A stretch of 64,000 nt of DNA from positions 372,001 to 436,000 of the forward strand of contig NZ_JADFFL010000003.1 of assembly GCF_015222005.1 (NCBI RefSeq). The letters are read 5' to 3'. Shown piece by piece: positions 1-64,000 of the stretch (its first letter is position 1; every line of letters begins with the position of its first letter). The translations under genes were made by a program, and so were the position numbers. This DNA comes from Mucilaginibacter myungsuensis (GTDB lineage: Bacteria > Bacteroidota > Bacteroidia > Sphingobacteriales > Sphingobacteriaceae). The notes under the pieces were generated by a model, which did no database searches, was not told the origin of the DNA, and saw only the letters and a program-made list of their open reading frames with translations.

Positions 1-204
1 AAAAGCCAGTACGAGCAACACCTGAATGCAGCCGCGCTAAAGCAAATGGGCGTACCGGTGATAAAAAGCTTAAAGGAAAAACACTTCCCTGTTTTAAGCG
101 ATTGGATAGAGAATGGTAAGATTATCGGTGTAGATTATCCTAACGAGACGGCCGATGTTATAAATATGATCATCAAAAAACACGGCCCGGCTCATTCCGC
201 ATAG
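1..204 (+). CDS. Glycosyltransferase, C-terminal fragment (5' end outside window)
   Basis: Frame 1 is open from the first base to the TAG at 202-204, giving the last 67 residues of a protein. The visible start, K-S-Q-Y-E-Q-H-L-N-A-A-A-L, followed by a G-V-P-V stretch, resembles the C-terminal region of glycosyltransferase family 28 / MurG-like proteins. There a Gln-Tyr-Glu-Gln motif and a small-residue helix help close the nucleotide-sugar site. The acceptor and sugar cannot be told from this fragment. It runs in the same direction as the exopolysaccharide cluster but is separated from it by 214 bases, so it may be a separate unit. Confidence 0.6.
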   Translation, partial: KSQYEQHLNAAALKQMGVPVIKSLKEKHFPVLSDWIENGKIIGVDYPNETADVINMIIKKHGPAHSA

Positions 205-284
205 TTTTAAAATACCAAAAAAAGCGTTTTCAGTAGTAAGAATGGATTTTTTATTTATTTTTACAGAGATAATAAAATTTATGA

Positions 285-300
285 TTACTTATTTAAGTAA
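285..300. promoter_or_regulatory. Perfect 16-base palindrome upstream of the exopolysaccharide cluster
   Basis: The bases TTACTTA-TT-TAAGTAA form a perfect inverted repeat with a two-base centre, 119 bases before the first gene of the cluster. It lies in very AT-rich DNA where short palindromes arise by chance. An operator role is only a suggestion. No convincing TAnnTTTG promoter was found beside it. Confidence 0.25.
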
Positions 301-418
301 GCGATTTAATTATCAAAAAGACTTTTAGATGGAGCTTTTTTTGCTAATTTAACATCTTTATTTCAAGTCTTAAGATCGCAAGAGGTTTCATTACCGTATA
401 TTGGGTTATTAATTTAAA

Positions 419-790
419 ATGAAGAAAGTTATACTGATCGTTGACGACGACCTGGGTATTTTAAAATTGCTCAATTTTATCCTCTCAAAGGAATACGAAA
501 TAGTGGTTAAGACCAATGGTTTCGATGCTCTGGATTGGCTGGAGTTAGGCAATCTTCCCGACCTGATCATATCCGACCTTGCTATGCCGACCTTTGACGG
601 ACAGGCATTTGTGAAGAACGTGAAGATCAGCGGCTTTTATGGCGATATCCCTGTTGTACTGTTGTCTGCCGCGCACGATCTGGACGAGCAAGTGGGCAAA
701 ATGCCTTTCCGGGTAGAAGCTTTTCTGCAAAAACCTTTCAACCCTAATATTTTAAAGACCGAGATCAGTAAAATTTTGCAATTATCATGA
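419..790 (+). CDS. Stand-alone response-regulator receiver protein
   Basis: The 123 residues form a single CheY-like receiver domain with no output domain. The acidic pocket is D9-D10-D11, the phospho-acceptor is D53 in I-I-S-D-L-A-M-P, the switch residue is S83 and the conserved lysine is K105 in L-Q-K-P, so it looks fully competent for phosphorylation. It is the first gene of the exopolysaccharide cluster. Its TGA overlaps the ATG of the sugar transferase by four bases (ATGA), implying translational coupling. No histidine kinase is nearby. Inference: it adjusts polymer synthesis through protein contacts, perhaps with the degenerate receiver domain of the next gene product. Confidence 0.9.
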   Translation: MKKVILIVDDDLGILKLLNFILSKEYEIVVKTNGFDALDWLELGNLPDLIISDLAMPTFDGQAFVKNVKISGFYGDIPVVLLSAAHDLDEQVGKMPFRVEAFLQKPFNPNILKTEISKILQLS

Positions 791-1878
791 TGCACACCAC
801 AACTGATTGGAACGAGAGCGCCGGATTGCGCGTACGTTTGGCTTATGCCGGTACCCAACTCCGCGATTCGATATTTGCCGAGTTACCGGCACATTACCAG
901 ATCACATCTAACGATACGGTAAAACAGCTTGACGATTACCTGGCCGAGCAATCCATCCTAAGTATGCCCGATATTGTGGTAGCCGAGGTTGATGATGCCG
1001 GCGAGACCATGAAATTTGTCGAGCGTATTAAAAAGAACGGCCTTTTCAAGCAAATGCTTATCGTGTTGGTATCGGCTAAAGTGGATCCTGAACTGAAAAA
1101 GCAAGCCATCAAGCTAAAGGTGAACGACCTTTACAGCATGCCGATCAACCTGGGCCACCTGCGCGAGCGTTTGAACTTTTTGGTGAACTTTAAACTGATC
1201 AAACCTACCCTGGCCGAACTTTCTGAAAAAGTGGATACCACCTACAAACTGCCTCCTGGTAAGCGTGCTATGGATATCTTCTTTTCGGGCATGGCTTTGT
1301 TGATGCTGTCGCCGGTATTTTTGGTGGTGGCGTTGGCTATTAAATTCGGATCTAAAGGCCCTATCATTTACAAGAGCAAACGTGTTGGTACCGGTTACCA
1401 CGTGTTCGATTTTTATAAGTTCCGCTCGATGCGTAGCGATGCCGATCAGTTGTTGGCCAAAATGGCTATCGAGAACAATCAGTACGCAGTTGAGGAGACC
1501 GGCGCTAAAGCCGCTTCTTTTGTAAAGATCAAGAATGACCCGCGCATTACCAAGTTGGGAGCATTTTTACGCAGCAGCAGTATTGACGAGTTGCCACAGT
1601 TTTTCAACATTTTAAAAGGCGATATGTCTATCGTTGGCAACCGCCCTTTACCGGTTTACGAAGCCGAGATGCTAACCTCTAACGAGTGGGCAATGAGGTT
1701 CTTAGGTCCCGCAGGGCTTACCGGCCTTTGGCAGGTGACCAAGCGTGGTAAAGACGACATGAGCGAGCGCGAACGCAAAAAGCTTGATAACTTTTATGCC
1801 CAGAACTATTCAATTTTATTAGATCTTAAGATTATCTTTAGCACAATTCCGGCCTTGTTCCAGAAAGAAAAAGTGTGA
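787..1878 (+). CDS. Pseudo-receiver / polyprenyl-phosphate sugar-1-phosphate transferase fusion
   Basis: The C-terminal part (about residues 155-363) is a bacterial sugar transferase (WcaJ/WbaP/ExoY class), which moves a sugar-1-phosphate onto undecaprenyl phosphate to start repeat-unit assembly at the inner membrane. The membrane-entry helix after K-R-A-M-D-I, the K-F-R-S-M-R motif, D-E-L-P-Q and G-N-R-P-L-P are visible. The first 130 residues have receiver-domain spacing, but the acidic pocket is lost, the phospho-acceptor position holds E67 and the conserved lysine position holds M118. The usual multi-helix N-terminal membrane region of WbaP/WcaJ is replaced by this domain. ATGs at 787 and 790 are both possible starts. 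Confidence 0.9.
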   Translation: MMHTTTDWNESAGLRVRLAYAGTQLRDSIFAELPAHYQITSNDTVKQLDDYLAEQSILSMPDIVVAEVDDAGETMKFVERIKKNGLFKQMLIVLVSAKVDPELKKQAIKLKVNDLYSMPINLGHLRERLNFLVNFKLIKPTLAELSEKVDTTYKLPPGKRAMDIFFSGMALLMLSPVFLVVALAIKFGSKGPIIYKSKRVGTGYHVFDFYKFRSMRSDADQLLAKMAIENNQYAVEETGAKAASFVKIKNDPRITKLGAFLRSSSIDELPQFFNILKGDMSIVGNRPLPVYEAEMLTSNEWAMRFLGPAGLTGLWQVTKRGKDDMSERERKKLDNFYAQNYSILLDLKIIFSTIPALFQKEKV

Positions 1879-1884
1879 TCGCCA

Positions 1885-2625
1885 ATGTCTGTAAAATATA
1901 AGCTGATAATCACCATATTGATCTCTCTGTTCACCGCGGGCCAATTAAGCGCCCAGGTGTTAGGCGGCACCCGCAAGGATGGCGACCAGGAGAGCATGTT
2001 CCCCGATTTTAAAACGGTCTACCTGCAAAAGCTGATAGATACTGCAGATAAATATTATCCGCAGATCAAGTTAAGGGCCGAACAGATCAAGATCGCCCAA
2101 ACTTCTTACAGCCAATCTAAGGCAGCCTGGTTTGAGGGTTTGTCGGTCACACCGTCATACGTATACAACCCCAGCGGGTCCATTAACCTGTTCAACAGCA
2201 CAGGCGCATCTACCAATTTTTTTAATGGTTATCAGATCGCGTTTAGCTTAAGCTTAAGCAGCTTTATCACAAGGCCGTATATTACCCGTAATGCCAAACA
2301 CAATATTGTGGTGGCCCAAATGGAAGAAGAGACCGCAAAATTGACCCTGCGCACACAGGTTAGTACCTTATACGTTCAGTTTTTGCAAACACAATCCAGT
2401 TTAAGGGTTGCCGCAAAAACAGCAAGCGATACCAAGTTGTATTTAGAACAGGTTAAACACGATTTTTCGTTAAGCAGCCCTACTGCCACCACAACCGTTT
2501 ATAACAGCGCGTTAACGGCATACAATTCGTCGGCTTTAGCTAAGGTAGCCGCAGAGGGCGCGTTCTTAACGGCCAAGCTTAGTTTAGAAGTATTAGTGGG
2601 CAGAAGATTGGAAGACATTAAATAA
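1885..2625 (+). CDS. Half-length TolC-like outer-membrane protein
   Basis: A signal peptide (M-S-V-K-Y-K-L-I, hydrophobic to S-A-Q) precedes about 220 residues resembling one repeat of the outer-membrane efflux protein fold: a long helix around Q-I-K-L-R-A-E-Q, a strand region rich in Ser/Asn/Phe, and a second long helical hairpin. TolC proteins normally carry two such repeats in about 450 residues, and here there is only one. No Wza-type export protein occurs in the cluster, so this may supply or organise the outer-membrane exit. Its stop overlaps the next start by one base (TAATG), fitting a tight operon. Confidence 0.65.
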   Translation: MSVKYKLIITILISLFTAGQLSAQVLGGTRKDGDQESMFPDFKTVYLQKLIDTADKYYPQIKLRAEQIKIAQTSYSQSKAAWFEGLSVTPSYVYNPSGSINLFNSTGASTNFFNGYQIAFSLSLSSFITRPYITRNAKHNIVVAQMEEETAKLTLRTQVSTLYVQFLQTQSSLRVAAKTASDTKLYLEQVKHDFSLSSPTATTTVYNSALTAYNSSALAKVAAEGAFLTAKLSLEVLVGRRLEDIK

Positions 2626-4799
2626 TGGAGCAGGTAAAGGATTTTTTTAAGCTCTTAAAAAAATACGTATTGGTACTGATCCTGGTACCGATAGTGACCG
2701 TGCTCGTCGTATATTATCCCTTAAAAAACCTCCCCAAGCAGTATGTATCGCAAGGATTGATCGCGACAGGTTTTACCGACCAGTCGCGTGCTATTTTAGA
2801 TCCTTTGGGCGGTGGTTTGCAAGAGACCCGCCTGATGGCACAATTTGGTAACCTGAAAAGCCAGATGATGCTGAAGCGGATATGGGATGCCCTGTCTTAC
2901 AAACTCATCATCCACGATCTGAGCACCGATGCCCCTTTCCGCTCTATCAAAGGCATTAAGGAATATAAGGCGATGGACAACAAGGATAAGTTGAGAGCTA
3001 TTGCCCTGTTCAGCCGCAAACTGGAGCGCATGGAACCCATGAACGCCACCAGCACTTACGAGGATTGGCTCAACGGTTTGCTGATCGCCATGAAATATGA
3101 CGAAGGCGCCCTTAAAAAGGCATTAATGGTGGACCGTATGGACGCGAGCGATCTGGTATCGGCCACGGCCACTACCGAAAGTTCGGAGTTGTCGGCCTTT
3201 ATGGTCAATACTTACGTTAAGATCTTTATCGATTATTACACCAGCCAGTCTACCCAATCGCAAACCAATAATGTTGAATTTTTGGCCGATCTGTTAAAGC
3301 AGAAAAAAGAGGAAGTGGATTCGGCACGCCAAAAGCTGCAATCGTATAAGATCGCTAACGACATTTTGAACCTGGAAGAACAATCTAAATCTATCCAAAC
3401 CCAAAAGCAAACTGCAGAGGATATGCTAGTGCTCTTAAAACGCCAAGTAAGCTCTTTGGGTGGGGCTATCAAAAACATTAAAAGCAATTTGAGTCCCAGC
3501 GTAAGGGCCTATGCCGAAGCCGAATCATCCAGGCTTAACGCCACTTTGGTAACATCGCGCGAGCGTTTAAATCAACTCGTCGCCCTAAAATACCGGGACC
3601 TGCTTGCCCCGCCTAACCCAGGCCTCGAAAGATCGATCGACTCTCTGCAGAAACGTATTATCGCACAGGGTGCTGCCATTACCGATGCCGCTGCTGTGAG
3701 CCCCCTAACCGGCAAAGAAGCCCAATTGCAGCAACTACGCACCTTACAGGTGGAATATGATCAGGCCTTTTACAGCCAAAGCGTTATCCAGAGTGAATTG
3801 ACCAATCTTGATTCACGCTTTAAAAAGTTGGTACCGCTTGATGCCAAGGTACAGACCTACACTTTCGAGATCGAGAACGCTACTAAAGAGTATGAGGATG
3901 TTTTTACCAAATACAACCAGGCCATTATGCAGGCCTCGGCCAACAGTAAGTTAACGCAGATCGTTATGGCCGTGCCCGAAGGTCCGCAACCATCTAAATG
4001 GAAGCTGTTTGTGATCGGTGCCGGCCTGGGTACGTTTGTGATCTGTTTGGTAGTGATGTTCGTGCTGTGGTACATGGACGACTCCATCAACAGCCCGGTG
4101 CGTTTGGCCAATATTACTAACCTGCCTGTATTGGGTGCACTTAACAAACTGCCCGGCAACAATATAGATCTGCGTAAACTTTGGGACGGCGATCAGCGCG
4201 AAAAAATGAAGCGCTTTAAAGATCTGCTACGCTCGGTCCGTTTTGAGATAGATCAGGAACTGGCCGGTAAAAAGATATTGGCCGTTACCAGCATGCGCCC
4301 CGGCGAAGGCAAGACCTTGCTGAGCATCAGCCTGGCTTACTCGTACGCCATGATCAACAAAAAAGTGTTGCTGATAGATGGTAACTACGAAGACCCTACC
4401 ATTACCCGATCGGTAATGCCCGAGTACTATGTAGAGGACGTGCTAAAGAACACGACCGATAGCCCGCGCCTTACCGCGCAGACCAACGTTTTAGGTAACT
4501 ATGGCGGCGACGTGACCCTGTTAGAGGTGAGCGACGAAAAAGCCATCAAGGATAAATTTGCCGAGTTGCAACGCACTTACGATATCATCATCATCGAAAC
4601 CCCTGCCCTATCAGCATTGAGCAAGGCTAAAGAGTGGTTCATATTTGCGGATAAGATCGTATCGGTCTTTGAGGCCGGGCAAAGTATCTTTAACGGTAAA
4701 AAACTGGTGGTAAAATATTTCCAGAACGAAGGCGACAAATTCTCGGGCTGGATACTGAATAAGCAAACAATGGTAGCCGCCCCTAAAAAAGGCAAATGA
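2625..4799 (+). CDS. Wzc/GumC-like polysaccharide co-polymerase with C-terminal ATPase domain
   Basis: The 724 residues hold an N-terminal membrane helix (about 15-33), a long periplasmic coiled-coil segment, a second helix (about 460-485) and a cytoplasmic P-loop domain. Walker A (R-P-G-E-G-K-T) is near residue 560, the Walker A' region V-L-L-I-D-G-N follows it, and Walker B (I-I-I-I-E-T-P) is near 655. This is the plan of BY-kinase chain-length regulators. The C-terminus ends P-K-K-G-K and lacks the tyrosine cluster used for autophosphorylation in Wzc, so kinase activity is doubtful. It probably sets polymer length and couples synthesis to export. Confidence 0.85.
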   Translation: MEQVKDFFKLLKKYVLVLILVPIVTVLVVYYPLKNLPKQYVSQGLIATGFTDQSRAILDPLGGGLQETRLMAQFGNLKSQMMLKRIWDALSYKLIIHDLSTDAPFRSIKGIKEYKAMDNKDKLRAIALFSRKLERMEPMNATSTYEDWLNGLLIAMKYDEGALKKALMVDRMDASDLVSATATTESSELSAFMVNTYVKIFIDYYTSQSTQSQTNNVEFLADLLKQKKEEVDSARQKLQSYKIANDILNLEEQSKSIQTQKQTAEDMLVLLKRQVSSLGGAIKNIKSNLSPSVRAYAEAESSRLNATLVTSRERLNQLVALKYRDLLAPPNPGLERSIDSLQKRIIAQGAAITDAAAVSPLTGKEAQLQQLRTLQVEYDQAFYSQSVIQSELTNLDSRFKKLVPLDAKVQTYTFEIENATKEYEDVFTKYNQAIMQASANSKLTQIVMAVPEGPQPSKWKLFVIGAGLGTFVICLVVMFVLWYMDDSINSPVRLANITNLPVLGALNKLPGNNIDLRKLWDGDQREKMKRFKDLLRSVRFEIDQELAGKKILAVTSMRPGEGKTLLSISLAYSYAMINKKVLLIDGNYEDPTITRSVMPEYYVEDVLKNTTDSPRLTAQTNVLGNYGGDVTLLEVSDEKAIKDKFAELQRTYDIIIIETPALSALSKAKEWFIFADKIVSVFEAGQSIFNGKKLVVKYFQNEGDKFSGWILNKQTMVAAPKKGK

Positions 4800-4807
4800 T
4801 CTAAGGT

Positions 4808-6004
4808 ATGGTCGAGGTACTGAATATATTATGGATAGCTTTTCAGGTGATGCTGGGTTACAACCTGGTGTTCCCCCTGTTGCTTTATATTTTGTATAAA
4901 CTGAGCGGCAAACCTAAGATCGCGACAGCCCAGGGCGGCGACGAACCCAACGATTACGCCATTATTGTGACCGCCTATGAGCAAACTTACTCGTTAAAAG
5001 CGGTTGTCGATTCCATACAAAAACTCAAATACGATAACTACCTGGTTTACATCGTTGCTGACAAATGCGATGTGACCGATCTGAAGTTTGACGACGAACG
5101 CGTGATCGTACTACGCCCCGAGGAAACTTTGGCCAGCAACACCCGCTCGCACTTTTATGCCATCAACCGCTTTGTCCGTCCGCATAATATTTTGACCATT
5201 ATCGACAGTGATAACCTTGTTCACCCTGATTATTTGGACGAACTGAACAGATACTTTGATGCCGGCTACACAGCCGTACAAGGCGTGCGCGATGCCAAAA
5301 ACCTGGATACTACCTACGCTTGTTTAGATGCCGCCCGTGATATCTATTACCATTTTTACGATGGTAAAGTGCTTTTCGCAGTAGGGTCATCGGCAACTTT
5401 AGCCGGGTCGGGTATGGCATTCACCACTAGCCTGTACCGCCAAAGCCTGGAACATCTGGACGTGACCGGCGCCGGTTTTGACAAAGTACTACAAGCCCAG
5501 ATCCTGCAACGAAACCTGCGCATAGCCTTTGCCGAGGATGCCATTGTTTACGACGAAAAGACCACCCGCTCAGATCAGTTAGTGAACCAGCGTGCGCGTT
5601 GGATAAATACCTGGTTCAAATATTTTAAGCTGGGCTTTACCATCATTGGTTCGGGCATTAAGAATTTTAGCCGCAACCAGATCATTTTTGGTTTAGTATT
5701 GCTACGCCCGCCTTTGTTCATCTTTTTGATACTGTCGGTATTTTGCATGTTCATCAATTTATGGGTGAGCCTTACCGCGGTTATTGTATGGGCATTGGGC
5801 TTTACGGCCTTTGTGTTAGGTTTTGTGATAGCACTGCGCAGTTCGCACACCGATCCGCGCGTGTACAGATCGTTAAAGAACATTCCGGTATTCATGTATT
5901 ACCAACTGATATCTTTATACAACTCGCGCAGGGCCAACAAGCGCTCGGTAGCTACCCAGCACTATCACGAGAAAAGTATTAACGATATCATTGACAAAGA
6001 ATGA
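4808..6004 (+). CDS. Membrane-bound family 2 glycosyltransferase with Q-x-x-R-W motif
   Basis: A single N-terminal helix anchors a GT-A catalytic domain, followed by two or three C-terminal helices (about residues 295-355). The D-S-D metal/nucleotide motif (L-T-I-I-D-S-D-N) and Q-R-A-R-W match the D,D,D,QxxRW signature of cellulose-synthase-like enzymes, so a processive or polymer-type inverting transferase acting from the cytoplasmic face is likely. The sugar donor cannot be read from sequence. The stop overlaps the start of a 44-codon ORF by four bases. Confidence 0.85.
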   Translation: MVEVLNILWIAFQVMLGYNLVFPLLLYILYKLSGKPKIATAQGGDEPNDYAIIVTAYEQTYSLKAVVDSIQKLKYDNYLVYIVADKCDVTDLKFDDERVIVLRPEETLASNTRSHFYAINRFVRPHNILTIIDSDNLVHPDYLDELNRYFDAGYTAVQGVRDAKNLDTTYACLDAARDIYYHFYDGKVLFAVGSSATLAGSGMAFTTSLYRQSLEHLDVTGAGFDKVLQAQILQRNLRIAFAEDAIVYDEKTTRSDQLVNQRARWINTWFKYFKLGFTIIGSGIKNFSRNQIIFGLVLLRPPLFIFLILSVFCMFINLWVSLTAVIVWALGFTAFVLGFVIALRSSHTDPRVYRSLKNIPVFMYYQLISLYNSRRANKRSVATQHYHEKSINDIIDKE

Positions 6005-6135
6005 GGGTAGATCCCAAAAGCAAAACTTTTACGCTGAGCGGTAAACCCATCCTGCCTAAAAACTATAAAGAGATAGCCGGGGTGGTTTTGGTGTTTGTAG
6101 GCGTGTTCTACTTTTTTATTAAAGTGGTATTTTAA
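6001..6135 (+). CDS. Small single-pass membrane peptide, 44 aa
   Basis: An ATG at 6001 overlaps the stop of the preceding glycosyltransferase (ATGA) and the frame stays open to TAA at 6133-6135. The predicted peptide has a basic first half (R2, K6, K8, K14, K19, K22) and a strongly hydrophobic second half (V-V-L-V-F-V-G-V-F-Y-F-F-I) suited to one membrane helix with the N-terminus inside. It then leaves a 14-base gap before the O-antigen-ligase-like gene. Coupling and composition argue that it is real. I do not recognise a family. It could be a small subunit of the neighbouring transferase or polymerase. Confidence 0.6.
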   Translation: MRVDPKSKTFTLSGKPILPKNYKEIAGVVLVFVGVFYFFIKVVF

Positions 6136-6149
6136 GACGATAAATTATC

Positions 6150-7673
6150 ATGATAGAGCAGTTACCTTTAGATACCCCCGCCCAAAGGCTGTCTGTAGGC
6201 CAGTGGTTGCGCAAGGTATTTATTGCAGAAAAACTGCTTAACCCCGTTGGATATATCCTTTTAGCGCTGCTTGCCATAGTTTACGGGCTTATTATAGCGC
6301 GCTTAGGCTTGGTACCCGGGCTTGCATTGGCTGCCATGGCGGTAATGCTGCCTGTGCTATACTGCATTGTGGCCCATCCCAAATTTGGCATTTTAGTGTT
6401 GCTGACCATGGCCTATTACATCATGTTCATGATGCGGCTGGTGACCACCACCTTCCCTATGGGTACCATAATGGACGGGTTGGAAGCCCTGCTGATCCTT
6501 GGTTTCCTGATCAAGCAACGGGCCGACAAGAATTTTGAGATGTTCAAGAACCCGATCAGTTATATGATCCTGGTTTGGTTCTGTTACAATATTATGCAGG
6601 CGGTCAACCCGTCGGCATCGTCTATTTTAGCCTGGGTTTATACTGTACGCAACGTTGCCTTTGTTACGCTGATGTACTTTGTGTTTTTAAAGAACATCAC
6701 CTCGGTAAAATTTATCCGTGTGCTGATCGCCATGTGGCTCGTCTACGCGGTGATCGGTGCGCTGTACGGCGTTAAGCAGGAGATATTCGGTTTCTCGGCT
6801 TCAGAGCAGGCCGCTATGGATGCTGACCCAGAACGTGCCGCGCTATATTTCCAGGCAGGTCACTGGCGCAAATTCTCGATATTTAATGACCCCGTGGTAT
6901 TTGCCTATAACATGGTGCTGGCATCGCTGCTATGCATCGGGCTGATCTGGGGGCCGACCAAAAACTGGCAAAAATGGATATTAGGCGGCCTGATCGGTCT
7001 GTTCTTTTTGTCGATGCTGTTCTCGGGTACGCGTGGCGCGTTCGCGCTTACACCGGTGGGTGTCATCCTGTTCAGCGTGCTTAACTTTAACCGGCGGATC
7101 GCGATCATGGGAGTTTTAGGCGCTATGTTTTTTGTAGTACTGATCTTTATGCCGACCAGCAATCCCAATATCCTGCGTTTCCAAACGGCATTTAAACCCG
7201 GTAAGGATGCATCTTACTTGTTAAGGCAAATGAACCAGCAGCGTATCAAACCGTTCATCCATACGCACCCGCTGGGCGGCGGACTGGGTTCGGTAGGTGT
7301 GTGGGGGCAAAAATTTTCGCCGGGTAGTATGCTGGCCAATTTCCCGCCGGATAGCGGGTACGTGCGTGTGGCGGTAGAGCTGGGCTGGATAGGCATGCTC
7401 ATCTTTTGCTGGATGATGTTCACGATCCTGAAGACGGGGGTCGTCAACTTTTTTAAGATACAGGATCCCGAACTACGATGTTACTGCCTGGCCATGACCA
7501 TTATGATATTTGCCATTAACGTAGGTAACTATCCGCAGGAGGCGCTGGTGCAGTTCCCTACCAATATCTATTTCTTTTTAATGGTGGCCTTGCTGAACAA
7601 GTGCTTGCAGTTGGATGAAGAAAAACGTGGCGTGGTCCACCTTAAACCTAAAGCCCCCTATGTTGCCGTATGA
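6150..7673 (+). CDS. O-antigen ligase / polysaccharide polymerase-like membrane protein
   Basis: The 507 residues contain about ten to twelve membrane helices and a large periplasmic loop. Near residues 290-300 the S-G-T-R-G-A motif appears, and the region around H-T-H-P-L-G-G-G-L-G-S before a P-D-S-G-Y stretch is typical of the Wzy_C/WaaL family. Such proteins join lipid-linked repeat units into polymer or ligate them to an acceptor. Being the only such protein in the cluster, it is the likely polymerase. The stop overlaps the start of the next glycosyltransferase by four bases. Confidence 0.85.
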   Translation: MIEQLPLDTPAQRLSVGQWLRKVFIAEKLLNPVGYILLALLAIVYGLIIARLGLVPGLALAAMAVMLPVLYCIVAHPKFGILVLLTMAYYIMFMMRLVTTTFPMGTIMDGLEALLILGFLIKQRADKNFEMFKNPISYMILVWFCYNIMQAVNPSASSILAWVYTVRNVAFVTLMYFVFLKNITSVKFIRVLIAMWLVYAVIGALYGVKQEIFGFSASEQAAMDADPERAALYFQAGHWRKFSIFNDPVVFAYNMVLASLLCIGLIWGPTKNWQKWILGGLIGLFFLSMLFSGTRGAFALTPVGVILFSVLNFNRRIAIMGVLGAMFFVVLIFMPTSNPNILRFQTAFKPGKDASYLLRQMNQQRIKPFIHTHPLGGGLGSVGVWGQKFSPGSMLANFPPDSGYVRVAVELGWIGMLIFCWMMFTILKTGVVNFFKIQDPELRCYCLAMTIMIFAINVGNYPQEALVQFPTNIYFFLMVALLNKCLQLDEEKRGVVHLKPKAPYVAV

Positions 7674-8884
7674 TCTTGAAAGGTAAAAATATCATCATAT
7701 TAAGCCTGATGAAGTTCGACGGCGAGTACGAATCGACGAACTACACCATTGCCAAGCACCTGGCCAAGCATAACCAGGTGTTTTATGTAGATAATCCTTA
7801 CACATGGAAAGATTATGCCCGGTTTAAAGGCACCGACGATTTTAACCGCCGTAAAGATCATTTTGGATTTTTTGCCGATGGCATTATAGAGACCACCACC
7901 CCTAACCTGCGCGTAGTGATCACCCCGCCACTGGCGTCGATCCACTTTTTACCCGAAGGGCCGATCTATCGCGCTGCGCTGAAACTGAATGAATGGCTGA
8001 TCACCAAACGCATTAAGCAGGTGATCAAAAAATATAAACTGAAGGACTACATTTTCATCAACTCATACAACTTCCATTACCCTAACGTAGGCGACGCGCT
8101 GGACCCAAGCCTGTTGGTTTACCATTGCGTGGATCCGCTGGTATCTGACTACGATCTGAAACATGGCAGCATATCCGAGGCGCATATTGCCAAGGTGAGT
8201 GATGTGATCATTTGCTCAAGCAAGCAATTATGTGTAGAAAAAGGCCCGCTGAACGCGAACACCCATTTTGTACCCAACGCTGCCGATATATCGCACAGCC
8301 AAAAAGCGCTGGCTCCGGATCTGCCGGTGGCCGATATTATTGCCAAACTGCCGAAGCCCGTGTTGGGCTACTTCGGCAATATTGAACGCCGCATGGATTT
8401 TGACATGCTGAAGGAGGTGATAGCTGCCAATCCGGATAAGAGTTTTGTATTTGTTGGTCCGCAAGGAAAGATCTACATCCCCGATTGGTTTTTTGATACA
8501 CCCAATGTGTACCTGCCCGGCCGCATGCCTTACGAGGATATGCCCGCCATTGTAAAAGGCTTTGATGTTGCCCTGCTGCCATTCAAAAAAGACGAAGTGA
8601 GCCGAACAATATTTCCTTTAAAATTGTTTGAGTACCTTGGTGCCGGTAAGCCCGTGGTGTCCACAGATTTTAATGAGGACCTGAAAGATTTTACCGCGGA
8701 TACCGTGGCCTATTGCAGCACAGCGGCCGAATATTCGGCGGCTATTGCGCATGCCCTGGCCGAAGATCCGCAAGCGATGATCCCTAAACGTTTGGCCGTT
8801 GCTGCCGACAATACCTGGGACAAGCGCGCCGAAGAGTTTTCGGAAATATTGAATAAATACCTTGAATTAAAGACAACTAAGTAA
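7670..8884 (+). CDS. Family 4-type glycosyltransferase (GT-B fold)
   Basis: The 404-residue soluble protein has a GT-B layout. The C-terminal Rossmann half begins near residue 217 (V-L-G-Y-F-G-N-I) and carries F-P-L-K-L-F-E-Y-L-G-A-G-K-P-V-V near residue 318, the acidic nucleotide-sugar binding region of GT4/GT1 retaining enzymes. It probably adds one sugar to the lipid-linked repeat unit in the cytoplasm. It overlaps the upstream gene by four bases and precedes the GT8 gene by 13. Confidence 0.85.
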   Translation: MILKGKNIIILSLMKFDGEYESTNYTIAKHLAKHNQVFYVDNPYTWKDYARFKGTDDFNRRKDHFGFFADGIIETTTPNLRVVITPPLASIHFLPEGPIYRAALKLNEWLITKRIKQVIKKYKLKDYIFINSYNFHYPNVGDALDPSLLVYHCVDPLVSDYDLKHGSISEAHIAKVSDVIICSSKQLCVEKGPLNANTHFVPNAADISHSQKALAPDLPVADIIAKLPKPVLGYFGNIERRMDFDMLKEVIAANPDKSFVFVGPQGKIYIPDWFFDTPNVYLPGRMPYEDMPAIVKGFDVALLPFKKDEVSRTIFPLKLFEYLGAGKPVVSTDFNEDLKDFTADTVAYCSTAAEYSAAIAHALAEDPQAMIPKRLAVAADNTWDKRAEEFSEILNKYLELKTTK

Positions 8885-8897
8885 ATTTAGCCGAGAT

Positions 8898-9794
8898 ATG
8901 TCAGCACAAACCACCATCCCTATAGTAGTTGTAACCGACGAGCATTATGTGATATTGCTGGGGGTACTATTAAAGTCGATAGAGGCCAACCACAAGACCG
9001 GCGAAAAGATACACGTGTACGCCATAGGTGACGGCGTGGGCAAAGAAAGCCAACGCAAACTGGCCGATTCGGTAAGCAAGGATATGTTCACCATTACCTG
9101 GTCTAAAATGGATGATATCATCCCGGCAGGTGTTACTCTTCCGCTGGACCATACCTCGTTCCCGCTCACTACTTACCTGCGCTTGTTCATCCCTAACGTA
9201 GTGCCACCGGGTACTAAAAAAGCCTTGTTCTTGGATGTGGATATGCTTGTTCTGGAAGACATCAGCAAATTATGGAACCAGGATACCGGCGACTACGTGA
9301 TAGCTGCCGTGCAAGACCCGCGCCTGCTTACCGTTGATAACGAGTGGGGTGGCATTGCCAACTACAAAGAGCTTAATTTAAAGCCAAAGACCAAGTACTT
9401 TAACGCCGGCCTGCTGGTAGTGAACATACCGCAATGGACCGAGCAGAACCTTACCCAGCGCATATTAGATTGCGTTAACGATAACATCAAATTCGCTAAC
9501 TACCCCGATCAGTACGGCCTGAACGTGGTATTGGCCAACCAATGGTACGAGTTGGATCACCGTTGGAATTACTTCGCCTCGGAGACGTTGAAAGACCCGT
9601 TCCTGATCCACTTTGTATCGCGCAAACCCATCTATACCACCTACACCAATAACCCATACTACAAGGAGTTATTTGAAAAATACCGCCTGCAGACCGAGTG
9701 GAAGAACTTTAAACCCATTGGCGAACTTAACCGTTACGTAAAAAAGATCGACAATATTTGGGTAAAGGTTAAAAAGTTATTGAGGATATCGTAA
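8898..9794 (+). CDS. Family 8 glycosyltransferase
   Basis: The protein opens with a GT-A strand (P-I-V-V-V-T-D-E-H-Y) and carries the D-V-D metal-binding motif in L-F-L-D-V-D-M-L near residue 115. It then has Y-F-N-A-G-L-L-V-V-N, a signature of GT8 retaining galactosyl/glucosyl transferases (WaaJ/LgtC relatives), and P-D-Q-Y-G-L-N. A conserved His region (L-I-H-F-V-S) lies near residue 235. It is soluble and probably adds a hexose to the repeat unit. It ends the first run of tightly packed genes, and a 178-base gap follows. Confidence 0.88.
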   Translation: MSAQTTIPIVVVTDEHYVILLGVLLKSIEANHKTGEKIHVYAIGDGVGKESQRKLADSVSKDMFTITWSKMDDIIPAGVTLPLDHTSFPLTTYLRLFIPNVVPPGTKKALFLDVDMLVLEDISKLWNQDTGDYVIAAVQDPRLLTVDNEWGGIANYKELNLKPKTKYFNAGLLVVNIPQWTEQNLTQRILDCVNDNIKFANYPDQYGLNVVLANQWYELDHRWNYFASETLKDPFLIHFVSRKPIYTTYTNNPYYKELFEKYRLQTEWKNFKPIGELNRYVKKIDNIWVKVKKLLRIS

Positions 9795-9910
9795 AAAATG
9801 CCTTTTTTAGGGTAATTTTAAAGTTTTAGGCATCGCGGAGCAAACTGCATGGGGCTAATGTGCGTATACATGGCGTGCTAAAATATTCGCCTTTTGTGTA
9901 GTGTAACATT

Positions 9911-9940
9911 TTTGTTTTGCGCCCGAAAGTCATACTTTTA
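9911..9940 (+). promoter_or_regulatory. Possible internal promoter in the exopolysaccharide cluster
   Basis: TTTG at 9911-9914 and TACTTTTA at 9933-9940 are 18 bases apart, close to the Bacteroidota TTTG-N19-21-TAnnTTTG promoter but with a final A instead of G. The pair lies in the largest gap inside the cluster, 33 bases before the next gene. It could give the second half of the cluster its own transcript. Confidence 0.35.
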
Positions 9941-9972
9941 CTTACCGTAGATCATAATTAAACAAATAGTGC

Positions 9973-10830
9973 ATGAGTGCCTTCAGTAACCCCAAATGGC
10001 TTGATAAATACACGTTTAATTATAAGTCCGTTGACGAGGTTCCGCAGACACTGTACGACGAGATAAACGCCAAGCTTGACAAGCTGAACAGCGACATCCC
10101 CGAAGTGAGCATCACCATTGCCGCCTGGAACGAAGAGGTGAACATGCTGCCAACCATCAGTTCGTTAGCCGACAGTACTACCAAGTTGCCAATAGAGATC
10201 GTTGTGGTGAACAACAACTCTACCGACCGCACACAGGAAGTCCTTGACAAATTCCATATCCATTCTTTCCAGCAGCCTATACAAGGTTGCGGCCCGGCCC
10301 GTCAGCTTGGTTTAGAGCAGGCTAAAGGCAAATACATTTTAACCGCAGATGCCGACTGTATCTACCCTGAAGGTTGGATAGATGGTTTGATCGACACACT
10401 AAAAGAGCCGGGCGTAGTTTGCGTTTACGGCCGTTACTCTTTCATTGCTAACGAGAAGAACCCACGCTGGAAACTGGCTATTTACGAGAAGATGAAGGAC
10501 GTGATAGCCGAGGTGCGCCATCAAAAACGCCCTTACCTGAATACCTTGGGTATGACGATGGGTTTCATCCGTGAGCAGGCCCTTAAAGTTGGCTACGTAA
10601 TGAAACACGTACGCGGCGAGGACGGCAGGTTGACCTTCGACCTGATGCAATTTGGCAAAGTAAAACAGGTGAAGGATGCTAAATACACTACCTGGACCGG
10701 TACCCGCACCATCGATCAGGATGGCAGCCTGTTCAAGGCTGTATCTAACCGCGTGGTTGGCGAGTTGAAAAAAATAACGGAATACTTTAAGCCGCACGCA
10801 CCGCACGATACCAAATCATCCGACAATTAA
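9973..10830 (+). CDS. Family 2 glycosyltransferase
   Basis: This is a 285-residue soluble GT-A enzyme. The donor-site region S-I-T-I-A-A-W-N-E-E, then V-V-V-N-N-N-S-T-D-R-T and the D-A-D-C metal motif (about residues 120-123), are clear. It has no membrane helix. It probably transfers a single sugar in the repeat-unit pathway, with unknown specificity. It follows a 178-base gap and precedes the flippase gene. Confidence 0.85.
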   Translation: MSAFSNPKWLDKYTFNYKSVDEVPQTLYDEINAKLDKLNSDIPEVSITIAAWNEEVNMLPTISSLADSTTKLPIEIVVVNNNSTDRTQEVLDKFHIHSFQQPIQGCGPARQLGLEQAKGKYILTADADCIYPEGWIDGLIDTLKEPGVVCVYGRYSFIANEKNPRWKLAIYEKMKDVIAEVRHQKRPYLNTLGMTMGFIREQALKVGYVMKHVRGEDGRLTFDLMQFGKVKQVKDAKYTTWTGTRTIDQDGSLFKAVSNRVVGELKKITEYFKPHAPHDTKSSDN

Positions 10831-10863
10831 GGCTACATTTAACTGCGGCTATAACCACACTTG

Positions 10864-12207
10864 ATGGGAAAGATCAAAGAACTTATTGGTAACAAACAAT
10901 TCCTGTCGCTTGCTGGCAATGTGGTGATGGCGGGTCTGAATCTGATCACCAACGCTATCCTGCTGCGCCATACTACTGAAGAAAGGATGGGCGATTGGTT
11001 CTTCTTTCAGGCTACCTACGTTTTTATCGATACTTTCCGCTCGGGTTTTTTGTCGACGGCCTTCATCAAGTTTTTTGCCGGTGCCGATAAACAACGTGCC
11101 GACAATGTATTGGGCAGCACCTGGGTATTAGGCTGGCTGATCACCCTGGCTATTTGTGTGATCACTGTCCCCGGGCTTTTTATGCTCAAGTATATCGATA
11201 ACTCAGGTATCGAAACGGCTATAAAATGGGTGGCCATTACCTTTGTAGCTACACTGCCTATTGTGGTGGCTACCTGGATATTGCAGGCCCAGCAACGCTA
11301 TAAAGAGATATTGTACATCAGGCTGATCAACCAGGGGTCGTTCATCATTGCGGTGATCGTGCTTATTTACATCAAACAAAACACGCTTTACTGGTACCTG
11401 GTCACCAATATCATCAGCTGCGTACTTACAAGCGTTATTGTGTTTGCTTGCAGCTGGACCGGCATGAAAACCATGCGCGCCCAAACCAAGGCCAGCATGA
11501 CCGAGATATACCACTTTGGTAAATTTAGTGTGGGCACCAGCATTAGCGCTAACTTGTTAAGGTATTCCGACACGTTCATTATCAACCTGTTGTTAGTACC
11601 AACGCACCCTAACGCGCTGGCGGTTTATGGCATTGGCCAAATGCTGACCAATATGATCGATATCCCGTTGCGTAGCTTTGTGAACACCGGCATGTCGTCC
11701 CTATCGGCAGCACAGAATAATAACCGTAAAGACGAGTTGCAATACATCTTTAAAAAATACACCGGCGCACTTACCATCCTGTTCGTCCCGGTGATCATCG
11801 GTGCTATGGCGTTTGCCGACATTGCCGTAGGCATGCTTGGCGGCGGTAAATATGTGGGTACACCGGCGGCAAATATCTTCAGGATATTTCTGTGCATTGC
11901 TTTACTATTCCCGATAGATAGGTTTACAGGCGTAACACTGGATATCATACACAAACCAAAGATCAACTTTTATAAAGTACTGGCCATGCTAAGCGTCAAT
12001 ATTGTGGGCGACCTTATCGGTATCCACCTGTTGCATAGCATTTACGGCGTAGGTTTTGCCAGCATACCAACCTTTATTGTGGGTACAGCGATCGGCTATT
12101 TCTCGTTAAAAATGTACATGGATTTTACCTTTACAGACATCATTAAACTGGGTTGGGCAGAGGTGAAGATCCTTTATAAATTAGCAATGGGCAAACTGGC
12201 CCGCTAA
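10864..12207 (+). CDS. Polysaccharide repeat-unit flippase (Wzx-like)
   Basis: The protein has about 447 residues with twelve or more hydrophobic segments in pairs and little else, matching the polysaccharide-biosynthesis branch of the MATE/Wzx superfamily. Such proteins move the undecaprenyl-linked repeat unit from cytoplasm to periplasm, where the Wzy-like protein of this cluster would use it. An in-frame TTG at 10861 precedes the ATG at 10864, and I take the ATG. The next gene follows after 12 bases. Confidence 0.85.
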   Translation: MGKIKELIGNKQFLSLAGNVVMAGLNLITNAILLRHTTEERMGDWFFFQATYVFIDTFRSGFLSTAFIKFFAGADKQRADNVLGSTWVLGWLITLAICVITVPGLFMLKYIDNSGIETAIKWVAITFVATLPIVVATWILQAQQRYKEILYIRLINQGSFIIAVIVLIYIKQNTLYWYLVTNIISCVLTSVIVFACSWTGMKTMRAQTKASMTEIYHFGKFSVGTSISANLLRYSDTFIINLLLVPTHPNALAVYGIGQMLTNMIDIPLRSFVNTGMSSLSAAQNNNRKDELQYIFKKYTGALTILFVPVIIGAMAFADIAVGMLGGGKYVGTPAANIFRIFLCIALLFPIDRFTGVTLDIIHKPKINFYKVLAMLSVNIVGDLIGIHLLHSIYGVGFASIPTFIVGTAIGYFSLKMYMDFTFTDIIKLGWAEVKILYKLAMGKLAR

Positions 12208-12219
12208 ATCGGTTGATCG

Positions 12220-12942
12220 ATGACCGGAACGGTAAATTGCTCGTGGATAGATGCCCCCTCGGGAAGCCCTGCCCCTGCCGATAACGGCATAACCATTTGG
12301 TATAGTAAGGTTAACGATCTCTCCGACCGCTACGATGAGTATTATCAACTGATCGCCCCCGAAGAAAAAACTAAAGCTGAACGCTTCCATCGCGAAGCCG
12401 ACCGCCAACGTTATGTGATTCAACATGGACTTTTAAGGAAGTTATTAGGTGACCAGTTAGGCATATCTGGGGATGAATTGACCTTCAATTTCGGACCAAA
12501 CAAAAAGCCTTACCTGTCGGGACACGATATTTATTTTAACCTGTCCAATTCGGACGGTGAATTTTTGATCGCCATTGCGCAGGAGGAAATGGGGTTAGAT
12601 ATCGAGATCATTAAACCAAATTTCAATTATCAGGATATCGCCCAAAATTATTTCGGCAAGGACGAGATCGCTTTTATTGACAGGTCCGACGATCCGGCAA
12701 AAGCTTTTTTTCTATTATGGACGCGCAAAGAGGCATTACTAAAAGCTTGCGGGATGGGTATCGATGATGATCTGCCCCAAGTACCTGCCCTTGATGGCAA
12801 GCATAACCTGCCTGCCCGTTATCCCGTAAAAGAGTGGCGCACGCAAAGTTTTTGTTTAGAGGATCAGACCATGATCAGCCTAACTTACCCGGGGGAGCCA
12901 ATACAAATAAATTTGACCGCGTTGAATAGCTATGGGTTTTAA
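12220..12942 (+). CDS. 4'-phosphopantetheinyl transferase, Sfp type
   Basis: The 240 residues show the two diagnostic motifs: G-L-D-I-E near residues 125-129 (Mg/CoA binding) and W-T-R-K-E-A-L-L-K near 167-175. It would move the phosphopantetheine arm of CoA to a serine of an acyl, peptidyl or aryl carrier protein. No carrier protein, ketosynthase or NRPS lies in the window. Yet the gene sits 12 bases after the flippase and 51 before another glycosyltransferase, inside the polymer cluster. Its substrate may be the cell's fatty-acid ACP, or a carrier used to acylate or decorate the polymer. Confidence 0.9.
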   Translation: MTGTVNCSWIDAPSGSPAPADNGITIWYSKVNDLSDRYDEYYQLIAPEEKTKAERFHREADRQRYVIQHGLLRKLLGDQLGISGDELTFNFGPNKKPYLSGHDIYFNLSNSDGEFLIAIAQEEMGLDIEIIKPNFNYQDIAQNYFGKDEIAFIDRSDDPAKAFFLLWTRKEALLKACGMGIDDDLPQVPALDGKHNLPARYPVKEWRTQSFCLEDQTMISLTYPGEPIQINLTALNSYGF

Positions 12943-12993
12943 ACAACGGTTGAATTAAGAATAAGCCGTATATTTAGTCATCGGCAAAACAGC

Positions 12994-13911
12994 ATGAAAA
13001 AAGTATCTATCGTTACGGTAAATTTTAATCAAGCGGCGGTCACTATGGACCTGCTTAGGTCTATAGCCCAAACCAATACCTATCCCGATCTGGAGGTCAT
13101 TGTAGTAGACAATGGCAGCAAGCACAACCCCGGTCTCGAGATAGCGGCCGAATATCCCGACGTAAAATTTATAGCCACCGGTGCCAACCTGGGCTTTGCA
13201 GGCGGTAACAACGTGGGCATTAAAGCCGCCACCGGCGACTATTACTTTCTGGTAAATAACGATACCGAATTTATACCCGGATTGGTGCAAAAACTGGTTG
13301 ATACACTGGATGAACACCCCGAGGTTGGCGCGGTATCTCCCCGTATCCATTACTTTGACGACCAAACGCTGATCCAATACGTCAATTTTACACAGATGAA
13401 CTATTATACCTGCGCTAATAGCTCGCCGGGGCAGTTCCAGCGTAATGGCGATGATTATAACACGGTGGTAGGTCCGGTAGGTTACGCTCACGGCGCCGCC
13501 ATGATGGTGAAACGTGAGGCTACCGACAAAGTCGGGTTGATGTACGAAAACTACTTTTTATACTACGAGGAAATGGACTGGGCCGAACGCATTAAGCGTG
13601 CCGGCTACCAGATCTGGATGCGTGGCGACGCGCTCATTTACCATAAAGAATCGGTATCGGTAGGGCGCAACAGCTGGCTGAAGGAGTATTTTATGAACCG
13701 TAACCGCATCCTGTTCATCCGCCGTAATGCGCCGGCGTTGAAAGCGCTGTTCTTTTACTTTTATTATATGTTGCTGGTAGTGCCGCGCAACATCATCAAT
13801 TACATCCGCAGCGGCAACGCCAACTTTACAGGTTACCTGCTCAAAGCCATTTGGTGGAACGTCACCAACAAAACCGATAGTACCGACTTAGGGATAACAT
13901 TAAGCAAATAG
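12994..13911 (+). CDS. Family 2 glycosyltransferase, rhamnosyltransferase-like
   Basis: The 305-residue GT-A protein opens V-S-I-V-T-V-N-F-N-Q. It has V-V-D-N-G-S at about 36-41, F-A-G-G-N-N-V-G and the metal motif V-N-N-D-T-E, a pattern typical of WbbL-type rhamnosyltransferases. Near residue 180, Y-E-E-M-D-W-A-E-R is the usual acceptor/catalytic acidic block. The hydrophobic stretch near residue 250 suggests peripheral membrane attachment. The sugar is unproven. Confidence 0.85.
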   Translation: MKKVSIVTVNFNQAAVTMDLLRSIAQTNTYPDLEVIVVDNGSKHNPGLEIAAEYPDVKFIATGANLGFAGGNNVGIKAATGDYYFLVNNDTEFIPGLVQKLVDTLDEHPEVGAVSPRIHYFDDQTLIQYVNFTQMNYYTCANSSPGQFQRNGDDYNTVVGPVGYAHGAAMMVKREATDKVGLMYENYFLYYEEMDWAERIKRAGYQIWMRGDALIYHKESVSVGRNSWLKEYFMNRNRILFIRRNAPALKALFFYFYYMLLVVPRNIINYIRSGNANFTGYLLKAIWWNVTNKTDSTDLGITLSK

Positions 13912-13920
13912 CTCAGATAT

Positions 13921-15096
13921 ATGGAAATTGCGTTCTGGTTCAGCTTGTTCATGGCCTTTTACACTTACGTGGGTTATGGGATATTGCTCTTTATCATCAT
14001 CAAAATAAAACGTGCCGTTAAAGGCCGTAAAGTACCTGTCGACCTGCCCGGCGAGCAATTACCTACTTGTGCGCTGGTAATAGCCGCCTATAACGAGGAG
14101 ACCATCATCCGCGAGAAGATAGCCGATACGCTTGCACTAAGCTATCCCGAAGGCAAACTGAAGATCTATTTTGTGACCGACGGATCTACCGATAACACCG
14201 CCGCCATCATCAGCGAATACCCGCAGATAAACCTGTTGCACAAGGACGGCCGATCGGGCAAGATCGTAGCCATGCACCGCGCTATGGAATTTGTTGACGC
14301 GGAAGTGGCCGTGTTCACCGATGCCAATACCATGCTTAATCGCGAGGCCCTATTAAAGATCTGCCGCCACTACGCCGACCCGACCGTGGGCGCCATTGCG
14401 GGCGAGAAACGCGTATTGGTAAAAGAGACCGACGATGCCAGCGCCGCCGGCGAAGGTTTCTACTGGAAATATGAGTCGACACTGAAAAAATGGGACTCGG
14501 AACTATACTCGGTAGTGGGTGCTGCCGGGGAGTTATTCAGCGTCCGTCGCGATCTGTATAAACCTGTTCCGCTGGATACCATTTTGGATGACTTTATGAT
14601 ATCCATGTACATTGCCCAGGATGGCTACCGCATTATTTACGAACCGGAAGCCTACGCCAGCGAGTCATCATCGGCCAACGTGACCGAGGAGTTGAAACGC
14701 AAGGTGCGTATAGCTGCCGGTGGTATCCAATCCATCATTCGCCTTGCTCCGTTGCTGAACATTTTTAAGTACCCAATACTGTCGTTCCAATACATCAGTC
14801 ACCGCGTGTTACGCTGGACGGTGACGCCGTTCTTTATGATAGCGGCATTGATCCTGAACGTTGTCATATCCATACAAGGCGCCGGGCTGATCTACGATCT
14901 GCTACTGTTCGGTCAGGTGATGTTTTACCTGCTGGCCCTATTAGGCATGATCATGGAGAAACGCCAGATCCGCGTGAAGGCGCTATTCGTCCCCTACTAT
15001 TTTTGCGTGATGAATTATGCGGTACTGGCTGGTATCATTCGTTATTTTAAAGGAAAGCAAAGTGCGGCCTGGGAAAGATCGGCGAGGAAGGTGTAG
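13921..15096 (+). CDS. Membrane family 2 glycosyltransferase
   Basis: One N-terminal helix (about 5-27), a GT-A domain (A-L-V-I-A-A-Y-N-E-E near residue 43, F-V-T-D-G-S-T-D-N-T, F-T-D-A-N-T), and three C-terminal helices (about 300-370) are visible. The Q-x-x-R-W motif is absent. At that place there is R-K-V-R-I-A-A-G-G, as in many non-cellulose GT2 membrane enzymes. It is the last gene of the cluster, and convergent genes lie beyond it across a repeat. Confidence 0.82.
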   Translation: MEIAFWFSLFMAFYTYVGYGILLFIIIKIKRAVKGRKVPVDLPGEQLPTCALVIAAYNEETIIREKIADTLALSYPEGKLKIYFVTDGSTDNTAAIISEYPQINLLHKDGRSGKIVAMHRAMEFVDAEVAVFTDANTMLNREALLKICRHYADPTVGAIAGEKRVLVKETDDASAAGEGFYWKYESTLKKWDSELYSVVGAAGELFSVRRDLYKPVPLDTILDDFMISMYIAQDGYRIIYEPEAYASESSSANVTEELKRKVRIAAGGIQSIIRLAPLLNIFKYPILSFQYISHRVLRWTVTPFFMIAALILNVVISIQGAGLIYDLLLFGQVMFYLLALLGMIMEKRQIRVKALFVPYYFCVMNYAVLAGIIRYFKGKQSAAWERSARKV

Positions 15097-15141
15097 TTAA
15101 TTCTCTCTTAACTCTATGACTGAAGTTCATGTGAGGAATGA

Positions 15142-15282
15142 CAGACCAAAATCTCCCCGCTAGAGCGGGGAAGCACTGAACTTACATCAAGCAAAAACTT
15201 TCATAGGGGTGTGTCCTTTCGTAGAACTTGCAAACCAAGGACACACCCCTGACCCCGCTCGAGCGGGGAAGGGAGACTTTGA
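15142..15282. repeat. Palindromic intergenic repeat, family C, copy 1
   Basis: A direct copy of 19216-19352. It has an outer C-C-C-C-G-C-T / A-G-C-G-G-G-G hairpin at each end and a central inverted pair GGGGTGTGTCCTT / AAGGACACACCCC around a short loop containing CGTAGAACTTGC. It fills the gap between the convergent ends of the last polysaccharide gene and the TlpA-like gene. No ORF is supported here. Confidence 0.8.
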
Positions 15283-15288
15283 GGTATC

Positions 15289-16440
15289 TTATTCTATCCC
15301 CGCCAATACCTTTGGCAAGGCATCCTCATCCCGCACCTTATGGTCGCTCTTATAAAGCATGTTACCGTCAGTACCGATCAAGATCAACACCGGGATAGCC
15401 GACACGCTGAATTTACGCAGCATGTACCCATCAGCATCCAAATAATGCTCCCAGTTCATACCCTGTTTTACGATGGCTTCTTTCATAGGCTTGATGCTAC
15501 GGTCGGAACTGATGCCAATGATGACCAATTTCTCAGGCGGATACTTGGCGCGGATATCTTTGATGAACGGCATCTCGGCCATACATGGCGGGCACCAGGT
15601 GGCCCAAAGGTCCAGCAGGACGTATTTGCCTTTCAGGTCTTTTAGCTCCACATTTTTACCGTCGATCAATTTCAACGTGAATGATGGTGATACCTGCCCC
15701 ACCCCGACCAGTTCTAATCTGGCACTGAACCTTTCGAGCATGCGTTTGCCGCCGGGTGTATTAAGATACTTAGGGAATACCTTTTTAACGTAGGCCAATT
15801 GCTCTTGCAGATAAGCGTCCCGCCCGCCCGAGGTTTGCTCTAACTGGCTCCGGAAGAACCAGAACGCTTGGTAATCATCGGCATGATGGCTTAGGTAAGC
15901 CATATCCCTGTTCAAATGGCCTTCATACAGTTTTTGAAATACCCGACGCAAAGAATCACTTGATGGATATTTGGGGTTCTTTTTCAAAAAAGTGTCAAAA
16001 GCAATGCTCTCCTCCGGATGCTTTTTGCGGTTCGCGATGGTCCCCGCCCAAAATTTATTTTTAACAGAGTCGAATATCGGCGTGGCGTTCAGGATGTAAC
16101 TGTAATGCAGTTCTTGCTCCTCGTTAGGTTTGTTCGTAAAGCGTATAATGGCCGGTTTATCCGTAATAAAAAAGCGGTTGTTGTATTGCTTACCGGCGTC
16201 ATCGGTATAATCCACGTTTACCATAGCCAAAGGCGCGTAGTACTTGCGCTTCAGCACAAATTGGCGCTTGCTGAGCGTATCATCATTAAAGTGCAGATCA
16301 ATCCCGTCATCATAATGGTAGCGTACATTTTGCGGCTTGATGGTACTATCGAATTGCAAAGTGACCTGGAAGATCTTTTGCGCTTGCGCGATATTAACGA
16401 GCAATAAAAAAGAAAGACAAATGGCGATGTGCTTGGGCAT
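15289..16440 (-). CDS. Secreted TlpA-like thioredoxin-fold protein
   Basis: I take the ATG at 16440, where a clean signal peptide starts (M-P-K-H-I-A-I, hydrophobic to A-Q-A). A longer frame from 16473 adds 11 residues that spoil it. The middle resembles the DUF4369-type region common in Bacteroidota. The C-terminal 140 residues are a thioredoxin domain with W-A-T-W-C-P-P-C. It should act in the periplasm or at the outer face as a disulfide reductase or thiol exchanger. Partner unknown. Confidence 0.85.
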   Translation of the reverse strand: MPKHIAICLSFLLLVNIAQAQKIFQVTLQFDSTIKPQNVRYHYDDGIDLHFNDDTLSKRQFVLKRKYYAPLAMVNVDYTDDAGKQYNNRFFITDKPAIIRFTNKPNEEQELHYSYILNATPIFDSVKNKFWAGTIANRKKHPEESIAFDTFLKKNPKYPSSDSLRRVFQKLYEGHLNRDMAYLSHHADDYQAFWFFRSQLEQTSGGRDAYLQEQLAYVKKVFPKYLNTPGGKRMLERFSARLELVGVGQVSPSFTLKLIDGKNVELKDLKGKYVLLDLWATWCPPCMAEMPFIKDIRAKYPPEKLVIIGISSDRSIKPMKEAIVKQGMNWEHYLDADGYMLRKFSVSAIPVLILIGTDGNMLYKSDHKVRDEDALPKVLAGIE

Positions 16441-16530
16441 GGTCGGGTTCGGTTTGTGTGATACAAACGGCACAGCGCGACCGTTGTTGTGGTGGGTTTA
16501 GTTAAGAAGTGTTAAAAGGGGTAGTATTAT

Positions 16531-17154
16531 TTACTTCCAGGTCTCTAACAAGTTCTTCTTCCAAAGGTCCGCTGCATATTTCCTGAATACTTCAGGTCCT
16601 GCTTTAAATGTGGCGTCGAAAGTATAACTGCCGCCATATTGTTCTCCCGGCACTTTAACCATATTTGTACCTCGCACTGCATATTTCTTATCACCCTCGT
16701 GCATAATGATCTTCATCGTGCTTGGGCTTACATCGCCATGGCAAACGGTCTTATACATTAACCAAACCTCAGCTACACCATTCTTATCCAGATCAGTTAT
16801 CGCAAAAGTATTCGGTAGATACTGGGCCCAAATGTCCACAGGGCAATCTTTAATAAAGTCGTGCATCTGCCAGGTTTGCTTGTATGCGGCGCCATTGACA
16901 GCATAGTGATAGGCATACAGGTCGGCATCACGTCCGTCAAAGTCCTTATCTTTTGATGGGCGTTCGCCTGTCTCTGTCGTGATGATCAAATGTTCCCCTG
17001 CTCGGTCTGAAAAACGGGCGGCATTAATAACCTTACCGTCATAACGAACTGACTTAGAGATATCTGTCGGTTTAAGGTTGGTCACCTTGATCTGAGCCGA
17101 AACTGTTAAAGTTGAAACTGATAATAGCAGTGAAAGGGTGCAGGTTAGTTTCAT
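16531..17154 (-). CDS. Secreted protein resembling the M949_RS01915 surface-polysaccharide family
   Basis: A signal peptide (M-K-L-T-C-T-L-S, ending V-S-A-Q) precedes 185 residues. The motif T-D-L-D-K-N-G-V-A-E-V-W resembles a calcium-binding-like D-x-D-x-D-G loop, followed by Y-K-T-V-C-H-G-D-V-S-P. I recall this pattern from the family named M949_RS01915, annotated as surface polysaccharide biosynthesis, but this is recollection and not a search result. It lies between the TlpA-like and CocE-like genes on the same strand. Confidence 0.55.
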   Translation of the reverse strand: MKLTCTLSLLLSVSTLTVSAQIKVTNLKPTDISKSVRYDGKVINAARFSDRAGEHLIITTETGERPSKDKDFDGRDADLYAYHYAVNGAAYKQTWQMHDFIKDCPVDIWAQYLPNTFAITDLDKNGVAEVWLMYKTVCHGDVSPSTMKIIMHEGDKKYAVRGTNMVKVPGEQYGGSYTFDATFKAGPEVFRKYAADLWKKNLLETWK

Positions 17155-17215
17155 TGTGATAATTTAAAAAGCCCAAAACTGGCTTCAGTTTAAAAACTGA
17201 AGCCAGATATTGTTA

Positions 17216-19120
17216 TCAATTCAACACCGTCACCTTCAAACTCGACGGAGCATCTTTATCATGATACAAGCGCATGGTGGCCTGGATAAAATCAGAATCT
17301 TTGGCCTTATTGATATCCAGGAACTGGTTAGGGTTGCGATCCGCCAGTGGGAACCAGGAGTTTTGTACCTGGATCATAATGCGGTGACCTTTTTTAAAGG
17401 TATGCGCAACCTCGGGCAGGGCGTATTTCACTTCAGTGACCTTGTTAGGCACAAACGCCTCCGGTTTTTCAAAAGAAGTACGGAACTTACCGCGGAAGAT
17501 CTCGCCGCGTACCAGCATCTGGTAACCGGCCATGGTGATGTTCCTTGGATTTGGTGATGGGTTAGGCTCGTTGTCAGGATAAACATCGATCAGTTTTACC
17601 ACAAAGTCGGCATCGGTGCCGGTGGTTGATGCGAACAGATCGGCCAACAGCGGACCGGCCAGGGTAATGTCCTCGGTCAGCACATCGGTCTGGTAAGCCT
17701 TCACATCCGGGCGACGGGCGGCAAAGCGCTGGTCGTCTATCATATACTCGCGCGTACGGCGGGCTTGCACACCTTCCTGATACGGAACAGGCGCGGCAGG
17801 GTCGATGGTGTATTGGTCGAAATTATTGGCCACGGTCGGCGCGCTGAAACTTAGCTTGCCATTGGCTTGCAGGTAAAGCGTCTTTTCGGACGTGTTGGGT
17901 GCAGGCCATTTGTCAAACTTCTTCCACTCGTTACTGCCGGTGATAAAGATGTGGGCCTCGGGCAGGTTCATCTCCCCTTTACCTTTCAGGTAGTAATTAA
18001 AGAAAGGCATCTCTATCTGCTCGCGGAAATATTCGCTGGTTTTTTGGCCAAATTGGATATCGCCTAAAAAGTCGCCGTCGCCGCGCTCCCAGCCGCCGTG
18101 GTACCATGGTCCTAATACCAGCATGTTCTTGGTGGTTTGCGGGTTCTGTTTTTCGATGGCTTTATACACTTCCTGAGCGCCGTAAGCATCTTCGGCATCA
18201 AAGAAACCACCAACGGTCATCACTGCCGGTTTAACATTGGTGAGGTGCGGCAGGATGTTCATCTTTTGCCAAAACTCGTCGTAGTTAGGGTGATCCATCA
18301 TGTTATCCCAAAACTTTACCGAGTCGCCCAGGAAATTCTTTTTAAAGTTGGGCAGCGCGCCTTGCTTCAGGTAAAAATCGTAATTGTCCTTAACGTTGGT
18401 CTTGATCTGGTTCTTGATATCAGTAGGCAAGATCGGTTGAGGGCGAGGTACGCCAAACCCGGTCAGGAACGCGAAAGCATCCATCATGAAGAAAGCCCCG
18501 TTATGGTGAAAATCATCCCCCTTGAACCACTCCGTTACTGGTGCCTGCGGCGATACCGCCTTTAAAGCCGGGTGCGCGTTAGGTAAGGATGCGGTTGAAT
18601 AGAAACCCGGATAAGAGATACCCAGGATACCCACCTTGCCGTTATTGCCTTTCACGTTCTTGACCAGCCAATCTATGGTGTCGTAAGTATCGGTGCTTTC
18701 GTCAATATCGCTCTTGCCATATTTACCGCCTTTAGCCAATTGCGGGCGAACGTTCACAAAGTCGCCCTCGCTCATATAGCGGCCACGAACGTCCTGGTAA
18801 ACAAAAATGTAGCCTTCTTTAGCGAACAGCATATTCTGCCCCAGTGTGCCTTTCATAGCAGCTCCGTACGGCGAAACAGTGTAAGGCGTACGTTGCATTA
18901 CGATGCCGTATTTCTGCGACTTATCCTTGGGCGTATAAATAGAGGTGAACAGTTTCTTACCATCGCGCATCGGGATGGATATTTCTACCTTTTCGTAATG
19001 GTCTTTAACGTATTGCGCATCCTCCAGCGCCTGTTTGGACGGACCGGCCGGAGCGGTCTGCGCCATCGCAGTCGCGCAAAAAAGGGCAAGGGCTAATAAC
19101 AGTGTAGAACTCTTTTTCAT
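17216..19120 (-). CDS. Secreted CocE/NonD-family (X-Pro dipeptidyl-peptidase S15-like) hydrolase
   Basis: The ATG at 19120 gives a standard signal peptide (M-K-K-S-S-T-L-L, to A-M-A-Q) and 634 residues. An upstream extension to 19249 is not convincing. The alpha/beta-hydrolase core has Y-Q-D-V-R-G-R, nucleophile Ser in G-I-S-Y-P-G, acid D in G-G-F-F-D-A-E-D and His in G-P-W-Y-H-G-G. A C-terminal jelly-roll domain follows. The family includes cocaine esterase, glutaryl-7-ACA acylase and X-Pro aminopeptidases, so substrate (peptide, acyl amide or ester) is open. Periplasmic. Confidence 0.9.
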   Translation of the reverse strand: MKKSSTLLLALALFCATAMAQTAPAGPSKQALEDAQYVKDHYEKVEISIPMRDGKKLFTSIYTPKDKSQKYGIVMQRTPYTVSPYGAAMKGTLGQNMLFAKEGYIFVYQDVRGRYMSEGDFVNVRPQLAKGGKYGKSDIDESTDTYDTIDWLVKNVKGNNGKVGILGISYPGFYSTASLPNAHPALKAVSPQAPVTEWFKGDDFHHNGAFFMMDAFAFLTGFGVPRPQPILPTDIKNQIKTNVKDNYDFYLKQGALPNFKKNFLGDSVKFWDNMMDHPNYDEFWQKMNILPHLTNVKPAVMTVGGFFDAEDAYGAQEVYKAIEKQNPQTTKNMLVLGPWYHGGWERGDGDFLGDIQFGQKTSEYFREQIEMPFFNYYLKGKGEMNLPEAHIFITGSNEWKKFDKWPAPNTSEKTLYLQANGKLSFSAPTVANNFDQYTIDPAAPVPYQEGVQARRTREYMIDDQRFAARRPDVKAYQTDVLTEDITLAGPLLADLFASTTGTDADFVVKLIDVYPDNEPNPSPNPRNITMAGYQMLVRGEIFRGKFRTSFEKPEAFVPNKVTEVKYALPEVAHTFKKGHRIMIQVQNSWFPLADRNPNQFLDINKAKDSDFIQATMRLYHDKDAPSSLKVTVLN

Positions 19121-19215
19121 TTGTAAGATCAGTTTGTAGTTTGTGACGGTTAAGGTAGTGAAAATTTGGAAATAGAGTGACTGCCTGATCCAATCGTTAG
19201 CTAAGCAGGTATGAG

Positions 19216-19352
19216 CAGACCCTGGTCTCGCCGCCTGAGCGGGACGCACTAAACTAACATTAAGCAGAAACTCTCATAGGGATGTGTCCTTTCGTAGACC
19301 TTGCAAATGAAGGACACACCCCTGACCCCGCTCAAGCGGGAAAGCGAAACTT
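19216..19352. repeat. Palindromic intergenic repeat, family C, copy 2
   Basis: Same orientation and layout as the copy at 15142-15282: outer GC hairpins, then GGATGTGTCCTT / AAGGACACACCCC around a nearly identical loop. Mismatches are scattered through the copy, so it is not a recent duplication. It ends two bases before the VOC gene's stop codon. Confidence 0.8.
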
Positions 19353-19353
19353 T

Positions 19354-19725
19354 TTATTTTACCAACCCGCAAAACCTCAACGTATTCCCATCCGCATCGG
19401 TCACATAAAACTCGCGCCTGCCCCAGGTTTGGTTTACCGGTCCCTGATGCACGGGCGAATTTGGCTTACCTGATGTATCCAAACCCCTTGATACATATTT
19501 GGCAAAAGCCGCGTCCACATCATCAACCCAAACATTGGCGACCGAGCCGAAAAGGTAGTCGCCTTCCATAGTGGTCAGTTGAAAGTCGGCACCGTCCTTG
19601 CCAAGGTCAACTACGAACGAATCGACGGTATCATTTGGGTCGGTCATTTCAAAGTCCAGCACTTCGGTATAATGCTTCAACGCCGACCGCATATCGCGCA
19701 CTTTAAATACGGGTATCAGCTTCAT
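19354..19725 (-). CDS. Glyoxalase/bleomycin-resistance (VOC) family protein
   Basis: The 123 residues make two beta-alpha-beta-beta-beta units: I-P-V-F-K-V-R-D-M-R-S-A-L-K-H-Y-T-E-V-L-D-F near the start and V-W-V-D-D-V-D-A-A-F, then E-F-Y-V-T-D-A-D-G-N-T-L-R-F, near the end. Single-domain VOC proteins are often dimers that bind a metal or sequester a drug. No specific substrate can be assigned. Confidence 0.85.
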   Translation of the reverse strand: MKLIPVFKVRDMRSALKHYTEVLDFEMTDPNDTVDSFVVDLGKDGADFQLTTMEGDYLFGSVANVWVDDVDAAFAKYVSRGLDTSGKPNSPVHQGPVNQTWGRREFYVTDADGNTLRFCGLVK

Positions 19726-19819
19726 TGAAAGAAAATTTTGATGGTTTGCCTGGTTTGGCGGAGTGATACTAATGTACGAAAAAGTTTTGAAATTACAAGT
19801 TGATGCTTGTGGAAATGAT

Positions 19820-19863
19820 CTTCAACTATGTCATCCAGAGGAACAAAGATGACATAGTTGAAG
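19820..19863. repeat. Perfect 16-bp inverted repeat downstream of the DoxX-like gene
   Basis: CTTCAACTATGTCATC at 19820-19835 is matched exactly by its reverse complement at 19848-19863, with a 12-base loop. It lies just past the stop of the minus-strand DoxX-like gene and before the VOC gene. There is no T-run on either side, so it is not a classic intrinsic terminator. It may protect an mRNA end or be another small repeat. Confidence 0.6.
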
Positions 19864-19871
19864 AAAGATAC

Positions 19872-21161
19872 CTATCTATTAAAAGGAAACTCATTCACCC
19901 AATGGAAACCCCTCCGTATCAACAAAAACTGCTTCTCGTCAAACCGTTTAAAGCTGGCACTAACGTCACCGTTAGGGCCTTTGCCTGTCATCTGCAATAC
20001 GCTATCTTTAGATAGCGTGTATTTGAATTTATATTTCTTAGTGGTATCATCAAAAGAACCCAATGTGATGACCTTTTTGACCGTATCGGTATCAAACTTA
20101 TACGGACGGACACTGTCATTCATCAGCATCACCCGCACACCGCCTCGTCCGTTGATGATCAACCTACGCCAGCGGTTGGTATCCGTTTGCAATGGGGGTA
20201 GCGTATCTTTGCCCAACACAAATTCCCGCGTATTAAAAATGCCGTACAAGACCGGTCGTTTGGCATCATCGCCGAAAGGCATACTACTGATCACGTTGCT
20301 GCCCGTACTCAATACCACGTAAGCGATCAACAAATATTTAACGGTGGTGAGTGTAATGTTCTTCCATTTCTTTTGGAAACGACGAGGGGTAAGTACCGCC
20401 GGTTGCACCTGCTGGTTCAAAAAGAAGAATTTAATGATGCGGTCCAGGTTCTTAAGCAGGATAAATATCGTCATTAACAATAACGCGCTCGATACGATCT
20501 TTACCGGCACATCGTAACAATAGTTAATAGCCACAATATTAGCGGCCACCGTAAAGGCGATAATGGCGCCCAATAAAGTCGTTCGCCTGAAGAGCAGCAA
20601 TGCGCCGCATAATACCTCGGCTATCCCCGTAAAATAGTTGTATCCTTTAGAGTAACCGATAAAGGTCCAGGCCAAACTCATGGGCGACGAGTCGCCGTAT
20701 GCTTGCAACAATCTGCTCGGCCCAGGCATTGGGAATTGCAATTTGACAATTTTTACCGAGCCATAGCTCAGCATCGTAAAACCGACATAAAACCGCAGGA
20801 TCACCAGCAGCCAATAGTATAACCTATCGTAACTCACAGGCTTGCGGCTTACCAGAGACCACACTACCGAACCGACCAGCGCACTCACGGTAATAAACAG
20901 CAATACCAACCAATCATAAGTAGTATCGCCGCTGCCACCTGTAAATTGAGTAACGGGTTTCGCCAGGTGTAATACGTTAGCTGCCGCCCATACGATCAGT
21001 TTATGCATAGGGATGATATACATCTCAAAGGTCTCGCTCAGCAACGGCACAGCACCGTTCGGGTTCAAAAAAATGAACATCAAAAAGAAGATGAACGCAA
21101 AGCGGAAGCCCCATTTTTGGGCGGCCGACCACGGTTGGGTGAGGGTACTGGTTATTGTCAT
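19872..21161 (-). CDS. DoxX-family-like integral membrane protein
   Basis: The 429-residue protein has about eight hydrophobic segments in its first 300 residues. It includes a DoxX-like block (Y-Y-W-L-L-V-I-L-R-F-Y-V-G-F-T-M-L-S-Y-G near 135-155, and a later G-I-A-E-V-L-C-G-A-L-L-L-F segment). The last 130 residues are soluble, with short strands. DoxX proteins are membrane partners of redox enzymes, but most are far shorter, so the soluble tail is a distinct feature. Function is not known. Confidence 0.65.
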   Translation of the reverse strand: MTITSTLTQPWSAAQKWGFRFAFIFFLMFIFLNPNGAVPLLSETFEMYIIPMHKLIVWAAANVLHLAKPVTQFTGGSGDTTYDWLVLLFITVSALVGSVVWSLVSRKPVSYDRLYYWLLVILRFYVGFTMLSYGSVKIVKLQFPMPGPSRLLQAYGDSSPMSLAWTFIGYSKGYNYFTGIAEVLCGALLLFRRTTLLGAIIAFTVAANIVAINYCYDVPVKIVSSALLLMTIFILLKNLDRIIKFFFLNQQVQPAVLTPRRFQKKWKNITLTTVKYLLIAYVVLSTGSNVISSMPFGDDAKRPVLYGIFNTREFVLGKDTLPPLQTDTNRWRRLIINGRGGVRVMLMNDSVRPYKFDTDTVKKVITLGSFDDTTKKYKFKYTLSKDSVLQMTGKGPNGDVSASFKRFDEKQFLLIRRGFHWVNEFPFNR

Positions 21162-21279
21162 AAGCGATTGATGCTGAAGGTTTGCCCTAAAATATAAAAT
21201 TTACCTTTAGGCTATGATATTATGGCATGGTTTAATTTGCAGAATGCTAACTTTGCCACCGATCAAAAAAGACACTACT

Positions 21280-22683
21280 ATGCAATATGATGTTATCGTT
21301 ATAGGTTCGGGCCCGGGCGGTTACGTGGCCGCTATCCGTTGCGCGCAACTGGGTTTAAAAACAGCCATTGTCGAAAAATATAATACCCTGGGCGGTACCT
21401 GCCTTAACGTGGGTTGTATCCCAAGCAAGGCTTTGTTGGATTCATCCGAACATTACCATAACGCGGCGCATGCCTTCACCGATCACGGTATCGAGACCAA
21501 AGGATTGAAATTTGATTTCGGCCGCATGGTGCAACGCAAGCAGGAAGTTGTTGACGCTAACACCAGCGGCATAACCTACCTTATGAAGAAGAACAAGATA
21601 GACGTACACGTGGGTGTAGGTTCTTTTAAAGATAAAAACACCATCAACGTAACTAAGGCTGATGGTACCGTTACCGAGATCACCGGTAAAAATGTGATCA
21701 TCGCGACAGGTTCCAAACCATCGTCATTACCGTTCCTCCCAATCGATAAAAAACGTATCATCACCTCTACCGAGGCTTTGAACTTGCCCGAAGTACCTAA
21801 ACACCTGGTACTGATCGGCGGTGGCGTTATCGGCCTGGAGCTGGGTTCGGTTTATGCTCGTTTAGGCGCTAAGGTATCGGTGATCGAGTTTATGGACGGT
21901 ATCATCCCGACCATGGACAAGTCGTTGGGTAAAGAATTGCAAAAGGTTCTGACCAAATTAGGCATGGACTTTTACCTGGGCCACAAAGTGACCGGCGCTA
22001 CCGTAAAAGGTAAAGAAGTGACCGTTACTTTCGACACTCCTAAAGGCGAAAAAGGCGAGTTGAAAGGTGATTACTGCTTAGTAGCCGTAGGTCGTGTAGC
22101 TTACACAGATGGCTTAGGCCTGGAGAATATCGGCATCACCGTTGAAGAGCGTGGTCGTAAGATCACTGTAGATGAGCACCTGCAAACCATCGTCCCTGGT
22201 GTTTATGCCATTGGCGACGTGATCAAAGGTGCTATGTTAGCTCACAAAGCCGAGGACGAAGGGACTTTGGTTGCCGAGCAAATTGCCAATCAAAAACCAC
22301 ATATTAATTACAACCTGATCCCGGGCGTAGTTTACACTTGGCCGGAGGTGGCCAGCGTAGGCCAGACCGAAGAGCAATTGAAAGCTGCCGGTGTAGCTTA
22401 CAAATCAGGTCAGTTCCCGTTCAAAGCCAGCGGTCGCGCACGTGCCAGCGGTGACCTGGATGGTTTTGTAAAAGTATTGGCTGATGCCACAACCGACGAG
22501 ATCCTGGGCGTACACATGATCGGCCCACGTGCGGCAGACATGATCGCCGAAGCTGTTATCGCCATGGAGTTCCGCGCCTCGGCCGAGGACGTAACCCGCG
22601 CCAGCCACGCCCACCCGACTTACACAGAGGCCATGCGTGAAGCTTGTTTGGCAGCTACGGATAAGAGACCGATACATATTTAA
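21280..22683 (+). CDS. lpdA: Dihydrolipoyl dehydrogenase (E3)
   Basis: The ATG at 21280 gives 467 residues starting directly with the FAD fold. The N-terminal dinucleotide motif G-S-G-P-G-G is at 9-14, the redox pair is C41 and C46 in G-G-T-C-L-N-V-G-C, a second NAD motif G-G-G-V-I-G-L-E-L-G is near 180, and the C-terminal interface carries H-A-H-P-T-Y-T-E-A. It reoxidises dihydrolipoamide in 2-oxoacid dehydrogenase and glycine cleavage complexes, using NAD+. It stands alone here, with a terminator-like hairpin behind it. Confidence 0.96.
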   Translation: MQYDVIVIGSGPGGYVAAIRCAQLGLKTAIVEKYNTLGGTCLNVGCIPSKALLDSSEHYHNAAHAFTDHGIETKGLKFDFGRMVQRKQEVVDANTSGITYLMKKNKIDVHVGVGSFKDKNTINVTKADGTVTEITGKNVIIATGSKPSSLPFLPIDKKRIITSTEALNLPEVPKHLVLIGGGVIGLELGSVYARLGAKVSVIEFMDGIIPTMDKSLGKELQKVLTKLGMDFYLGHKVTGATVKGKEVTVTFDTPKGEKGELKGDYCLVAVGRVAYTDGLGLENIGITVEERGRKITVDEHLQTIVPGVYAIGDVIKGAMLAHKAEDEGTLVAEQIANQKPHINYNLIPGVVYTWPEVASVGQTEEQLKAAGVAYKSGQFPFKASGRARASGDLDGFVKVLADATTDEILGVHMIGPRAADMIAEAVIAMEFRASAEDVTRASHAHPTYTEAMREACLAATDKRPIHI

Positions 22684-22722
22684 TAGTTGTTGGAAGGCGG
22701 AATGCCAATTGCGAAATGATAT

Positions 22723-22765
22723 AAATTAGGAACGCCTGGTCGATGACCGGGCGTTCCTAATTTGT
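22723..22765 (+). terminator. Hairpin downstream of lpdA
   Basis: AAATTAGGAACGCC (22723-22736) pairs perfectly with GGCGTTCCTAATTT (22749-22762), and the loop itself can pair as GGTC/GACC. The A/T tracts at the stem base make it usable as a terminator in either direction, although the T-run is short. Confidence 0.65.
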
Positions 22766-22773
22766 ATACTTGT

Positions 22774-22850
22774 CATTGCGAGAAACGAAGCAACCGCAAA
22801 CCCGAAGAGCCGCGCTGCTTATTCGCGATTGCTTCGTTCCTCGCAAACAC
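22774..22850. repeat. Palindromic intergenic repeat, family B (GTCATTGCGAG type)
   Basis: Starts GTCATTGCGAGAAACGAAGC and ends with the near-complement GCTTCGTTCCTCGCAA. This arm-loop-arm layout is a common dispersed repeat in Bacteroidota genomes. It sits between lpdA and the convergent gene ending at 22859. Confidence 0.7.
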
Positions 22851-22858
22851 ATAACTTG

Positions 22859-23449
22859 TTATTTCAAAATGACATTGTAACCTTTTAAACAAGCAGTGAC
22901 ATCTTTGTAGATAACATATTTATCATCTTTAAAATTAAACTCCTGCTTACTCTTTTTGATGGGACGGAATTTCACATCTGACAAACTATTGATCTGTTTA
23001 AGGGGCTTGAAATCGGCGTCGTAGTATTTTAACAAGCTCTTTCTAACAATACCACCCTTTACATTATCATCAAAAATGGATTCGATGGCGTAAAACGCGA
23101 TAGTGTTACCGTTCTCATCAAAATAATGGTCGTACGCAATATCCCAGTCGCCACTTTCACTCACCGGCGACTGCGTAATATACCTGATACGCCCAGCGGT
23201 ATCTTTTAAGATGTTGTAAGAAACTTCTGTTTCATCAGGCCATTTTTGGTTGACCACCTTTACAAGCGACTTTTTACCCGGCACCTTAGCCAGCAAAATG
23301 ATTTTACGCTCATACTTCTTTTTATACCCCTCGATAAGTTTCTTTTGAGCGATAGTACTTGTTAATGTTGAGTCCAGAAGCGTCTGAGCCGATAGTTCTG
23401 CCTGATAACAGAATAATAAAGTTGTCAGGAATGCGAATAAGGTTTTCAT
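22859..23449 (-). CDS. Secreted hypothetical protein, 196 aa
   Basis: The ATG at 23449 opens a signal peptide (M-K-T-L-F-A-F-L-T-T-L-L, ending L-S-A-Q). A TTG at 23455 is in frame but less likely. The mature part is lysine-rich, with strands such as Y-D-H-Y-F-D-E-N-G-N-T-I-A-F-Y-A-I that resemble MORN- or RHS-like Y-D-x-x-G-N-x motifs seen in Bacteroidota secreted proteins. No family or catalytic motif was recognised. Confidence 0.7.
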   Translation of the reverse strand: MKTLFAFLTTLLFCYQAELSAQTLLDSTLTSTIAQKKLIEGYKKKYERKIILLAKVPGKKSLVKVVNQKWPDETEVSYNILKDTAGRIRYITQSPVSESGDWDIAYDHYFDENGNTIAFYAIESIFDDNVKGGIVRKSLLKYYDADFKPLKQINSLSDVKFRPIKKSKQEFNFKDDKYVIYKDVTACLKGYNVILK

Positions 23450-23489
23450 ACCCAAAGATACAAAACTTAAATCCCCCTCTTACGAACCA

Positions 23490-23855
23490 TTAATATTGAC
23501 CTATCGAAAGCAACACTAACGTACAAGCATACTCCGTCTCTATCCCTTTCTCATTCGCCATCTTACGTAACTCACTATTCTCCGTCCCTGGATTAAAGAT
23601 GATCCGCTTAGGATTCGTGTTCAAAATATAATCATACAAAGGCGGCTGGTTTTGCGGACCAACGTATAGCGTGATGGTATCTACATCATCATGGATATCC
23701 TCGGCCGGTTCGATAGCTACACCGGCTACTTCTCCTTTTTTGATACCTACGTTAATGATGTCGTGTCCGGCCTTGGTGAGGCGATGTGCAGCCAGGTAGG
23801 CGTAGCGGCTGCTATCGGGCGTTGCGCCAATGATCATTGTTTTTTTATTTGCCAT
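23490..23855 (-). CDS. CoA-binding domain protein (YccU-like)
   Basis: The 121-residue protein is a single Rossmann-like CoA_binding_2 domain: T-M-I-I-G-A-T-P-D-S-S-R-Y near the start, then A-A-H-R-L-T-K-A-G-H, I-T-L-Y-V-G and F-N-P-G-T-E-N. It resembles the CoA-binding module of succinyl-CoA synthetase alpha but without the catalytic part. Its role is probably regulatory or protein-CoA interaction, and remains unknown. Confidence 0.85.
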   Translation of the reverse strand: MANKKTMIIGATPDSSRYAYLAAHRLTKAGHDIINVGIKKGEVAGVAIEPAEDIHDDVDTITLYVGPQNQPPLYDYILNTNPKRIIFNPGTENSELRKMANEKGIETEYACTLVLLSIGQY

Positions 23856-23943
23856 ATAGATGATATGCTAAAGGTGTGCCAAAGTGATAGCCTGTCAGGT
23901 TAAGGCAGTAACATTCAGACAGTCAAGGCATCTAAATAACAAA

Positions 23944-24055
23944 ACACGTCATCGTGAGGAGCTTCCATCAGCGACGTAGCGATGCCAGGCAAGCAGAGCG
24001 GCTCCGCAAGTCCGACCTTTGGATCGGGGATCGCCACGCTGCGCTCACAATGACG
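23944..24055. repeat. Palindromic intergenic repeat, family B-like
   Basis: Within the 333-base gap 23856-24188 this element begins ACGTCATCGTGAGG and ends CTCACAATGACG, so its ends are inverted copies. The interior contains smaller GC-rich hairpins. The remaining gap is AT-rich, with no ORF that I would support. Confidence 0.65.
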
Positions 24056-24064
24056 GGGCTTTTT

Positions 24065-24098
24065 AAGCCTCCCCGTCGGGGAGGTTTGGAGGGGTGAA
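24065..24098. repeat. CCTCCCC hairpin repeat
   Basis: CCTCCCC-GTC-GGGGAGG forms a tight seven-pair hairpin followed by TTTGGAGGGG. Similar CCCTCC/GGGAGG hairpins recur at 26690-26820. It lies about 90 bases before the sigma-factor start. Confidence 0.5.
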
Positions 24099-24188
24099 AA
24101 AAATTAAAAATAATTTAAAATGTTTTTAATGCTGGTTCGTCTACCCCTGTATAACAACAATAATTAGATACAATTGTCCACTGCCCTG

Positions 24189-24749
24189 ATGTCCGAAGAA
24201 AAGAACAGCCATATACTGCAAGCCATCACGGCTTACGGAAAGAACCTGCTGTCGTTCATCAGGAGGAGGGTGAAGACCGACGCCGATGCCGAGGACATTC
24301 TGCAGGATGTTTGGTACCAGCTAAGCGCGGTGGTCAACTCCGAGCCGATAGAACAAACGGGCGCGTGGCTGTATAGGGTAGCTACCAATAAGATCACAGA
24401 TAAATACCGCAAACGTTCGGAAACGTTATTGGACGATCTTTTTTTGGACGACGAGGATGACGATGATGAGGGCAGCAATTTTAAGGCGATCCTGATGACC
24501 GAAGCCAAAACGCCCGAAAGCGAATATCTGCGCAACCTTTTTTGGGATCAGCTTTACCGTGCGCTTGACGAGCTGCCGCAAGAGCAACGCCAGGTATGGC
24601 TATGGCAAGAGATGGAAGATGTCACCTTTGCCGAAATGGCAGAGATGACAGGCGTGCCCATCCAAACGCTGGTATCGCGCAAACGTTACGCGGTACTGCA
24701 CCTGAGGGAGCGCTTAAGGCAATTGTATCTGGAGATCACACAGTATTAA
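24189..24749 (+). CDS. ECF-type RNA polymerase sigma factor
   Basis: From ATG 24189 (a TTG at 24174 is in frame), 186 residues: region 2 (F-I-R-R-R-V-K-T-D-A-D-A-E-D-I-L-Q-D-V-W) and region 4 (L-P-Q-E-Q-R-Q-V-W, then F-A-E-M-A-E-M-T-G-V-P-I-Q-T-L-V-S-R-K) are clear. An acidic run of D and E near residue 85 separates them. It directs RNA polymerase to an unknown regulon. The gene 11 bases downstream encodes a small membrane protein that may be its regulator. Confidence 0.93.
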   Translation: MSEEKNSHILQAITAYGKNLLSFIRRRVKTDADAEDILQDVWYQLSAVVNSEPIEQTGAWLYRVATNKITDKYRKRSETLLDDLFLDDEDDDDEGSNFKAILMTEAKTPESEYLRNLFWDQLYRALDELPQEQRQVWLWQEMEDVTFAEMAEMTGVPIQTLVSRKRYAVLHLRERLRQLYLEITQY

Positions 24750-24760
24750 AAATTATCAAA

Positions 24761-25174
24761 ATGAAGAAAATATTATTTCAGGGACCGGTAAAATTTGTCA
24801 CCATACCTGTATTCGCGTTCGGCGTATTATCGCTGGTCAGCTATATCGTAATGCAGTTATGGAACTGCCTACTGCCGGATATCCTGCATGTTGCCGCCAT
24901 CACTTTTTGGCAAGCCATGGGCATCTTTGTACTCTGCAAGATCCTGTTCGGTTTCGGTAAAGGCGGAGGGCGCGGCTGGGGAGGCCCGGGCGGCCCGCCA
25001 TGGATGCGCCGTAAAATGGAAGAGAAATACAAAAAAATGACCCCTGAAGAGCGTGAAGCCTTCCGCAAAAAAATGTCAGATCGTTTTTGTGGTCACGGCC
25101 CTAACTGGGGTCCGTGGGACAAGTTCGATCAGGACGAACGTAAGCCCGACCAGTCCTTTAAGGATAACGAATAA
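24761..25174 (+). CDS. Small membrane protein linked to the sigma factor
   Basis: ATG 24761 lies 11 bases after the sigma-factor stop. The frame is also open upstream, but that part lies inside the sigma gene. The 137 residues carry two membrane helices (about 12-30 and 43-63), then a Gly-rich hinge (G-K-G-G-G-R-G-W-G-G-P-G-G-P-P-W-M-R-R), then a charged cytoplasmic tail with K-K-M-T-P-E-E-R-E-A-F-R-K-K-M, like the helix of Spy/CpxP-type or metal-responsive proteins. Operon position suggests a membrane-held modulator of the sigma factor, but no anti-sigma motif is visible. Confidence 0.75.
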   Translation: MKKILFQGPVKFVTIPVFAFGVLSLVSYIVMQLWNCLLPDILHVAAITFWQAMGIFVLCKILFGFGKGGGRGWGGPGGPPWMRRKMEEKYKKMTPEEREAFRKKMSDRFCGHGPNWGPWDKFDQDERKPDQSFKDNE

Positions 25175-25307
25175 ACAGCAGCGAGTGGCAGTTGCAGGCA
25201 TCTAAAGCCATTACATACCCTGCCGCTGCCACTCAAAACTGATATTGAATAAATAAGCCCCTATTAAACCCAACACATTCATCTACCACACTAAACTCAA
25301 CACCAAC

Positions 25308-25523
25308 ATGGACGTGCTTATTTTTAAAACCAGTGTTCAGGAAACCAAACAAGTAAATAAGGTGCGCACCTTGCTCACGCGCATGCCAGCTATCCAAAAC
25401 TTCAATTTTGACTTAGAAGATTGCGACAACATCCTCCGTATCGTAGCTAACGGGCTATCACCGCGACAGGTAGAAGCCACTTTGCAAAAAGCCGGGATCG
25501 GATGTGAGGAGTTGGCGTATTGA
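25308..25523 (+). CDS. Small HMA-fold-like protein, 71 aa
   Basis: The sequence M-D-V-L-I-F-K-T-S-V, helix T-K-Q-V-N-K-V-R-T-L-L, then F-N-F-D-L-E-D-C-D-N-I-L-R-I-V and a last helix R-Q-V-E-A-T-L-Q-K-A-G-I has the beta-alpha-beta-beta-alpha-beta order and length of a heavy-metal-associated domain. The metal-binding C-x-x-C is missing (T-S-V-Q-E-T at that place), so it is unlikely to carry copper. Such proteins are common, unnamed, in Sphingobacteriaceae. Confidence 0.7.
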   Translation: MDVLIFKTSVQETKQVNKVRTLLTRMPAIQNFNFDLEDCDNILRIVANGLSPRQVEATLQKAGIGCEELAY

Positions 25524-25875
25524 TCGGTCAGTGATCGGTGATCAGTTAACCAGTGATCAGTGGTTGATTAGCGGTTTGCGTTCCCCCCTTCCCGACTGCG
25601 TACGGCTTCCGGATGAGGGCGGACCGAACATGTTGGCCTGTGTGAGGGAGAGGGCATTAGCTTGGCGCAGAAGCGAGGGTTTGCGCGAACGAAGTCGGGC
25701 GTCAAGGTTCGGCCCTGTGGTTCTGTCCGGCATGCAGCGCAAAGGCCAGTGCTGCAGAGGAAGCATTTTGCTGCCTTGAATTTTGGTTACTTTTTTTCAA
25801 GAAAAAGTGACTACGTTTTACAAGACACATCACTATATCAACCATTAAAAACCATGTGGATACTCTTTATCATCT
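25524..25875. other. Non-coding stretch with possible dispersed element
   Basis: No gene is supported in these 352 bases. The left end has overlapping TGATCAGT/GATCGGT units. A GGACCGAAC motif at 25621 has a near-complement at 25707, and the right end has GTTACTTTTTTTC...GAAAAAGTGAC, an A/T hairpin. I recall similar text recurring between genes in related genomes, so a dispersed repeat or structured RNA is possible. Recollection only. Confidence 0.4.
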
Positions 25876-26328
25876 ATGTACTTTACATTACTATTACTTC
25901 ACTCCGTTTTCAGGTGGGTGGTGCTGACGGCACTGTTATTAGCCATTTACAGGAGCGTATCGGGTTACGCTGCGCGTAGACCATTTACCAAATTCGACAA
26001 CAGCCTGAGGCATTGGACAGCTACCATCGCCCAATTGCAGATGACCGTGGGGATGATCCTGTATTTTAAAAGTCCATTTGTTCAGGGCGATATACCGGGC
26101 ATGCACAGCCCCATGGCTACCGAGCAGATGTTTTTTAAATACATCCACATCGCGCTAATGCTATTGGCCGTGGTGTTGATCAGTTCCGGCTCATCCATGG
26201 CCAAACGCAAAACCGCCGACCGCGATAAATTCGAAACGATGATGATCTGGTTCATCACCGCGCTTGTGCTGATATTTTTGGCGATCCCGTGGCCGTTCTC
26301 GCCCCTGGCAGGCAGGCCCTATCTATGA
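25876..26328 (+). CDS. Four-helix membrane protein, hypothetical
   Basis: The 150 residues have four hydrophobic segments (about 5-22, 48-63, 88-105, 125-142). Histidines at the start of helix 1 (L-L-L-H-S-V-F-R-W) and in helices 2-3 (L-R-H-W, Y-I-H-I-A-L) recall small haem-binding b-type proteins, but no family was recognised. The last codons overlap the ATG of the next gene (ATGA), so the two form a coupled pair. Confidence 0.75.
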   Translation: MYFTLLLLHSVFRWVVLTALLLAIYRSVSGYAARRPFTKFDNSLRHWTATIAQLQMTVGMILYFKSPFVQGDIPGMHSPMATEQMFFKYIHIALMLLAVVLISSGSSMAKRKTADRDKFETMMIWFITALVLIFLAIPWPFSPLAGRPYL

Positions 26329-26663
26329 AGTTTTTAAAGCTGATCTGTTTATTTATGACCAAACTATTCACCACCCGCCTGGGTAGGTTACGCATTTTAA
26401 GTTACCTGGAAGGGTTATCTTTGCTGATCTTAATATTCATAGCCGTACCCATGAAACACTACGCCGGCGATCCGTCCTTAGTAAAAACTATGGGGCCGAT
26501 ACATGGCGCGTTGTTCCTGCTGTTCATATTCAATACGCTGATGGTCGGCATCGAACAAAAATGGAAATTCGGGCAGACGACCTGGAAGGTATTGCTGGCC
26601 TGCATCATTCCGTTCGGTACATTTTATATTGATCAAAAGATATTGAAACCGATAGCCGATTAA
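26325..26663 (+). CDS. DUF3817-type integral membrane protein
   Basis: The ATG at 26325 overlaps the previous stop by four bases. A second ATG at 26355 starts closer to the conserved region. The sequence R-L-R-I-L-S-Y-L-E-G-L-S-L-L, P-M-K-H, G-P-I-H-G-A-L-F-L-L-F and P-F-G-T-F matches the DUF3817 family (TIGR03954) of small three-helix membrane proteins of unknown function. Confidence 0.85.
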   Translation: MKFLKLICLFMTKLFTTRLGRLRILSYLEGLSLLILIFIAVPMKHYAGDPSLVKTMGPIHGALFLLFIFNTLMVGIEQKWKFGQTTWKVLLACIIPFGTFYIDQKILKPIAD

Positions 26664-26689
26664 GCGTTTGTCGCTAACAAACAGCTATT

Positions 26690-26824
26690 GCTAAATCCCT
26701 CCTTGGGGAGGGGTGCGGAGGACCGTGCGGCTGCAGGGAGGGGTTTGCCGCAAGACGTCTTCGCTAACCCCTCCCCGCCATTTCATCACGTGCTTCCCCG
26801 CCCCTCCCCCAGGAGGGACTTGAA
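26690..26824. repeat. CCCTCC/GGGAGG inverted repeat element
   Basis: The element begins AAATCCCTCCTTGGGGAGGGG and ends CCCCAGGAGGGACTTGAAG, so its ends are inverted copies of each other. A second pair, GGAGGGG...CCCCTCC, is nested inside. It fills the gap between DUF3817 and the convergent DinB gene. Confidence 0.6.
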
Positions 26825-26830
26825 GAAACA

Positions 26831-27310
26831 TCACCCATTCACGATCTTCACCAAAATAGCTATTTGCCCGGCGTGATAGATCTGGTGCTGGATAAAGCCG
26901 TAAACCAGTTCGGCATGGGTGGTTACGGGTTCGTCGCCACGTTTATCGTCGATGGGGGTATCCCATTGTTCTTCGGGCAGATCGCGGATGGTACGCACCA
27001 GGTTAACGTTGGCGAGTTTGATATCATCGATCCAATCCTGCCATTTCTTTTCGTCGGGTGCGCCGACGGGCGGCCAGTCGCCGCTTGTGGGCATACCTGC
27101 CGACATGCCGTTAAGGCGGTCCATTACCTCTTCGGTCCAGCTGAGCATGTGCAACAGGATCTCGGCCACGTTGTGGGCAGCGTGCGATGGTTTCTCGTAG
27201 GCCGAGTCGAAAGTCACCCGGTCGAATACTTCGTAAATAGACGGCCCGTACCAAGGCTGGCCTGATAATACTTTCTCTAATTCGGTTATTAATTTTTCAG
27301 AGGTTGTCAT
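26831..27310 (-). CDS. DinB-family protein
   Basis: I take the ATG at 27310 (M-T-T-S-E-K-L), because the frame extension to 27358 has no domain content. The 159 residues form a four-helix bundle with the metal-ligand histidines of DinB/YfiT proteins: H in S-H-A-A-H-N-V-A-E near residue 45, and H-Q-I-Y-H-A-G-Q near residue 140. The family includes thiol transferases (bacillithiol, mycothiol) and stress proteins. The substrate is unknown. Confidence 0.88.
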   Translation of the reverse strand: MTTSEKLITELEKVLSGQPWYGPSIYEVFDRVTFDSAYEKPSHAAHNVAEILLHMLSWTEEVMDRLNGMSAGMPTSGDWPPVGAPDEKKWQDWIDDIKLANVNLVRTIRDLPEEQWDTPIDDKRGDEPVTTHAELVYGFIQHQIYHAGQIAILVKIVNG

Positions 27311-27387
27311 GGTAATTGTAACAGAAATTTTTAGCAGACGGTTTAACGTTATTATCAATAATGGAAAGCGGGTGTTATCAATAAAGA

Positions 27388-27512
27388 TCGGGTGTCATCC
27401 TGAGCCTGTCGAAGGATAGTGCGTGAGGACTCGCCACAATGTTTATCCAACGATGCATAGCTAACGATCCCCGCACCATGGTTCGACGGGCTCAGGATGA
27501 CGCCCAATAAAA
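27388..27512. repeat. Palindromic intergenic repeat, family A, copy 1
   Basis: Starts GTCATCCTGAGCCTGTCGAA and ends with the near-complement TTCGACGGGCTCAGGATGAC, with an internal GC-rich and AT-rich loop of about 75 bases. Related copies are at 32879, 33015 and 35153. Confidence 0.8.
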
Positions 27513-27515
27513 GTG

Positions 27516-29066
27516 CTACGCTATCAATTTCGCCGCCGCTACCGCGCAGTTAATACCATCAATTGCTGCTGAAATAATACCACCGGCATAACCAGCACCC
27601 TCGCCACACGGATACAAGCCTTTCACCTGCGGATGCTGCAAGGTCTCCTTATCGCGCGGGACTTTAACCGGCGATGAAGTGCGCGATTCTACGCCGACCA
27701 ATATCGCCTCGTTAGTATAATAGCCCTTCATCTTTTTACCAAATACCGGCAGGGCTTTACGCAACCTGTCCTGTACTTTATGGGGCAGCACATTTATCAG
27801 TTCGACGCTTTTGGTGCCGGGCAGGTACGAGTTTTTTGGCAGATCAGCAGATAAACGACCCTCTACAAAATCTACCATCCGCTGACCGGGGGCAACTAAA
27901 CTACCACCACCAGCCGCGAAGGCCGCTTGCTCTACCTGCTTTTGAAAATTCAATAGTTTAAACGGATCCGCATCATCGCCGGGGACATCTTCAAAATTGA
28001 TCTGTACCACCGTACCCGAATTAGCATAGGGGTTATTACGCTTGCTCGGGCTCCAACCGTTCACCACGATCTCGCCCGGCTCAGTAGAGCATGGCGCAAT
28101 GATCCCGCCCGGGCACATACAGAACGAGAATACGCCGCGACCATCAACCTGTTCTACCAGACTATAATACGATGGCGGCAGATACTCGCCACGCACATCG
28201 CAATGGTACTGGGCTTTGTCGATAATATATTGTGGATGCTCTATACGGACCCCCAAGGCAAAAGGCTTAGCCTCGATCAAAATATTCTGCCGGTGCAACA
28301 TTTCGAACACATCCCGTGCCGAGTGGCCTGTTGCCAGGATCACCGCGTCCGACTTAATAGTTTCTCCCGCCGATGTCTTCACCCCCTTGATCTGTCCGAA
28401 CTCGACTATAAATTCCGTCACCTTGGTATCGAACAATACATCGCCACCTGCATTACGCACGTTATCGCGCATGGCGGTAATAATGTGGGGCAATTTATTA
28501 GTACCGATATGCGGACGGGCATCCACCAAAATATCTTCGGTAGCACCATGGGCTACAAAGGTTTTTAGCACGGCGTTCACGTCGCCGCGCTTGGTGCTGC
28601 GGGTGTAGAGCTTACCATCGGAGTAGGTCCCGGCGCCGCCTTCGCCGAAGCAATAGTTAGATTCGGGGTTAACGATGCCTTCTTTATTAATATTGGCCAG
28701 ATCGCGACGGCGTTGTTTCACGTCCTTACCACGCTCCAGCACCACGGGTTTAAAACCCAACTCGATACACTGCAAAGCAGCGAACAACCCGGCAGGACCG
28801 GCACCAACAATAATGATCGGCTTGGCATCTTTTACATTGGGGTATTCGGCGGTGTAATGTTCGGTCTGCACAGGCTCTTCGATAAAGGCGCGCACCTGCA
28901 TGCGGTAAACCACTTTGCGGCCGCGGGCATCTATGGACCGTTTAAGTATTTTGATGCCATTAATGCGCTTGGCAGGGATACGCAAAGCGTCGGCGGTAAG
29001 GCGGGTCAGTTCGGTCTGGTCCTCGTGCAATTCGGGACTGCAAACGATCTCTATCTCTTTGGTCAT
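27516..29066 (-). CDS. FAD-dependent oxidoreductase of the COG2509 type
   Basis: ATG 29066 gives 516 residues. A short N-terminal domain (about 1-80, K-R-S-I-D-A-R-G-R-K) precedes the FAD motif G-A-G-P-A-G-L-F-A-A near 90. G-E-G-G-A-G-T-Y-S-D-G-K-L-Y-T-R follows, then a second ATG-like A-T-G-H-S-A-R-D and a C-terminal C-G-E-G-A-G-Y-A-G-G-I. This is the widespread uncharacterised FAD-dependent dehydrogenase family. Substrate unknown. Confidence 0.88.
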   Translation of the reverse strand: MTKEIEIVCSPELHEDQTELTRLTADALRIPAKRINGIKILKRSIDARGRKVVYRMQVRAFIEEPVQTEHYTAEYPNVKDAKPIIIVGAGPAGLFAALQCIELGFKPVVLERGKDVKQRRRDLANINKEGIVNPESNYCFGEGGAGTYSDGKLYTRSTKRGDVNAVLKTFVAHGATEDILVDARPHIGTNKLPHIITAMRDNVRNAGGDVLFDTKVTEFIVEFGQIKGVKTSAGETIKSDAVILATGHSARDVFEMLHRQNILIEAKPFALGVRIEHPQYIIDKAQYHCDVRGEYLPPSYYSLVEQVDGRGVFSFCMCPGGIIAPCSTEPGEIVVNGWSPSKRNNPYANSGTVVQINFEDVPGDDADPFKLLNFQKQVEQAAFAAGGGSLVAPGQRMVDFVEGRLSADLPKNSYLPGTKSVELINVLPHKVQDRLRKALPVFGKKMKGYYTNEAILVGVESRTSSPVKVPRDKETLQHPQVKGLYPCGEGAGYAGGIISAAIDGINCAVAAAKLIA

Positions 29067-29127
29067 GCTGTTGGGCCGGGTTTTTATCCCGGATGGGGCA
29101 AAGGTAGGGAAAATTTGGGGTCGATGA

Positions 29128-29496
29128 TCATCGGTCACCGTTGGGTGCCGTTACTCGGAATTTAAATACAGTATCTGCGTGGAAAACACTTATTTCATCT
29201 GAGTTGGCAGATTTTGCTACTGCATCTCCAATAGCCGCAAATGATAGCACCGCTCTCTCCCCGTCGTTATTCTTAAGTTGGTAAAAACGATATGCCTGCT
29301 TATCGCCCGCAAGCCTAAGTTGGATCTGACCGGCCCTCGTCGGTCCTATATACGCTATCTTATCGCTAAAACTATTTTTGATCAACAACCTTTTATCATT
29401 GTCCTCATCATTTAACTCCCATATCATCAGCACGATCATTAAGATCGGTCCAACGATCAGTGATAACTTAACAAACCAACGAGGCGCTGTATCCAT
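29128..29496 (-). CDS. Small membrane-anchored hypothetical protein
   Basis: The 122 residues begin with one helix (L-S-L-I-V-G-P-I-L-M-I-V-L-M-I-W, about 10-26). A hydrophilic domain follows, with alternating strands such as I-A-Y-I-G-P-T-R and Q-A-Y-R-F-Y-Q-L. No family was recognised. The coding sequence is uninterrupted and isolated between the oxidoreductase and a divergent gene. Confidence 0.55.
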   Translation of the reverse strand: MDTAPRWFVKLSLIVGPILMIVLMIWELNDEDNDKRLLIKNSFSDKIAYIGPTRAGQIQLRLAGDKQAYRFYQLKNNDGERAVLSFAAIGDAVAKSANSDEISVFHADTVFKFRVTAPNGDR

Positions 29497-29623
29497 ATCT
29501 ATATCTCTGCGGTATTTCTAAGTAATACCCTGCGCAAGTTTACAAGGTCAGCACCAATATACAGCATAATTTTTAATGGCGAAAAATGGCAATAATTCCT
29601 CCTAATTTTTCATACCTTCCACT

Positions 29624-30106
29624 ATGATACCTCACAAACCACTTATCGAGATACAAGAATTCCCTAAATTTTGGAACATTGCCCTGCTTGCACTTTTCGT
29701 GTTGTTATTATTTCTGCTCCCGGGGATAGATTCAGGAGCATTTCTAACACAGAGCGTTCCGGCTGCGGGGGGCTTTATCGTTGTTTGGGCCTGGGTATAT
29801 TTCACCTATCTGAAGCTGACCATCAGCGCAGAGGGAATAACATTAAGGTCATCACCGATCGGGATAGTATCGTGCGAGATAAAGAAAGAGGCGATCGCCA
29901 AGATAGAGGTCAGGCCTTTAGATGCCTGGAAAGATTTCGGCGGCTTAGGCTGGCGATTGAACGCCGAGAATGTGTCCGGCTATATCTTTGGCGGCAGTAT
30001 AGGTTTGCTGATCACCAAAAAGTCGGGTGATCAGGTCATGATATCGACCACTTTAAAACCGGAAGAACTATCGGCCGCTATTGCCGAATTGGCGCTTGAT
30101 CATTAA
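29624..30106 (+). CDS. Membrane protein with PH-like domain, hypothetical
   Basis: Two helices (about 15-34 and 43-60) are followed by strands L-K-L-T-I-S-A-E-G-I-T-L-R, C-E-I-K-K-E-A-I-A-K-I-E-V-R and G-L-L-I-T-K-K-S-G-D-Q-V-M-I-S-T, then a final helix. This order is that of bacterial PH-domain membrane proteins. It overlaps the convergent MFS gene by four bases. Confidence 0.65.
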   Translation: MIPHKPLIEIQEFPKFWNIALLALFVLLLFLLPGIDSGAFLTQSVPAAGGFIVVWAWVYFTYLKLTISAEGITLRSSPIGIVSCEIKKEAIAKIEVRPLDAWKDFGGLGWRLNAENVSGYIFGGSIGLLITKKSGDQVMISTTLKPEELSAAIAELALDH

Positions 30107-31272
30107 GCTAATTGATCCACCGCCACTTTCCGCTCCCCTCTCCTGATCAGCACAAAAGCGAACACCACGCCAAACAGCGCCATCACCATACCCACCAGCG
30201 AGGGCGAGTTATAACCATACCCAGCTACGATCGGCAGTCCGCCAAAGAAAGCGCCCATAGCGTTACCGATGTTAAAAGCCGCCTGCGTAGTTGCCGCGCC
30301 TAACATTTCGGCACCTTTGGATGTGTTGATCATTAAGATCTGTATCGGCGAGGCCAGGGCGATAGATAATGCCCCGGCAATAAAAGTGAGTATCAATGAG
30401 ATGATCTGGTTGCCCGAGAACAGAAAGATGGACAACAGCGTCACCGCCATGGCTACCAGCAGCCAGGCGCAGGCGATCACCGGCGAGAATTTATCAGCCA
30501 GTTTACCGCCAATGATATTACCCACCACCATACCAAAACCGGCCAATATCAATATCCACGACACGCTGCCTGCCTCGAAACCCGATACCTCGGTCATCAG
30601 CGGGGCAATGTAGCTTATCCACGCGAACAGACCGCCGGTACCTATCGCCGTGATCAGGATCACCAACCACGCTTCGGCGCTTTTGAACAGGCGTAACTCT
30701 GAACGGGCATTGCCTGTACGTTCTACCGGTAGTTGCGGCATCCATAGCCAAAGGAATAGTAGGGTAACCAGTCCGATAACGCCTACTATGCCAAAAGTAT
30801 ATCTCCACAGCAAATGATGGCCCACCCAAGCCCCCAACGGAACGGTAGCCAAATTGGCAATGGTCAACCCCGCAAACATCATAGATATCGCCTGAGCTTG
30901 CTTGCCCTTATCAGCCAACCGACTGGCAACCACAGCCCCCACACCAAAAAACGCGCCATGTGGCAAGCCCGAAAAGAAACGGGCCAGCAACAAGGTAAAA
31001 TGCGTTGGCGCGAAGGCCGATATCATATTAAAGACGGTAAAGATCATCATCAAACCGATCAATACTTTTTTAGGTGGCTGGTTACTGCTGCTGATCACCA
31101 ATAAAGGCGCACCCACCACCACGCCCAAAGCGTAAGCCGATATCAGGTGACCGGCGGTAGGGATGCTGGTGTGCAGGTTGGCGGCAATATCGGGCAGCAG
31201 GCCCATCATCACAAATTCTGTAGTACCTATACCTAAACCGCCAAGCAACAGCGGGAACAAACTCTTTTTCAT
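30103..31272 (-). CDS. MFS exporter, AraJ/DHA1 type
   Basis: The 389 residues have twelve hydrophobic segments. The start matches AraJ-like drug/sugar efflux proteins (G-I-G-T-T-E-F-V-M-M-G-L-L-P-D-I-A), and the loop after helix 2 and the P-L-G-A-W-V-G-H region near 145 are typical. These proteins export arabinose-like sugars or drugs by proton antiport. A 245-base gap on its 5' side includes AGCGCG-TGT-CGCGCT and other small hairpins. Confidence 0.88.
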   Translation of the reverse strand: MKKSLFPLLLGGLGIGTTEFVMMGLLPDIAANLHTSIPTAGHLISAYALGVVVGAPLLVISSSNQPPKKVLIGLMMIFTVFNMISAFAPTHFTLLLARFFSGLPHGAFFGVGAVVASRLADKGKQAQAISMMFAGLTIANLATVPLGAWVGHHLLWRYTFGIVGVIGLVTLLFLWLWMPQLPVERTGNARSELRLFKSAEAWLVILITAIGTGGLFAWISYIAPLMTEVSGFEAGSVSWILILAGFGMVVGNIIGGKLADKFSPVIACAWLLVAMAVTLLSIFLFSGNQIISLILTFIAGALSIALASPIQILMINTSKGAEMLGAATTQAAFNIGNAMGAFFGGLPIVAGYGYNSPSLVGMVMALFGVVFAFVLIRRGERKVAVDQLA

Positions 31273-31518
31273 AGTTAGTGCCGTTAAGCGGCAAAGATAA
31301 AAGGCTTGGGATAAGGGCCGGGCAATAAAGTGTGTTTTTTACACTAACATTATCTAAAAACATTTCAGAAGCCGGCGCACGCGTGCCGCGTGTGACTAAA
31401 TTTAAAGCGCGTGTCGCGCTCGTCGGTAATAAAAGAAATGTATATAGGCGCGGTCCTTGTGCTTTTAACTGACGGCTCAAAGGCAATGTTCATTTAAACA
31501 AAAACAGGGCAGATCCCT

Positions 31519-32592
31519 CTACATCGGCACCTGCTTCACCGTATCCGATGTAAAAACCTTACCAATATCCTGTTGATCCTGGATCTTACCCTCCAAAATA
31601 CTCTGCCCTGTCAGTGCCGGGTTGTTGCCGCTGCCTAATGGCCAGCTGCCTTTGGTATCAGTGATGCTCAGCCCGGCCAGGTTGGCGGCTTGCAGACCAA
31701 AGTCGGTGCAGTTTTGGTTGTTGAGGTTATAAACAGCGTTGTCGTACTCCTTGGTCAGCTTTAGGATCTTATCGAATTTACGCTTGCTGATGAACTTGCC
31801 AACGATCTGGTCCCATTGGTGGTCGGTATCGTCTTTGAAAGTGGCCGACGTGGTCGGCATAACCGGTGTGGCTGATAGGAAATGGTCCTTTTTAGGATAG
31901 AAACCAAAGGAGGCCGAACTGTAGGTAGAATCGGTATTATACTTGATCAGCGTGATAAAAGTATGCCCGGTATTGGCGCCCACATAGATCTTTTTTTTAC
32001 CCGGCACAGGCTGCTTTACATGGAACAGCATAGCATAAGCCGTGGCGCTTTTACCATCGTTAAAATTATCCAGTATGCGTTGATAGTTAATGGCTTTGCT
32101 TTTGGCTTCGGCCTTTTTGGCCATCTTTTTGGCCTGGCGCGATACATTCTCGTCGTCTTTAAGGTTAACGGTCAGGTTGTCCAGGCTGTCCGTTTTGGTA
32201 TCGTCGGTCTTGATCGATCTGATGAAGCATTTCATCGCCAGCGGATACAGGCGCAACTTGGCAAAAGCCCCGGCTAAATGATAATAGAACGTTTTGTTGG
32301 TCTTGTAGTTATCTTTATTGTCGGGGATATCCAGCGCTTTCAGGTAACTTAACAGCCGTTGTTGTTCCTGGTGGCTGGCGGCTTTAAAAGCCACTTCGGA
32401 CGAGGTTGCCGCAATATTATTGTCGACCCGGACATCGGCCGGAACAGTGTAAGCGGCCAGTACACGGCGCGTGGAATCAGAAAAAGGGGCACTATAATTG
32501 ACCGTAGATTGGGCTTGAACAGTAAAAGCGGTAAGAGCAAGTATTGCAGACATCAGCGCCTGGCGCATAGTCTGCGACGAAAAAGCAGCCAT
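31519..32592 (-). CDS. Secreted protein with circularly permuted papain-like (DUF4105-like) core
   Basis: A signal peptide (about residues 9-28, ending V-Q-A-Q) starts at either M1 or M9 (32568). Residues 95-200 are helical and repeat-like (Y-H-L-A-G-A-F-A-K-L-R-L-Y-P-L-A-M-K-C-F-I-R-S-I). The C-terminal half has G-H-T-F-I-T-L with H210, and N-N-Q-N-C-T-D-F-G with C295. The His-before-Cys order, the strand after His and the N-C-T motif match the permuted papain fold of DUF4105/LRAT-like proteins. Peptidase, amidase or acyltransferase activity is possible. Confidence 0.55.
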   Translation of the reverse strand: MAAFSSQTMRQALMSAILALTAFTVQAQSTVNYSAPFSDSTRRVLAAYTVPADVRVDNNIAATSSEVAFKAASHQEQQRLLSYLKALDIPDNKDNYKTNKTFYYHLAGAFAKLRLYPLAMKCFIRSIKTDDTKTDSLDNLTVNLKDDENVSRQAKKMAKKAEAKSKAINYQRILDNFNDGKSATAYAMLFHVKQPVPGKKKIYVGANTGHTFITLIKYNTDSTYSSASFGFYPKKDHFLSATPVMPTTSATFKDDTDHQWDQIVGKFISKRKFDKILKLTKEYDNAVYNLNNQNCTDFGLQAANLAGLSITDTKGSWPLGSGNNPALTGQSILEGKIQDQQDIGKVFTSDTVKQVPM

Positions 32593-32878
32593 TTTTAGAT
32601 AGAATAAGGTAAACGATGAAATACAAAAAGTGTTTGTCAGTCGGTGGCGCTAACGACAACAACACAAGCATTTGCGCTTGCAATAGTAACGTAAATTGCG
32701 GGAGTTTATGCTTTGCATAAAGCAAATATATCAAACAATTAAATAGACTACCAAATTAGTAGATATTTTTATTCATCTTTAAAAGATCAAGTCCTGCTGA
32801 GTTTATGACCAACTTAGGCTAAGGGGTGTCACCCTGAGTTTGTAGATCTGTTGGAACTTGAAGGTGATATAACAAGGG

Positions 32879-32996
32879 ATGTCACCCTGAGCTTGTCGAA
32901 GGGCGACGTGCGGGGGATCGCCACAATGCACAGTCGCCACTTGCATAGTGGCTACCCCACCGCACCATGGTTCGACGGGCTCACCATGACACCCTC
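32879..32996. repeat. Palindromic intergenic repeat, family A, copy 2
   Basis: Ends are GTCACCCTGAGCTTGTCGAA and TTCGACGGGCTCACCATGAC, inverted with mismatches. The inner part has GGGCGACGTGCGGGGGATCG and the hairpin CCACTTGCATAGTGG. Confidence 0.8.
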
Positions 32997-33014
32997 TCAA
33001 AACAAAATATGTTA

Positions 33015-33126
33015 TGGGTAGCTTATTGAAAGGCGACGTGCGCGGGGCATGGCCGATATAAATGGTCAATACTTGCATTGCGTCAAGCCCTCCGCACCAT
33101 AGTTCGACGCGCTCACTATGACACCC
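33015..33126. repeat. Palindromic intergenic repeat, family A, copy 3 (decayed left arm)
   Basis: The right arm GTTCGACGCGCTCACTATGAC and the inner AAAGGCGACGTGCG match copy 2, but the left arm has lost the CCTGAGCTTG text. It looks like an older copy placed directly beside copy 2. Confidence 0.65.
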
Positions 33127-33208
33127 TAAAAAAAATCTGTCATTGATGACTTGTCTTTATTGAACCATTAATAGCGATCTCCGTAGATATTTTTATTCAT
33201 CTTGCATT

Positions 33209-33997
33209 GTGAAAAACAACACATCATCATACGCATTAATAACCGGGGCAGGTAAAGGCATAGGCAAAGCCATGGCCGGGGTGCTGGCGCAAAAAGGGTA
33301 CAACCTCATCGTTGCCGCCCGTACCGAAAGCGACCTGCAGCAACTAGCCGCAGATATCAAGGCTAAATACCCCGTCGATGTCCGGTACATCACTATCGAC
33401 CTGTCCAAACCCGGTGCTGCCCAACAGCTGACCGAACAAAGTTTAGCGATCAGCAGCAATATCTCCATCCTGATCAATAACGCGGGTTATGGCCTTTGGG
33501 ATGATTTTGAAAAGCTGGAACTGCAAAGTATGATGGATATGATGCAGGTGAATATGAATGCGCTGGTGAGCCTGACGCATCTGCTACTGCCTACTTTGAA
33601 GGCGCAACAGCAAAGCTATATCCTTAACGTGGCCAGTACGGCGTCTTATCAATCGGTGCCATACCTTACGCTGTATGCGGCCAGCAAGGCTTTTGTATTG
33701 TCGTTCAGCAGGGGGCTGTCTGTCGAGTTTAAGGATACCAATGTCTCGGTTACCTGCCTATCGCCCGGCGCTACGGCTACCAACTTTACGGCGCGGGCCA
33801 ATATGCAGGCGCTGGATCATATTACCGATAAGGTGAACATGCAGCCCCTGCCCGTGGCCGAATTTGGGATCAAAGCTATGTTCGCTAAAAAGACCGAGGT
33901 GATCCCCGGCTTTATGAACAAGCTATCGGCCTGGGGTGGCAGGCACATGCCTAAGGCTTTGGTAGAGCGCGTAGCGGGCCGTTTATACGGGAAATAA
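33209..33997 (+). CDS. Short-chain dehydrogenase/reductase
   Basis: GTG start at 33209. The 262 residues show the Rossmann motif T-G-A-G-K-G-I-G, N-N-A-G near residue 91 and the catalytic Y-A-A-S-K, with the preceding serine in V-A-S-T-A-S. A C-terminal stretch (V-I-P-G-F-M-N-K-L-S-A-W-G-G-R) is typical of the DltE/YqjQ-like subgroup. NAD(P)-dependent carbonyl/alcohol reaction, substrate unknown. Confidence 0.9.
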   Translation: MKNNTSSYALITGAGKGIGKAMAGVLAQKGYNLIVAARTESDLQQLAADIKAKYPVDVRYITIDLSKPGAAQQLTEQSLAISSNISILINNAGYGLWDDFEKLELQSMMDMMQVNMNALVSLTHLLLPTLKAQQQSYILNVASTASYQSVPYLTLYAASKAFVLSFSRGLSVEFKDTNVSVTCLSPGATATNFTARANMQALDHITDKVNMQPLPVAEFGIKAMFAKKTEVIPGFMNKLSAWGGRHMPKALVERVAGRLYGK

Positions 33998-34013
33998 TTT
34001 TTTTAGAATTTTT

Positions 34014-34044
34014 CTTGCAGATGATGTTTTTCTCTCTACATTTG
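34014..34044 (+). promoter_or_regulatory. Consensus Bacteroidota promoter before the Cys6 leader ORF
   Basis: CTTG at 34014-34017 and TACATTTG at 34037-34044 are 19 bases apart, matching TTTG-N19-21-TAnnTTTG in all conserved positions but the first. Transcription would start near 34050, giving a leader of about 190 bases before the dioxygenase gene. This is the best promoter match noted in the window. Confidence 0.75.
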
Positions 34045-34080
34045 CAATGTCTACAAAAACGATAGACTTTATATAGATTA

Positions 34081-34164
34081 ATGAAATACCTGTTAGTACA
34101 TAAAGATCGCCCGGTGCGAATGACCGCTGAAAAGATGGTCATGTGTTGTTGCTGTTGTTGTTAA
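34081..34164 (+). CDS. Leader peptide ORF ending in six consecutive cysteine codons
   Basis: ATG 34081 opens a 27-codon frame that ends M-V-M followed by six cysteines (TGT TGT TGC TGT TGT TGT) and TAA at 34162-34164. It begins about 30 bases after the predicted transcription start and 73 bases before the dioxygenase gene. Runs of one codon in a short leader ORF are the hallmark of ribosome-mediated attenuation, and Cys-rich upstream ORFs with this role are known from mycobacteria. Here regulation by cysteine or charged tRNA-Cys is an inference. A metal- or thiol-binding micropeptide is the alternative. Confidence 0.65.
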   Translation: MKYLLVHKDRPVRMTAEKMVMCCCCCC

Positions 34165-34172
34165 CGCCCGTC

Positions 34173-34202
34173 GTTTTCGCCGCTGCCGAAAGGTGGCTTT
34201 AC
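34173..34202 (+). promoter_or_regulatory. Two competing hairpins after the Cys6 leader ORF
   Basis: Between the leader stop and the next gene, GCTGCC-GAAA-GGTGGC (34186-34201 region; two wobble pairs) is followed by TTTA. The overlapping TTTCG...CGAAA pair (from about 34176) would exclude it. This is the kind of alternative pairing an attenuator needs, but the stems are short and the T-tract is weak. Energies were not computed. Confidence 0.35.
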
Positions 34203-34237
34203 AGTAATACACTTTTTATCATCTAATAATTTTCATC

Positions 34238-35041
34238 ATGTCTGCATATCAAAAATTCACCCTGGGTGATCGTATCACCGCGCAACAGCGCGCGTTCTTT
34301 AAAGAAAATGGATTTATACACTTCACAAATTTTATACAGCGCCAAACCGTTGCCGATATCATCCGCTCGTCCGAAGAGGTGCAGCAACATTGGATAGACA
34401 ATGAGGTAGAAAAGGTGAACGGCGTGCCCATTAAGTACGGTAAAGATATCGACGGCAAACCGATAGTACAGCGCTTCGCCTTCATCAATCAGCATAGCTT
34501 ATTACTGTCCGAGTTTACTAAGGACCCGCGTTTTGGCACTTTGTTGGATCTGATCGGTCCCGAGGCCAGGCTTGGGCTGACCGAGAAGGATGGCATGGTG
34601 TTCAACCACTATGTTAACTCGGACGAGAGCAGCTTTACCAAAATGGGCTGGCATACCGACGGCCTGCGCGACATCTTTCACGGCGCTAAGCTTAACCCAA
34701 TGCTGAACGTAGGCATACACCTGAGCGATCAGGTTGCCGAGAACGGTGGCCTAAGGGTTTTGCCCGGCACGCACGAACAGAGTTTATACGGGATGCTTTT
34801 CCGCAAGCGCTATTTTTTGGATCACAAAGCAGATGAACGTGAAATAGCGATCGCCCCCAAAGCGGGCGACCTGACCATCCACGACGGCCGCCTATGGCAC
34901 CGGGTAGCACAGTCGACCCTAACCGGTGAGGCGAGTCGCCGACGGGTGATCTATATCCCCATCATAGCCGGCAAGTACCAGCCCAAACACGCCGACAGCC
35001 CAACGGCTTTTTATCAACGTTTTGCAGGCATCGTTAAATAA
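34238..35041 (+). CDS. Phytanoyl-CoA dioxygenase (PhyH)-like Fe(II)/2-oxoglutarate enzyme
   Basis: The 267 residues carry the metal facial triad H-T-D (in M-G-W-H-T-D-G) near residues 140-142 and a distal His in D-G-R-L-W-H-R-V near 215, followed by an Arg (S-R-R-R) suited to 2-oxoglutarate binding. G-G-L-R-V-L-P-G-T-H is the usual PhyH core. The substrate is unknown; bacterial members hydroxylate lipids, amino acids or natural products. It is the first full gene after the Cys6 leader. Confidence 0.9.
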   Translation: MSAYQKFTLGDRITAQQRAFFKENGFIHFTNFIQRQTVADIIRSSEEVQQHWIDNEVEKVNGVPIKYGKDIDGKPIVQRFAFINQHSLLLSEFTKDPRFGTLLDLIGPEARLGLTEKDGMVFNHYVNSDESSFTKMGWHTDGLRDIFHGAKLNPMLNVGIHLSDQVAENGGLRVLPGTHEQSLYGMLFRKRYFLDHKADEREIAIAPKAGDLTIHDGRLWHRVAQSTLTGEASRRRVIYIPIIAGKYQPKHADSPTAFYQRFAGIVK

Positions 35042-35048
35042 GCGCATT

Positions 35049-35141
35049 ATGTTGATCGCATTACTGGTAACATACCTGATCCGCAAGTGGAAGCAGCGGA
35101 CGGTGGCGGAAGGGATAGTTGAGATCAAGGCTACGGCCTAA
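35049..35141 (+). CDS. Possible 30-aa membrane micropeptide
   Basis: ATG 35049, eight bases after the dioxygenase stop, opens 30 codons to TAA 35139. The first eleven residues are hydrophobic (M-L-I-A-L-L-V-T-Y-L-I), then R-K-W-K-Q-R and an acidic/basic tail. It is too short to judge by coding statistics; position and amphipathic layout are the only support. Confidence 0.3.
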   Translation: MLIALLVTYLIRKWKQRTVAEGIVEIKATA

Positions 35142-35152
35142 CGCCAAAACAA

Positions 35153-35264
35153 AGGGGTGTCATCCTGAGCCCGTCGAATGAGGGAGCGTGGGGCAAGACT
35201 ATGCAAAGTAAGCATAAAGCAGAGGCCACTGCACCATGGTTCGACAGGCTCACCATGACACCCA
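35153..35264. repeat. Palindromic intergenic repeat, family A, copy 4
   Basis: GTGTCATCCTGAGCCCGTCGAA at the left and TTCGACAGGCTCACCATGACAC at the right are inverted with a few mismatches. The centre holds GCAAAGTAAGC and GGGAGCGTGGGGC. It lies between the micropeptide ORF and the tRNA-Cys gene. Confidence 0.8.
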
Positions 35265-35287
35265 CAAAAGAATTTTCCGTAAAAAAC

Positions 35288-35359
35288 GGTGGAGTGGCCG
35301 AGCGGTTAGGCGGGGGTCTGCAAAACCCTTCACGACGGTTCGAACCCGTCCTCACACCT
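35288..35359 (+). tRNA. tRNA-Cys (GCA) with a bulged acceptor stem
   Basis: All arms fold: D-stem GCC/GGC, anticodon stem GGGGT/ACCCT with loop CTGCAAA (anticodon GCA at 35320-35322), T-stem GACGG/CCGTC with loop TTCGAAC. The acceptor GGTGGAG pairs with CTC-CACC only if A35354 is bulged. The discriminator is U35359, as tRNA-Cys requires. CCA is not encoded. The single extra A may be a real variant, a mutation, or a sequence error. No promoter of its own was seen. Confidence 0.88.
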
Positions 35360-35409
35360 CTAAAAATTTTGCTCTCTCTCATAATTTGGTTTATAATTGG
35401 TTGAAAGAC

Positions 35410-35439
35410 GCCCCCTGCCCATCAGGGGGCTCTTTTTTT
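35410..35439 (+). terminator. Strong intrinsic terminator after tRNA-Cys
   Basis: GCCCCCTG (35410-35417), loop CCCAT, CAGGGGGC (35423-35430), then TCTTTTTTT. This is a perfect eight-pair GC stem with a T-run, the first clear terminator after the promoter at 34014. Confidence 0.92.
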
Positions 35440-35448
35440 GGAAAGTTA

Positions 35449-35735
35449 TTTAACCACAAAGGACACAAGAGAGGATGCACAAAGAACACAAAGGCCTTCC
35501 ATCAGACTATAAAAGCTGTTGCCCACGTAAATAACTTTTTAAAGCATTAAGTCATTCTGAACTTGTTTCAGCACCCCACTTGCAAAGCCGACGTGCTAAA
35601 CTGCCCGGCGTGATGGGGTCCCGAAACGAGTTCGGAATGACTTGCGTTTGGTAAAAACGTTAGGAGCACTCTCTCATTTGTGCTCTTTGTGCCTGTAAAG
35701 TATGCAAGTCTTTGTGTACTTTGTGGTTAAAATCT
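35449..35735. repeat. MITE-like element with TTTAACCACAAAG ends and an inserted palindromic repeat
   Basis: The left end TTTAACCACAAAGGACACAA has its inverted copy at the right end, TTTGTGTACTTTGTGGTTAAA. Short CACAAAG/CTTTGTG units continue inward on each side. Inside, 35557-35642 is another palindrome (GTCATTCTGAAC... to ...GTTCGGAATGAC). No transposase or ORF is present. The gap 35440-35742 contains nothing else. Confidence 0.7.
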
Positions 35736-35742
35736 CCAAGCG

Positions 35743-36174
35743 ATGACCATCGAGCAACAGATCCAAGAGTACATATACACCCAACCCTCAGCCAAACGCG
35801 CCGACATGGAAGCCTTACACCAACTCATGCTCCAAATATTGCCCAACGGCAAACTATGGTTCGATAACGGCACTAACGAAGAAGGCAAGGTGGTAACCAA
35901 CCCGACCGTAGGCTATGGCTTGCAAACCTTGCGCTACGCCGACGGCAAGACCAAAGAGTTCTTCCAGATCGGCGTTAGTCCCAACAAGACCGGCATTACC
36001 GTTTACATTTTAGGTATCAATGACAAAAAATACCTGCCGGACACTTACACCGAAACCATCGGCAAAGCCAGCGTGACCGGCTATTGCATCAAATTCAAAA
36101 AACTAAAGGATATCGATACCGCCGTACTCCAAACCGCTATCCGCGACGGCATCAGGATCAGCAGCGAAAAATAA
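35743..36174 (+). CDS. DUF1801 family protein
   Basis: The 143 residues include A-D-M-E-A-L-H-Q-L-M-L-Q-I, F-D-N-G-T-N-E-E-G-K, G-Y-G and F-Q-I-G-V-S-P-N-K-T-G-I-T-V-Y-I-L-G-I, matching DUF1801 (YdhG-like). The closing D-T-A-V-L-Q-T-A-I-R-D-G is typical. Function unknown; proteins of this family often have a frataxin- or CyaY-like alpha-beta fold. Stand-alone gene. Confidence 0.85.
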   Translation: MTIEQQIQEYIYTQPSAKRADMEALHQLMLQILPNGKLWFDNGTNEEGKVVTNPTVGYGLQTLRYADGKTKEFFQIGVSPNKTGITVYILGINDKKYLPDTYTETIGKASVTGYCIKFKKLKDIDTAVLQTAIRDGIRISSEK

Positions 36175-36198
36175 TTTTGTACCGAAGCATCAACAAAA

Positions 36199-36229
36199 TT
36201 TTGCATTCGATCAATTTATCGTAATATTG
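36199..36229 (+). promoter_or_regulatory. Probable promoter of the ars unit
   Basis: TTTTG at 36199-36203 and TAATATTG at 36222-36229 are 18 bases apart, close to the Bacteroidota consensus. The -7 box lies entirely inside the ArsR operator, so repressor binding would block the polymerase. Confidence 0.5.
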
Positions 36230-36233
36230 CGAT
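36218..36233. promoter_or_regulatory. ArsR operator 1 (upstream of arsR)
   Basis: ATCGTAATATTGCGAT is an imperfect palindrome of the ATCG-N8-CGAT type used by ArsR/SmtB repressors. It ends seven bases before the arsR start. Its exact reverse complement occurs at 36589-36604. Confidence 0.75.
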
Positions 36234-36240
36234 ACAATTT

Positions 36241-36570
36241 ATGGGGACCACGAAAACAGAGATATTCACCGCCGAGCAGAACCGCCTGGCCAAACAGCTA
36301 AAGGCGATAGCCCACCCGGCCAGGATAGCGATACTGCAAGAGCTGATCCGTGCCGAGGCTTGCATCTGCGGCGAGCTGGTGTCGGAGTTCGGGTTGGCGC
36401 AGGCGACCATCTCCCAGCATCTGAAAGAATTAAAAAATGCCGGACTGATCCAGGGTAATATCGAGGGCACCAGCGTATGCTACTGCATCGAACCTAGGGC
36501 CTGGAAAAAGTTGCAAAAAGAGATGAGCAAACTTTTTGCATCCTACACCGATCGCGATAACTGTTGCTAA
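36241..36570 (+). CDS. arsR: ArsR/SmtB-family metalloregulatory repressor
   Basis: The 109-residue winged helix has Q-L-K-A-I-A-H-P-A-R-I-A-I-L-Q-E-L-I near the start, the sensor helix E-A-C-I-C-G-E-L-V (C-x-C, near residues 41-43) and recognition helix A-Q-A-T-I-S-Q-H-L-K-E-L. It ends D-N-C-C, giving extra thiols for As(III)/Sb(III). It should repress the operon until arsenite binds. The operator overlaps its own promoter. Confidence 0.93.
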   Translation: MGTTKTEIFTAEQNRLAKQLKAIAHPARIAILQELIRAEACICGELVSEFGLAQATISQHLKELKNAGLIQGNIEGTSVCYCIEPRAWKKLQKEMSKLFASYTDRDNCC

Positions 36571-36588
36571 AAAAATTTGAGACAAATA

Positions 36589-36604
36589 ATCGCAATATTA
36601 CGAT
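36589..36604. promoter_or_regulatory. ArsR operator 2 (between arsR and DUF6428 gene)
   Basis: ATCGCAATATTACGAT is the exact reverse complement of operator 1 and is followed by the same ACAA. It starts 18 bases after the arsR stop and ends 20 before the next start, so the repressor may act at two places in the unit. Confidence 0.75.
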
Positions 36605-36624
36605 ACAACTTAATTACAAACGCA

Positions 36625-37137
36625 ATGAAATGGCAAAATTTTAAAGAAAAACTGCAAAATAGCAGCACTTTTCACCTCCAATTTCAATACGCCGACAGCA
36701 AGCTTGTCGACCCGTCGTTCCACATTACCGAGATCAAACAAGCGCCCATCACATCGGTAGATTGCGGCGGCGTAATGAACAAATGGACCGAGATAATCAT
36801 CCAACTTTACGAACCTGAAATACGCGAGCAAGACCGCTCCATGACGGTGAATAAAGCGCTATCGATAATTGAATTGGTAGAGCGTTCACTGCCCTTGGAC
36901 CCCGATGCGGAGGTGAAAATAGAGTTCGGCAATGCCACATTCGATACCCGTCAAATGCTGCCATCGGATATCACAGTCGACGGTGATAATTTGCTGATCG
37001 ATCTTCGCCCGGACGCTGTACAATGCAAAGCCAACGAGCGTGGCGGCAGTTGCGGACCATCGGCCAAACCAAAGATCCAATTAATAAATTTAGCTGTGGA
37101 TGGTAACTCTTGCACGCCAGGTGGTGGGTGCTGTTAA
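36625..37137 (+). CDS. DUF6428 family protein of the arsenic unit
   Basis: ATG 36625 (M-K-W-Q-N-F-K-E-K-L) is preferred over a longer frame from 36577 that would cross operator 2. The 170 residues contain T-S-V-D-C-G-G, W-T-E-I-I-I-Q-L, and end P-G-G-G-C-C. I recognise it as the DUF6428 family found between arsR and arsC in Bacteroidota. Its reaction is unknown. The vicinal Cys at the C-terminus, like that of ArsR, suggests arsenite binding or delivery. Confidence 0.8.
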   Translation: MKWQNFKEKLQNSSTFHLQFQYADSKLVDPSFHITEIKQAPITSVDCGGVMNKWTEIIIQLYEPEIREQDRSMTVNKALSIIELVERSLPLDPDAEVKIEFGNATFDTRQMLPSDITVDGDNLLIDLRPDAVQCKANERGGSCGPSAKPKIQLINLAVDGNSCTPGGGCC

Positions 37138-37152
37138 TTGTATCGTAACAAT
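37137..37152. promoter_or_regulatory. Possible ArsR half-site before arsC
   Basis: ATTGT-ATCGTA-ACAAT forms an inverted repeat across the DUF6428 stop and the arsC start and contains TATCGTAA as in operator 1. It lacks the second CGAT half, so binding would be weaker or absent. Confidence 0.3.
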
Positions 37153-37573
37153 GAAGAACATTTTAGTACTCTGCACCGGCAACAGTTGCCGCAGCCAGAT
37201 AGCCGAGGGCTACTTACGCCATTTTGCCGGCGATAAAGCCAATATTTACAGCGCAGGTATCGAGACGCACGGCGTTAACCCAAGGGCGATAGAGATCATG
37301 AAGCGGGACGGGATAGACATATCGCAACACACATCAAACAATGTAAATGAGTATGCCGGTATCCTCTTCGATTTTGTGATAACAGTATGCGATAACGCTA
37401 AGGAGAGTTGCCCCTACTTCCCTACACAGGCGGTAAAATTGCACTATAACTTCCCGGATCCGGCCAAAGCGCAAGGCACCGAAGAGCAGATCATGGAACA
37501 ATTTCGCGAGGTGCGCGAGATGATCCGAAAGTACGTACAGAACTTTGTGAATGAGAATTTGAGAGATGTTTAG
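37151..37573 (+). CDS. arsC: Arsenate reductase, thioredoxin-coupled (low-MW phosphatase fold)
   Basis: ATG 37151 gives 140 residues. The P-loop C8-T-G-N-S-C-R14 binds arsenate, and C80 and C87 in V-C-D-N-A-K-E-S-C-P form the relay disulfide of the pI258 type. F-P-D-P-A carries the general acid (D103). It reduces arsenate to arsenite with thioredoxin. No arsenite exporter (ArsB/Acr3) is in the window. The 3' end overlaps the convergent regulator by four bases. Confidence 0.93.
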   Translation: MKNILVLCTGNSCRSQIAEGYLRHFAGDKANIYSAGIETHGVNPRAIEIMKRDGIDISQHTSNNVNEYAGILFDFVITVCDNAKESCPYFPTQAVKLHYNFPDPAKAQGTEEQIMEQFREVREMIRKYVQNFVNENLRDV

Positions 37574-38466
37574 ACGGCTACGCCAACCTCTAACCTGAAA
37601 CCCTTTCCGTGGATATTCACCAGTTTCACAGCGGGGTCGGCCTCTAATTTCTTGCGTAGTTTAGAGATAAAAACATCCAGGCTGCGGCCAACGATCACGC
37701 CTTCATCCTCCCATAATTCCTTTTGCAAGCGGGCACGGGGGATGATCTCGCCCTGTTCGGACGCGAAGATGCAGAGCAGTTTGGTTTCTTTAACGGTCAG
37801 GTCGATAACATCACCGTTGTTGATCAGGTGACGATTGTTGATATAGAATTGAAAGGTGCCGATGGCGATGTTTTCATTGGCATTAGGGCTTTCAGTGATA
37901 GCCGCACCCATTTGAGCACTCTGCTTAGGTCGACGGTATAAAAGCAAGCCAATGAAAGCCAAAACCGGCAATCCGCCTATCAGGTAGCTTTTTTGCATGG
38001 TCGTCATACCACGTTCTTTAAAAAGGATGTTCACTTTGTAGCTATCCTTAGGCTGGATACGGCCAGAACAGGCCCTGGTGCTATCCTTCTCAGACCTTAA
38101 CATAGAGTAACCAAAAACTACCCCAGGCATCTTAGAACTTAACACGCTTACTACATAATCGCCTGGTGATCGGTAGGCAGCCAGTTCGCTATCCACGATC
38201 TTAGCCAGCGTATCTGCCTCAAAACTAAGCTGGCGTTCAAAACGGATCTGGAATTCGTTCTCCCCTACCTGAACGATAGGCAACACCCGCGATGTACTGT
38301 CGCCTGCTTTCAACAACAGTTGATGACCGATCTTTCGCAACATCATCTCTTGTTTGGCCAGTGCAAATTTATCATTGTCTTGCTCACTCACCGCAAATGC
38401 GCAAAACAGCACCACAAAAACGATGGCGGCTGCGGCGGTGAGGTATTTAAGCTTAGAGATGTTCAT
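37570..38466 (-). CDS. Transmembrane one-component regulator with C-terminal winged helix
   Basis: A hydrophobic N-terminal segment (about 8-27), a 130-residue outside domain, a second helix (I-G-G-L-P-V-L-A-F-I-G-L-L-L-Y, about 163-178) and a cytoplasmic OmpR-type winged helix (about 205-298; D-V-F-I-S-K-L-R-K-K-L, then G-K-G-F-R-L) are visible. There is no receiver or kinase domain. The topology is that of a ToxR-like sensor turned end for end. The signal and targets are unknown. Confidence 0.85.
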   Translation of the reverse strand: MNISKLKYLTAAAAIVFVVLFCAFAVSEQDNDKFALAKQEMMLRKIGHQLLLKAGDSTSRVLPIVQVGENEFQIRFERQLSFEADTLAKIVDSELAAYRSPGDYVVSVLSSKMPGVVFGYSMLRSEKDSTRACSGRIQPKDSYKVNILFKERGMTTMQKSYLIGGLPVLAFIGLLLYRRPKQSAQMGAAITESPNANENIAIGTFQFYINNRHLINNGDVIDLTVKETKLLCIFASEQGEIIPRARLQKELWEDEGVIVGRSLDVFISKLRKKLEADPAVKLVNIHGKGFRLEVGVAV

Positions 38467-38678
38467 AAATTGGAGAATTACAAAAGTAAAGTTATTAATT
38501 ATTCATTTAAAAGAAGATACAAGCACGCCCTAACTTCAATTGTAGTTCATTACACACAAAAAAGTGCTTTTCTATAAAAAATAACTATTTTTAAACCATC
38601 GGACCGGGTAGGTGTTACGTTGATGGGATATTGACGCAAAAGCAAGCTTATCAACCGTAAACATCTACTAAAGGAAAA

Positions 38679-39008
38679 ATGGTAAAGTTATTTCTCGGCG
38701 GGTTTCCGCTCGAAGCGAATGAATTGGAATTGGTGCAGATGGTAAGCCCGTATTGCACTGTAGTAACGATCAAGATCGTTCGCGACAAAAAGACAAGGAT
38801 CTGCAAAGGCTATGCCTTTTTAGAGATAGAGACCGAACAGGGCGCTAAACTGGCCGTTGAAGAACTTGACGGTGCCATGTACAAAGGCCGCGAACTAAAA
38901 GTGGCCATAGTTGAAGATAAGCCGGCTGCGCCTCCACCGCGCTATGCAAGGGTAATGCCCCGCGCCCCATTTGATCCGGAGAAAAAAAGGAGACCACGAA
39001 AAATATAA
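38679..39008 (+). CDS. RNA-recognition-motif (RRM) protein
   Basis: Single RRM of about 75 residues followed by a proline/arginine tail. RNP2 is K-L-F-L-G-G-F near residue 3 and RNP1 is K-G-Y-A-F-L-E-I near residue 48. Bacterial RRM proteins of this size bind single-stranded RNA and are often cold- or stress-linked. A very strong terminator follows. Confidence 0.93.
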   Translation: MVKLFLGGFPLEANELELVQMVSPYCTVVTIKIVRDKKTRICKGYAFLEIETEQGAKLAVEELDGAMYKGRELKVAIVEDKPAAPPPRYARVMPRAPFDPEKKRRPRKI

Positions 39009-39009
39009 T

Positions 39010-39048
39010 ACAAAAAAGGTCCTGCTGATGAAGCAGGACCTTTTTTGT
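39010..39048 (+). terminator. Terminator of the RRM gene
   Basis: ACAAAAAAGGTCCTGCT (39010-39026) pairs perfectly with AGCAGGACCTTTTTTGT (39032-39048) around GATGA. The A/T ends allow use in either direction. Confidence 0.92.
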
Positions 39049-39160
39049 TGGTATTAGAAATAGGTGTGAGTTTTTTCTTTGCAGGCTGTCGCGACTCAAG
39101 ACGCTGTGCAAGTTTGCACGGTAACAATAGCGTATTATTGACCTATGAAGACCGACAAAA

Positions 39161-39199
39161 ACGAACAAGGCCCGATCGGTTTGATCTGGCCTTGTTCGT
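39161..39199 (-). terminator. Terminator of the PRC-barrel gene
   Basis: ACGAACAAGGCC (39161-39172) pairs perfectly with GGCCTTGTTCGT (39188-39199). Read on the minus strand it starts just at the PRC-barrel stop codon and is followed by TTTT. Confidence 0.85.
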
Positions 39200-39811
39200 T
39201 TAAACATTATCTTGTTTGCGGTTTATCCGCTCTATTATCCGGCTCACACGCTGCGCTCTCGCGGCTTCATCTTCCGGATCCTCTTCAGTAACATCGGTCA
39301 GTTCGGTATCCTCCGTTCCTTCGGCGAGCACAGCCCCGCGGTTATAAAATTTATCTTCATCAAAATGCTGGTGCTGATAAAATTGCGGGTGCTCATACGG
39401 CGCGGTGCTGCCGCTATCGTCAAAGATGTTCCTTACATCTACTTCATATTCCGGGCCGAAAGTTTCGGCATCGTACTCCGGCAAGCCTGATAGTATCGTA
39501 GCGCTGTCTATTGGCAGTACTACATCGTCATCATTGGGGTGCAACGTAGCAACACCGATCGGCACCAATACCCGTTTGTCATCGCCTAATACGTCCAAGC
39601 CGTTGGCTTGCAATTCCAGTACTATGTAACGCACTTTCCGGGCTTGGGCGTCAAACAGCAGGTCATCAACCTCACCTATCTTATCACCCTGCTGATTGAA
39701 CACACCCCACCCGGTAATATCAGGTTCGCCGTCTTTAATTTCGTAGTCACTGTTGCTTAGCTCTTCTAAGCCCTGGTAAACATTATCGTTTTCTTGATCT
39801 TCAAAAGCCAT
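39200..39811 (-). CDS. PRC-barrel domain protein
   Basis: The 203 residues carry a PRC-barrel: D-I-T-G-W-G-V-F-N-Q-Q-G-D-K-I-G-E-V-D-D-L near 33-53 and K-V-R-Y-I-V-L-E-L near 63. An acidic second half ends with R-V-S-R-I-I-E-R-I-N-R. PRC-barrel proteins are small stress-related adaptors, often next to OmpA or general-stress genes, as here. Cytoplasmic, no signal peptide. Confidence 0.85.
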   Translation of the reverse strand: MAFEDQENDNVYQGLEELSNSDYEIKDGEPDITGWGVFNQQGDKIGEVDDLLFDAQARKVRYIVLELQANGLDVLGDDKRVLVPIGVATLHPNDDDVVLPIDSATILSGLPEYDAETFGPEYEVDVRNIFDDSGSTAPYEHPQFYQHQHFDEDKFYNRGAVLAEGTEDTELTDVTEEDPEDEAARAQRVSRIIERINRKQDNV

Positions 39812-39832
39812 CGTTGTAGTATTTAAAGGTTA

Positions 39833-40465
39833 TTATTTATTAGGGAAAGCTACAATAGAAACATTCCGGTTCTGCTCGCGGCCACTTTCGGTAGCATTGG
39901 TAGCTACCGGTTTTGATTCGCCCAAAGAATGGATAGTAACGTTGTTGGCATCTATGCCACCATCGCTGATCAGCCAGTTCTTTACCGCGTCGGCGCGTTC
40001 GGCACCTAAGGCCTTGTTGTGGCCAGCTGTACCTGTTGAATCGGTACTGCCGAATACGCCGATCTGTGCGCCCTTAAAACGTTTATTCAGTGAGGCCACG
40101 ATCTGCTTCAGCTTAGCCGACGCATCACCCTGCAAGGCATTGGCATCAGTGTCGAACAGGATGTTCTCGCCAAGGGTGTAAATGGTGTACTGGTCGTTGC
40201 CGCTCACCGCGATACCCGGATCGGTCACATCTTCATCAACTACTTTTGCAGCGTTAAAGTCTACGCTGTTCCAGTCAGGCGTTGTAGCCGCGATAGTTTT
40301 GGTAGTATCGCTGGTTGTAGACGTTGAATCGGTCGTCGACGTAGTCGAGTTGTCGTTGTTACAACCTTTAAAAAGGAACATTAAAATTGCCAGCGCAACT
40401 ATCGCTAACAAAAGCCAAAGCCACCATGGGTTGGAGCGTTTGGGTTGAACATCTAATTCTGCCAT
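39833..40465 (-). CDS. OmpA-family peptidoglycan-associated protein
   Basis: A single N-terminal helix (W-W-L-W-L-L-L-A-I-V-A-L-A-I-L-M, about 13-30) is followed by a Ser/Thr/Asp-rich linker and an OmpA C-terminal domain (about 95-210). The peptidoglycan-binding motif R-A-D-A-V-K-N-W-L and S-K-P-V-A-T-N-A-T-E-S-G-R-E-Q-N-R-N-V are clear. Inner-membrane-anchored and reaching the wall. It is transcribed towards the PRC-barrel gene after 21 bases, likely one unit. Confidence 0.9.
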   Translation of the reverse strand: MAELDVQPKRSNPWWLWLLLAIVALAILMFLFKGCNNDNSTTSTTDSTSTTSDTTKTIAATTPDWNSVDFNAAKVVDEDVTDPGIAVSGNDQYTIYTLGENILFDTDANALQGDASAKLKQIVASLNKRFKGAQIGVFGSTDSTGTAGHNKALGAERADAVKNWLISDGGIDANNVTIHSLGESKPVATNATESGREQNRNVSIVAFPNK

Positions 40466-40629
40466 TGTTTTTAGGTTAAATGATTAATTTGTTTAATAAA
40501 ATATTTCCTTATGTGAAATATTGTATCGATACAACTTGACAGATGAGAATATGTTTCGGTCGCGACAGAATATAAAATGTGGCGTAGAATTTGACATTTG
40601 ATCACCTAACACAGGGACCAATATCCCAC

Positions 40630-40666
40630 AAAAAAGCCGGCAACTCCAAACGGTGCTGCCGGCTTT
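40630..40666 (-). terminator. Terminator of the tsdA-dsrE unit
   Basis: AAAGCCGGCA (40633-40642) and TGCCGGCTTT (40657-40666) pair perfectly. On the minus strand the stem is followed by six T (40635-40630). It lies 20 bases after the DsrE-like stop. Confidence 0.85.
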
Positions 40667-40685
40667 CGATAAAGTGTGGCCACCC

Positions 40686-41138
40686 TTACGGATGTATCGT
40701 CGCCCAGCCCTGCGCGTTGCGGATGATGATCTCGCCATTGCCACTTGGTACGTAGCTAATGAATGGGAACAACGTGGCGGTATCTATCTTACGTTCGCGG
40801 ATGGTATTGCTGCATTGGGCCAAGATCACGCCTTTCTTTTGCAGCATTAGTAAGGTCTCTTCGTAACCTGCTGTTTTTTCAAAAACGGTGTAGCCCGCAC
40901 CGAAGGCTACCAACTCTATCTCTACCTTGCCCTTAATACGCTCGTCCTCTAGAGCATTATTGATGTTGCGTAATGTGCCTTTGATCTTGTCGGGATTAGC
41001 ATCGTTCAGATAGTAAAGGGCTTTGTATTTTGGGAGCGTTGCCTCGGCGCCTTTAAAGGTTGGGGTAGTTTGGGCTAATGCCGGGCTGACCACTGCTACC
41101 AAAGCGGCTAAAAATAAGACCCTGAATAATTTTTGCAT
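40686..41138 (-). CDS. Secreted DsrE-like sulfur-relay protein
   Basis: A signal peptide (M-Q-K-L-F-R-V-L-F-L, to A-L-A-Q) precedes a DsrE-fold domain of about 125 residues: K-A-L-Y-Y-L-N near 39, I-E-L-V-A-F-G-A-G-Y near 74 and a candidate sulfur-carrying C109 in L-A-Q-C-S-N-T-I. It follows the thiosulfate-dehydrogenase-like cytochrome on the same strand by 29 bases. Inference: it takes or delivers sulfur for that enzyme in the periplasm. Confidence 0.75.
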   Translation of the reverse strand: MQKLFRVLFLAALVAVVSPALAQTTPTFKGAEATLPKYKALYYLNDANPDKIKGTLRNINNALEDERIKGKVEIELVAFGAGYTVFEKTAGYEETLLMLQKKGVILAQCSNTIRERKIDTATLFPFISYVPSGNGEIIIRNAQGWATIHP

Positions 41139-41167
41139 GATATCTGTTTTTAGTGTTTGTTCTTGTT

Positions 41168-42220
41168 TTACGACTTTTTCCTTTTAGCATCAACAATCGG
41201 CTGGAATGGTCCGAATTTGTGTTGCTCCTCGCTATACCCATCGGCATACGGGCCAAATGGCGCGTCGATAGGTTTAACGTCTAAATTAGCCCAATCGTGT
41301 TGCTGATCCCGGTGCGGGCGTGGTTGCGAATTGATGAAGGCTGCTACATTCCAGGCTTCCTCATCGCTCAATTGAGGGTTGAGGTAAGTGGCTCCGAATG
41401 GCATATTGTTCTTGACAAATCCGGCTAAATTGCTGATGCGATACATACCTGCACCATCGTTATAGCTATGATCACCCCAAAGGGGAGGATAGGTATAGCC
41501 CGATTTGTCAGCCAATTGGATACCCTCGCCATTATTGCCATGGCAAACTTTGCATTTGCTAATGTAGACCGCTTTGCCCTGTTCGGGATCGGCGGCGTGA
41601 TCCATATAAGGCAATTTTTCGGACGCGTTGCCGAAAAGCTTTTGTCCTTTTTTGATGCCTGTGCCCATCCATTTCATATAGGCTAACATAGCTTGAACTT
41701 CTTTGCCTGTCGTGTCAGGCACTTTTCCTGCAAGGCTACGCTCAAAGCACTCGGCAATACGTACTGATGGCACGGTCAGTTTGCCTGAGCGGTTACTCAC
41801 CTTTGGGTAACTCGATATGAAGCTCGCATAGTTATTACCGAACAATTTTCCGCCCGCGTCAAGGTGGCAGTTCTGGCAGTTCATGCCGTTGCTGATCTTG
41901 CCGATCGTTCCTTTCGGACCAAAATACTTAGACGTGTGGGCAAGCAGTTCCTTACCGTAGCGGATCATCTCGCCTTGCTCGCCTGTCGGGATGGTTGCAG
42001 TATCGGGGGCTTGCCAAGCATCGGCTGGGATCTTTCTTTCTTTAGGCTGATCGGTTTTCGTTTGCAGACTATCGGTCTCTGTATTACCCGACCCTGGTGA
42101 TCCGCACATCGTAAAAGAAATGCTCATTAACGCGGCTAAAAAACCAAGCAAGAACGAGCCGGCCCTGTAGCGGGATGATCGTGTACTATCGGTTTTTAAC
42201 GTTGGTCTTTTTGACAGCAT
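41168..42220 (-). CDS. tsdA: Dihaem c-type cytochrome, thiosulfate dehydrogenase (TsdA)-like lipoprotein
   Basis: The 350 residues begin with a membrane-targeting segment ending S-F-T-M-C (lipidation C39). Haem 1 is C115-Q-N-C-H119, followed 39 residues later by C158 in A-E-C-F-E-R-S-L, which fits the unusual His/Cys ligation of TsdA. Haem 2 is C223-K-V-C-H227 with M273 in N-M-P-F-G as likely axial ligand. N-N-Y-A-S-F and Y-M-K-W-M-G are TsdA-family words. It would join two thiosulfates to tetrathionate or run the reverse. Family call from motifs, not from a search. Confidence 0.75.
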   Translation of the reverse strand: MLSKRPTLKTDSTRSSRYRAGSFLLGFLAALMSISFTMCGSPGSGNTETDSLQTKTDQPKERKIPADAWQAPDTATIPTGEQGEMIRYGKELLAHTSKYFGPKGTIGKISNGMNCQNCHLDAGGKLFGNNYASFISSYPKVSNRSGKLTVPSVRIAECFERSLAGKVPDTTGKEVQAMLAYMKWMGTGIKKGQKLFGNASEKLPYMDHAADPEQGKAVYISKCKVCHGNNGEGIQLADKSGYTYPPLWGDHSYNDGAGMYRISNLAGFVKNNMPFGATYLNPQLSDEEAWNVAAFINSQPRPHRDQQHDWANLDVKPIDAPFGPYADGYSEEQHKFGPFQPIVDAKRKKS

Positions 42221-42447
42221 TTCTTTCAGGATGACCTGACGGGATGAAATTCAAATATAGGTTGGATCGTGCAGACGACCAACATTGCCGGGGTACAATT
42301 AAGGCTGTTCAGAGCTGTTTAGCGTAACGTTTTTGATGGGAGCGGATGATCTGCCGGGTAAACTTATTTCATTTTTAAAGCAACCAAAGCGACGGGTGGG
42401 CTGGTAATAGGGAATACAAGCTTGGAAACCATTTAATACACAAAAAC

Positions 42448-43311
42448 ATGAAAACACAAAAAATAAACTATATGGGCCTTGCGCTAATGGCCTTGCTGAC
42501 GGTGTTCTATACGTCGTGCAAAAAGAGTGAAGTGGTAGATAACCCAACGCCGGCCCCGGAGGTTGTTACCGGTGTCAGGCTTTCAACAAGTACCCAATTT
42601 GGTAACATCCTAACCGATAATAAAGGTTTTGCCTTGTACTTTTTCGCTAACGACGTTGCCGGCGCATCTGCCTGTACCGGTGGCTGCCTTACCGTTTGGC
42701 CTGTGTTTTATAAAGAGAACCTAACGCTGGGCGCAGGCCTGAACGCTGCCGACTTTTCGGTGGTCACCCGTGCCGACGGCAGCAAACAGAGTACCTTTAA
42801 AGGCTGGCCGCTTTATTACTATAACCAGGACACTGCCGCAGGCGATATTAAGGGTGACGGCGTTGGCGGCATCTGGGTGGTAGCCAAGACCGATTATACG
42901 GTGATGTTCGGTAACGCGCAACTGACCGGCCACGATGGTTTGCAATATAACGATCTGGGCGTAGCAGGCACCGCAACGTCAAAATTCATCACCGACCCGA
43001 CCGGCCGCACTTTGTACGATTTTAAGAACGATACCCGTAACACCAACACCTTTACCCGTGCCGATATGAGCAATAACGCTGTTTGGCCGTTAATGGCGGT
43101 AACAGGCTTGGCGAGTATCCCATCGGTGTTTGATAAAACGCAGTTCAGCACTATTACGGTGTTCGGTAACACGCAATTGGTTTATAAGGGGCATCCGCTT
43201 TATTACTTTGGTCAGGATGCGTCGGTAAGGGGCAACACCAAGGGTGTGAGTTTCCCTACGGCCGGTGCAGGGATCTGGAAGGTGATGAATAACGCAACCG
43301 TGGCATTGTAG
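42448..43311 (+). CDS. COG4315 secreted-repeat lipoprotein
   Basis: A lipoprotein signal ends Y-T-S-C near residue 24. Four repeats of the COG4315 / Lipoprotein_15 type follow, each with T-x-x-x-G-x-x-L-Y-x-F and V-W-P or a G-W-P-L-Y-Y-Y text (for example G-F-A-L-Y-F-F, G-C-L-T-V-W-P, G-H-P-L-Y-Y-F). Function unknown; genes of this family often lie near cytochromes, as here (divergent from tsdA). Confidence 0.88.
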   Translation: MKTQKINYMGLALMALLTVFYTSCKKSEVVDNPTPAPEVVTGVRLSTSTQFGNILTDNKGFALYFFANDVAGASACTGGCLTVWPVFYKENLTLGAGLNAADFSVVTRADGSKQSTFKGWPLYYYNQDTAAGDIKGDGVGGIWVVAKTDYTVMFGNAQLTGHDGLQYNDLGVAGTATSKFITDPTGRTLYDFKNDTRNTNTFTRADMSNNAVWPLMAVTGLASIPSVFDKTQFSTITVFGNTQLVYKGHPLYYFGQDASVRGNTKGVSFPTAGAGIWKVMNNATVAL

Positions 43312-43332
43312 CGTCCACAAAAAACAAAAATC

Positions 43333-43432
43333 ATCTCATCCTGACGAAGGAAGGACCTTCACTGATATGCGCGACGGATATGCATGTCCGCTTTGCATCA
43401 TGGTGAAGGTCCTTCACTGCGTTCCATGATAA
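43333..43432. repeat. Inverted repeat element with GAAGGACCTTCAC arms
   Basis: GAAGGACCTTCAC at 43350-43362 is the exact reverse complement of 43403-43415. A second nested pair includes GATATGC/GCATCA and GGATATGCATGTCC at the centre. It separates two convergent genes and may end both transcripts. Confidence 0.7.
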
Positions 43433-43446
43433 CATTTTGGGTATTT

Positions 43447-45132
43447 TTACTTAATATCCGACAGGTCAAATGACAGCGTATTCGCCTGCGGTTTCATCCT
43501 TACCACCACACCATCACCCGGTGCGCTGAAAGTGCCCTGAATAGCTTTAACGCTATAGCTCATGTTCTCGAAACTGCAGCTGATCTTTTTATCCGCTATG
43601 TTTTGGAACGGTAGCTTTGCTCCGGCGGCGGTGGTCATGTCAAAATACCAATCGTAGTTTTTGGCGCTTACCAGTTTCATTTTTAGATCTTTCTCGTTCA
43701 GGTCTATTTCAAATTTGCCCTTGACGTTAGCAAGCGGCCAACTGATGTGCATCGATCCTGCGCTGGTGTTAGTGAATATTGGTTGACCTCCGGTCAGGCG
43801 TACTTCCTTGCCGTTAATGATAGCTTTCAGTCTTAAACCTGCTATTTGGTTGCGCTTGCTCCAGATATAGCCATCCATCAACGGGAGGGTAAAGAACTGG
43901 CACTCGTTAGATGTTGCGGCCTGTGTATGATAGATGGACGGCAGATCCTCGTCAAACAAATGGATATCGCGGATGCGCAGGCCTTCTTTCTCCCACAAAA
44001 AGTTAACGCGGTAGTAGCGACTGTTGAACCAGGCGGTCTTTAGCTCGCTGCCGGGCAGGTCTTTGGCTACGGTGTAAGATGTTGGCGGGGTAACTTTATA
44101 GGTCTTCTTGAACCAGCGGCCACTTTCTACTAAGGTCTCTACTTTTACCTTGCCCTCATTACGCAGCTTGGCGATCAGCGGCATCTGTATCTCAAAACCT
44201 TTGGCCATGGCATCCCAGGTAAAAGAGTTTTCCTGACCCGCTTGGGTATAGTTGAAACCCAAAGCCACATCATCGACCAGCGACTTAATGAACCAATTTA
44301 CCCAGGTACTGTCACCACCGCCGAATTTATACACTGGCTCTAAAGTGATCACTCCCTGGCGCGAACTTTCCAATCCGGTATCATACTGACGGATCGGGTC
44401 GCTACCCAGCATGCGGAAGATGGGTACAGGCAACTGCTTTTCGGCGTGTTGTGCCGGCATATACGAGTTGGTACGGCTTGGGTAGTAAGCTTGGTTCCAG
44501 TACCCTCCCCAAAGGGTATAGCCGTCGGTGCCGTATTGGTCTTTACAATTGCTTGATGCGATGATGCCGTACTTATCATACATATAATTCAGGCTATAGC
44601 TATCAATGAACCACGAGCCTACCGACTTTGGATAGTAACCAAAGATCTGTTTAAAATCGGCAAAGTAAACGTCGATGAGTTTCTCGCGCTCTTTTTGATC
44701 GTAACCTGTCGAGAAGCCAATGTCGGCATGCCAGTCCCATGGGTAACGGCCGCGCCATTTCAGTCCGGCTTTTTCTACCAGTGGTTGCGGGATCTCCCAC
44801 CAGCCACCTATCTCAAAAGATCCGGCAGGGAGGGTTTTCAGTAGCTTTTGGTAACGGCTATCCATCAGCGCATCATACTGAAGCAGGAAAGTGCCGCCCA
44901 GTTTATATTTTTTCATGATGTCCACCTGTTTCACTACGGTCTGGTACAGCACGTCCTGGGTAATGGCAGCATCGCGCGGTTCTAACAGGCGGATGAAGTT
45001 GACAATGTTAACGATCTTAGGTGTGGCCGACGTTTTTTTCTGGACAGATGTTTGTGCCGACGCGTTCGTCACCATCAGGCAAAAAGCCAATAAGGTAGTA
45101 GCTAATGTTAGTTTCTTAGCAAAGCTTCTCAT
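43447..45132 (-). CDS. Large secreted protein, polysaccharide-deacetylase-fold-like
   Basis: A signal peptide (to A-S-A-Q) precedes about 535 residues. The N-terminal half contains L-L-Q-Y-D-A-L-M, E-I-G-G-W-W-E-I-P, W-D-W-H-A-D-I-G-F, S-W-F-I-D-S-Y-S-L and Y-G-I-I-A-S-S-N-C, which resemble the distorted barrel of the deacetylase/GH57-like group. Acidic and His residues cluster there. The C-terminal 150 residues are beta-rich. I do not recognise a named family. Periplasmic carbohydrate-acting enzyme is the best guess. Confidence 0.5.
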   Translation of the reverse strand: MRSFAKKLTLATTLLAFCLMVTNASAQTSVQKKTSATPKIVNIVNFIRLLEPRDAAITQDVLYQTVVKQVDIMKKYKLGGTFLLQYDALMDSRYQKLLKTLPAGSFEIGGWWEIPQPLVEKAGLKWRGRYPWDWHADIGFSTGYDQKEREKLIDVYFADFKQIFGYYPKSVGSWFIDSYSLNYMYDKYGIIASSNCKDQYGTDGYTLWGGYWNQAYYPSRTNSYMPAQHAEKQLPVPIFRMLGSDPIRQYDTGLESSRQGVITLEPVYKFGGGDSTWVNWFIKSLVDDVALGFNYTQAGQENSFTWDAMAKGFEIQMPLIAKLRNEGKVKVETLVESGRWFKKTYKVTPPTSYTVAKDLPGSELKTAWFNSRYYRVNFLWEKEGLRIRDIHLFDEDLPSIYHTQAATSNECQFFTLPLMDGYIWSKRNQIAGLRLKAIINGKEVRLTGGQPIFTNTSAGSMHISWPLANVKGKFEIDLNEKDLKMKLVSAKNYDWYFDMTTAAGAKLPFQNIADKKISCSFENMSYSVKAIQGTFSAPGDGVVVRMKPQANTLSFDLSDIK

Positions 45133-45209
45133 TTTGTAGCAGTAATTGGTTCGGTTTAAATATAGGGAGGATGAGAGGGCGAACCGTCCTGAACTGTCTT
45201 GCGGTGCGT

Positions 45210-45406
45210 ACGCAGTTTATAGGCGACTCCATCCGGAGTCTGTCGAAATGAACGCAAGATATCTATTAACACGAGATCCCGCTGGGATCGGGGCCGTTCC
45301 TCTTTGAGCTGACATATGTTTACAAATTCTCGATCCCGGCGGGATCTCGTGTTAATAGCCGTCGGCCAGAAAAGCAGGTAGGCTCCAGCGGAGCCACGTG
45401 TTAAGA
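45210..45406. repeat. Complex inverted repeat element (28-base arms)
   Basis: The arm at 45263-45290 and its inverted copy at 45331-45358 agree in 27 of 28 positions; both include ACACGAGATCCCGC. Flanking hairpins are CTCC-ATC-CGGAG on the left and GGCTCC-AGC-GGAGCC on the right. No ORF. It fills the 275-base gap between the two minus-strand genes. Confidence 0.75.
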
Positions 45407-45407
45407 A

Positions 45408-46172
45408 TTACAACAACACCCCCTTCATCTGCAAAGGCGTAAACTCGCTAAAGCTATTGGTGGCTTTCATCAGGTCATCGTACAGCTGTTTGTTGTTCAC
45501 CACTTTGCCTTTTTTAGGCGGCGTGAGCATTTTAAGGTCGACAGTGGCATCCGTAAATTTGGTGGCGAACCAGCGTACGTTCTCATATTGTGCAACAACG
45601 CCTAATATCATCCCGGGCAGGCCGTTAAATTGTTCGGGGCCGCCGGGTACGTGTATCTCATCGGTGTAAAATGCTACCAGGTAAACCGAATCCAGCACCA
45701 ACCCATTAGCGCGGCGGCATTTAAAGCCGGCTATTTCGCGGGTCTCGTCGGTCATTTTCCATTTGATCTTGCGCAGACTGTCTTTAACCAAATAGGTGCG
45801 CTCAAAATATGTTTTTTGAATAGTGGTCTGATTTTTGCCCAGATCCTGGTGCACAACATTAAGCTGATCCGCAGCCGGGGTGTAGTACCAATGGTAAAGC
45901 TCGGGGGCAGGTTGCGGAGTGAACAGGGTGACGTCCTTGTTAAAAGTCAGTGTGCTTTTCAACACCCTGAACTGCGGTTCGCTTTTCAGATAGTTGTTGT
46001 AATGTTTCTGCACTTCGGGCGTAGGCTCGTTCAGTTTCTTTTTAACCACAGCGAACATATTAATGGTCTTCTCGAACTCGATGGTACCGCTGGTGATAAT
46101 GCGAGGTTTGTTCTGAGCCTTCAGTATAAAAGGCATCGTTAAAGCAAGTATGATGGTGATGGTCTTTCTCAT
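45408..46172 (-). CDS. GLPGLI-family secreted protein
   Basis: The 254 residues start with a signal peptide (M-R-K-T-I-T-I-I-L-A, to L-K-A-Q). The naming motif appears as F-N-G-L-P-G-M-I-L-G-V near residue 180, after I-A-G-F-K-C-R-R-A. GLPGLI proteins are periplasmic/outer-membrane partners of TonB-type receptors in Bacteroidota. Here the start overlaps the receptor's stop by four bases, so the pair is coupled. Role unknown, perhaps peptide or metal uptake. Confidence 0.92.
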   Translation of the reverse strand: MRKTITIILALTMPFILKAQNKPRIITSGTIEFEKTINMFAVVKKKLNEPTPEVQKHYNNYLKSEPQFRVLKSTLTFNKDVTLFTPQPAPELYHWYYTPAADQLNVVHQDLGKNQTTIQKTYFERTYLVKDSLRKIKWKMTDETREIAGFKCRRANGLVLDSVYLVAFYTDEIHVPGGPEQFNGLPGMILGVVAQYENVRWFATKFTDATVDLKMLTPPKKGKVVNNKQLYDDLMKATNSFSEFTPLQMKGVLL

Positions 46173-48835
46173 GACTTAGGTTCTTCGGTCGTTTTTTTGT
46201 AGGCTTTAAAATTCCATACCAGCGATAGCACAAAGAAGCGGCGTATGGTCAGCGAGCGCGATTCTACAAAGCTATCGGTATTACCCGTGCGGCTGTAACC
46301 CCGGTTCTGATCAAATATATCGTTACAGGTAAGCAGCACTTTTAACGACTCCTCTTTAAAGAAATTCCTGCCCGCATAAACCTTTACCAACAGTTGCTGA
46401 AAATCGCGGTCGAATACTTGGTTGGCGGTGTTATACTCGTAATTGCCATCCTCGCCAATAAAAAAACTGTAGGGCAGGCGGGTGTACAGGTTAAGGTTTA
46501 CGTAGTAGCTGCGGGTGTTGTTCTGCCGGTCCAGCAACGATGTCCGGTTGCGTGATATGCCCATGCCCAGGCTAAGGGCATAATTATAGGTGGCTTTCCC
46601 CCCATTAATGCGGATATCAGGCTGATAGCGCATGGTGCGGGTTTGGTTAAGCTGGCCGTTAACCATGTTGAAATAGGTGTACGAGTTTGCGGTGAAGCTT
46701 GGCTCGACCAAGAACTTTTGTTTGGTAGCGTGGAAGTAAACACTCGAGAAAAGGTACCAGCTATCGGCGTGCCTGTTGGTGAGGTTACTCCATTGGCTGG
46801 TGGTCACCCCGGCCGAGTCTATACTGCGGTTATTCACCAGCGCATTGCCCTTGCTATCGTACCAGCCTTTCAGGTTGATGCCGGCATCAGTGCTGGGCAT
46901 ATACAGGCGGTAAAAGCCATAAAAATGATGGGTGTACTCAGGCTTCAGATCGGGGTTACCTAAAAGAACGTTCAAGGGGTTAGCGTTCTGCCGGTATGGC
47001 TGCAACTGGTAAAGACCTGGTTGTTGCATCTCTCTCGCATACTCTAATTGTATAGTCTCGTCCCGTTTAACGGTATAGGTATAAAATACCGATGGCCGCC
47101 AGGTGGTGTATTTTTGAGACAATTGGCCGGTGAATAATTTATCGGTTTGGGTAAGATCGCTATTGATCATCTGGGTAGCCAGATCTATCTTGTTCTTGCC
47201 TTTCTCAATGGTCAGATTAAGGTTAGCGTTATGCTTAACGGTCACCTGTGCAAAATGGTTACTCACCAACGAGTCGAGCAAAGTGTATCCCCCATTGCCC
47301 TGCCTGCTGTAAGCTAAGCTATTGTCGTCGCTAAAAGACCGCGACAGACCGTAATTGAGCGATGTGTACAGGATCTTTGAAAAATTACGGCTCAAACCTA
47401 AATTGGCTGATAAAAAGTTGTTACTATTCTCGTAAGGCTTGTACTGATCAATGGTATCCATCCTGTTGATAATACCCAAAGTATCGTAATATTTAAGGTC
47501 AGAATATTGATAGCCCTGCCCACTGCTTTTACCTTGTTGAAGGCTACCGGATATAGATAGGTTAGTTTTTAACGGTTTAATATGCGTGCTACCCCGGATA
47601 CTGGCCCCTGCACTATTGGAGTTGCTGGTGTAAGTGTTACTGCTAAAATTAGAGTTGAGTTTAACATTGTTACCACGGGCGGTATTTACATTGGTGAAGT
47701 TGTCAGACATCCTATTGTCAGCGCCGCCAAAAATACTGATAGACAAGTTACTTTGTTTGCCCACTTTGGTATCCACAGTGGCATAAGCGCTGTGATTGGT
47801 ATTGCCCGTGATGCTTTCATTGTCGCTTACCAAGGTGTTGTAATTTCCCGGCAAGTTATTTTGGGTAATGGCGTTGGTTGCCTGCCTGCTGCCGTTGAAA
47901 GAACTGCCCGCCCGCCCGGTGAGGGTCTGCTTACCCTCGTTATACATGCCGCGATAGTTTAACAAGATATTACGGCTTGCCGGTAAGCCCGGGTTGCCGT
48001 TAGCTAATGTTGATGTTTTAGCGTTGAAATTGATCTGCTCGGTAGGGGTAAATTTGTTAATATAGCCATCGGCAACAAAAAAACGACCGAGACCTTTGCC
48101 AGCCTCAACCTTACCTTCAATGCCCCATCTTTTGTCCTCGTAGATCACCAGGTTCATGGTCTTTACTTTTTTGCCGTCGTCTACACCGGTGCGTTTGGCT
48201 TCTTCGGTGCGGTCGTCAAATATCTGCACTTTGGCTACCCTTTCGGCAAATATGGTCTTGCTGACCAGTTGGGGGTCGGTACTGAAAGATTCCTGGCCAT
48301 CAACCAATACCTTTTTTACCTCGTCGCCATGGAAAATGATCTTTCCCTCGCGATCTATCCGCATACCGGGCAATTGTTTCAGGATGTCCTCTACCTTGGC
48401 ATTTTTTTCGGCAGCGTAGGCGGCCGCGTTAAACGTAGTGGTATCGCCATTGATGGTCATGGGCACGGTCCTGGCCTTGATCAGCACCTCGTTCAGCAGT
48501 TTAATGCGCGATATCAGGTTGATCTTAACGTAGCTTTTAACAGGGTTAGCAGCATCGAGCTTAAAAGTATCGCTGTAGTCGGCATAGTCGGGATAGGTCA
48601 CCAGCAACATGTACTTGCCGGACGGTAGGCCGCCGATATCGAACTTGCCTTTATCCGCGTAAGCGAAGGTAACCAGCATCGAATCGGGCAAACTCATTAC
48701 CGCCACGGTAGCCTGGTCGATAGCCGTTTTGGCCGAACTATCGGCCACCATGCCTTTAACTGCATACTTTTGCTGGGCAAAGCTTATGGTGGAGTAGAGG
48801 CAGCATAAAAACACTGCCACAATTGTGAACCGCAT
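46169..48835 (-). CDS. TonB-receptor-like outer-membrane beta-barrel protein
   Basis: A signal peptide (to S-F-A-Q) is followed by a carboxypeptidase-like regulatory domain (about 22-110; V-K-G-M-V-A-D-S, G-L-P-S-G-K-Y-M-L-L-V) and a plug-like region (V-E-D-I-L-K-Q-L-P-G-M). About 650 residues of alternating barrel strands follow, rich in Asn, Tyr and Ser. This is the OMP_b-brl_3 class often paired with GLPGLI proteins. The ligand is unknown. Confidence 0.9.
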   Translation of the reverse strand: MRFTIVAVFLCCLYSTISFAQQKYAVKGMVADSSAKTAIDQATVAVMSLPDSMLVTFAYADKGKFDIGGLPSGKYMLLVTYPDYADYSDTFKLDAANPVKSYVKINLISRIKLLNEVLIKARTVPMTINGDTTTFNAAAYAAEKNAKVEDILKQLPGMRIDREGKIIFHGDEVKKVLVDGQESFSTDPQLVSKTIFAERVAKVQIFDDRTEEAKRTGVDDGKKVKTMNLVIYEDKRWGIEGKVEAGKGLGRFFVADGYINKFTPTEQINFNAKTSTLANGNPGLPASRNILLNYRGMYNEGKQTLTGRAGSSFNGSRQATNAITQNNLPGNYNTLVSDNESITGNTNHSAYATVDTKVGKQSNLSISIFGGADNRMSDNFTNVNTARGNNVKLNSNFSSNTYTSNSNSAGASIRGSTHIKPLKTNLSISGSLQQGKSSGQGYQYSDLKYYDTLGIINRMDTIDQYKPYENSNNFLSANLGLSRNFSKILYTSLNYGLSRSFSDDNSLAYSRQGNGGYTLLDSLVSNHFAQVTVKHNANLNLTIEKGKNKIDLATQMINSDLTQTDKLFTGQLSQKYTTWRPSVFYTYTVKRDETIQLEYAREMQQPGLYQLQPYRQNANPLNVLLGNPDLKPEYTHHFYGFYRLYMPSTDAGINLKGWYDSKGNALVNNRSIDSAGVTTSQWSNLTNRHADSWYLFSSVYFHATKQKFLVEPSFTANSYTYFNMVNGQLNQTRTMRYQPDIRINGGKATYNYALSLGMGISRNRTSLLDRQNNTRSYYVNLNLYTRLPYSFFIGEDGNYEYNTANQVFDRDFQQLLVKVYAGRNFFKEESLKVLLTCNDIFDQNRGYSRTGNTDSFVESRSLTIRRFFVLSLVWNFKAYKKTTEEPKS

Positions 48836-49011
48836 ATTTAGGTAGAATGGTTTATTAGGTCGGGAACGAAACTATAGAAATAGTTTTGAATTTTTATCAT
48901 CATCAACAAATTTTAACTATCAAAGATGTTACAGTATCTTGCCGCCACTATTAGCCCCCGAAAATGTTATAACCCTATATTGTACCTGACAAACAAAAAG
49001 AGCAAAACCTC

Positions 49012-50211
49012 ATGTTATCAAAATTTTATAAGCCGCTTTTATTGAGTGGTATCTTTATGGCGGCCACGGTTGCAGCCACCGCACAGGACAACGCGCCTGT
49101 CGAGAAAAACAAAGCCAATACCGACTACAAACCGGCTTTTGCGGGGCAGACACGTGGCCCGGGTGTGAAGAGCAAAACTGCTTACACATCTACCGTTTTA
49201 AGCACCACGCTTAAAAACCCATGGGGTTTGCGCACCCTGCCCGACGGCCGTTTGCTGTTGAGTGGCAAAAGCGGTACAATGCAAATATTGGCGACCGATG
49301 GCACAGTTGAGAAAGACATCACCGGCTTCCCGGCGGTACAATTCAGGGATCAGGGTGGTTTATTAGATATAGCGCTCGACCCTGCTTTTGCCAAGAACCG
49401 CATGCTGTACTGGACCTACGCCCAACCTGGCGAGGGCGCTACTTTAGCTGTAGCCAAAGGCAAATTATCTGCCGATGAGACCAAGTTAGAGGATGTAAAA
49501 GTGATCTGGGAGGCCACACCACGTTACCGCGGTGCAGGTCAGTTCGGTTCTCGTATCGTGTTCGATAAGCAAGGTAACCTGTTCGTAAGTGTAGGCGACC
49601 GCCAATCTAACGAGATACGCGTGAAAGCGCAGGACCTGACCTCTACTTTAGGCAAGATCGTTCATATCACCCCGGAAGGTAAGCCGGTGGCTAATGGTCC
49701 GTTCGCGGGTAAAGAAGGCACACCTGCCGAGATCTATGCCCTTGGTTTCCGTAACCCGGACGGCCTGACCATGAATCCTGCAACAGGCGACCTGTGGGAG
49801 GTAGAATTTGGTCCGCGCGGTGGTGATGAGCTTAACCTGATCAAAGCCGGACAGAACTACGGCTGGCCTTTTGTGACCTACGGCATTGAATACGGCGGCA
49901 GCAAAGTTTACGATGGTATCCAGCAAAAAGAAGGCACTACCCAACCGGTTTACTACTGGGATCCGGTAATATCTCCCGGCTGTTTGGTGTTTTACACCGG
50001 CAACATTGCCGAGTGGAAAGGCAACCTGCTGGTTGGCGGCCTGAGCGGTAACCACATCATCCGCCTGGTGATCAAAGACAATAAGGTAGTTGGCGAAGAG
50101 CGCCTGTTAGAAGATAAACGCGAACGCTGGCGCTGCATGACCATTGGCAAAGACGGCGCGATCTACGCGGGTACCGATGGCGGTAAGCTTTACAAAATAG
50201 CTAAGCAATAA
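49012..50211 (+). CDS. PQQ-dependent soluble sugar dehydrogenase
   Basis: The 399 residues have a signal peptide (to A-T-A-Q) and a six-bladed propeller with the family words W-G-L-R-T-L-P-D-G, Q-G-G-L-L-D-I-A-L-D, G-S-R-I-V-F-D, L-G-F-R-N-P-D-G-L and G-Q-N-Y-G-W-P. These carry the PQQ/Ca sites and catalytic His region of aldose sugar dehydrogenases. It oxidises aldoses to lactones in the periplasm. PQQ genes are not in the window. Confidence 0.92.
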   Translation: MLSKFYKPLLLSGIFMAATVAATAQDNAPVEKNKANTDYKPAFAGQTRGPGVKSKTAYTSTVLSTTLKNPWGLRTLPDGRLLLSGKSGTMQILATDGTVEKDITGFPAVQFRDQGGLLDIALDPAFAKNRMLYWTYAQPGEGATLAVAKGKLSADETKLEDVKVIWEATPRYRGAGQFGSRIVFDKQGNLFVSVGDRQSNEIRVKAQDLTSTLGKIVHITPEGKPVANGPFAGKEGTPAEIYALGFRNPDGLTMNPATGDLWEVEFGPRGGDELNLIKAGQNYGWPFVTYGIEYGGSKVYDGIQQKEGTTQPVYYWDPVISPGCLVFYTGNIAEWKGNLLVGGLSGNHIIRLVIKDNKVVGEERLLEDKRERWRCMTIGKDGAIYAGTDGGKLYKIAKQ

Positions 50212-50229
50212 GCTTAAGCATAAAATTGA

Positions 50230-50266
50230 CAAAGCCCCGTATCGAGAGATGCGGGGCTTTGTTTTT
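50230..50266 (+). terminator. Terminator of the PQQ dehydrogenase gene
   Basis: CAAAGCCCCGTAT and ATGCGGGGCTTTG form a 13-pair stem with one wobble, followed by TTTTT at 50262-50266. Confidence 0.92.
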
Positions 50267-50407
50267 AGTAAATGAACGGATCATGCTTGGCTGCGATCTC
50301 ATATGCCGCAGCTAAAGCGACTGTTGCGCAACTAAGTTTAGATCTTTACAGATAACTTATTGATCGTTGTCTTATATTATGCAGGAAGAAAAGATCAATA
50401 ATTCAGC

Positions 50408-51187
50408 TTACAACGCCCTATCCAAATGCACATATCCCCCATCCACATGGATCAGCTGACCTGTGGTATGGCTTGACCTTGGCGACAACAGGAATGCCGC
50501 TGTATTACCGATCTCCTCGGTAGTGGTCATGCGTTGCTCTAATGGGATATTCTTTTCGATATGATGCAATTTCTCATCCGGGTTATCAAATGTCGATATC
50601 CAATCTTTATATAATGGGGTCCAGCACTCAGCCACTACTATGCAGTTAACACGAATGTGATATGGCAATAACTCCAAGGCCCACTCGCGGGTAAGAGCGT
50701 TACGGCCACCGTTAGATGCAGCATAGGCAGATGTACCACCTTGCCCGGTCTCTCCCGTTTTGGAGCCGATGTTCAGGATAGCGCCTTTGCTCTTTTTTAG
50801 CTCGGGCAGGGCGTTTTGTACGATCAGGTAATAATGGATCAGGTTTTTATGCAACGATGCCATAAAGCCCTCGTATGTACCGTTCTCTAAACCTACGCCA
50901 TCGTTTACACCGGCATTGTTCACCACGCCATCAATGCGGCCAAATTTGGCGATCACTGCCTCTACCGACGCGCGGCATTGCTCGGGGTCGGTCAGCTCGG
51001 CTTGTACCTCAAAAGCACGACCGCCGGCTTGGGCTATCTCATCCACCACGATCAAATTATCGGTCGACTTGCGGCCGATGATGCAGGGGATCGCTCCTTC
51101 TGCCGCCAACACTTTGCTGATGCCCGCACCAATACCTTTGGCACCGCCGGTCACAATGATCACTTTATCTTTTAATCCCAGATCCAT
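50408..51187 (-). CDS. SDR, probable L-fucose (deoxysugar) dehydrogenase
   Basis: Last gene of the degradation operon. The 259 residues have T-G-G-A-K-G-I-G (14-21) and N-N-A-G. The catalytic tyrosine motif reads Y-A-A-S-N, so the usual lysine is Asn. The codon is AAC on the coding strand. The context assigns the first step, oxidation of L-fucose to its lactone with NAD(P)+. Either this subfamily uses another residue or the protein has lost or changed activity. H-V-D-G-G-Y is at the C-terminus. Confidence 0.72.
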   Translation of the reverse strand: MDLGLKDKVIIVTGGAKGIGAGISKVLAAEGAIPCIIGRKSTDNLIVVDEIAQAGGRAFEVQAELTDPEQCRASVEAVIAKFGRIDGVVNNAGVNDGVGLENGTYEGFMASLHKNLIHYYLIVQNALPELKKSKGAILNIGSKTGETGQGGTSAYAASNGGRNALTREWALELLPYHIRVNCIVVAECWTPLYKDWISTFDNPDEKLHHIEKNIPLEQRMTTTEEIGNTAAFLLSPRSSHTTGQLIHVDGGYVHLDRAL

Positions 51188-51189
51188 AA

Positions 51190-52020
51190 TTACAGGTTAT
51201 AAAATTTAATGGCGTTATTTCTGAATATCTTTTGACGATCCGCGTCGCTTAAATTCTCGGTGTATTCTGTGATGATGTCCTTGACCGCCGCATACTCCCC
51301 GGCCACCAAACAAACCGGCCAATCCGAACCGAACATGATCCTCTCGACGCCGAAACTATCGAACACCACATCCAGATAGCGGCTAAAGGTATCGTTGGTC
51401 CAGTTATCCCATTTGGCTTCGGTCACCAGGCCCGATGCTTTGCACCACACATTGGGGCGCAACGCGAGACGTTTGATGCCTTTGCTCCAATCCTCTATCT
51501 TTCCGGCGGCTATCTCCGGTTTGGCAATATGGTCCAGCACAAATCTTTGTTCGGGGAACTCATCTGCCAATTCTACCGCGTATTTCAACTGATCAACAAA
51601 GATCAGGATATCATAAGTGAAACCATATTGACCCAACTTTGATATGCCGTGCTTGAACTTCGGTGTCAGCATCAGATCCCGCTTAGCTTCGCCTTGAAGA
51701 ATATGACGGAAACCTTTCAGCTTTTTAAAAGCCGAGTAGTGTTTTAGTCGTTCGTCGATATCATCGGCTTGCAGATCTATCCAACCTACAACGCCTTTTA
51801 TAAAATCGTTCTCCTCAGCTAATTGCAACAGGTATTCTGTCTCTGCTTCTGTCTGATCAGCCTGAACGGCAACCGTTCCCTCCATGCCATTGACGGTCAA
51901 AACCGGCCACAGATCAGCAGGAGAAAAATCGCGACGGATCACGCCCATCTCCGGACTTATCCAGCCGTGGGTTGATGGGTCGTAGCGCCAAAAATGGTTA
52001 TGACTATCTATGTGGTTCAT
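51190..52020 (-). CDS. Amidohydrolase-family sugar lactonase (L-fuconolactonase-like)
   Basis: The 276 residues start M-N-H-I-D-S-H-N-H-F-W, the metal-binding H-x-H-x-W of COG3618 lactonases, and end near M-F-G-S-D-W-P-V-C, the catalytic Asp motif. Related enzymes open L-fucono-, L-rhamnono- and L-galactono-lactones. It overlaps the preceding FAH-like gene by 17 bases and is two bases from the dehydrogenase gene, consistent with one transcript. Confidence 0.85.
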   Translation of the reverse strand: MNHIDSHNHFWRYDPSTHGWISPEMGVIRRDFSPADLWPVLTVNGMEGTVAVQADQTEAETEYLLQLAEENDFIKGVVGWIDLQADDIDERLKHYSAFKKLKGFRHILQGEAKRDLMLTPKFKHGISKLGQYGFTYDILIFVDQLKYAVELADEFPEQRFVLDHIAKPEIAAGKIEDWSKGIKRLALRPNVWCKASGLVTEAKWDNWTNDTFSRYLDVVFDSFGVERIMFGSDWPVCLVAGEYAAVKDIITEYTENLSDADRQKIFRNNAIKFYNL

Positions 52021-52864
52021 AAGCTTTAACCGTTTGGCGTTGCTCGCCTAAACCGTCAATACCCAATTCCATCACGTCGCCCGGGTTGAGGTAGATCGGT
52101 GGTTTAAAGCCCAAGCCGACACCCGCCGGTGTACCTGTGGATATAATATCGCCCGGCAACAAGGTCATAAATTGGCTTACGTATGAAAGCAGGAAAGGTA
52201 CTTTAAAAATAAAGTTAGCCGTAGTGCCTTGCTGCATCACCTGGCCGTTAACCTTTAGCCACAAGTTCAGGTTATCTACATCAGCTATCTCGTCTTGTGT
52301 TGCCAAGAACGGACCAAGCGGCGCAAATGTATCGCAACCCTTGCCCTTATCCCAGGTACCATTACGCTCTAACTGGAACTCACGTTCAGATACGTCATTA
52401 TGCAAAACATAACCGGCAATACTAGCCAAGGCTTCTTCTTCTGTAGCATAAGATAAGCGTTTTCCTACCACTACGGCCAATTCAACTTCCCAATCGGTCT
52501 TTACCGAATTTTTCGGGATCATCACCTCATCATTCGGGCCAACGATAGCAGTAGTGCTTTTCATAAACACCACCGGCTCCGACGGTAGCGGCGCGTTGGT
52601 CTCCTTAGCGTGATCGGCATAGTTAAGGCCTATACAAACGATCTTTGAAGGGCGTGCCACCGGGCAACCCAAACGCTCATCTGCCGAAACTTCGGTCAGC
52701 TGACCATCTTTAGCCTTGATGTATTCGCTCAATCTTGCCAAGCCTTCACTCTCAAAAAATGCCTCGTCGAAAGTCTTGGTGATCTCCGAAACATCGTAGC
52801 GTTTATCGTTAATGATCACACCCGGCTGTTCTTTGCCCGGCGCTCCGTATCGTATCAGTTTCAT
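52004..52864 (-). CDS. Fumarylacetoacetate-hydrolase-family 2,4-diketo-3-deoxy-L-fuconate hydrolase
   Basis: The 286 residues have the FAH core: C-I-G-L-N-Y-A-D-H-A near 75 (catalytic His), T-D-W-E-V-E-L-A-V-V near 125 (metal-binding acids), D-V-S-E-R-E-F-Q, and G-T-P-A-G-V-G. In the non-phosphorylative fucose pathway this enzyme splits 2,4-diketo-3-deoxy-L-fuconate into pyruvate and L-lactate. Similar proteins act on L-rhamnose-derived analogues. Confidence 0.88.
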   Translation of the reverse strand: MKLIRYGAPGKEQPGVIINDKRYDVSEITKTFDEAFFESEGLARLSEYIKAKDGQLTEVSADERLGCPVARPSKIVCIGLNYADHAKETNAPLPSEPVVFMKSTTAIVGPNDEVMIPKNSVKTDWEVELAVVVGKRLSYATEEEALASIAGYVLHNDVSEREFQLERNGTWDKGKGCDTFAPLGPFLATQDEIADVDNLNLWLKVNGQVMQQGTTANFIFKVPFLLSYVSQFMTLLPGDIISTGTPAGVGLGFKPPIYLNPGDVMELGIDGLGEQRQTVKAYEPHR

Positions 52865-52891
52865 ATTTATCTATTGGTAGATGTTGTAGTA

Positions 52892-53656
52892 TTAGTTATT
52901 TAGATGCACAAACCCGCCATCGATCGGGTAATCACAACCGGTGATAAAGGCCGCTTCGTCCGAACAAAGGAATAGCGCCAACGAGGCTATCTCGGTAGTT
53001 TGCCCCATCCGCCCTATCGGCTGACTTTTAGATAATTTTTCGAAGATCTCGGCTTCCTTGCCCGGGTAGTTCTTAGCGATAAAGCCATCCACAAAAGGCG
53101 TATGCACCCTTGCCGGCGATATACTGTTGCAACGGATGTTTTCGTTCAGGTAATCTTTAGCTACCGACATGCTCATGGCATAGATCGCGCCCTTACTGGT
53201 CGAATAAGCGAACCTATCGGCAATGCCCACATGGGCAGCTATCGATGCCGTGTTCAATATCACACCGCCTTTATTTTCTATCATCAACGGCAATACGGCA
53301 TAGATGCAGTTGTAAGCGCCTTTGACATTCACGTTCATTACACGGTCAAAGTCAGCCTCGGCAGTGACGGTGGCTTTACCAACGTGGGCAATACCGGCAT
53401 TGTTGATCAGGATGTTGACGGTGCCTATGCTTTTGAAAAGTTCAACTACCTCGGCTTGTTTGCTTACATCGCAAAAATGCGTGGTCGCCTTGCCGCCCCT
53501 CTCTGTTATCTCAGCCGCAGTTAGGCCTGCGCCGATCTGGTCAACGTCTAAAATATGCACATGCGCGCCTTGCACGGCAAACAGCAAGCTGATAGCCTTG
53601 CCAATGCCGCTGCCGCCGCCGGTTACCACGGCGGTCTTATTGTCTAATTTAAACAT
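52892..53656 (-). CDS. SDR, 2-keto-3-deoxy-L-fuconate dehydrogenase-like
   Basis: The 254 residues keep the full SDR set: T-G-G-G-S-G-I-G (11-18), N-N-A-G, S-I in T-A-S-I, and catalytic Y-S-T-S-K near 150. D-Y-P-I-D-G-G-F ends the fold. By position and length it should oxidise 2-keto-3-deoxy-L-fuconate to the 2,4-diketo acid. It is 12 bases downstream of the dehydratase gene. Confidence 0.88.
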   Translation of the reverse strand: MFKLDNKTAVVTGGGSGIGKAISLLFAVQGAHVHILDVDQIGAGLTAAEITERGGKATTHFCDVSKQAEVVELFKSIGTVNILINNAGIAHVGKATVTAEADFDRVMNVNVKGAYNCIYAVLPLMIENKGGVILNTASIAAHVGIADRFAYSTSKGAIYAMSMSVAKDYLNENIRCNSISPARVHTPFVDGFIAKNYPGKEAEIFEKLSKSQPIGRMGQTTEIASLALFLCSDEAAFITGCDYPIDGGFVHLNN

Positions 53657-53668
53657 GTCGGTATCGGT

Positions 53669-55345
53669 TTATAGTGATACGCCCCTCTTCCAGGGGATAA
53701 AGTCGTCTTGTCCTAATTGGTCAGCTTTCACCATGGTCTCGCCACTCGCTACGCTGATGATATATTCCATTACACGGTCGGCCACCTCTTGCAGGGTCTC
53801 CCTGCCGTCAATGATCGTGCCGCAATCAATATCAATAATATCCGGCATGCGCTGTTGCAACGCCGTATTGGTGGATAGCTTTACCACCGGCGCGACCGGG
53901 TTACCCGTAGGCGTGCCCAAGCCGGTCGTAAATAAAACGACATTAGCACCGGCACCAACCTCGCTGCTGGTACTTTCCACATCACTACCCGGAGTGCACA
54001 ATAAATGCAAGCCCGGTTTCTGAACTTTCTCCGGGTGATCCAACACCGCTACCACCGGCGAGCTGCCTGCTTTTTTTGCTGCTCCGGCCGATTTAATAGC
54101 ATCGGTGATCAAACCATCCTTGATATTTCCCGGCGATGGGTTAGCGTAAAAGCCCGAGCCTGACTCTTCTGCACGCTTGTTGTACGTGTACATCAGATCT
54201 GAGAAGCGTTTAGCCGCAAAGTCGTCCACGCAACGGTCAGCTAATTCTTGTTCAACACCGCAAAGTTCAGGGAACTCAGCTAAAATGGTTGCGCCGCCAA
54301 GGGCAACTACGATGTCAGAAACCAGACCGATAGCCGGGTTGGCCGATATGCCCGAGAAACCGTCAGATCCGCCGCACTCTAAACCAATGATCAGTTTGGA
54401 TAATGGGGCTGGTCTGCGTTCCTGTTTATTTACTTCCATCAGCGCCGCGAAGGTTTGCTTGATGGCTTTTTGCATTAGTGTTTTTTCGGTGCCTTCAGAT
54501 TGTTGTTCTAACACGATCAGCGGCTTGCTGAAGTTGGCATCGCGCTTAGCGATCTCGTTCTTCAGCATGGATACCTGTGCATGTTGGCAACCAAGGCTCA
54601 ACACCGTAGCACCGGCCACATTAGGGTGGGTGATGTATCCGGCCAATAATCCGCAAAGGGCGTCGGCATCGCTTTTGGTACCGCCGCAACCCATGCTATG
54701 AGTCAGGAATTTGATACCGTCGATATTAGGGAATAATCTATTTTGAGTTAGGGCGCTTTTATCTTCAGGGATATCCGCGTTCAGAATATCATCTACCGAT
54801 CCACCTGCTTTATATAGTTCAGCCAATTGAGCAACGCCCGCTTCGTAAACGTCGGGTTGTTTGTAGCCAAGCTGATCTAAAAATGCTTGCTTTAAAAACT
54901 CGGTGTTACGGTTCTCGCAGAACACCATCGGGATCACCACCCAAAAATTGCCTGTCCCAACTGTACCATCCGCACGATGGAAACCTTCGAAGGTCCTTCC
55001 CGCCCACTTGCTTACATCCGGGGCCGACCATTCCGCGTTGCGGTCGTGGCCAAGACTGTATTCTGATGAAGCGTGTTCGATATTTTCGGTAGTCAACGCG
55101 GTGCCTTTTTCAATAAAGGTCGTTGCTAAACCCACTTTTACACCATACATGGTGATCACATCGCCCGGCTGCAGGTCGGTCAGGCCAAATTTGTGCTTGG
55201 CTTTTACGAGGGTCTTTAACGGGAAACGGTAGTCGTGGAATACGATCTCGGCACCATCGGCAAGGTCTTTCAGCGCTACCAGCACATTGTCCTTAGCGTT
55301 GATCTTTAAAAAATTCCCTTTCTCTAAAAGTGTGCCTGTTTCCAT
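53669..55345 (-). CDS. UxaA/altronate-dehydratase-family sugar-acid dehydratase (probable L-fuconate dehydratase)
   Basis: The 558 residues include an N-terminal SAF-type domain (about 10-90; D-N-V-L-V-A-L, Y-G-V-K-V-G) and the UxaA core with V-G-T-G-N-F-W-V-V, H-S-M-G-C-G-G, H-P-N-V-A-G, E-C-G-G-S-D-G-F-S-G, C-T-P-G-S-D-V-E and D-C-G-T-I-I-D-G-R-E. The family is Fe-dependent dehydratase of altronate/galactarate. In Campylobacter L-fucose use, a split UxaA-type protein fills this step. First gene of the operon. Confidence 0.85.
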   Translation of the reverse strand: METGTLLEKGNFLKINAKDNVLVALKDLADGAEIVFHDYRFPLKTLVKAKHKFGLTDLQPGDVITMYGVKVGLATTFIEKGTALTTENIEHASSEYSLGHDRNAEWSAPDVSKWAGRTFEGFHRADGTVGTGNFWVVIPMVFCENRNTEFLKQAFLDQLGYKQPDVYEAGVAQLAELYKAGGSVDDILNADIPEDKSALTQNRLFPNIDGIKFLTHSMGCGGTKSDADALCGLLAGYITHPNVAGATVLSLGCQHAQVSMLKNEIAKRDANFSKPLIVLEQQSEGTEKTLMQKAIKQTFAALMEVNKQERRPAPLSKLIIGLECGGSDGFSGISANPAIGLVSDIVVALGGATILAEFPELCGVEQELADRCVDDFAAKRFSDLMYTYNKRAEESGSGFYANPSPGNIKDGLITDAIKSAGAAKKAGSSPVVAVLDHPEKVQKPGLHLLCTPGSDVESTSSEVGAGANVVLFTTGLGTPTGNPVAPVVKLSTNTALQQRMPDIIDIDCGTIIDGRETLQEVADRVMEYIISVASGETMVKADQLGQDDFIPWKRGVSL

Positions 55346-55568
55346 TTTAAAATGCCTGTTTATAGCCTGGACGATGCCCTGATGCGGTCACGGAGGATGG
55401 TTGGTCGACCGTAATGCAAATAACCGCAAAAGCCAAATTTATTAATGTTTCAAATTGGTATTGTATTCAGCAATCTTAGCAAGGTATCACAAATTTTGCA
55501 CGAGATAGTGTAAACTTAGTAGATTGCGAACTATTTTTGATAAATTTAAAAATTAGACCAATATAAAC

Positions 55569-56441
55569 GTGAAACCATTATTATTAAAAGTAGCAACGGG
55601 TACGTCGGCGTCGTTCAGCGTGCGGCGGGATCTTGTGCCATTCTTTAATAACAAGTGGCATTACCATTTGGAATTGGAGCTGGTATCGTTCGAAAAAGGC
55701 AGCGGCATGCAGTTCGTTGGCGACCATATGAAGAATTTTGGCCCCGGCGACGTGGTCTTTATCGGATCTAACCTGCCCCACTATTGGCGCTTTGACGCTA
55801 ACGTGATCGAGGGCGAGACCGAATATGTGGCCGATACGATGGTGTCTCATTTTAGCGAGCAATTTTTAGGGCGCACCTTTGTAGACCTACCCGAGAATAA
55901 GCATATCAAACAATTATTCGAACGCGCAAAACGCGGCATCCAAGTGAACGGCAAGACCCGCAAGCAGGTAGCCTCGCTGATGCAGGATATGTTAAAAGCC
56001 GAGTCGTTCAAACGTTTGATGATCCTGTTACAGATATTGGATATCATCGCCCGTAGTACCGAGGTGGAATACCTATCCAGCATCAGCTTTTTGCCTAACC
56101 CTGAGCAATCGGCTAACGACCGAGTGAACGCTATTTACGAGTACTCCATCAATAACTACATGAACAAGATATCGCTGGAAGAGGTAGCCAAGGTAGCCAA
56201 CATCAGCCCAAATTCTTTCTGTAGATATTTTAAAGCGAATACTGGTAAAACCTACTCCGGATTTTTGTTAGAGTATAAAGTTGGGGTGGCCTGCAAACTT
56301 TTGATAGAAGATAAGCTGAGCATCCAGCAGATCTGCTATGAGTCAGGATTTAACAACTTCGCGGGATTTTATAAGTACTTTAAAAAGATCACGGGTAAAA
56401 CGCCGCATAATTATCAAAAGGAGTTTATTGCGCAAAATTGA
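55569..56441 (+). CDS. AraC-family regulator of the sugar operon
   Basis: GTG start at 55569. An N-terminal cupin-like sensor (about 10-140; F-F-N-N-K-W-H-Y-H-L-E-L, F-G-P-G-D-V-V-F-I-G) is followed by two helix-turn-helix units (I-S-L-E-E-V-A-K-V-A-N-I-S-P and I-Q-Q-I-C-Y-E-S-G-F-N-N). It is divergent from the dehydratase gene across 223 bases and should activate it in response to the sugar or an intermediate. CAAATTTA at about 55435 is a minus-strand TAnnTTTG box but lacks a clear -33 partner. Confidence 0.9.
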   Translation: MKPLLLKVATGTSASFSVRRDLVPFFNNKWHYHLELELVSFEKGSGMQFVGDHMKNFGPGDVVFIGSNLPHYWRFDANVIEGETEYVADTMVSHFSEQFLGRTFVDLPENKHIKQLFERAKRGIQVNGKTRKQVASLMQDMLKAESFKRLMILLQILDIIARSTEVEYLSSISFLPNPEQSANDRVNAIYEYSINNYMNKISLEEVAKVANISPNSFCRYFKANTGKTYSGFLLEYKVGVACKLLIEDKLSIQQICYESGFNNFAGFYKYFKKITGKTPHNYQKEFIAQN

Positions 56442-56458
56442 CCTTGCCGGATCGGCTT

Positions 56459-57745
56459 CTACTTCTTCCGCAGCGTATTTAAATTCCAGTTGACACCGAT
56501 GGCTAAGCCTGCGGTCTGTAATTTCGACTGGCTATCCCCTATCTGTTTAAGCGGCAGTTTAAAATATGGCTGAAAACTTAATCCGAACTTAGGCGTAAGT
56601 TGGCGGGTGTAAGTTACCTGCAGGTTCATGGTGCTTGCAAAATAGCGGTCGGTAGTGCCTATACTCATTTCGGTCGGGTTAAAATCAGGGTCGATGTAAC
56701 TGTACTGATAGTTTTGCGACGTCATGATATAGGACGAGATACCTGCACCCACGCTGAATTTATTTTGAGCATGGCTATAAAGCTGATAATCTAAATTTAA
56801 AGGGATATCGATAATACCGCTACGCACATTGGCCTGAGAGTAGCCACGCGCTACGGCCATGTATCCCCACGGATCGTAAGACGAGCCGTAACGCTTGATC
56901 GAGTAGGCGGCACCGGTACTAAGCTTAAACCGGTTCACGCTTGCCGAAAATAGCAGACCAACATTCAGGCCCGATTCTACGTTCAGCATAGCGCCCAAAC
57001 CATTCACCTCTGGCGCGCCCATAAAACTCAAGGCAAATTGCGGACGGAATGATGAAGCCGAGGTTTTGATGGATGCCTTATTTTGCTCAGCCGTCACCTG
57101 AGCGATATCACGAGTGGCGGCGATATTGTTATTCATACTATCGGCTCCCACGATCGTAGTTGCCGCAACAGCTGTATTGTTGGCAGGGAGCGTGTTGGCT
57201 GCAATTACAGGTTGCTCGGTAACAGTTGTACCTACAGGGGCCTGTCCATTATCGCTCGCCGGTGGTTGATCCGTTGCTGCAGCATCATTTGGCAGCAAAT
57301 TAGTTACCTGTGTTGGTTGCGATGGAAGAGCGCCTTGCCTGTTGACAGCCGTGCGGTCCAGGGTACGAGGGGCAACGTTAATATTATTAGCAGCCAGGCG
57401 TTGCGGTTTTGAATTACTAACGTCAACCGGTAAAGCTGCCTGAGCAGGGCTTTCTTTCTGATCATTAGTATCTTCAATCAGATTCTTTTTTATAACCGCG
57501 GTTTGCGGTTGTTGCTTTTGTTTGATGGCTTTTGGCATCAATACCCATAAACCCACGGCCACTAATAGTACGGCGGCAGTGCTTATGGGCCACCAAAGTG
57601 CAATGATCTTTTTGTTACCTGATGCGCCATCCAATCTTTGGGCAAGGGCGTCCCATTCCTCCTCGCGGTGGGGCACTTTATGTTGCGGCTCGGCAAGGCT
57701 GTTCTTGAACAGATCGTCTAACTGCTTATCTATATCCCGTTTCAT
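56459..57745 (-). CDS. Anti-sigma-like membrane protein with C-terminal outer-membrane-barrel-like domain
   Basis: ATG 57745 gives 428 residues. A cytoplasmic N-terminus (M-K-R-D-I-D-K-Q-L-D-D-L-F, R-E-E-E-W-D-A-L) is followed by one helix (I-S-T-A-A-V-L-L-V-A-V-G-L-W-V-L-M, about 48-65). A long Ala/Asn/Thr/Pro linker leads to a barrel-like domain (about 225-428). It overlaps the sigma-factor gene by 20 bases. The layout suggests an anti-sigma factor reaching across the periplasm. Confidence 0.75.
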   Translation of the reverse strand: MKRDIDKQLDDLFKNSLAEPQHKVPHREEEWDALAQRLDGASGNKKIIALWWPISTAAVLLVAVGLWVLMPKAIKQKQQPQTAVIKKNLIEDTNDQKESPAQAALPVDVSNSKPQRLAANNINVAPRTLDRTAVNRQGALPSQPTQVTNLLPNDAAATDQPPASDNGQAPVGTTVTEQPVIAANTLPANNTAVAATTIVGADSMNNNIAATRDIAQVTAEQNKASIKTSASSFRPQFALSFMGAPEVNGLGAMLNVESGLNVGLLFSASVNRFKLSTGAAYSIKRYGSSYDPWGYMAVARGYSQANVRSGIIDIPLNLDYQLYSHAQNKFSVGAGISSYIMTSQNYQYSYIDPDFNPTEMSIGTTDRYFASTMNLQVTYTRQLTPKFGLSFQPYFKLPLKQIGDSQSKLQTAGLAIGVNWNLNTLRKK

Positions 57746-58385
57746 TCCTGTCAATTCCTTTCATTATATCCCGGGGCGGCACCATCGCTCCGTTAAAAGC
57801 CACTATGGGCAAATAATTCTCTGCACTTCCGTAAGTTTTCCCGGGCGCCGGGGCGTCCGAATCCTGTATCCACTGTTTCAGCTTGGCTCGTGCCTTGAAC
57901 AGGCAGGATTTTGACGTACCCGGACTAATGTCCAGCAGTTCGCCTATCTCCTCGTGCGTGTAGCCATCAATGGCATACAGGTTAAAGACGGTACGGTAAG
58001 ATCGGGGCAAGCGTTGCACCATATCCAGCAGGTCGTTGTAATTTAACCTGGCGCTCGCCACTTCGTCGTGCCCCAGGTGTATGGCCTGATCCAGATCCTC
58101 ATTATAAGCCATTTTTAAATTGGCCCGGTAATGATCTATAGCTACGTTGGTCATTATCCTGCCCAACCAGGTGCGGAAAGGGCGGGCAACATCGTAACTG
58201 TTTATCTTAGTGAACGCTTTAAAAAAACCTTCGTTAGCCAAACCGGCAGCCTCGTCCCTATCGGCAGCGTAGCGCAAGCAAATATGCATAGCAAAGCTAT
58301 AAAAGGCCTTGTAAACCTCCTTTTGGCTTTTGCGGTCCTGCCTGATGCAGCCATCAATAAGTTGACGAAGTTGCTCTTCCTTCAT
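57726..58385 (-). CDS. ECF RNA polymerase sigma factor
   Basis: The 219 residues hold region 2 (Y-A-A-D-R-D-E-A-A-G-L-A-N-E-G-F-F-K-A-F and P-F-R-T-W-L-G-R-I) and region 4 (L-P-R-S-Y-R-T-V-F-N-L-Y-A-I-D-G-Y-T-H-E-E-I-G-E-L). About 40 extra residues follow region 4. It is followed, overlapping, by the anti-sigma-like gene. The nine-copy heptamer repeat lies 120 bases upstream of its start. Confidence 0.93.
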   Translation of the reverse strand: MKEEQLRQLIDGCIRQDRKSQKEVYKAFYSFAMHICLRYAADRDEAAGLANEGFFKAFTKINSYDVARPFRTWLGRIMTNVAIDHYRANLKMAYNEDLDQAIHLGHDEVASARLNYNDLLDMVQRLPRSYRTVFNLYAIDGYTHEEIGELLDISPGTSKSCLFKARAKLKQWIQDSDAPAPGKTYGSAENYLPIVAFNGAMVPPRDIMKGIDRNETGYR

Positions 58386-58505
58386 ATTTGGCTTAAGCCT
58401 GGTTTAACGAACGGAAGACCGTCCGCGTAGTTACGCTGTTTTGGAATAATTGGTTGCCTCAAGATATGAAAAATATTTTCGGGCCACAGATCAGGGTGTT
58501 TCCCT

Positions 58506-58568
58506 TCTCATATCTCATATCTCATATCTCATATCTCATATCTCATATCTCATATCTCATATCTCATA
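58506..58568. repeat. Nine-copy tandem heptamer TCTCATA
   Basis: Nine uninterrupted copies of TCTCATA run from 58506 to 58568, followed by a partial TCTA. The tract lies between two divergent genes (sigma factor start 58385, TlpA-like start 58660). A seven-base unit could change promoter spacing by slippage. No ORF crosses it. Confidence 0.95.
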
Positions 58569-58659
58569 TCTAAATTAGATACTTAAAATTTGCCGAAACA
58601 GTTTTTTTTCGTAACATTATATCAACAAACCTAAATACATCGACCTAACCGGCTATATC

Positions 58660-60141
58660 ATGAAAAAATACCTGACCATCCTCTTTTTACTGACCTCGAC
58701 TATCTCTTTCGCGCAAAGCAACACCGCAACCATCTCCGGCAAGTTCGCTAAACGCCCTGCTGATACTGTATTGCTGATCAACTACGCGCAATTACCAACC
58801 AAGATCCCGGTAGCTAAGGATGGTACTTTCAGTTCGACATTCAAGATAGATAGCGGGCAATATTACCGTTTAGACGCATCGTTCGTTTACCTGGCGCCAC
58901 AAATGGTGTTAACGATGAATGTCAACGGCGACAGCCTAAGCTTTAGCGGCAAAGGCAGCGTTGAAAATAAGGTCATGGTAACGATAGAGAAGTCGATGGC
59001 TAAGTATATCCCATTTAAAAATGGCGAATATTATGGCAAAGTGCTGGATATCAAGCTACCTGTTTTTTTAAAACAAATGGACGATTACAAAGCCAACTCG
59101 CTAAAGCTGATCGCCGGTGTTAAGGGAGCAAGTAAGTTCTATAACAAAACCCAACAACAGCAGACTGAGTATCTTATCCGTTCGGCTTTACATACTTACC
59201 GCACGCGTTATGGTAAAGACCCTGCAGTGGAAAAAGAATATTTCGACTATCAGGATTCACTGCTCTCGGTAGGCAGACAGCCGGACAGCGTAAGATCGAT
59301 GGAGTACCAGAAAAAAATGCGGGTCTTGAAATTATCTGCTGCTGACGATGCTATGCTGAACAGCAAAATATGGGATGGCTTTGATATGAACAATGTAGCG
59401 CTTTACAAAACCTTTGGGGTATATAATACGATGCTGGAAAAACGGCTGGACCAATTAACACAAGCCGAAGGTCAGCGATCGCCGGAGTTTAGATCCAAAG
59501 ACGCCGACCTGCAAAAATTCCTGACCATTGATAAGGAGATAAGCAACCCCTTCGTGAAAGATATACAGCTTTACATGTTAATGCGCCGAATGATCCGCGC
59601 CGGTGACAAACTTACGGTTAACTATAACCGTTTTATGGCTGCATTTACAGACGATAATTACAAAGCCGTGGCAACGAAAACTTACAACAAATTGCAAAGC
59701 GTATTGCCGGGCCAGCCGTCGCCATTATTTGTTTATAACGACCCAAGCGATAAACCTTTGGCGTTGAAAGATCTGCAAGGCAGTTACGTTTACATAGATG
59801 TTTGGGCTACCTGGTGCGGCCCTTGCAAAGCAGAGATACCATCGTTAAAAATGGTAGAAGGAAAATATCACGATAAGAATATCAAATTCGTCAGTGTATC
59901 AGTAGATGCCATGAAGGACCTCGGTACCTGGAAGAATTTTATTAAAGACAACCAATTGGGCGGCATACAAGTGATCACCGAGAAAGCGGCCGGATCGGCC
60001 TTTATTCAGGAATATAACATCAACAGCATACCTCGCTTTATCCTGATAGACCCGCAAGGCAACATCGTTTCGGCTGATGCGCCGCGGCCATCCGATCCGG
60101 AACTGGTGAAACTACTGGATAAGTCGTTAGCTGCTAACTGA
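58660..60141 (+). CDS. Periplasmic DUF4369/TlpA thioredoxin protein, paralogue 1
   Basis: 493 residues: signal peptide (to S-F-A-Q), a DUF4369-like beta domain (about 22-120), a helical middle and a C-terminal thioredoxin fold with W-A-T-W-C386-G-P-C389 and cis-proline text S-I-P-R-F. It would reduce or exchange disulfides outside the cytoplasm. The next gene encodes a protein of identical length, showing a tandem duplication. Confidence 0.9.
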   Translation: MKKYLTILFLLTSTISFAQSNTATISGKFAKRPADTVLLINYAQLPTKIPVAKDGTFSSTFKIDSGQYYRLDASFVYLAPQMVLTMNVNGDSLSFSGKGSVENKVMVTIEKSMAKYIPFKNGEYYGKVLDIKLPVFLKQMDDYKANSLKLIAGVKGASKFYNKTQQQQTEYLIRSALHTYRTRYGKDPAVEKEYFDYQDSLLSVGRQPDSVRSMEYQKKMRVLKLSAADDAMLNSKIWDGFDMNNVALYKTFGVYNTMLEKRLDQLTQAEGQRSPEFRSKDADLQKFLTIDKEISNPFVKDIQLYMLMRRMIRAGDKLTVNYNRFMAAFTDDNYKAVATKTYNKLQSVLPGQPSPLFVYNDPSDKPLALKDLQGSYVYIDVWATWCGPCKAEIPSLKMVEGKYHDKNIKFVSVSVDAMKDLGTWKNFIKDNQLGGIQVITEKAAGSAFIQEYNINSIPRFILIDPQGNIVSADAPRPSDPELVKLLDKSLAAN

Positions 60142-60245
60142 TCTACTGATATTACAATATAGATCTGTAACTTTAACTGAACTAACCTATTGCGTCGTCA
60201 ACTAAACTGTTCCCGACCCCCAATACCTGCTACATACCTACAAAC

Positions 60246-61727
60246 ATGAAAAAAAGTATCCTCATTATTTTCGCGCTGGCATCAACAGTTAGCTATGCGC
60301 AAACTAAAACAGCTACCGTAAGCGGCAAATTCGGCATCCGCCCGTCGGACACGGTGACGCTCGAAAAAGGCGATCATAAGCCTATCAAGATCCCCGTAGC
60401 CAAGGATAATACCTTTAAATCGACATTCAAGTTAGATAGCGGCGACTATTACCGCTTCAACGGCATGCCGCTGTACCTGGCCCCGCAGATGGATCTGAGC
60501 ATAGATCTGGCCAAAACCACCGGCCCTACCTTTAGCGGCAAAGGCGGCGCCGAGAACCAGGCCATGCTGGATATCAACAAGAACATCAATAAAAATCTGC
60601 CATTCGAGAACGCGGAGCTTTTCCAAAAACCGCTGGATATGCCGCTGGCCGACTTCCTGAAACAGATGGACGAGTATAAAGCAAGCTCGCTCCAACTGAT
60701 CGCCGATACCAAAGGCACGCCTTACTACACCAAAACCCAGCAGCAAGCGGTGGACTATAACATCCGCTCGGCCATATCTAAGTATCATTTAAAATATGGC
60801 ATCGACCCGGTGATCCAAAAACAGTCTATGGATTACATGGTGGCTAACATAGCTAACCGCCCGGCCGATTTTATGACCAAGGTGATGGAGTATCAAAATA
60901 AGATGCATGTACTGAGATTACCGATAGAAGACACGCAAACCATATTTAGCAAAGTTTGGGAAGGCTTTGATGTGAACAACGCCAACCTGTATAAATTTTC
61001 GGATACCTATCGCACCATGTTAGATCAGCGCCTAAGTACGCTACAAGCTTTAGAGGGTAGCCGCACGCCAAGCTTTAGGGGCAGGAACATCTATCAACAA
61101 AAACTCCTGACCATCGGTAAAGAGGTAAGCAACCCTTACGTGAAAGACCGCCTGCTGTACACCGCCATGCAAATGGTGATCCGCCCCGGCGATAGCCTGA
61201 CGGTTGATTATAATAAATATATGACCGTTGCTACCGACCCGTATTACAAGGACCTGGTGACAGCATCATACAACAACCTGTTAAAATATAGCCCGGGTAA
61301 ACCCGCCCCACTGTTCACCTACAACACACCCGACGAAAAACCGGTATCCTTAAGCAGCTTAAAAGGCAGCTACGTTTACATTGATGTTTGGGCCACCTGG
61401 TGCGGTCCGTGCATTGCCGAGATACCATCGTTAAAAAAGGTGGAGGAACAATATCATGACAAGAATATCAAATTTGTAAGCTTGTCTATCGATGACCTGA
61501 AGGACAAGACCAAATGGAAAAATTATGTGGCCGATAACAAACTTGGCGGCATACAGATCATGGCTGATAATGCCTGGAAGTCGGGCTTTGTAAAGAGCCT
61601 GAATATTAACAGCATCCCGCGCTTTATTTTGATAGACCCGAAAGGTAATATCGTATCGGCCGATGCTCCGCGCCCGTCGAATGCGGAGTTGGTGAAGTTG
61701 CTGGATAAGTCGTTAGAGACGATGTAA
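60246..61727 (+). CDS. Periplasmic DUF4369/TlpA thioredoxin protein, paralogue 2
   Basis: Same length (493), same domain order and the same Cys positions (C386-G-P-C389, here followed by I-A-E) as the upstream paralogue. Conserved words such as T-F-K-S-T-F-K-L-D-S-G and A-D-A-P-R-P-S are shared, while the middle is well diverged. The 104-base gap shows no clear terminator, so both may share a transcript. A strong terminator follows. Confidence 0.9.
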   Translation: MKKSILIIFALASTVSYAQTKTATVSGKFGIRPSDTVTLEKGDHKPIKIPVAKDNTFKSTFKLDSGDYYRFNGMPLYLAPQMDLSIDLAKTTGPTFSGKGGAENQAMLDINKNINKNLPFENAELFQKPLDMPLADFLKQMDEYKASSLQLIADTKGTPYYTKTQQQAVDYNIRSAISKYHLKYGIDPVIQKQSMDYMVANIANRPADFMTKVMEYQNKMHVLRLPIEDTQTIFSKVWEGFDVNNANLYKFSDTYRTMLDQRLSTLQALEGSRTPSFRGRNIYQQKLLTIGKEVSNPYVKDRLLYTAMQMVIRPGDSLTVDYNKYMTVATDPYYKDLVTASYNNLLKYSPGKPAPLFTYNTPDEKPVSLSSLKGSYVYIDVWATWCGPCIAEIPSLKKVEEQYHDKNIKFVSLSIDDLKDKTKWKNYVADNKLGGIQIMADNAWKSGFVKSLNINSIPRFILIDPKGNIVSADAPRPSNAELVKLLDKSLETM

Positions 61728-61751
61728 CCGATCGCCTAACAGAAATTTAAG

Positions 61752-61792
61752 TAACGCCTCCCGGACATTGCTCCGCGAGGCGTTCTTTTTTT
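61752..61792 (+). terminator. Terminator after the TlpA pair
   Basis: AACGCCTC and GAGGCGTT enclose an inner CGGA/TCCG pair, followed by TCTTTTTTT. Confidence 0.92.
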
Positions 61793-61885
61793 AATGAATA
61801 TTTAATGCGCCCATATATTTCTAACTACCAATTAGTTATATTTGGATATCACACCTTAAGTATTCACCCGCTAACCTTTACGATC

Positions 61886-62395
61886 ATGCCGAACCACCTT
61901 TCAACCTTAGGGATCATCCACACCATCATTAGCATTTTTGCCCTTATTGCCGCCTTTGTTGCCTTGCCAAGGTACGGGCGCATCAGCCCGCGCAGTGCTA
62001 CAGGGAAGGTCTACATTTTCCTGACCGTCATCACCTGCCTTACCGGCTTCCCTATCATGCGCTTTGGGCATCCAAGTCCGGGCCATTTTTTAGGGCTGAT
62101 CATCTTGCTGATCCTGCCTGTTGCAGTCTACGCGAGATCCATAAAATTTTTAGGGCAAGCATGGGCTTATGTCGAAGTGATTCTGATGAGTACCACGCTA
62201 TTTCTATCATTGGTACCAGCGGTGAACGAGACCCTGACGCGCCTGCCTATCGAAGCACCCTTAGCTACCGGACCGGATTCTCCTATCTTAAAAATGTCCT
62301 TGCTGGTTTTATTGCTGTTGTATTTTGCAGGCGTAACCTATCAGGTGATCAAACTGAAAAAGAACATCAAGCTGAGCGGACGTGTTGTGATGTAG
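61886..62395 (+). CDS. Integral membrane protein, 169 aa, hypothetical
   Basis: ATG 61886 is preferred over 61805, because the extra 27 residues look like leader. Five hydrophobic segments follow (I-I-H-T-I-I-S-I-F-A-L-I-A-A-F near the start, I-F-L-T-V-I-T-C-L, L-G-L-I-I-L-L-I-L-P, V-I-L-M-S-T-T-L-F, L-L-V-L-L-L-L-Y). Histidines in helix 1 and before helix 3 recall DUF2306-like or b-type membrane proteins. No family assigned. Confidence 0.75.
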   Translation: MPNHLSTLGIIHTIISIFALIAAFVALPRYGRISPRSATGKVYIFLTVITCLTGFPIMRFGHPSPGHFLGLIILLILPVAVYARSIKFLGQAWAYVEVILMSTTLFLSLVPAVNETLTRLPIEAPLATGPDSPILKMSLLVLLLLYFAGVTYQVIKLKKNIKLSGRVVM

Positions 62396-62541
62396 TGCCA
62401 GCCCTGTTTGGTCAACCGATCTGTCAATGTTTCGTCTTGGAGGCTGACTTTTGTAACCAAATAGTCAAAAATTAAAAACCTGCTTTAACCATTTTCTAAT
62501 GGCCATTATTTTTGCAGCTCATCTATCTAAACGCTGGAAAA

Positions 62542-63480
62542 ATGGTACGCAAGGCATTTTCTGCAATAGCTTTAGGGCTACTTTACCTCATATCACTGTT
62601 ACCGCTTCGGTTTTTATATTTTTTGGCCGACGGCTTCTATTTCATCCTCTATTACGTGGTGGGTTACCGCCGCAAGGTGATAGACCAGAACCTGCAGAAC
62701 GCCTTCCCCGAAAAGACAGCGACCGAACGCGAACTGATCCGCAAGAACTACACCCACTATCTGGCAGATATGGTGGTAGAGACCGTGAAGTTGCTGACCA
62801 TGTCGGCTAAGCAGGTGCGCGAACGGGTGACGGTGTCCAACACCAAACTGGTGACCGATGCCTTCAATGCCGGGCAGAGCGTGATCGGTGTGCTGGGCCA
62901 TTACGGCAATTGGGAAATGAATGCGCTAAGGTTCAGTCAATTGTTTAAGGAGCGCCGGGTGATCGTTTATAAGCCACTGAGCAATAAATTGTTCGATCGG
63001 ATGATGATGCGGATGCGGTCGCGCTTTGGGGCTACGCTGGTAGCTATGAAAGATACGGCCCGCAAGTTGGTCGAATTCCGCCGCGAACCTACGGTGACCG
63101 TGTTGGTGGGCGACCAAACCCCGGCCCGATCAGACATCAAATATTTTACCCAATTCCTTAATCAGCCTACGGCGGTGTTCCTTGGTCCCGAAAAATTAGC
63201 TAAGATGACCAATAGCGTGGTAGTTTTTTGCGACATCAGGCCTACCGGGCGCGGGCATTACCATTGCAACTTTGTGCCGCTGTATAATTCGCCTAAGGAG
63301 ACCGCCGAACACGAGATCACCGATACCCATGTGCACTATCTGGAAGAAGTGATCCGCCAAAAACCGCAGTACTGGCTATGGAGCCACCGCCGCTGGAAAT
63401 TTCAACCACAGGACGTTTTTGGGCAGGATGCTGCCGAGCTTACCATGGCCCCGCTTAATACGTTACAAGCCTCCGCGTAA
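62542..63480 (+). CDS. Lipid A / lysophospholipid acyltransferase (LpxL/HtrB-like)
   Basis: ATG 62542 gives 312 residues with an N-terminal membrane segment (about 5-35). The acyltransferase motif H-Y-G-N-W-E (H-x4-E) is near residue 116, V-Y-K-P-L-S-N near 142, and V-L-V-G-D-Q-T-P near 190 are all family signatures. It adds a secondary acyl chain to lipid A at the inner membrane. A terminator follows. Confidence 0.93.
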   Translation: MVRKAFSAIALGLLYLISLLPLRFLYFLADGFYFILYYVVGYRRKVIDQNLQNAFPEKTATERELIRKNYTHYLADMVVETVKLLTMSAKQVRERVTVSNTKLVTDAFNAGQSVIGVLGHYGNWEMNALRFSQLFKERRVIVYKPLSNKLFDRMMMRMRSRFGATLVAMKDTARKLVEFRREPTVTVLVGDQTPARSDIKYFTQFLNQPTAVFLGPEKLAKMTNSVVVFCDIRPTGRGHYHCNFVPLYNSPKETAEHEITDTHVHYLEEVIRQKPQYWLWSHRRWKFQPQDVFGQDAAELTMAPLNTLQASA

Positions 63481-63543
63481 CTCATTTACGCCCCAATTAT
63501 TTCAATTTATTTTCGGTATAAATTGCATTTAGTACTTGACAAG

Positions 63544-63568
63544 CCGGCGGCATTCCCGTCGGTTTTTT
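63544..63568 (+). terminator. Terminator after the acyltransferase gene
   Basis: CCGGCGG (63544-63550), loop CATTC, CCGTCGG (63556-63562; one wobble), then TTTTTT. A TATATTTG box at 63570-63577, directly after, could be the -7 element for cydA, but no matching -33 box was found. Confidence 0.8.
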
Positions 63569-63719
63569 GTATATTTGTATCGTTCATGTTACATCAATTA
63601 TCCGGACGTGAATGCCCCTGCCATCCGGCATTTTGATGAACAAATTTACCCTTCCGTAGTATCCGCGGACCGCGTTCATTTCTTATTGAACTTTTATCAC
63701 TTATCCTATCCATCTAACT

Positions 63720-64000
63720 ATGGACGACTTTTTAGCTGCCCGCTCCCAAATGGCCCTTTCGTTAGGGTTCCACATCATTTTTTCGTGCATTGGCATGGTC
63801 ATGCCGTTCTTCATGGCTGTATCGCATTACCTGTGGCTGCGCACCGGGAATGAGAACTATAAGAACGTGACCAAAGCCTGGAGCAAAGGTGTGGCCATCT
63901 TCTTCGCTACCGGCGCGGTATCGGGCACGGTACTTTCTTTTGAGTTAGGCTTGCTGTGGCCAACGTTTATGAAACACGCCGGGCCGATATTTGGTATGCC
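63720..64000 (+). CDS. cydA: Cytochrome bd-type ubiquinol oxidase subunit I (5' part)
   Basis: ATG 63720, open to the window end, giving 93 residues. D-D-F-L-A-A-R-S-Q-M-A-L-S-L-G-F-H-I-I-F, with the haem b595-ligand His in F-H, then G-M-V-M-P-F-F-M-A-V-S-H and W-S-K-G-V-A-I-F-F-A-T-G-A-V-S-G-T-V-L-S-F-E-L-G match CydA/CioA. It reduces O2 at the inner membrane. The variant (long or short Q-loop) lies outside the window. Confidence 0.95.
   Translation, partial: MDDFLAARSQMALSLGFHIIFSCIGMVMPFFMAVSHYLWLRTGNENYKNVTKAWSKGVAIFFATGAVSGTVLSFELGLLWPTFMKHAGPIFGM

Follow-up and report, generated by a model that had tools for sequence, protein, structure and literature searches.

The window analysed here, a 64,000-nt stretch of the Mucilaginibacter myungsuensis genome, contains a short leader ORF that ends in six tandem Cys codons and lies ahead of a gene for a PhyH-family oxygenase, a micropeptide and a tRNA-Cys (Table 1). 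Comparison with related genomes revealed a conserved leader, a hairpin within it, a placement of the Cys codons right at the stop codon in most leaders, and a recurrent placement of tRNA-Cys genes after the units that such leaders precede. On this comparative evidence it is very probable that the leader senses the charging of tRNA-Cys. On balance we also favour, with appreciably less assurance, the whole account in which this leader governs a sulfur-starvation unit that includes a tRNA-Cys at its tail in some strains.

Table 1. Positions of the features of the locus within the window.
Feature	Position	Strand	Basis
Bacteroidota-type promoter: TTG (34015-34017), 19 nt, TACATTTG (34037-34044)	34015..34044	+	Direct reading
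Inverted repeat GTCTAC-AAAAACG-ATAGAC, just 3' of the -7 box	34049..34067		Present in orthologues
Leader ORF GTG...TAA, VRMTAEKMVMCCCCCC, 16 codons; alternative in-frame ATG 34081	34114..34164	+	Comparison with relatives
Hairpin inside leader ORF (ATGACC...GGTCAT), 5' of the Cys codons	34120..34142	+	Folding energy vs synonymous recodings
Six tandem Cys codons TGT TGT TGC TGT TGT TGT, then TAA	34144..34161	+	Direct reading
PhyH-family Fe(II)/2-oxoglutarate oxygenase, 267 aa	34238..35041	+	Pfam PF05721, 1e-13
Micropeptide MLIALLVTYLIRKWKQRTVAEGIVEIKATA, 30 aa	35049..35141	+	Related peptides in orthologous loci
REP-like palindromic repeat between micropeptide and tRNA, 107 nt	35156..35262		Repeat count, fold
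tRNA-Cys (GCA), bulged A in acceptor stem, U discriminator 35359	35288..35358	+	ARAGORN, Rfam RF00005 42.8 bits
Terminator hairpin GCCCCCTGCCCATCAGGGGGC + TCTTTTT (T7)	35410..35437	+	Intrinsic-terminator scan

The leader ORF and the genes that follow it

The preliminary description of this DNA had placed a consensus promoter at 34014-34044, and direct reading identified there a promoter of the Bacteroidota type, which was absent from the output of a generic sigma-70 scan. The PhyH-like gene, micropeptide, tRNA with a GCA anticodon and terminator were likewise found where described. A matching promoter box (TACATTTGCA or similar) occupies the equivalent position in the orthologous loci L002-L006. 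The inverted repeat that follows the -7 box, missing from the earlier list of features, is common to the orthologues and to the PhyH leaders of Flavobacterium and Pedobacter, and is likely an operator or a 5' hairpin. In a whole-genome pattern search, the sole exact match to promoter plus repeat was the PhyH locus itself. A broad operator regulon was discarded as an explanation, given that no other clear promoter-plus-repeat site was present in the genome and one further PhyH site was found in 60 family genomes. Separately, a palindrome of the TCTACT-n-AGTAGA type was observed near the promoters of sulfur genes and of some tRNA-Cys genes (L378, L375, L371, L425, L428-L430, PhyH and S10), and is a candidate operator for a sulfur regulator.

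Regarding the leader ORF, it had been read as 27 codons ending in a Cys6 run; the run was confirmed, but its start was not. Relatives carry ATGCGAATG followed by a Cys run and a stop codon at the equivalent site, with ATG as start codon where the window has the GTG at 34114, and the ATG at 34081 lacks a counterpart in the nearest orthologues, so the conserved start is that at 34114. An upstream in-frame ATG is present in some Pedobacter and Flavobacterium leaders, so the window leader may also have a longer form. Taken alone, a Cys run is weak evidence, since a pattern count revealed nine sites of this genome where a run of four TGY codons leads into T(A/G)A. Among the 68 distinct close PhyH loci (PhyH identity of 65% or more), 67 possessed a Cys-run leader at the same site, where the preliminary description had expected to see it in relatives; the leader was of the MRM type in 62 loci, five had the Cys run without MRM, and one was devoid of the run. 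No MRM-type leader was present in six more distant PhyH loci (51-56% identity). A leader pattern matched 85 of 400 family genomes, some of these matches being due to chance. Among the matches listed for named genomes, this leader recurred in Flavobacterium, Pedobacter, Mucilaginibacter, Pontibacter, Marivirga and other Bacteroidota, and most of those from other phyla looked like chance coding repeats. Cys was the last codon, abutting the stop, in 92 of 103 distinct MRM leaders. Over these 103 leaders TGT was twice as frequent as TGC, and the ratio of TGC to TGT was 11 to 1 in the five window genes counted.

The hairpin of the window leader showed a folding energy of -9.4 kcal, in comparison with a mean of -3.3 in synonymous recodings (p = 0.007). 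The mean for 58 leaders was -7.9 kcal vs -4.6 kcal after recoding (Wilcoxon p about 1e-9, with kinship among leaders ignored). In Sphingobacteriaceae the hairpin lies 3' of ATGCGAATG, and its letters differ with the pairing kept (arms CCCTTT/AAAGGG, CACCTT/AAGGTG, CCGCTT/AAGCGG and CCATCC/GGATGG). The Sphingobacteriaceae leader hairpin is more stable than synonymous recoding permits. Flavobacterium leaders have no such hairpin and show a plain A/T-rich 50-nt gap instead.

A terminator scan revealed no intrinsic terminator between the window leader and PhyH, and terminator-like hairpins followed 7 of 59 leaders (1.9 expected), a proportion on which an intrinsic terminator was rejected as a general rule. 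By eye, single folds of the leaders showed no conserved alternative (antiterminator) pairing, and a pairing of the Cys codons with the PhyH start codon, seen by eye in one or two leaders, was not conserved. Rfam matched the tRNA alone in the window, with no T-box or other element. The leader is not a trp-type attenuator, because no terminator lies between it and the gene. Of the mechanism proposed in the preliminary description, the sensing of Cys-tRNA charging is strongly supported by comparison, but not attenuation of the classical terminator type.

The commonest first gene after MRM leaders was PhyH. Other first genes encode Peptidase_S10, SusC-type TonB receptors, AhpC/TSA-like proteins, a porin, a PLP enzyme of Cys/Met metabolism (MetY, judged by sequence) and an alpha/beta hydrolase that by sequence is homoserine acetyltransferase (MetX), the latter followed by homoserine dehydrogenase. 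Leaders of the form MRM...CCCC-stop before genes other than PhyH were found in Mucilaginibacter, Pedobacter, Flavobacterium, Pontibacter and Marivirga. The genes behind these leaders thus belong to sulfur and Cys/Met metabolism, from which a role in sulfur supply is predicted for PhyH and S10. At locus L441 the neighbours of the PhyH cluster include a serine acetyltransferase-like gene and a methionine transporter (the latter judged from sequence). A second leader in the source genome (MRM-CCCCC, at G000:C8:186712; L024, L485) precedes a Peptidase_S10 gene, with a cysteine desulfurase gene in divergent orientation and no tRNA close by.

The PhyH product matched PF05721 with 52.5 bits (cut-off 22), and its metal triad (H139-x-D141, H221) and the 2-oxoglutarate residue R235 were invariant in 26 homologues. 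Its predicted structure (pLDDT 92) matches PhyH enzymes; an assignment of the substrate from structure was abandoned, the best matches being scattered over many diverse members of the family. Most of 35 orthologous loci have a peptide related to the micropeptide (ML..L...YL.R..K) immediately 3' of the PhyH stop codon, and the micropeptide is probably a real small membrane protein. An SDR gene (33209-33997) lies upstream of PhyH; SDR adjoins PhyH in nearly all loci, leaderless ones included, and is located downstream of PhyH in the more distant ones.

Auxiliary tRNA-Cys genes after sulfur units

The tRNA-Cys of the window displays a GCA anticodon, a cloverleaf and a U discriminator, lacks an uninterrupted 7-bp acceptor stem, and is the lowest-scoring of the 44 tRNA matches in the genome, which has three tRNA-Cys genes, this copy included. 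The bulged A on the acceptor 3' strand is kept in all seven sequences of this type (the window and six other genomes), in which 100% of cells were paired and five pairs had changed on both sides, as expected of compensatory changes. The gene for the canonical tRNA-Cys stands apart from these, in a constant context after a gene for a TrmH-like methylase by sequence (L171, L434, L439, L442), and carries its own promoter box in the source genome. A second odd type of tRNA-Cys, with an A-G start (AGTCGCG...CGCGACGTC) and a probable A1-G72 mismatch, is widespread in the genus (L157, L161-L163, L173, L174, L176-L178). The REP-like palindrome ahead of the window tRNA has an RNA fold of -53.5 kcal (z -5.5). 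Seven arms of this repeat occur in the window against 0 expected; besides the copy ahead of the tRNA, they lie at 27393-27502, 32880-32991 and 33103-33123.

Among 82 PhyH and S10 loci, 9 had a same-strand tRNA gene no more than 400 nt downstream, and 10 out of 10 such genes were tRNA-Cys, a share to be compared with 3 of 44 among all tRNA genes of the source genome. The assignment of the tRNA-Cys to the unit made in the preliminary description is therefore backed by a placement that is both recurrent and specific. In seven genomes the gene follows PhyH by 10-246 nt and in the same orientation, namely the source, G225 and G239 of the source genus, G158 and G406 of genus g30, and G091 and G112 of genus g31; it follows S10 in G024 and G230. 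Random placement would yield about 0.01 loci of this kind; the true significance is below what this figure implies, because the loci are related and partly picked by their leader, but with as few as three to five independent events p would be about 1e-3 to 1e-5. The 30 best PhyH loci from a set of genomes drawn evenly include 5 with the tRNA-Cys. The tRNA-Cys genes involved fall in three sequence types, which suggests great age or repeated gain. Judged from these comparisons, the placement of tRNA-Cys after PhyH and S10 is no accident. An accidental neighbour had been our first idea, given the absence of the gene in L002-L005 and L007, and was dropped when broader sampling revealed six more genomes in which tRNA-Cys follows PhyH. 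It has to be noted that 61 of the 68 PhyH units have no adjacent tRNA, so a Cys sensor would work without one. The comparison with relatives called for in the preliminary description bore out the Cys run generally, and the order of PhyH and tRNA in a minority of loci but not in most. No tRNA remnants were detected near PhyH in 18 tRNA-less loci (cmscan, E up to 1).

With respect to promoters, the preliminary description had found none for the window tRNA. In agreement with this, the exact TAnnTTTG box was absent at all seven PhyH-linked tRNA-Cys genes, the window copy included (0/7; search region running from the last 200 nt of PhyH to the tRNA). Among the other tRNA genes of the source genome, a box was present within 70 nt in 26 of 43, and 36 of 43 possess either the box or another tRNA within 200 nt. 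In G112 and G091 there is little room for a separate tRNA promoter, because the tRNA lies 10 and 14 nt after PhyH. A tRNA-Cys with its own promoter can nevertheless occur, as the second copy at L378 has its own box with a palindrome ahead.

The genus has further auxiliary tRNA-Cys genes, placed after genes controlled by SAM riboswitches and encoding peroxiredoxin (L428, L429, L430) or cysteine desulfurase (L425, L181); auxiliary copies also follow AhpC/TSA-like genes (L431, L436) and SusC-SusD (L427, with the Cys-rich leader MHASPKACMCSCCK, and L437). In G250 (L440), a promoter, a palindrome and a Cys leader are followed some 55 nt on by tRNA-Cys, with no protein gene; this arrangement appears to be a copy of the PhyH unit L441 that lacks PhyH. 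If it works, control there would have to act on transcription, as there is no gene to translate. A tRNA-like element with a promoter box and palindrome of its own lies after PhyH in G022 (L371); the anticodon arm seems to be missing from it, and neither ARAGORN nor Rfam called it a tRNA. This element and the tRNA-Cys at L376 each have downstream a terminator similar to that of the window.

Proposed control by Cys-tRNA charging and competing explanations

We infer that the unit is an operon for sulfur starvation under the control of its leader ORF, which would gauge tRNA-Cys charging through ribosome stalling. When Cys-tRNA is scarce, the ribosome would halt on the Cys codons beside the stop, the internal hairpin would open, the RNA just past the stop would be covered, and PhyH would be expressed; with ample Cys-tRNA the ribosome would depart and expression would drop. 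The off-step would consist either of Rho-dependent termination in the gap thus freed, similar to tnaC, or of a loss of PhyH translation, as proposed for mycobacteria, because no intrinsic terminator separates leader and gene. The idea of the preliminary description that the unit senses Cys-tRNA charging is thus strongly supported by a Cys run kept at the stop, at the same site, before PhyH and other sulfur genes.

In the source strain and several relatives the unit would end in an extra promoterless tRNA-Cys, whose supply would follow the same signal by read-through. For the source strain we lean only slightly towards including the tRNA in the unit, as the -53.5 kcal repeat palindrome precedes it; tRNA-Cys copies of normal context elsewhere in the genome also count against the unit account. 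A self-correcting loop is a more tentative proposal, to which we give somewhat less than an even chance. The same reserve applies to the wider picture of a closed circuit, in which the leader would measure charged tRNA-Cys, the operon would make tRNA-Cys, and the odd auxiliary tRNA-Cys genes of Sphingobacteriaceae would be operon 3' tails, their supply set operon by operon by Cys codons, SAM riboswitch or palindromic operator. Under cysteine shortage, more (uncharged) tRNA alone would not restore charging, and the loop may be most sensible if tRNA supply, not cysteine, is limiting, or if extra tRNA readies the cell for recovery. Were the off-step translational, the tRNA would not follow the leader signal.

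Two other explanations accept the leader and question its bearing on the tRNA. The leader might control PhyH translation only, with tRNA-Cys arising independently of it from weak read-through or an undetected promoter. The lack of a terminator after the leader, the Flavobacterium leaders with a mere A/T-rich gap, and the many units without a tRNA agree with such a translational role. On the contrary, the restriction of close downstream tRNA genes to Cys, the G250 leader placed directly before tRNA-Cys, and the missing promoter box in seven PhyH loci count against an independent tRNA, and we regard this explanation as improbable, at roughly a quarter of the weight of certainty. Slightly less improbable, although still unlikely, is that extra tRNA-Cys genes are kept near sulfur genes so that sulfur limitation raises the supply of tRNA by common transcriptional control through an operator or SAM riboswitch, with the Cys leader as one of several controls and without any loop. 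The tRNA-Cys genes after SAM-riboswitch peroxiredoxin and cysteine desulfurase genes, which have no Cys leader, fit this; the Cys leaders before tRNA-bearing PhyH, S10 and SusCD units are left unexplained by it.

The regulatory nature of the ORF is itself denied if it encodes a functional Cys-rich peptide, metal- or thiol-binding or modified. MRM and the Cys run are indeed kept at the amino acid level, but the middle of the peptide varies where the RNA hairpin is kept, the Flavobacterium peptide amounts to little more than MRM plus Cys, and the leaders sit 45-105 nt ahead of mutually unrelated sulfur genes, all of which makes a functional peptide very unlikely. As for a chance TGY repeat with unrelated neighbours, the frequency of such repeats in the genome would have made it plausible for a single locus, but the conservation at the same site in close PhyH loci and before other families refutes it, leaving it a negligible probability. 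Stalling at the Cys codons under low charging continues to be our preferred explanation of the leader.

Relation to described leader systems

Leaders with cysteine codons have been described from mycobacteria and other actinobacteria (PMC1262725; Canestrari et al. 2020, via PMC9094748, PMC13236596). The mycobacterial polycysteine uORFs resemble the present leader in being short ORFs with tandem Cys codons at the stop, before sulfur genes and without an intrinsic terminator. They are leaderless and actinobacterial, whereas the Bacteroidota ORF begins about 70 nt after the -7 box (transcription start judged from the box), has an MRM start (with CGA for Arg), often contains a hairpin, precedes other genes and is sometimes followed by tRNA-Cys. 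In Rhodobacterales, the uORFC-8-2 motif upstream of cysS also has tandem Cys codons, is thought to sense Cys-tRNA charging, and has an output that restores Cys-tRNA (PMC8632094). That motif shows two Cys codons inside a stem, an intrinsic terminator and a synthetase as output (PMC8632094), in contrast with the longer run at the stop, the lack of a terminator and the output of dioxygenase with or without tRNA-Cys in the Bacteroidota leader. None of the leaders examined here was linked to cysS.

Leader-peptide attenuation has been suspected for amino acid operons of Flavobacterium psychrophilum (PMC9723704), and such leader peptides, like trpL-type attenuators, share with the Cys leaders the presence of control codons in a leader ORF. 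The trpL-type attenuators differ in their terminator/antiterminator pair, which was not found in the Bacteroidota Cys leaders. A further parallel is tnaC of E. coli, where the ribosome is halted at the end of the leader ORF, there is no intrinsic terminator, and the off-step is due to Rho. The Cys leader would be alike in the halt at the end of the ORF without intrinsic terminator, Rho being only a possibility for it. tnaC senses tryptophan through the nascent peptide and not through charging at the codon level.

No description of Bacteroidota Cys leaders or of tRNA-Cys tails of sulfur operons was found in the literature searched, which was open access with few subscription papers. The order of leader, PhyH and tRNA, of which the preliminary description knew no described case, was equally absent from the open-access papers searched. 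A family of probable Cys-charging leaders is widespread in Bacteroidota and apparently undescribed so far, and tRNA-Cys as an output of Cys-codon control is possibly a new idea. The leader family offers a route to the sulfur regulon of Bacteroidota and ties the PhyH oxygenase and S10 peptidase to it. Transfer RNA genes are mostly viewed as constitutive; a tRNA gene controlled by its own charging would make feedback on tRNA supply directly testable in harmless soil bacteria, and this locus would offer a natural case in which the tRNA sensed is also a product.

Elsewhere in the window, genes for an ArsR-family regulator, a DUF6428 protein and a low-molecular-weight phosphatase (arsenate reductase-like) were observed at 36241-37573, forming a probable arsenic cluster.
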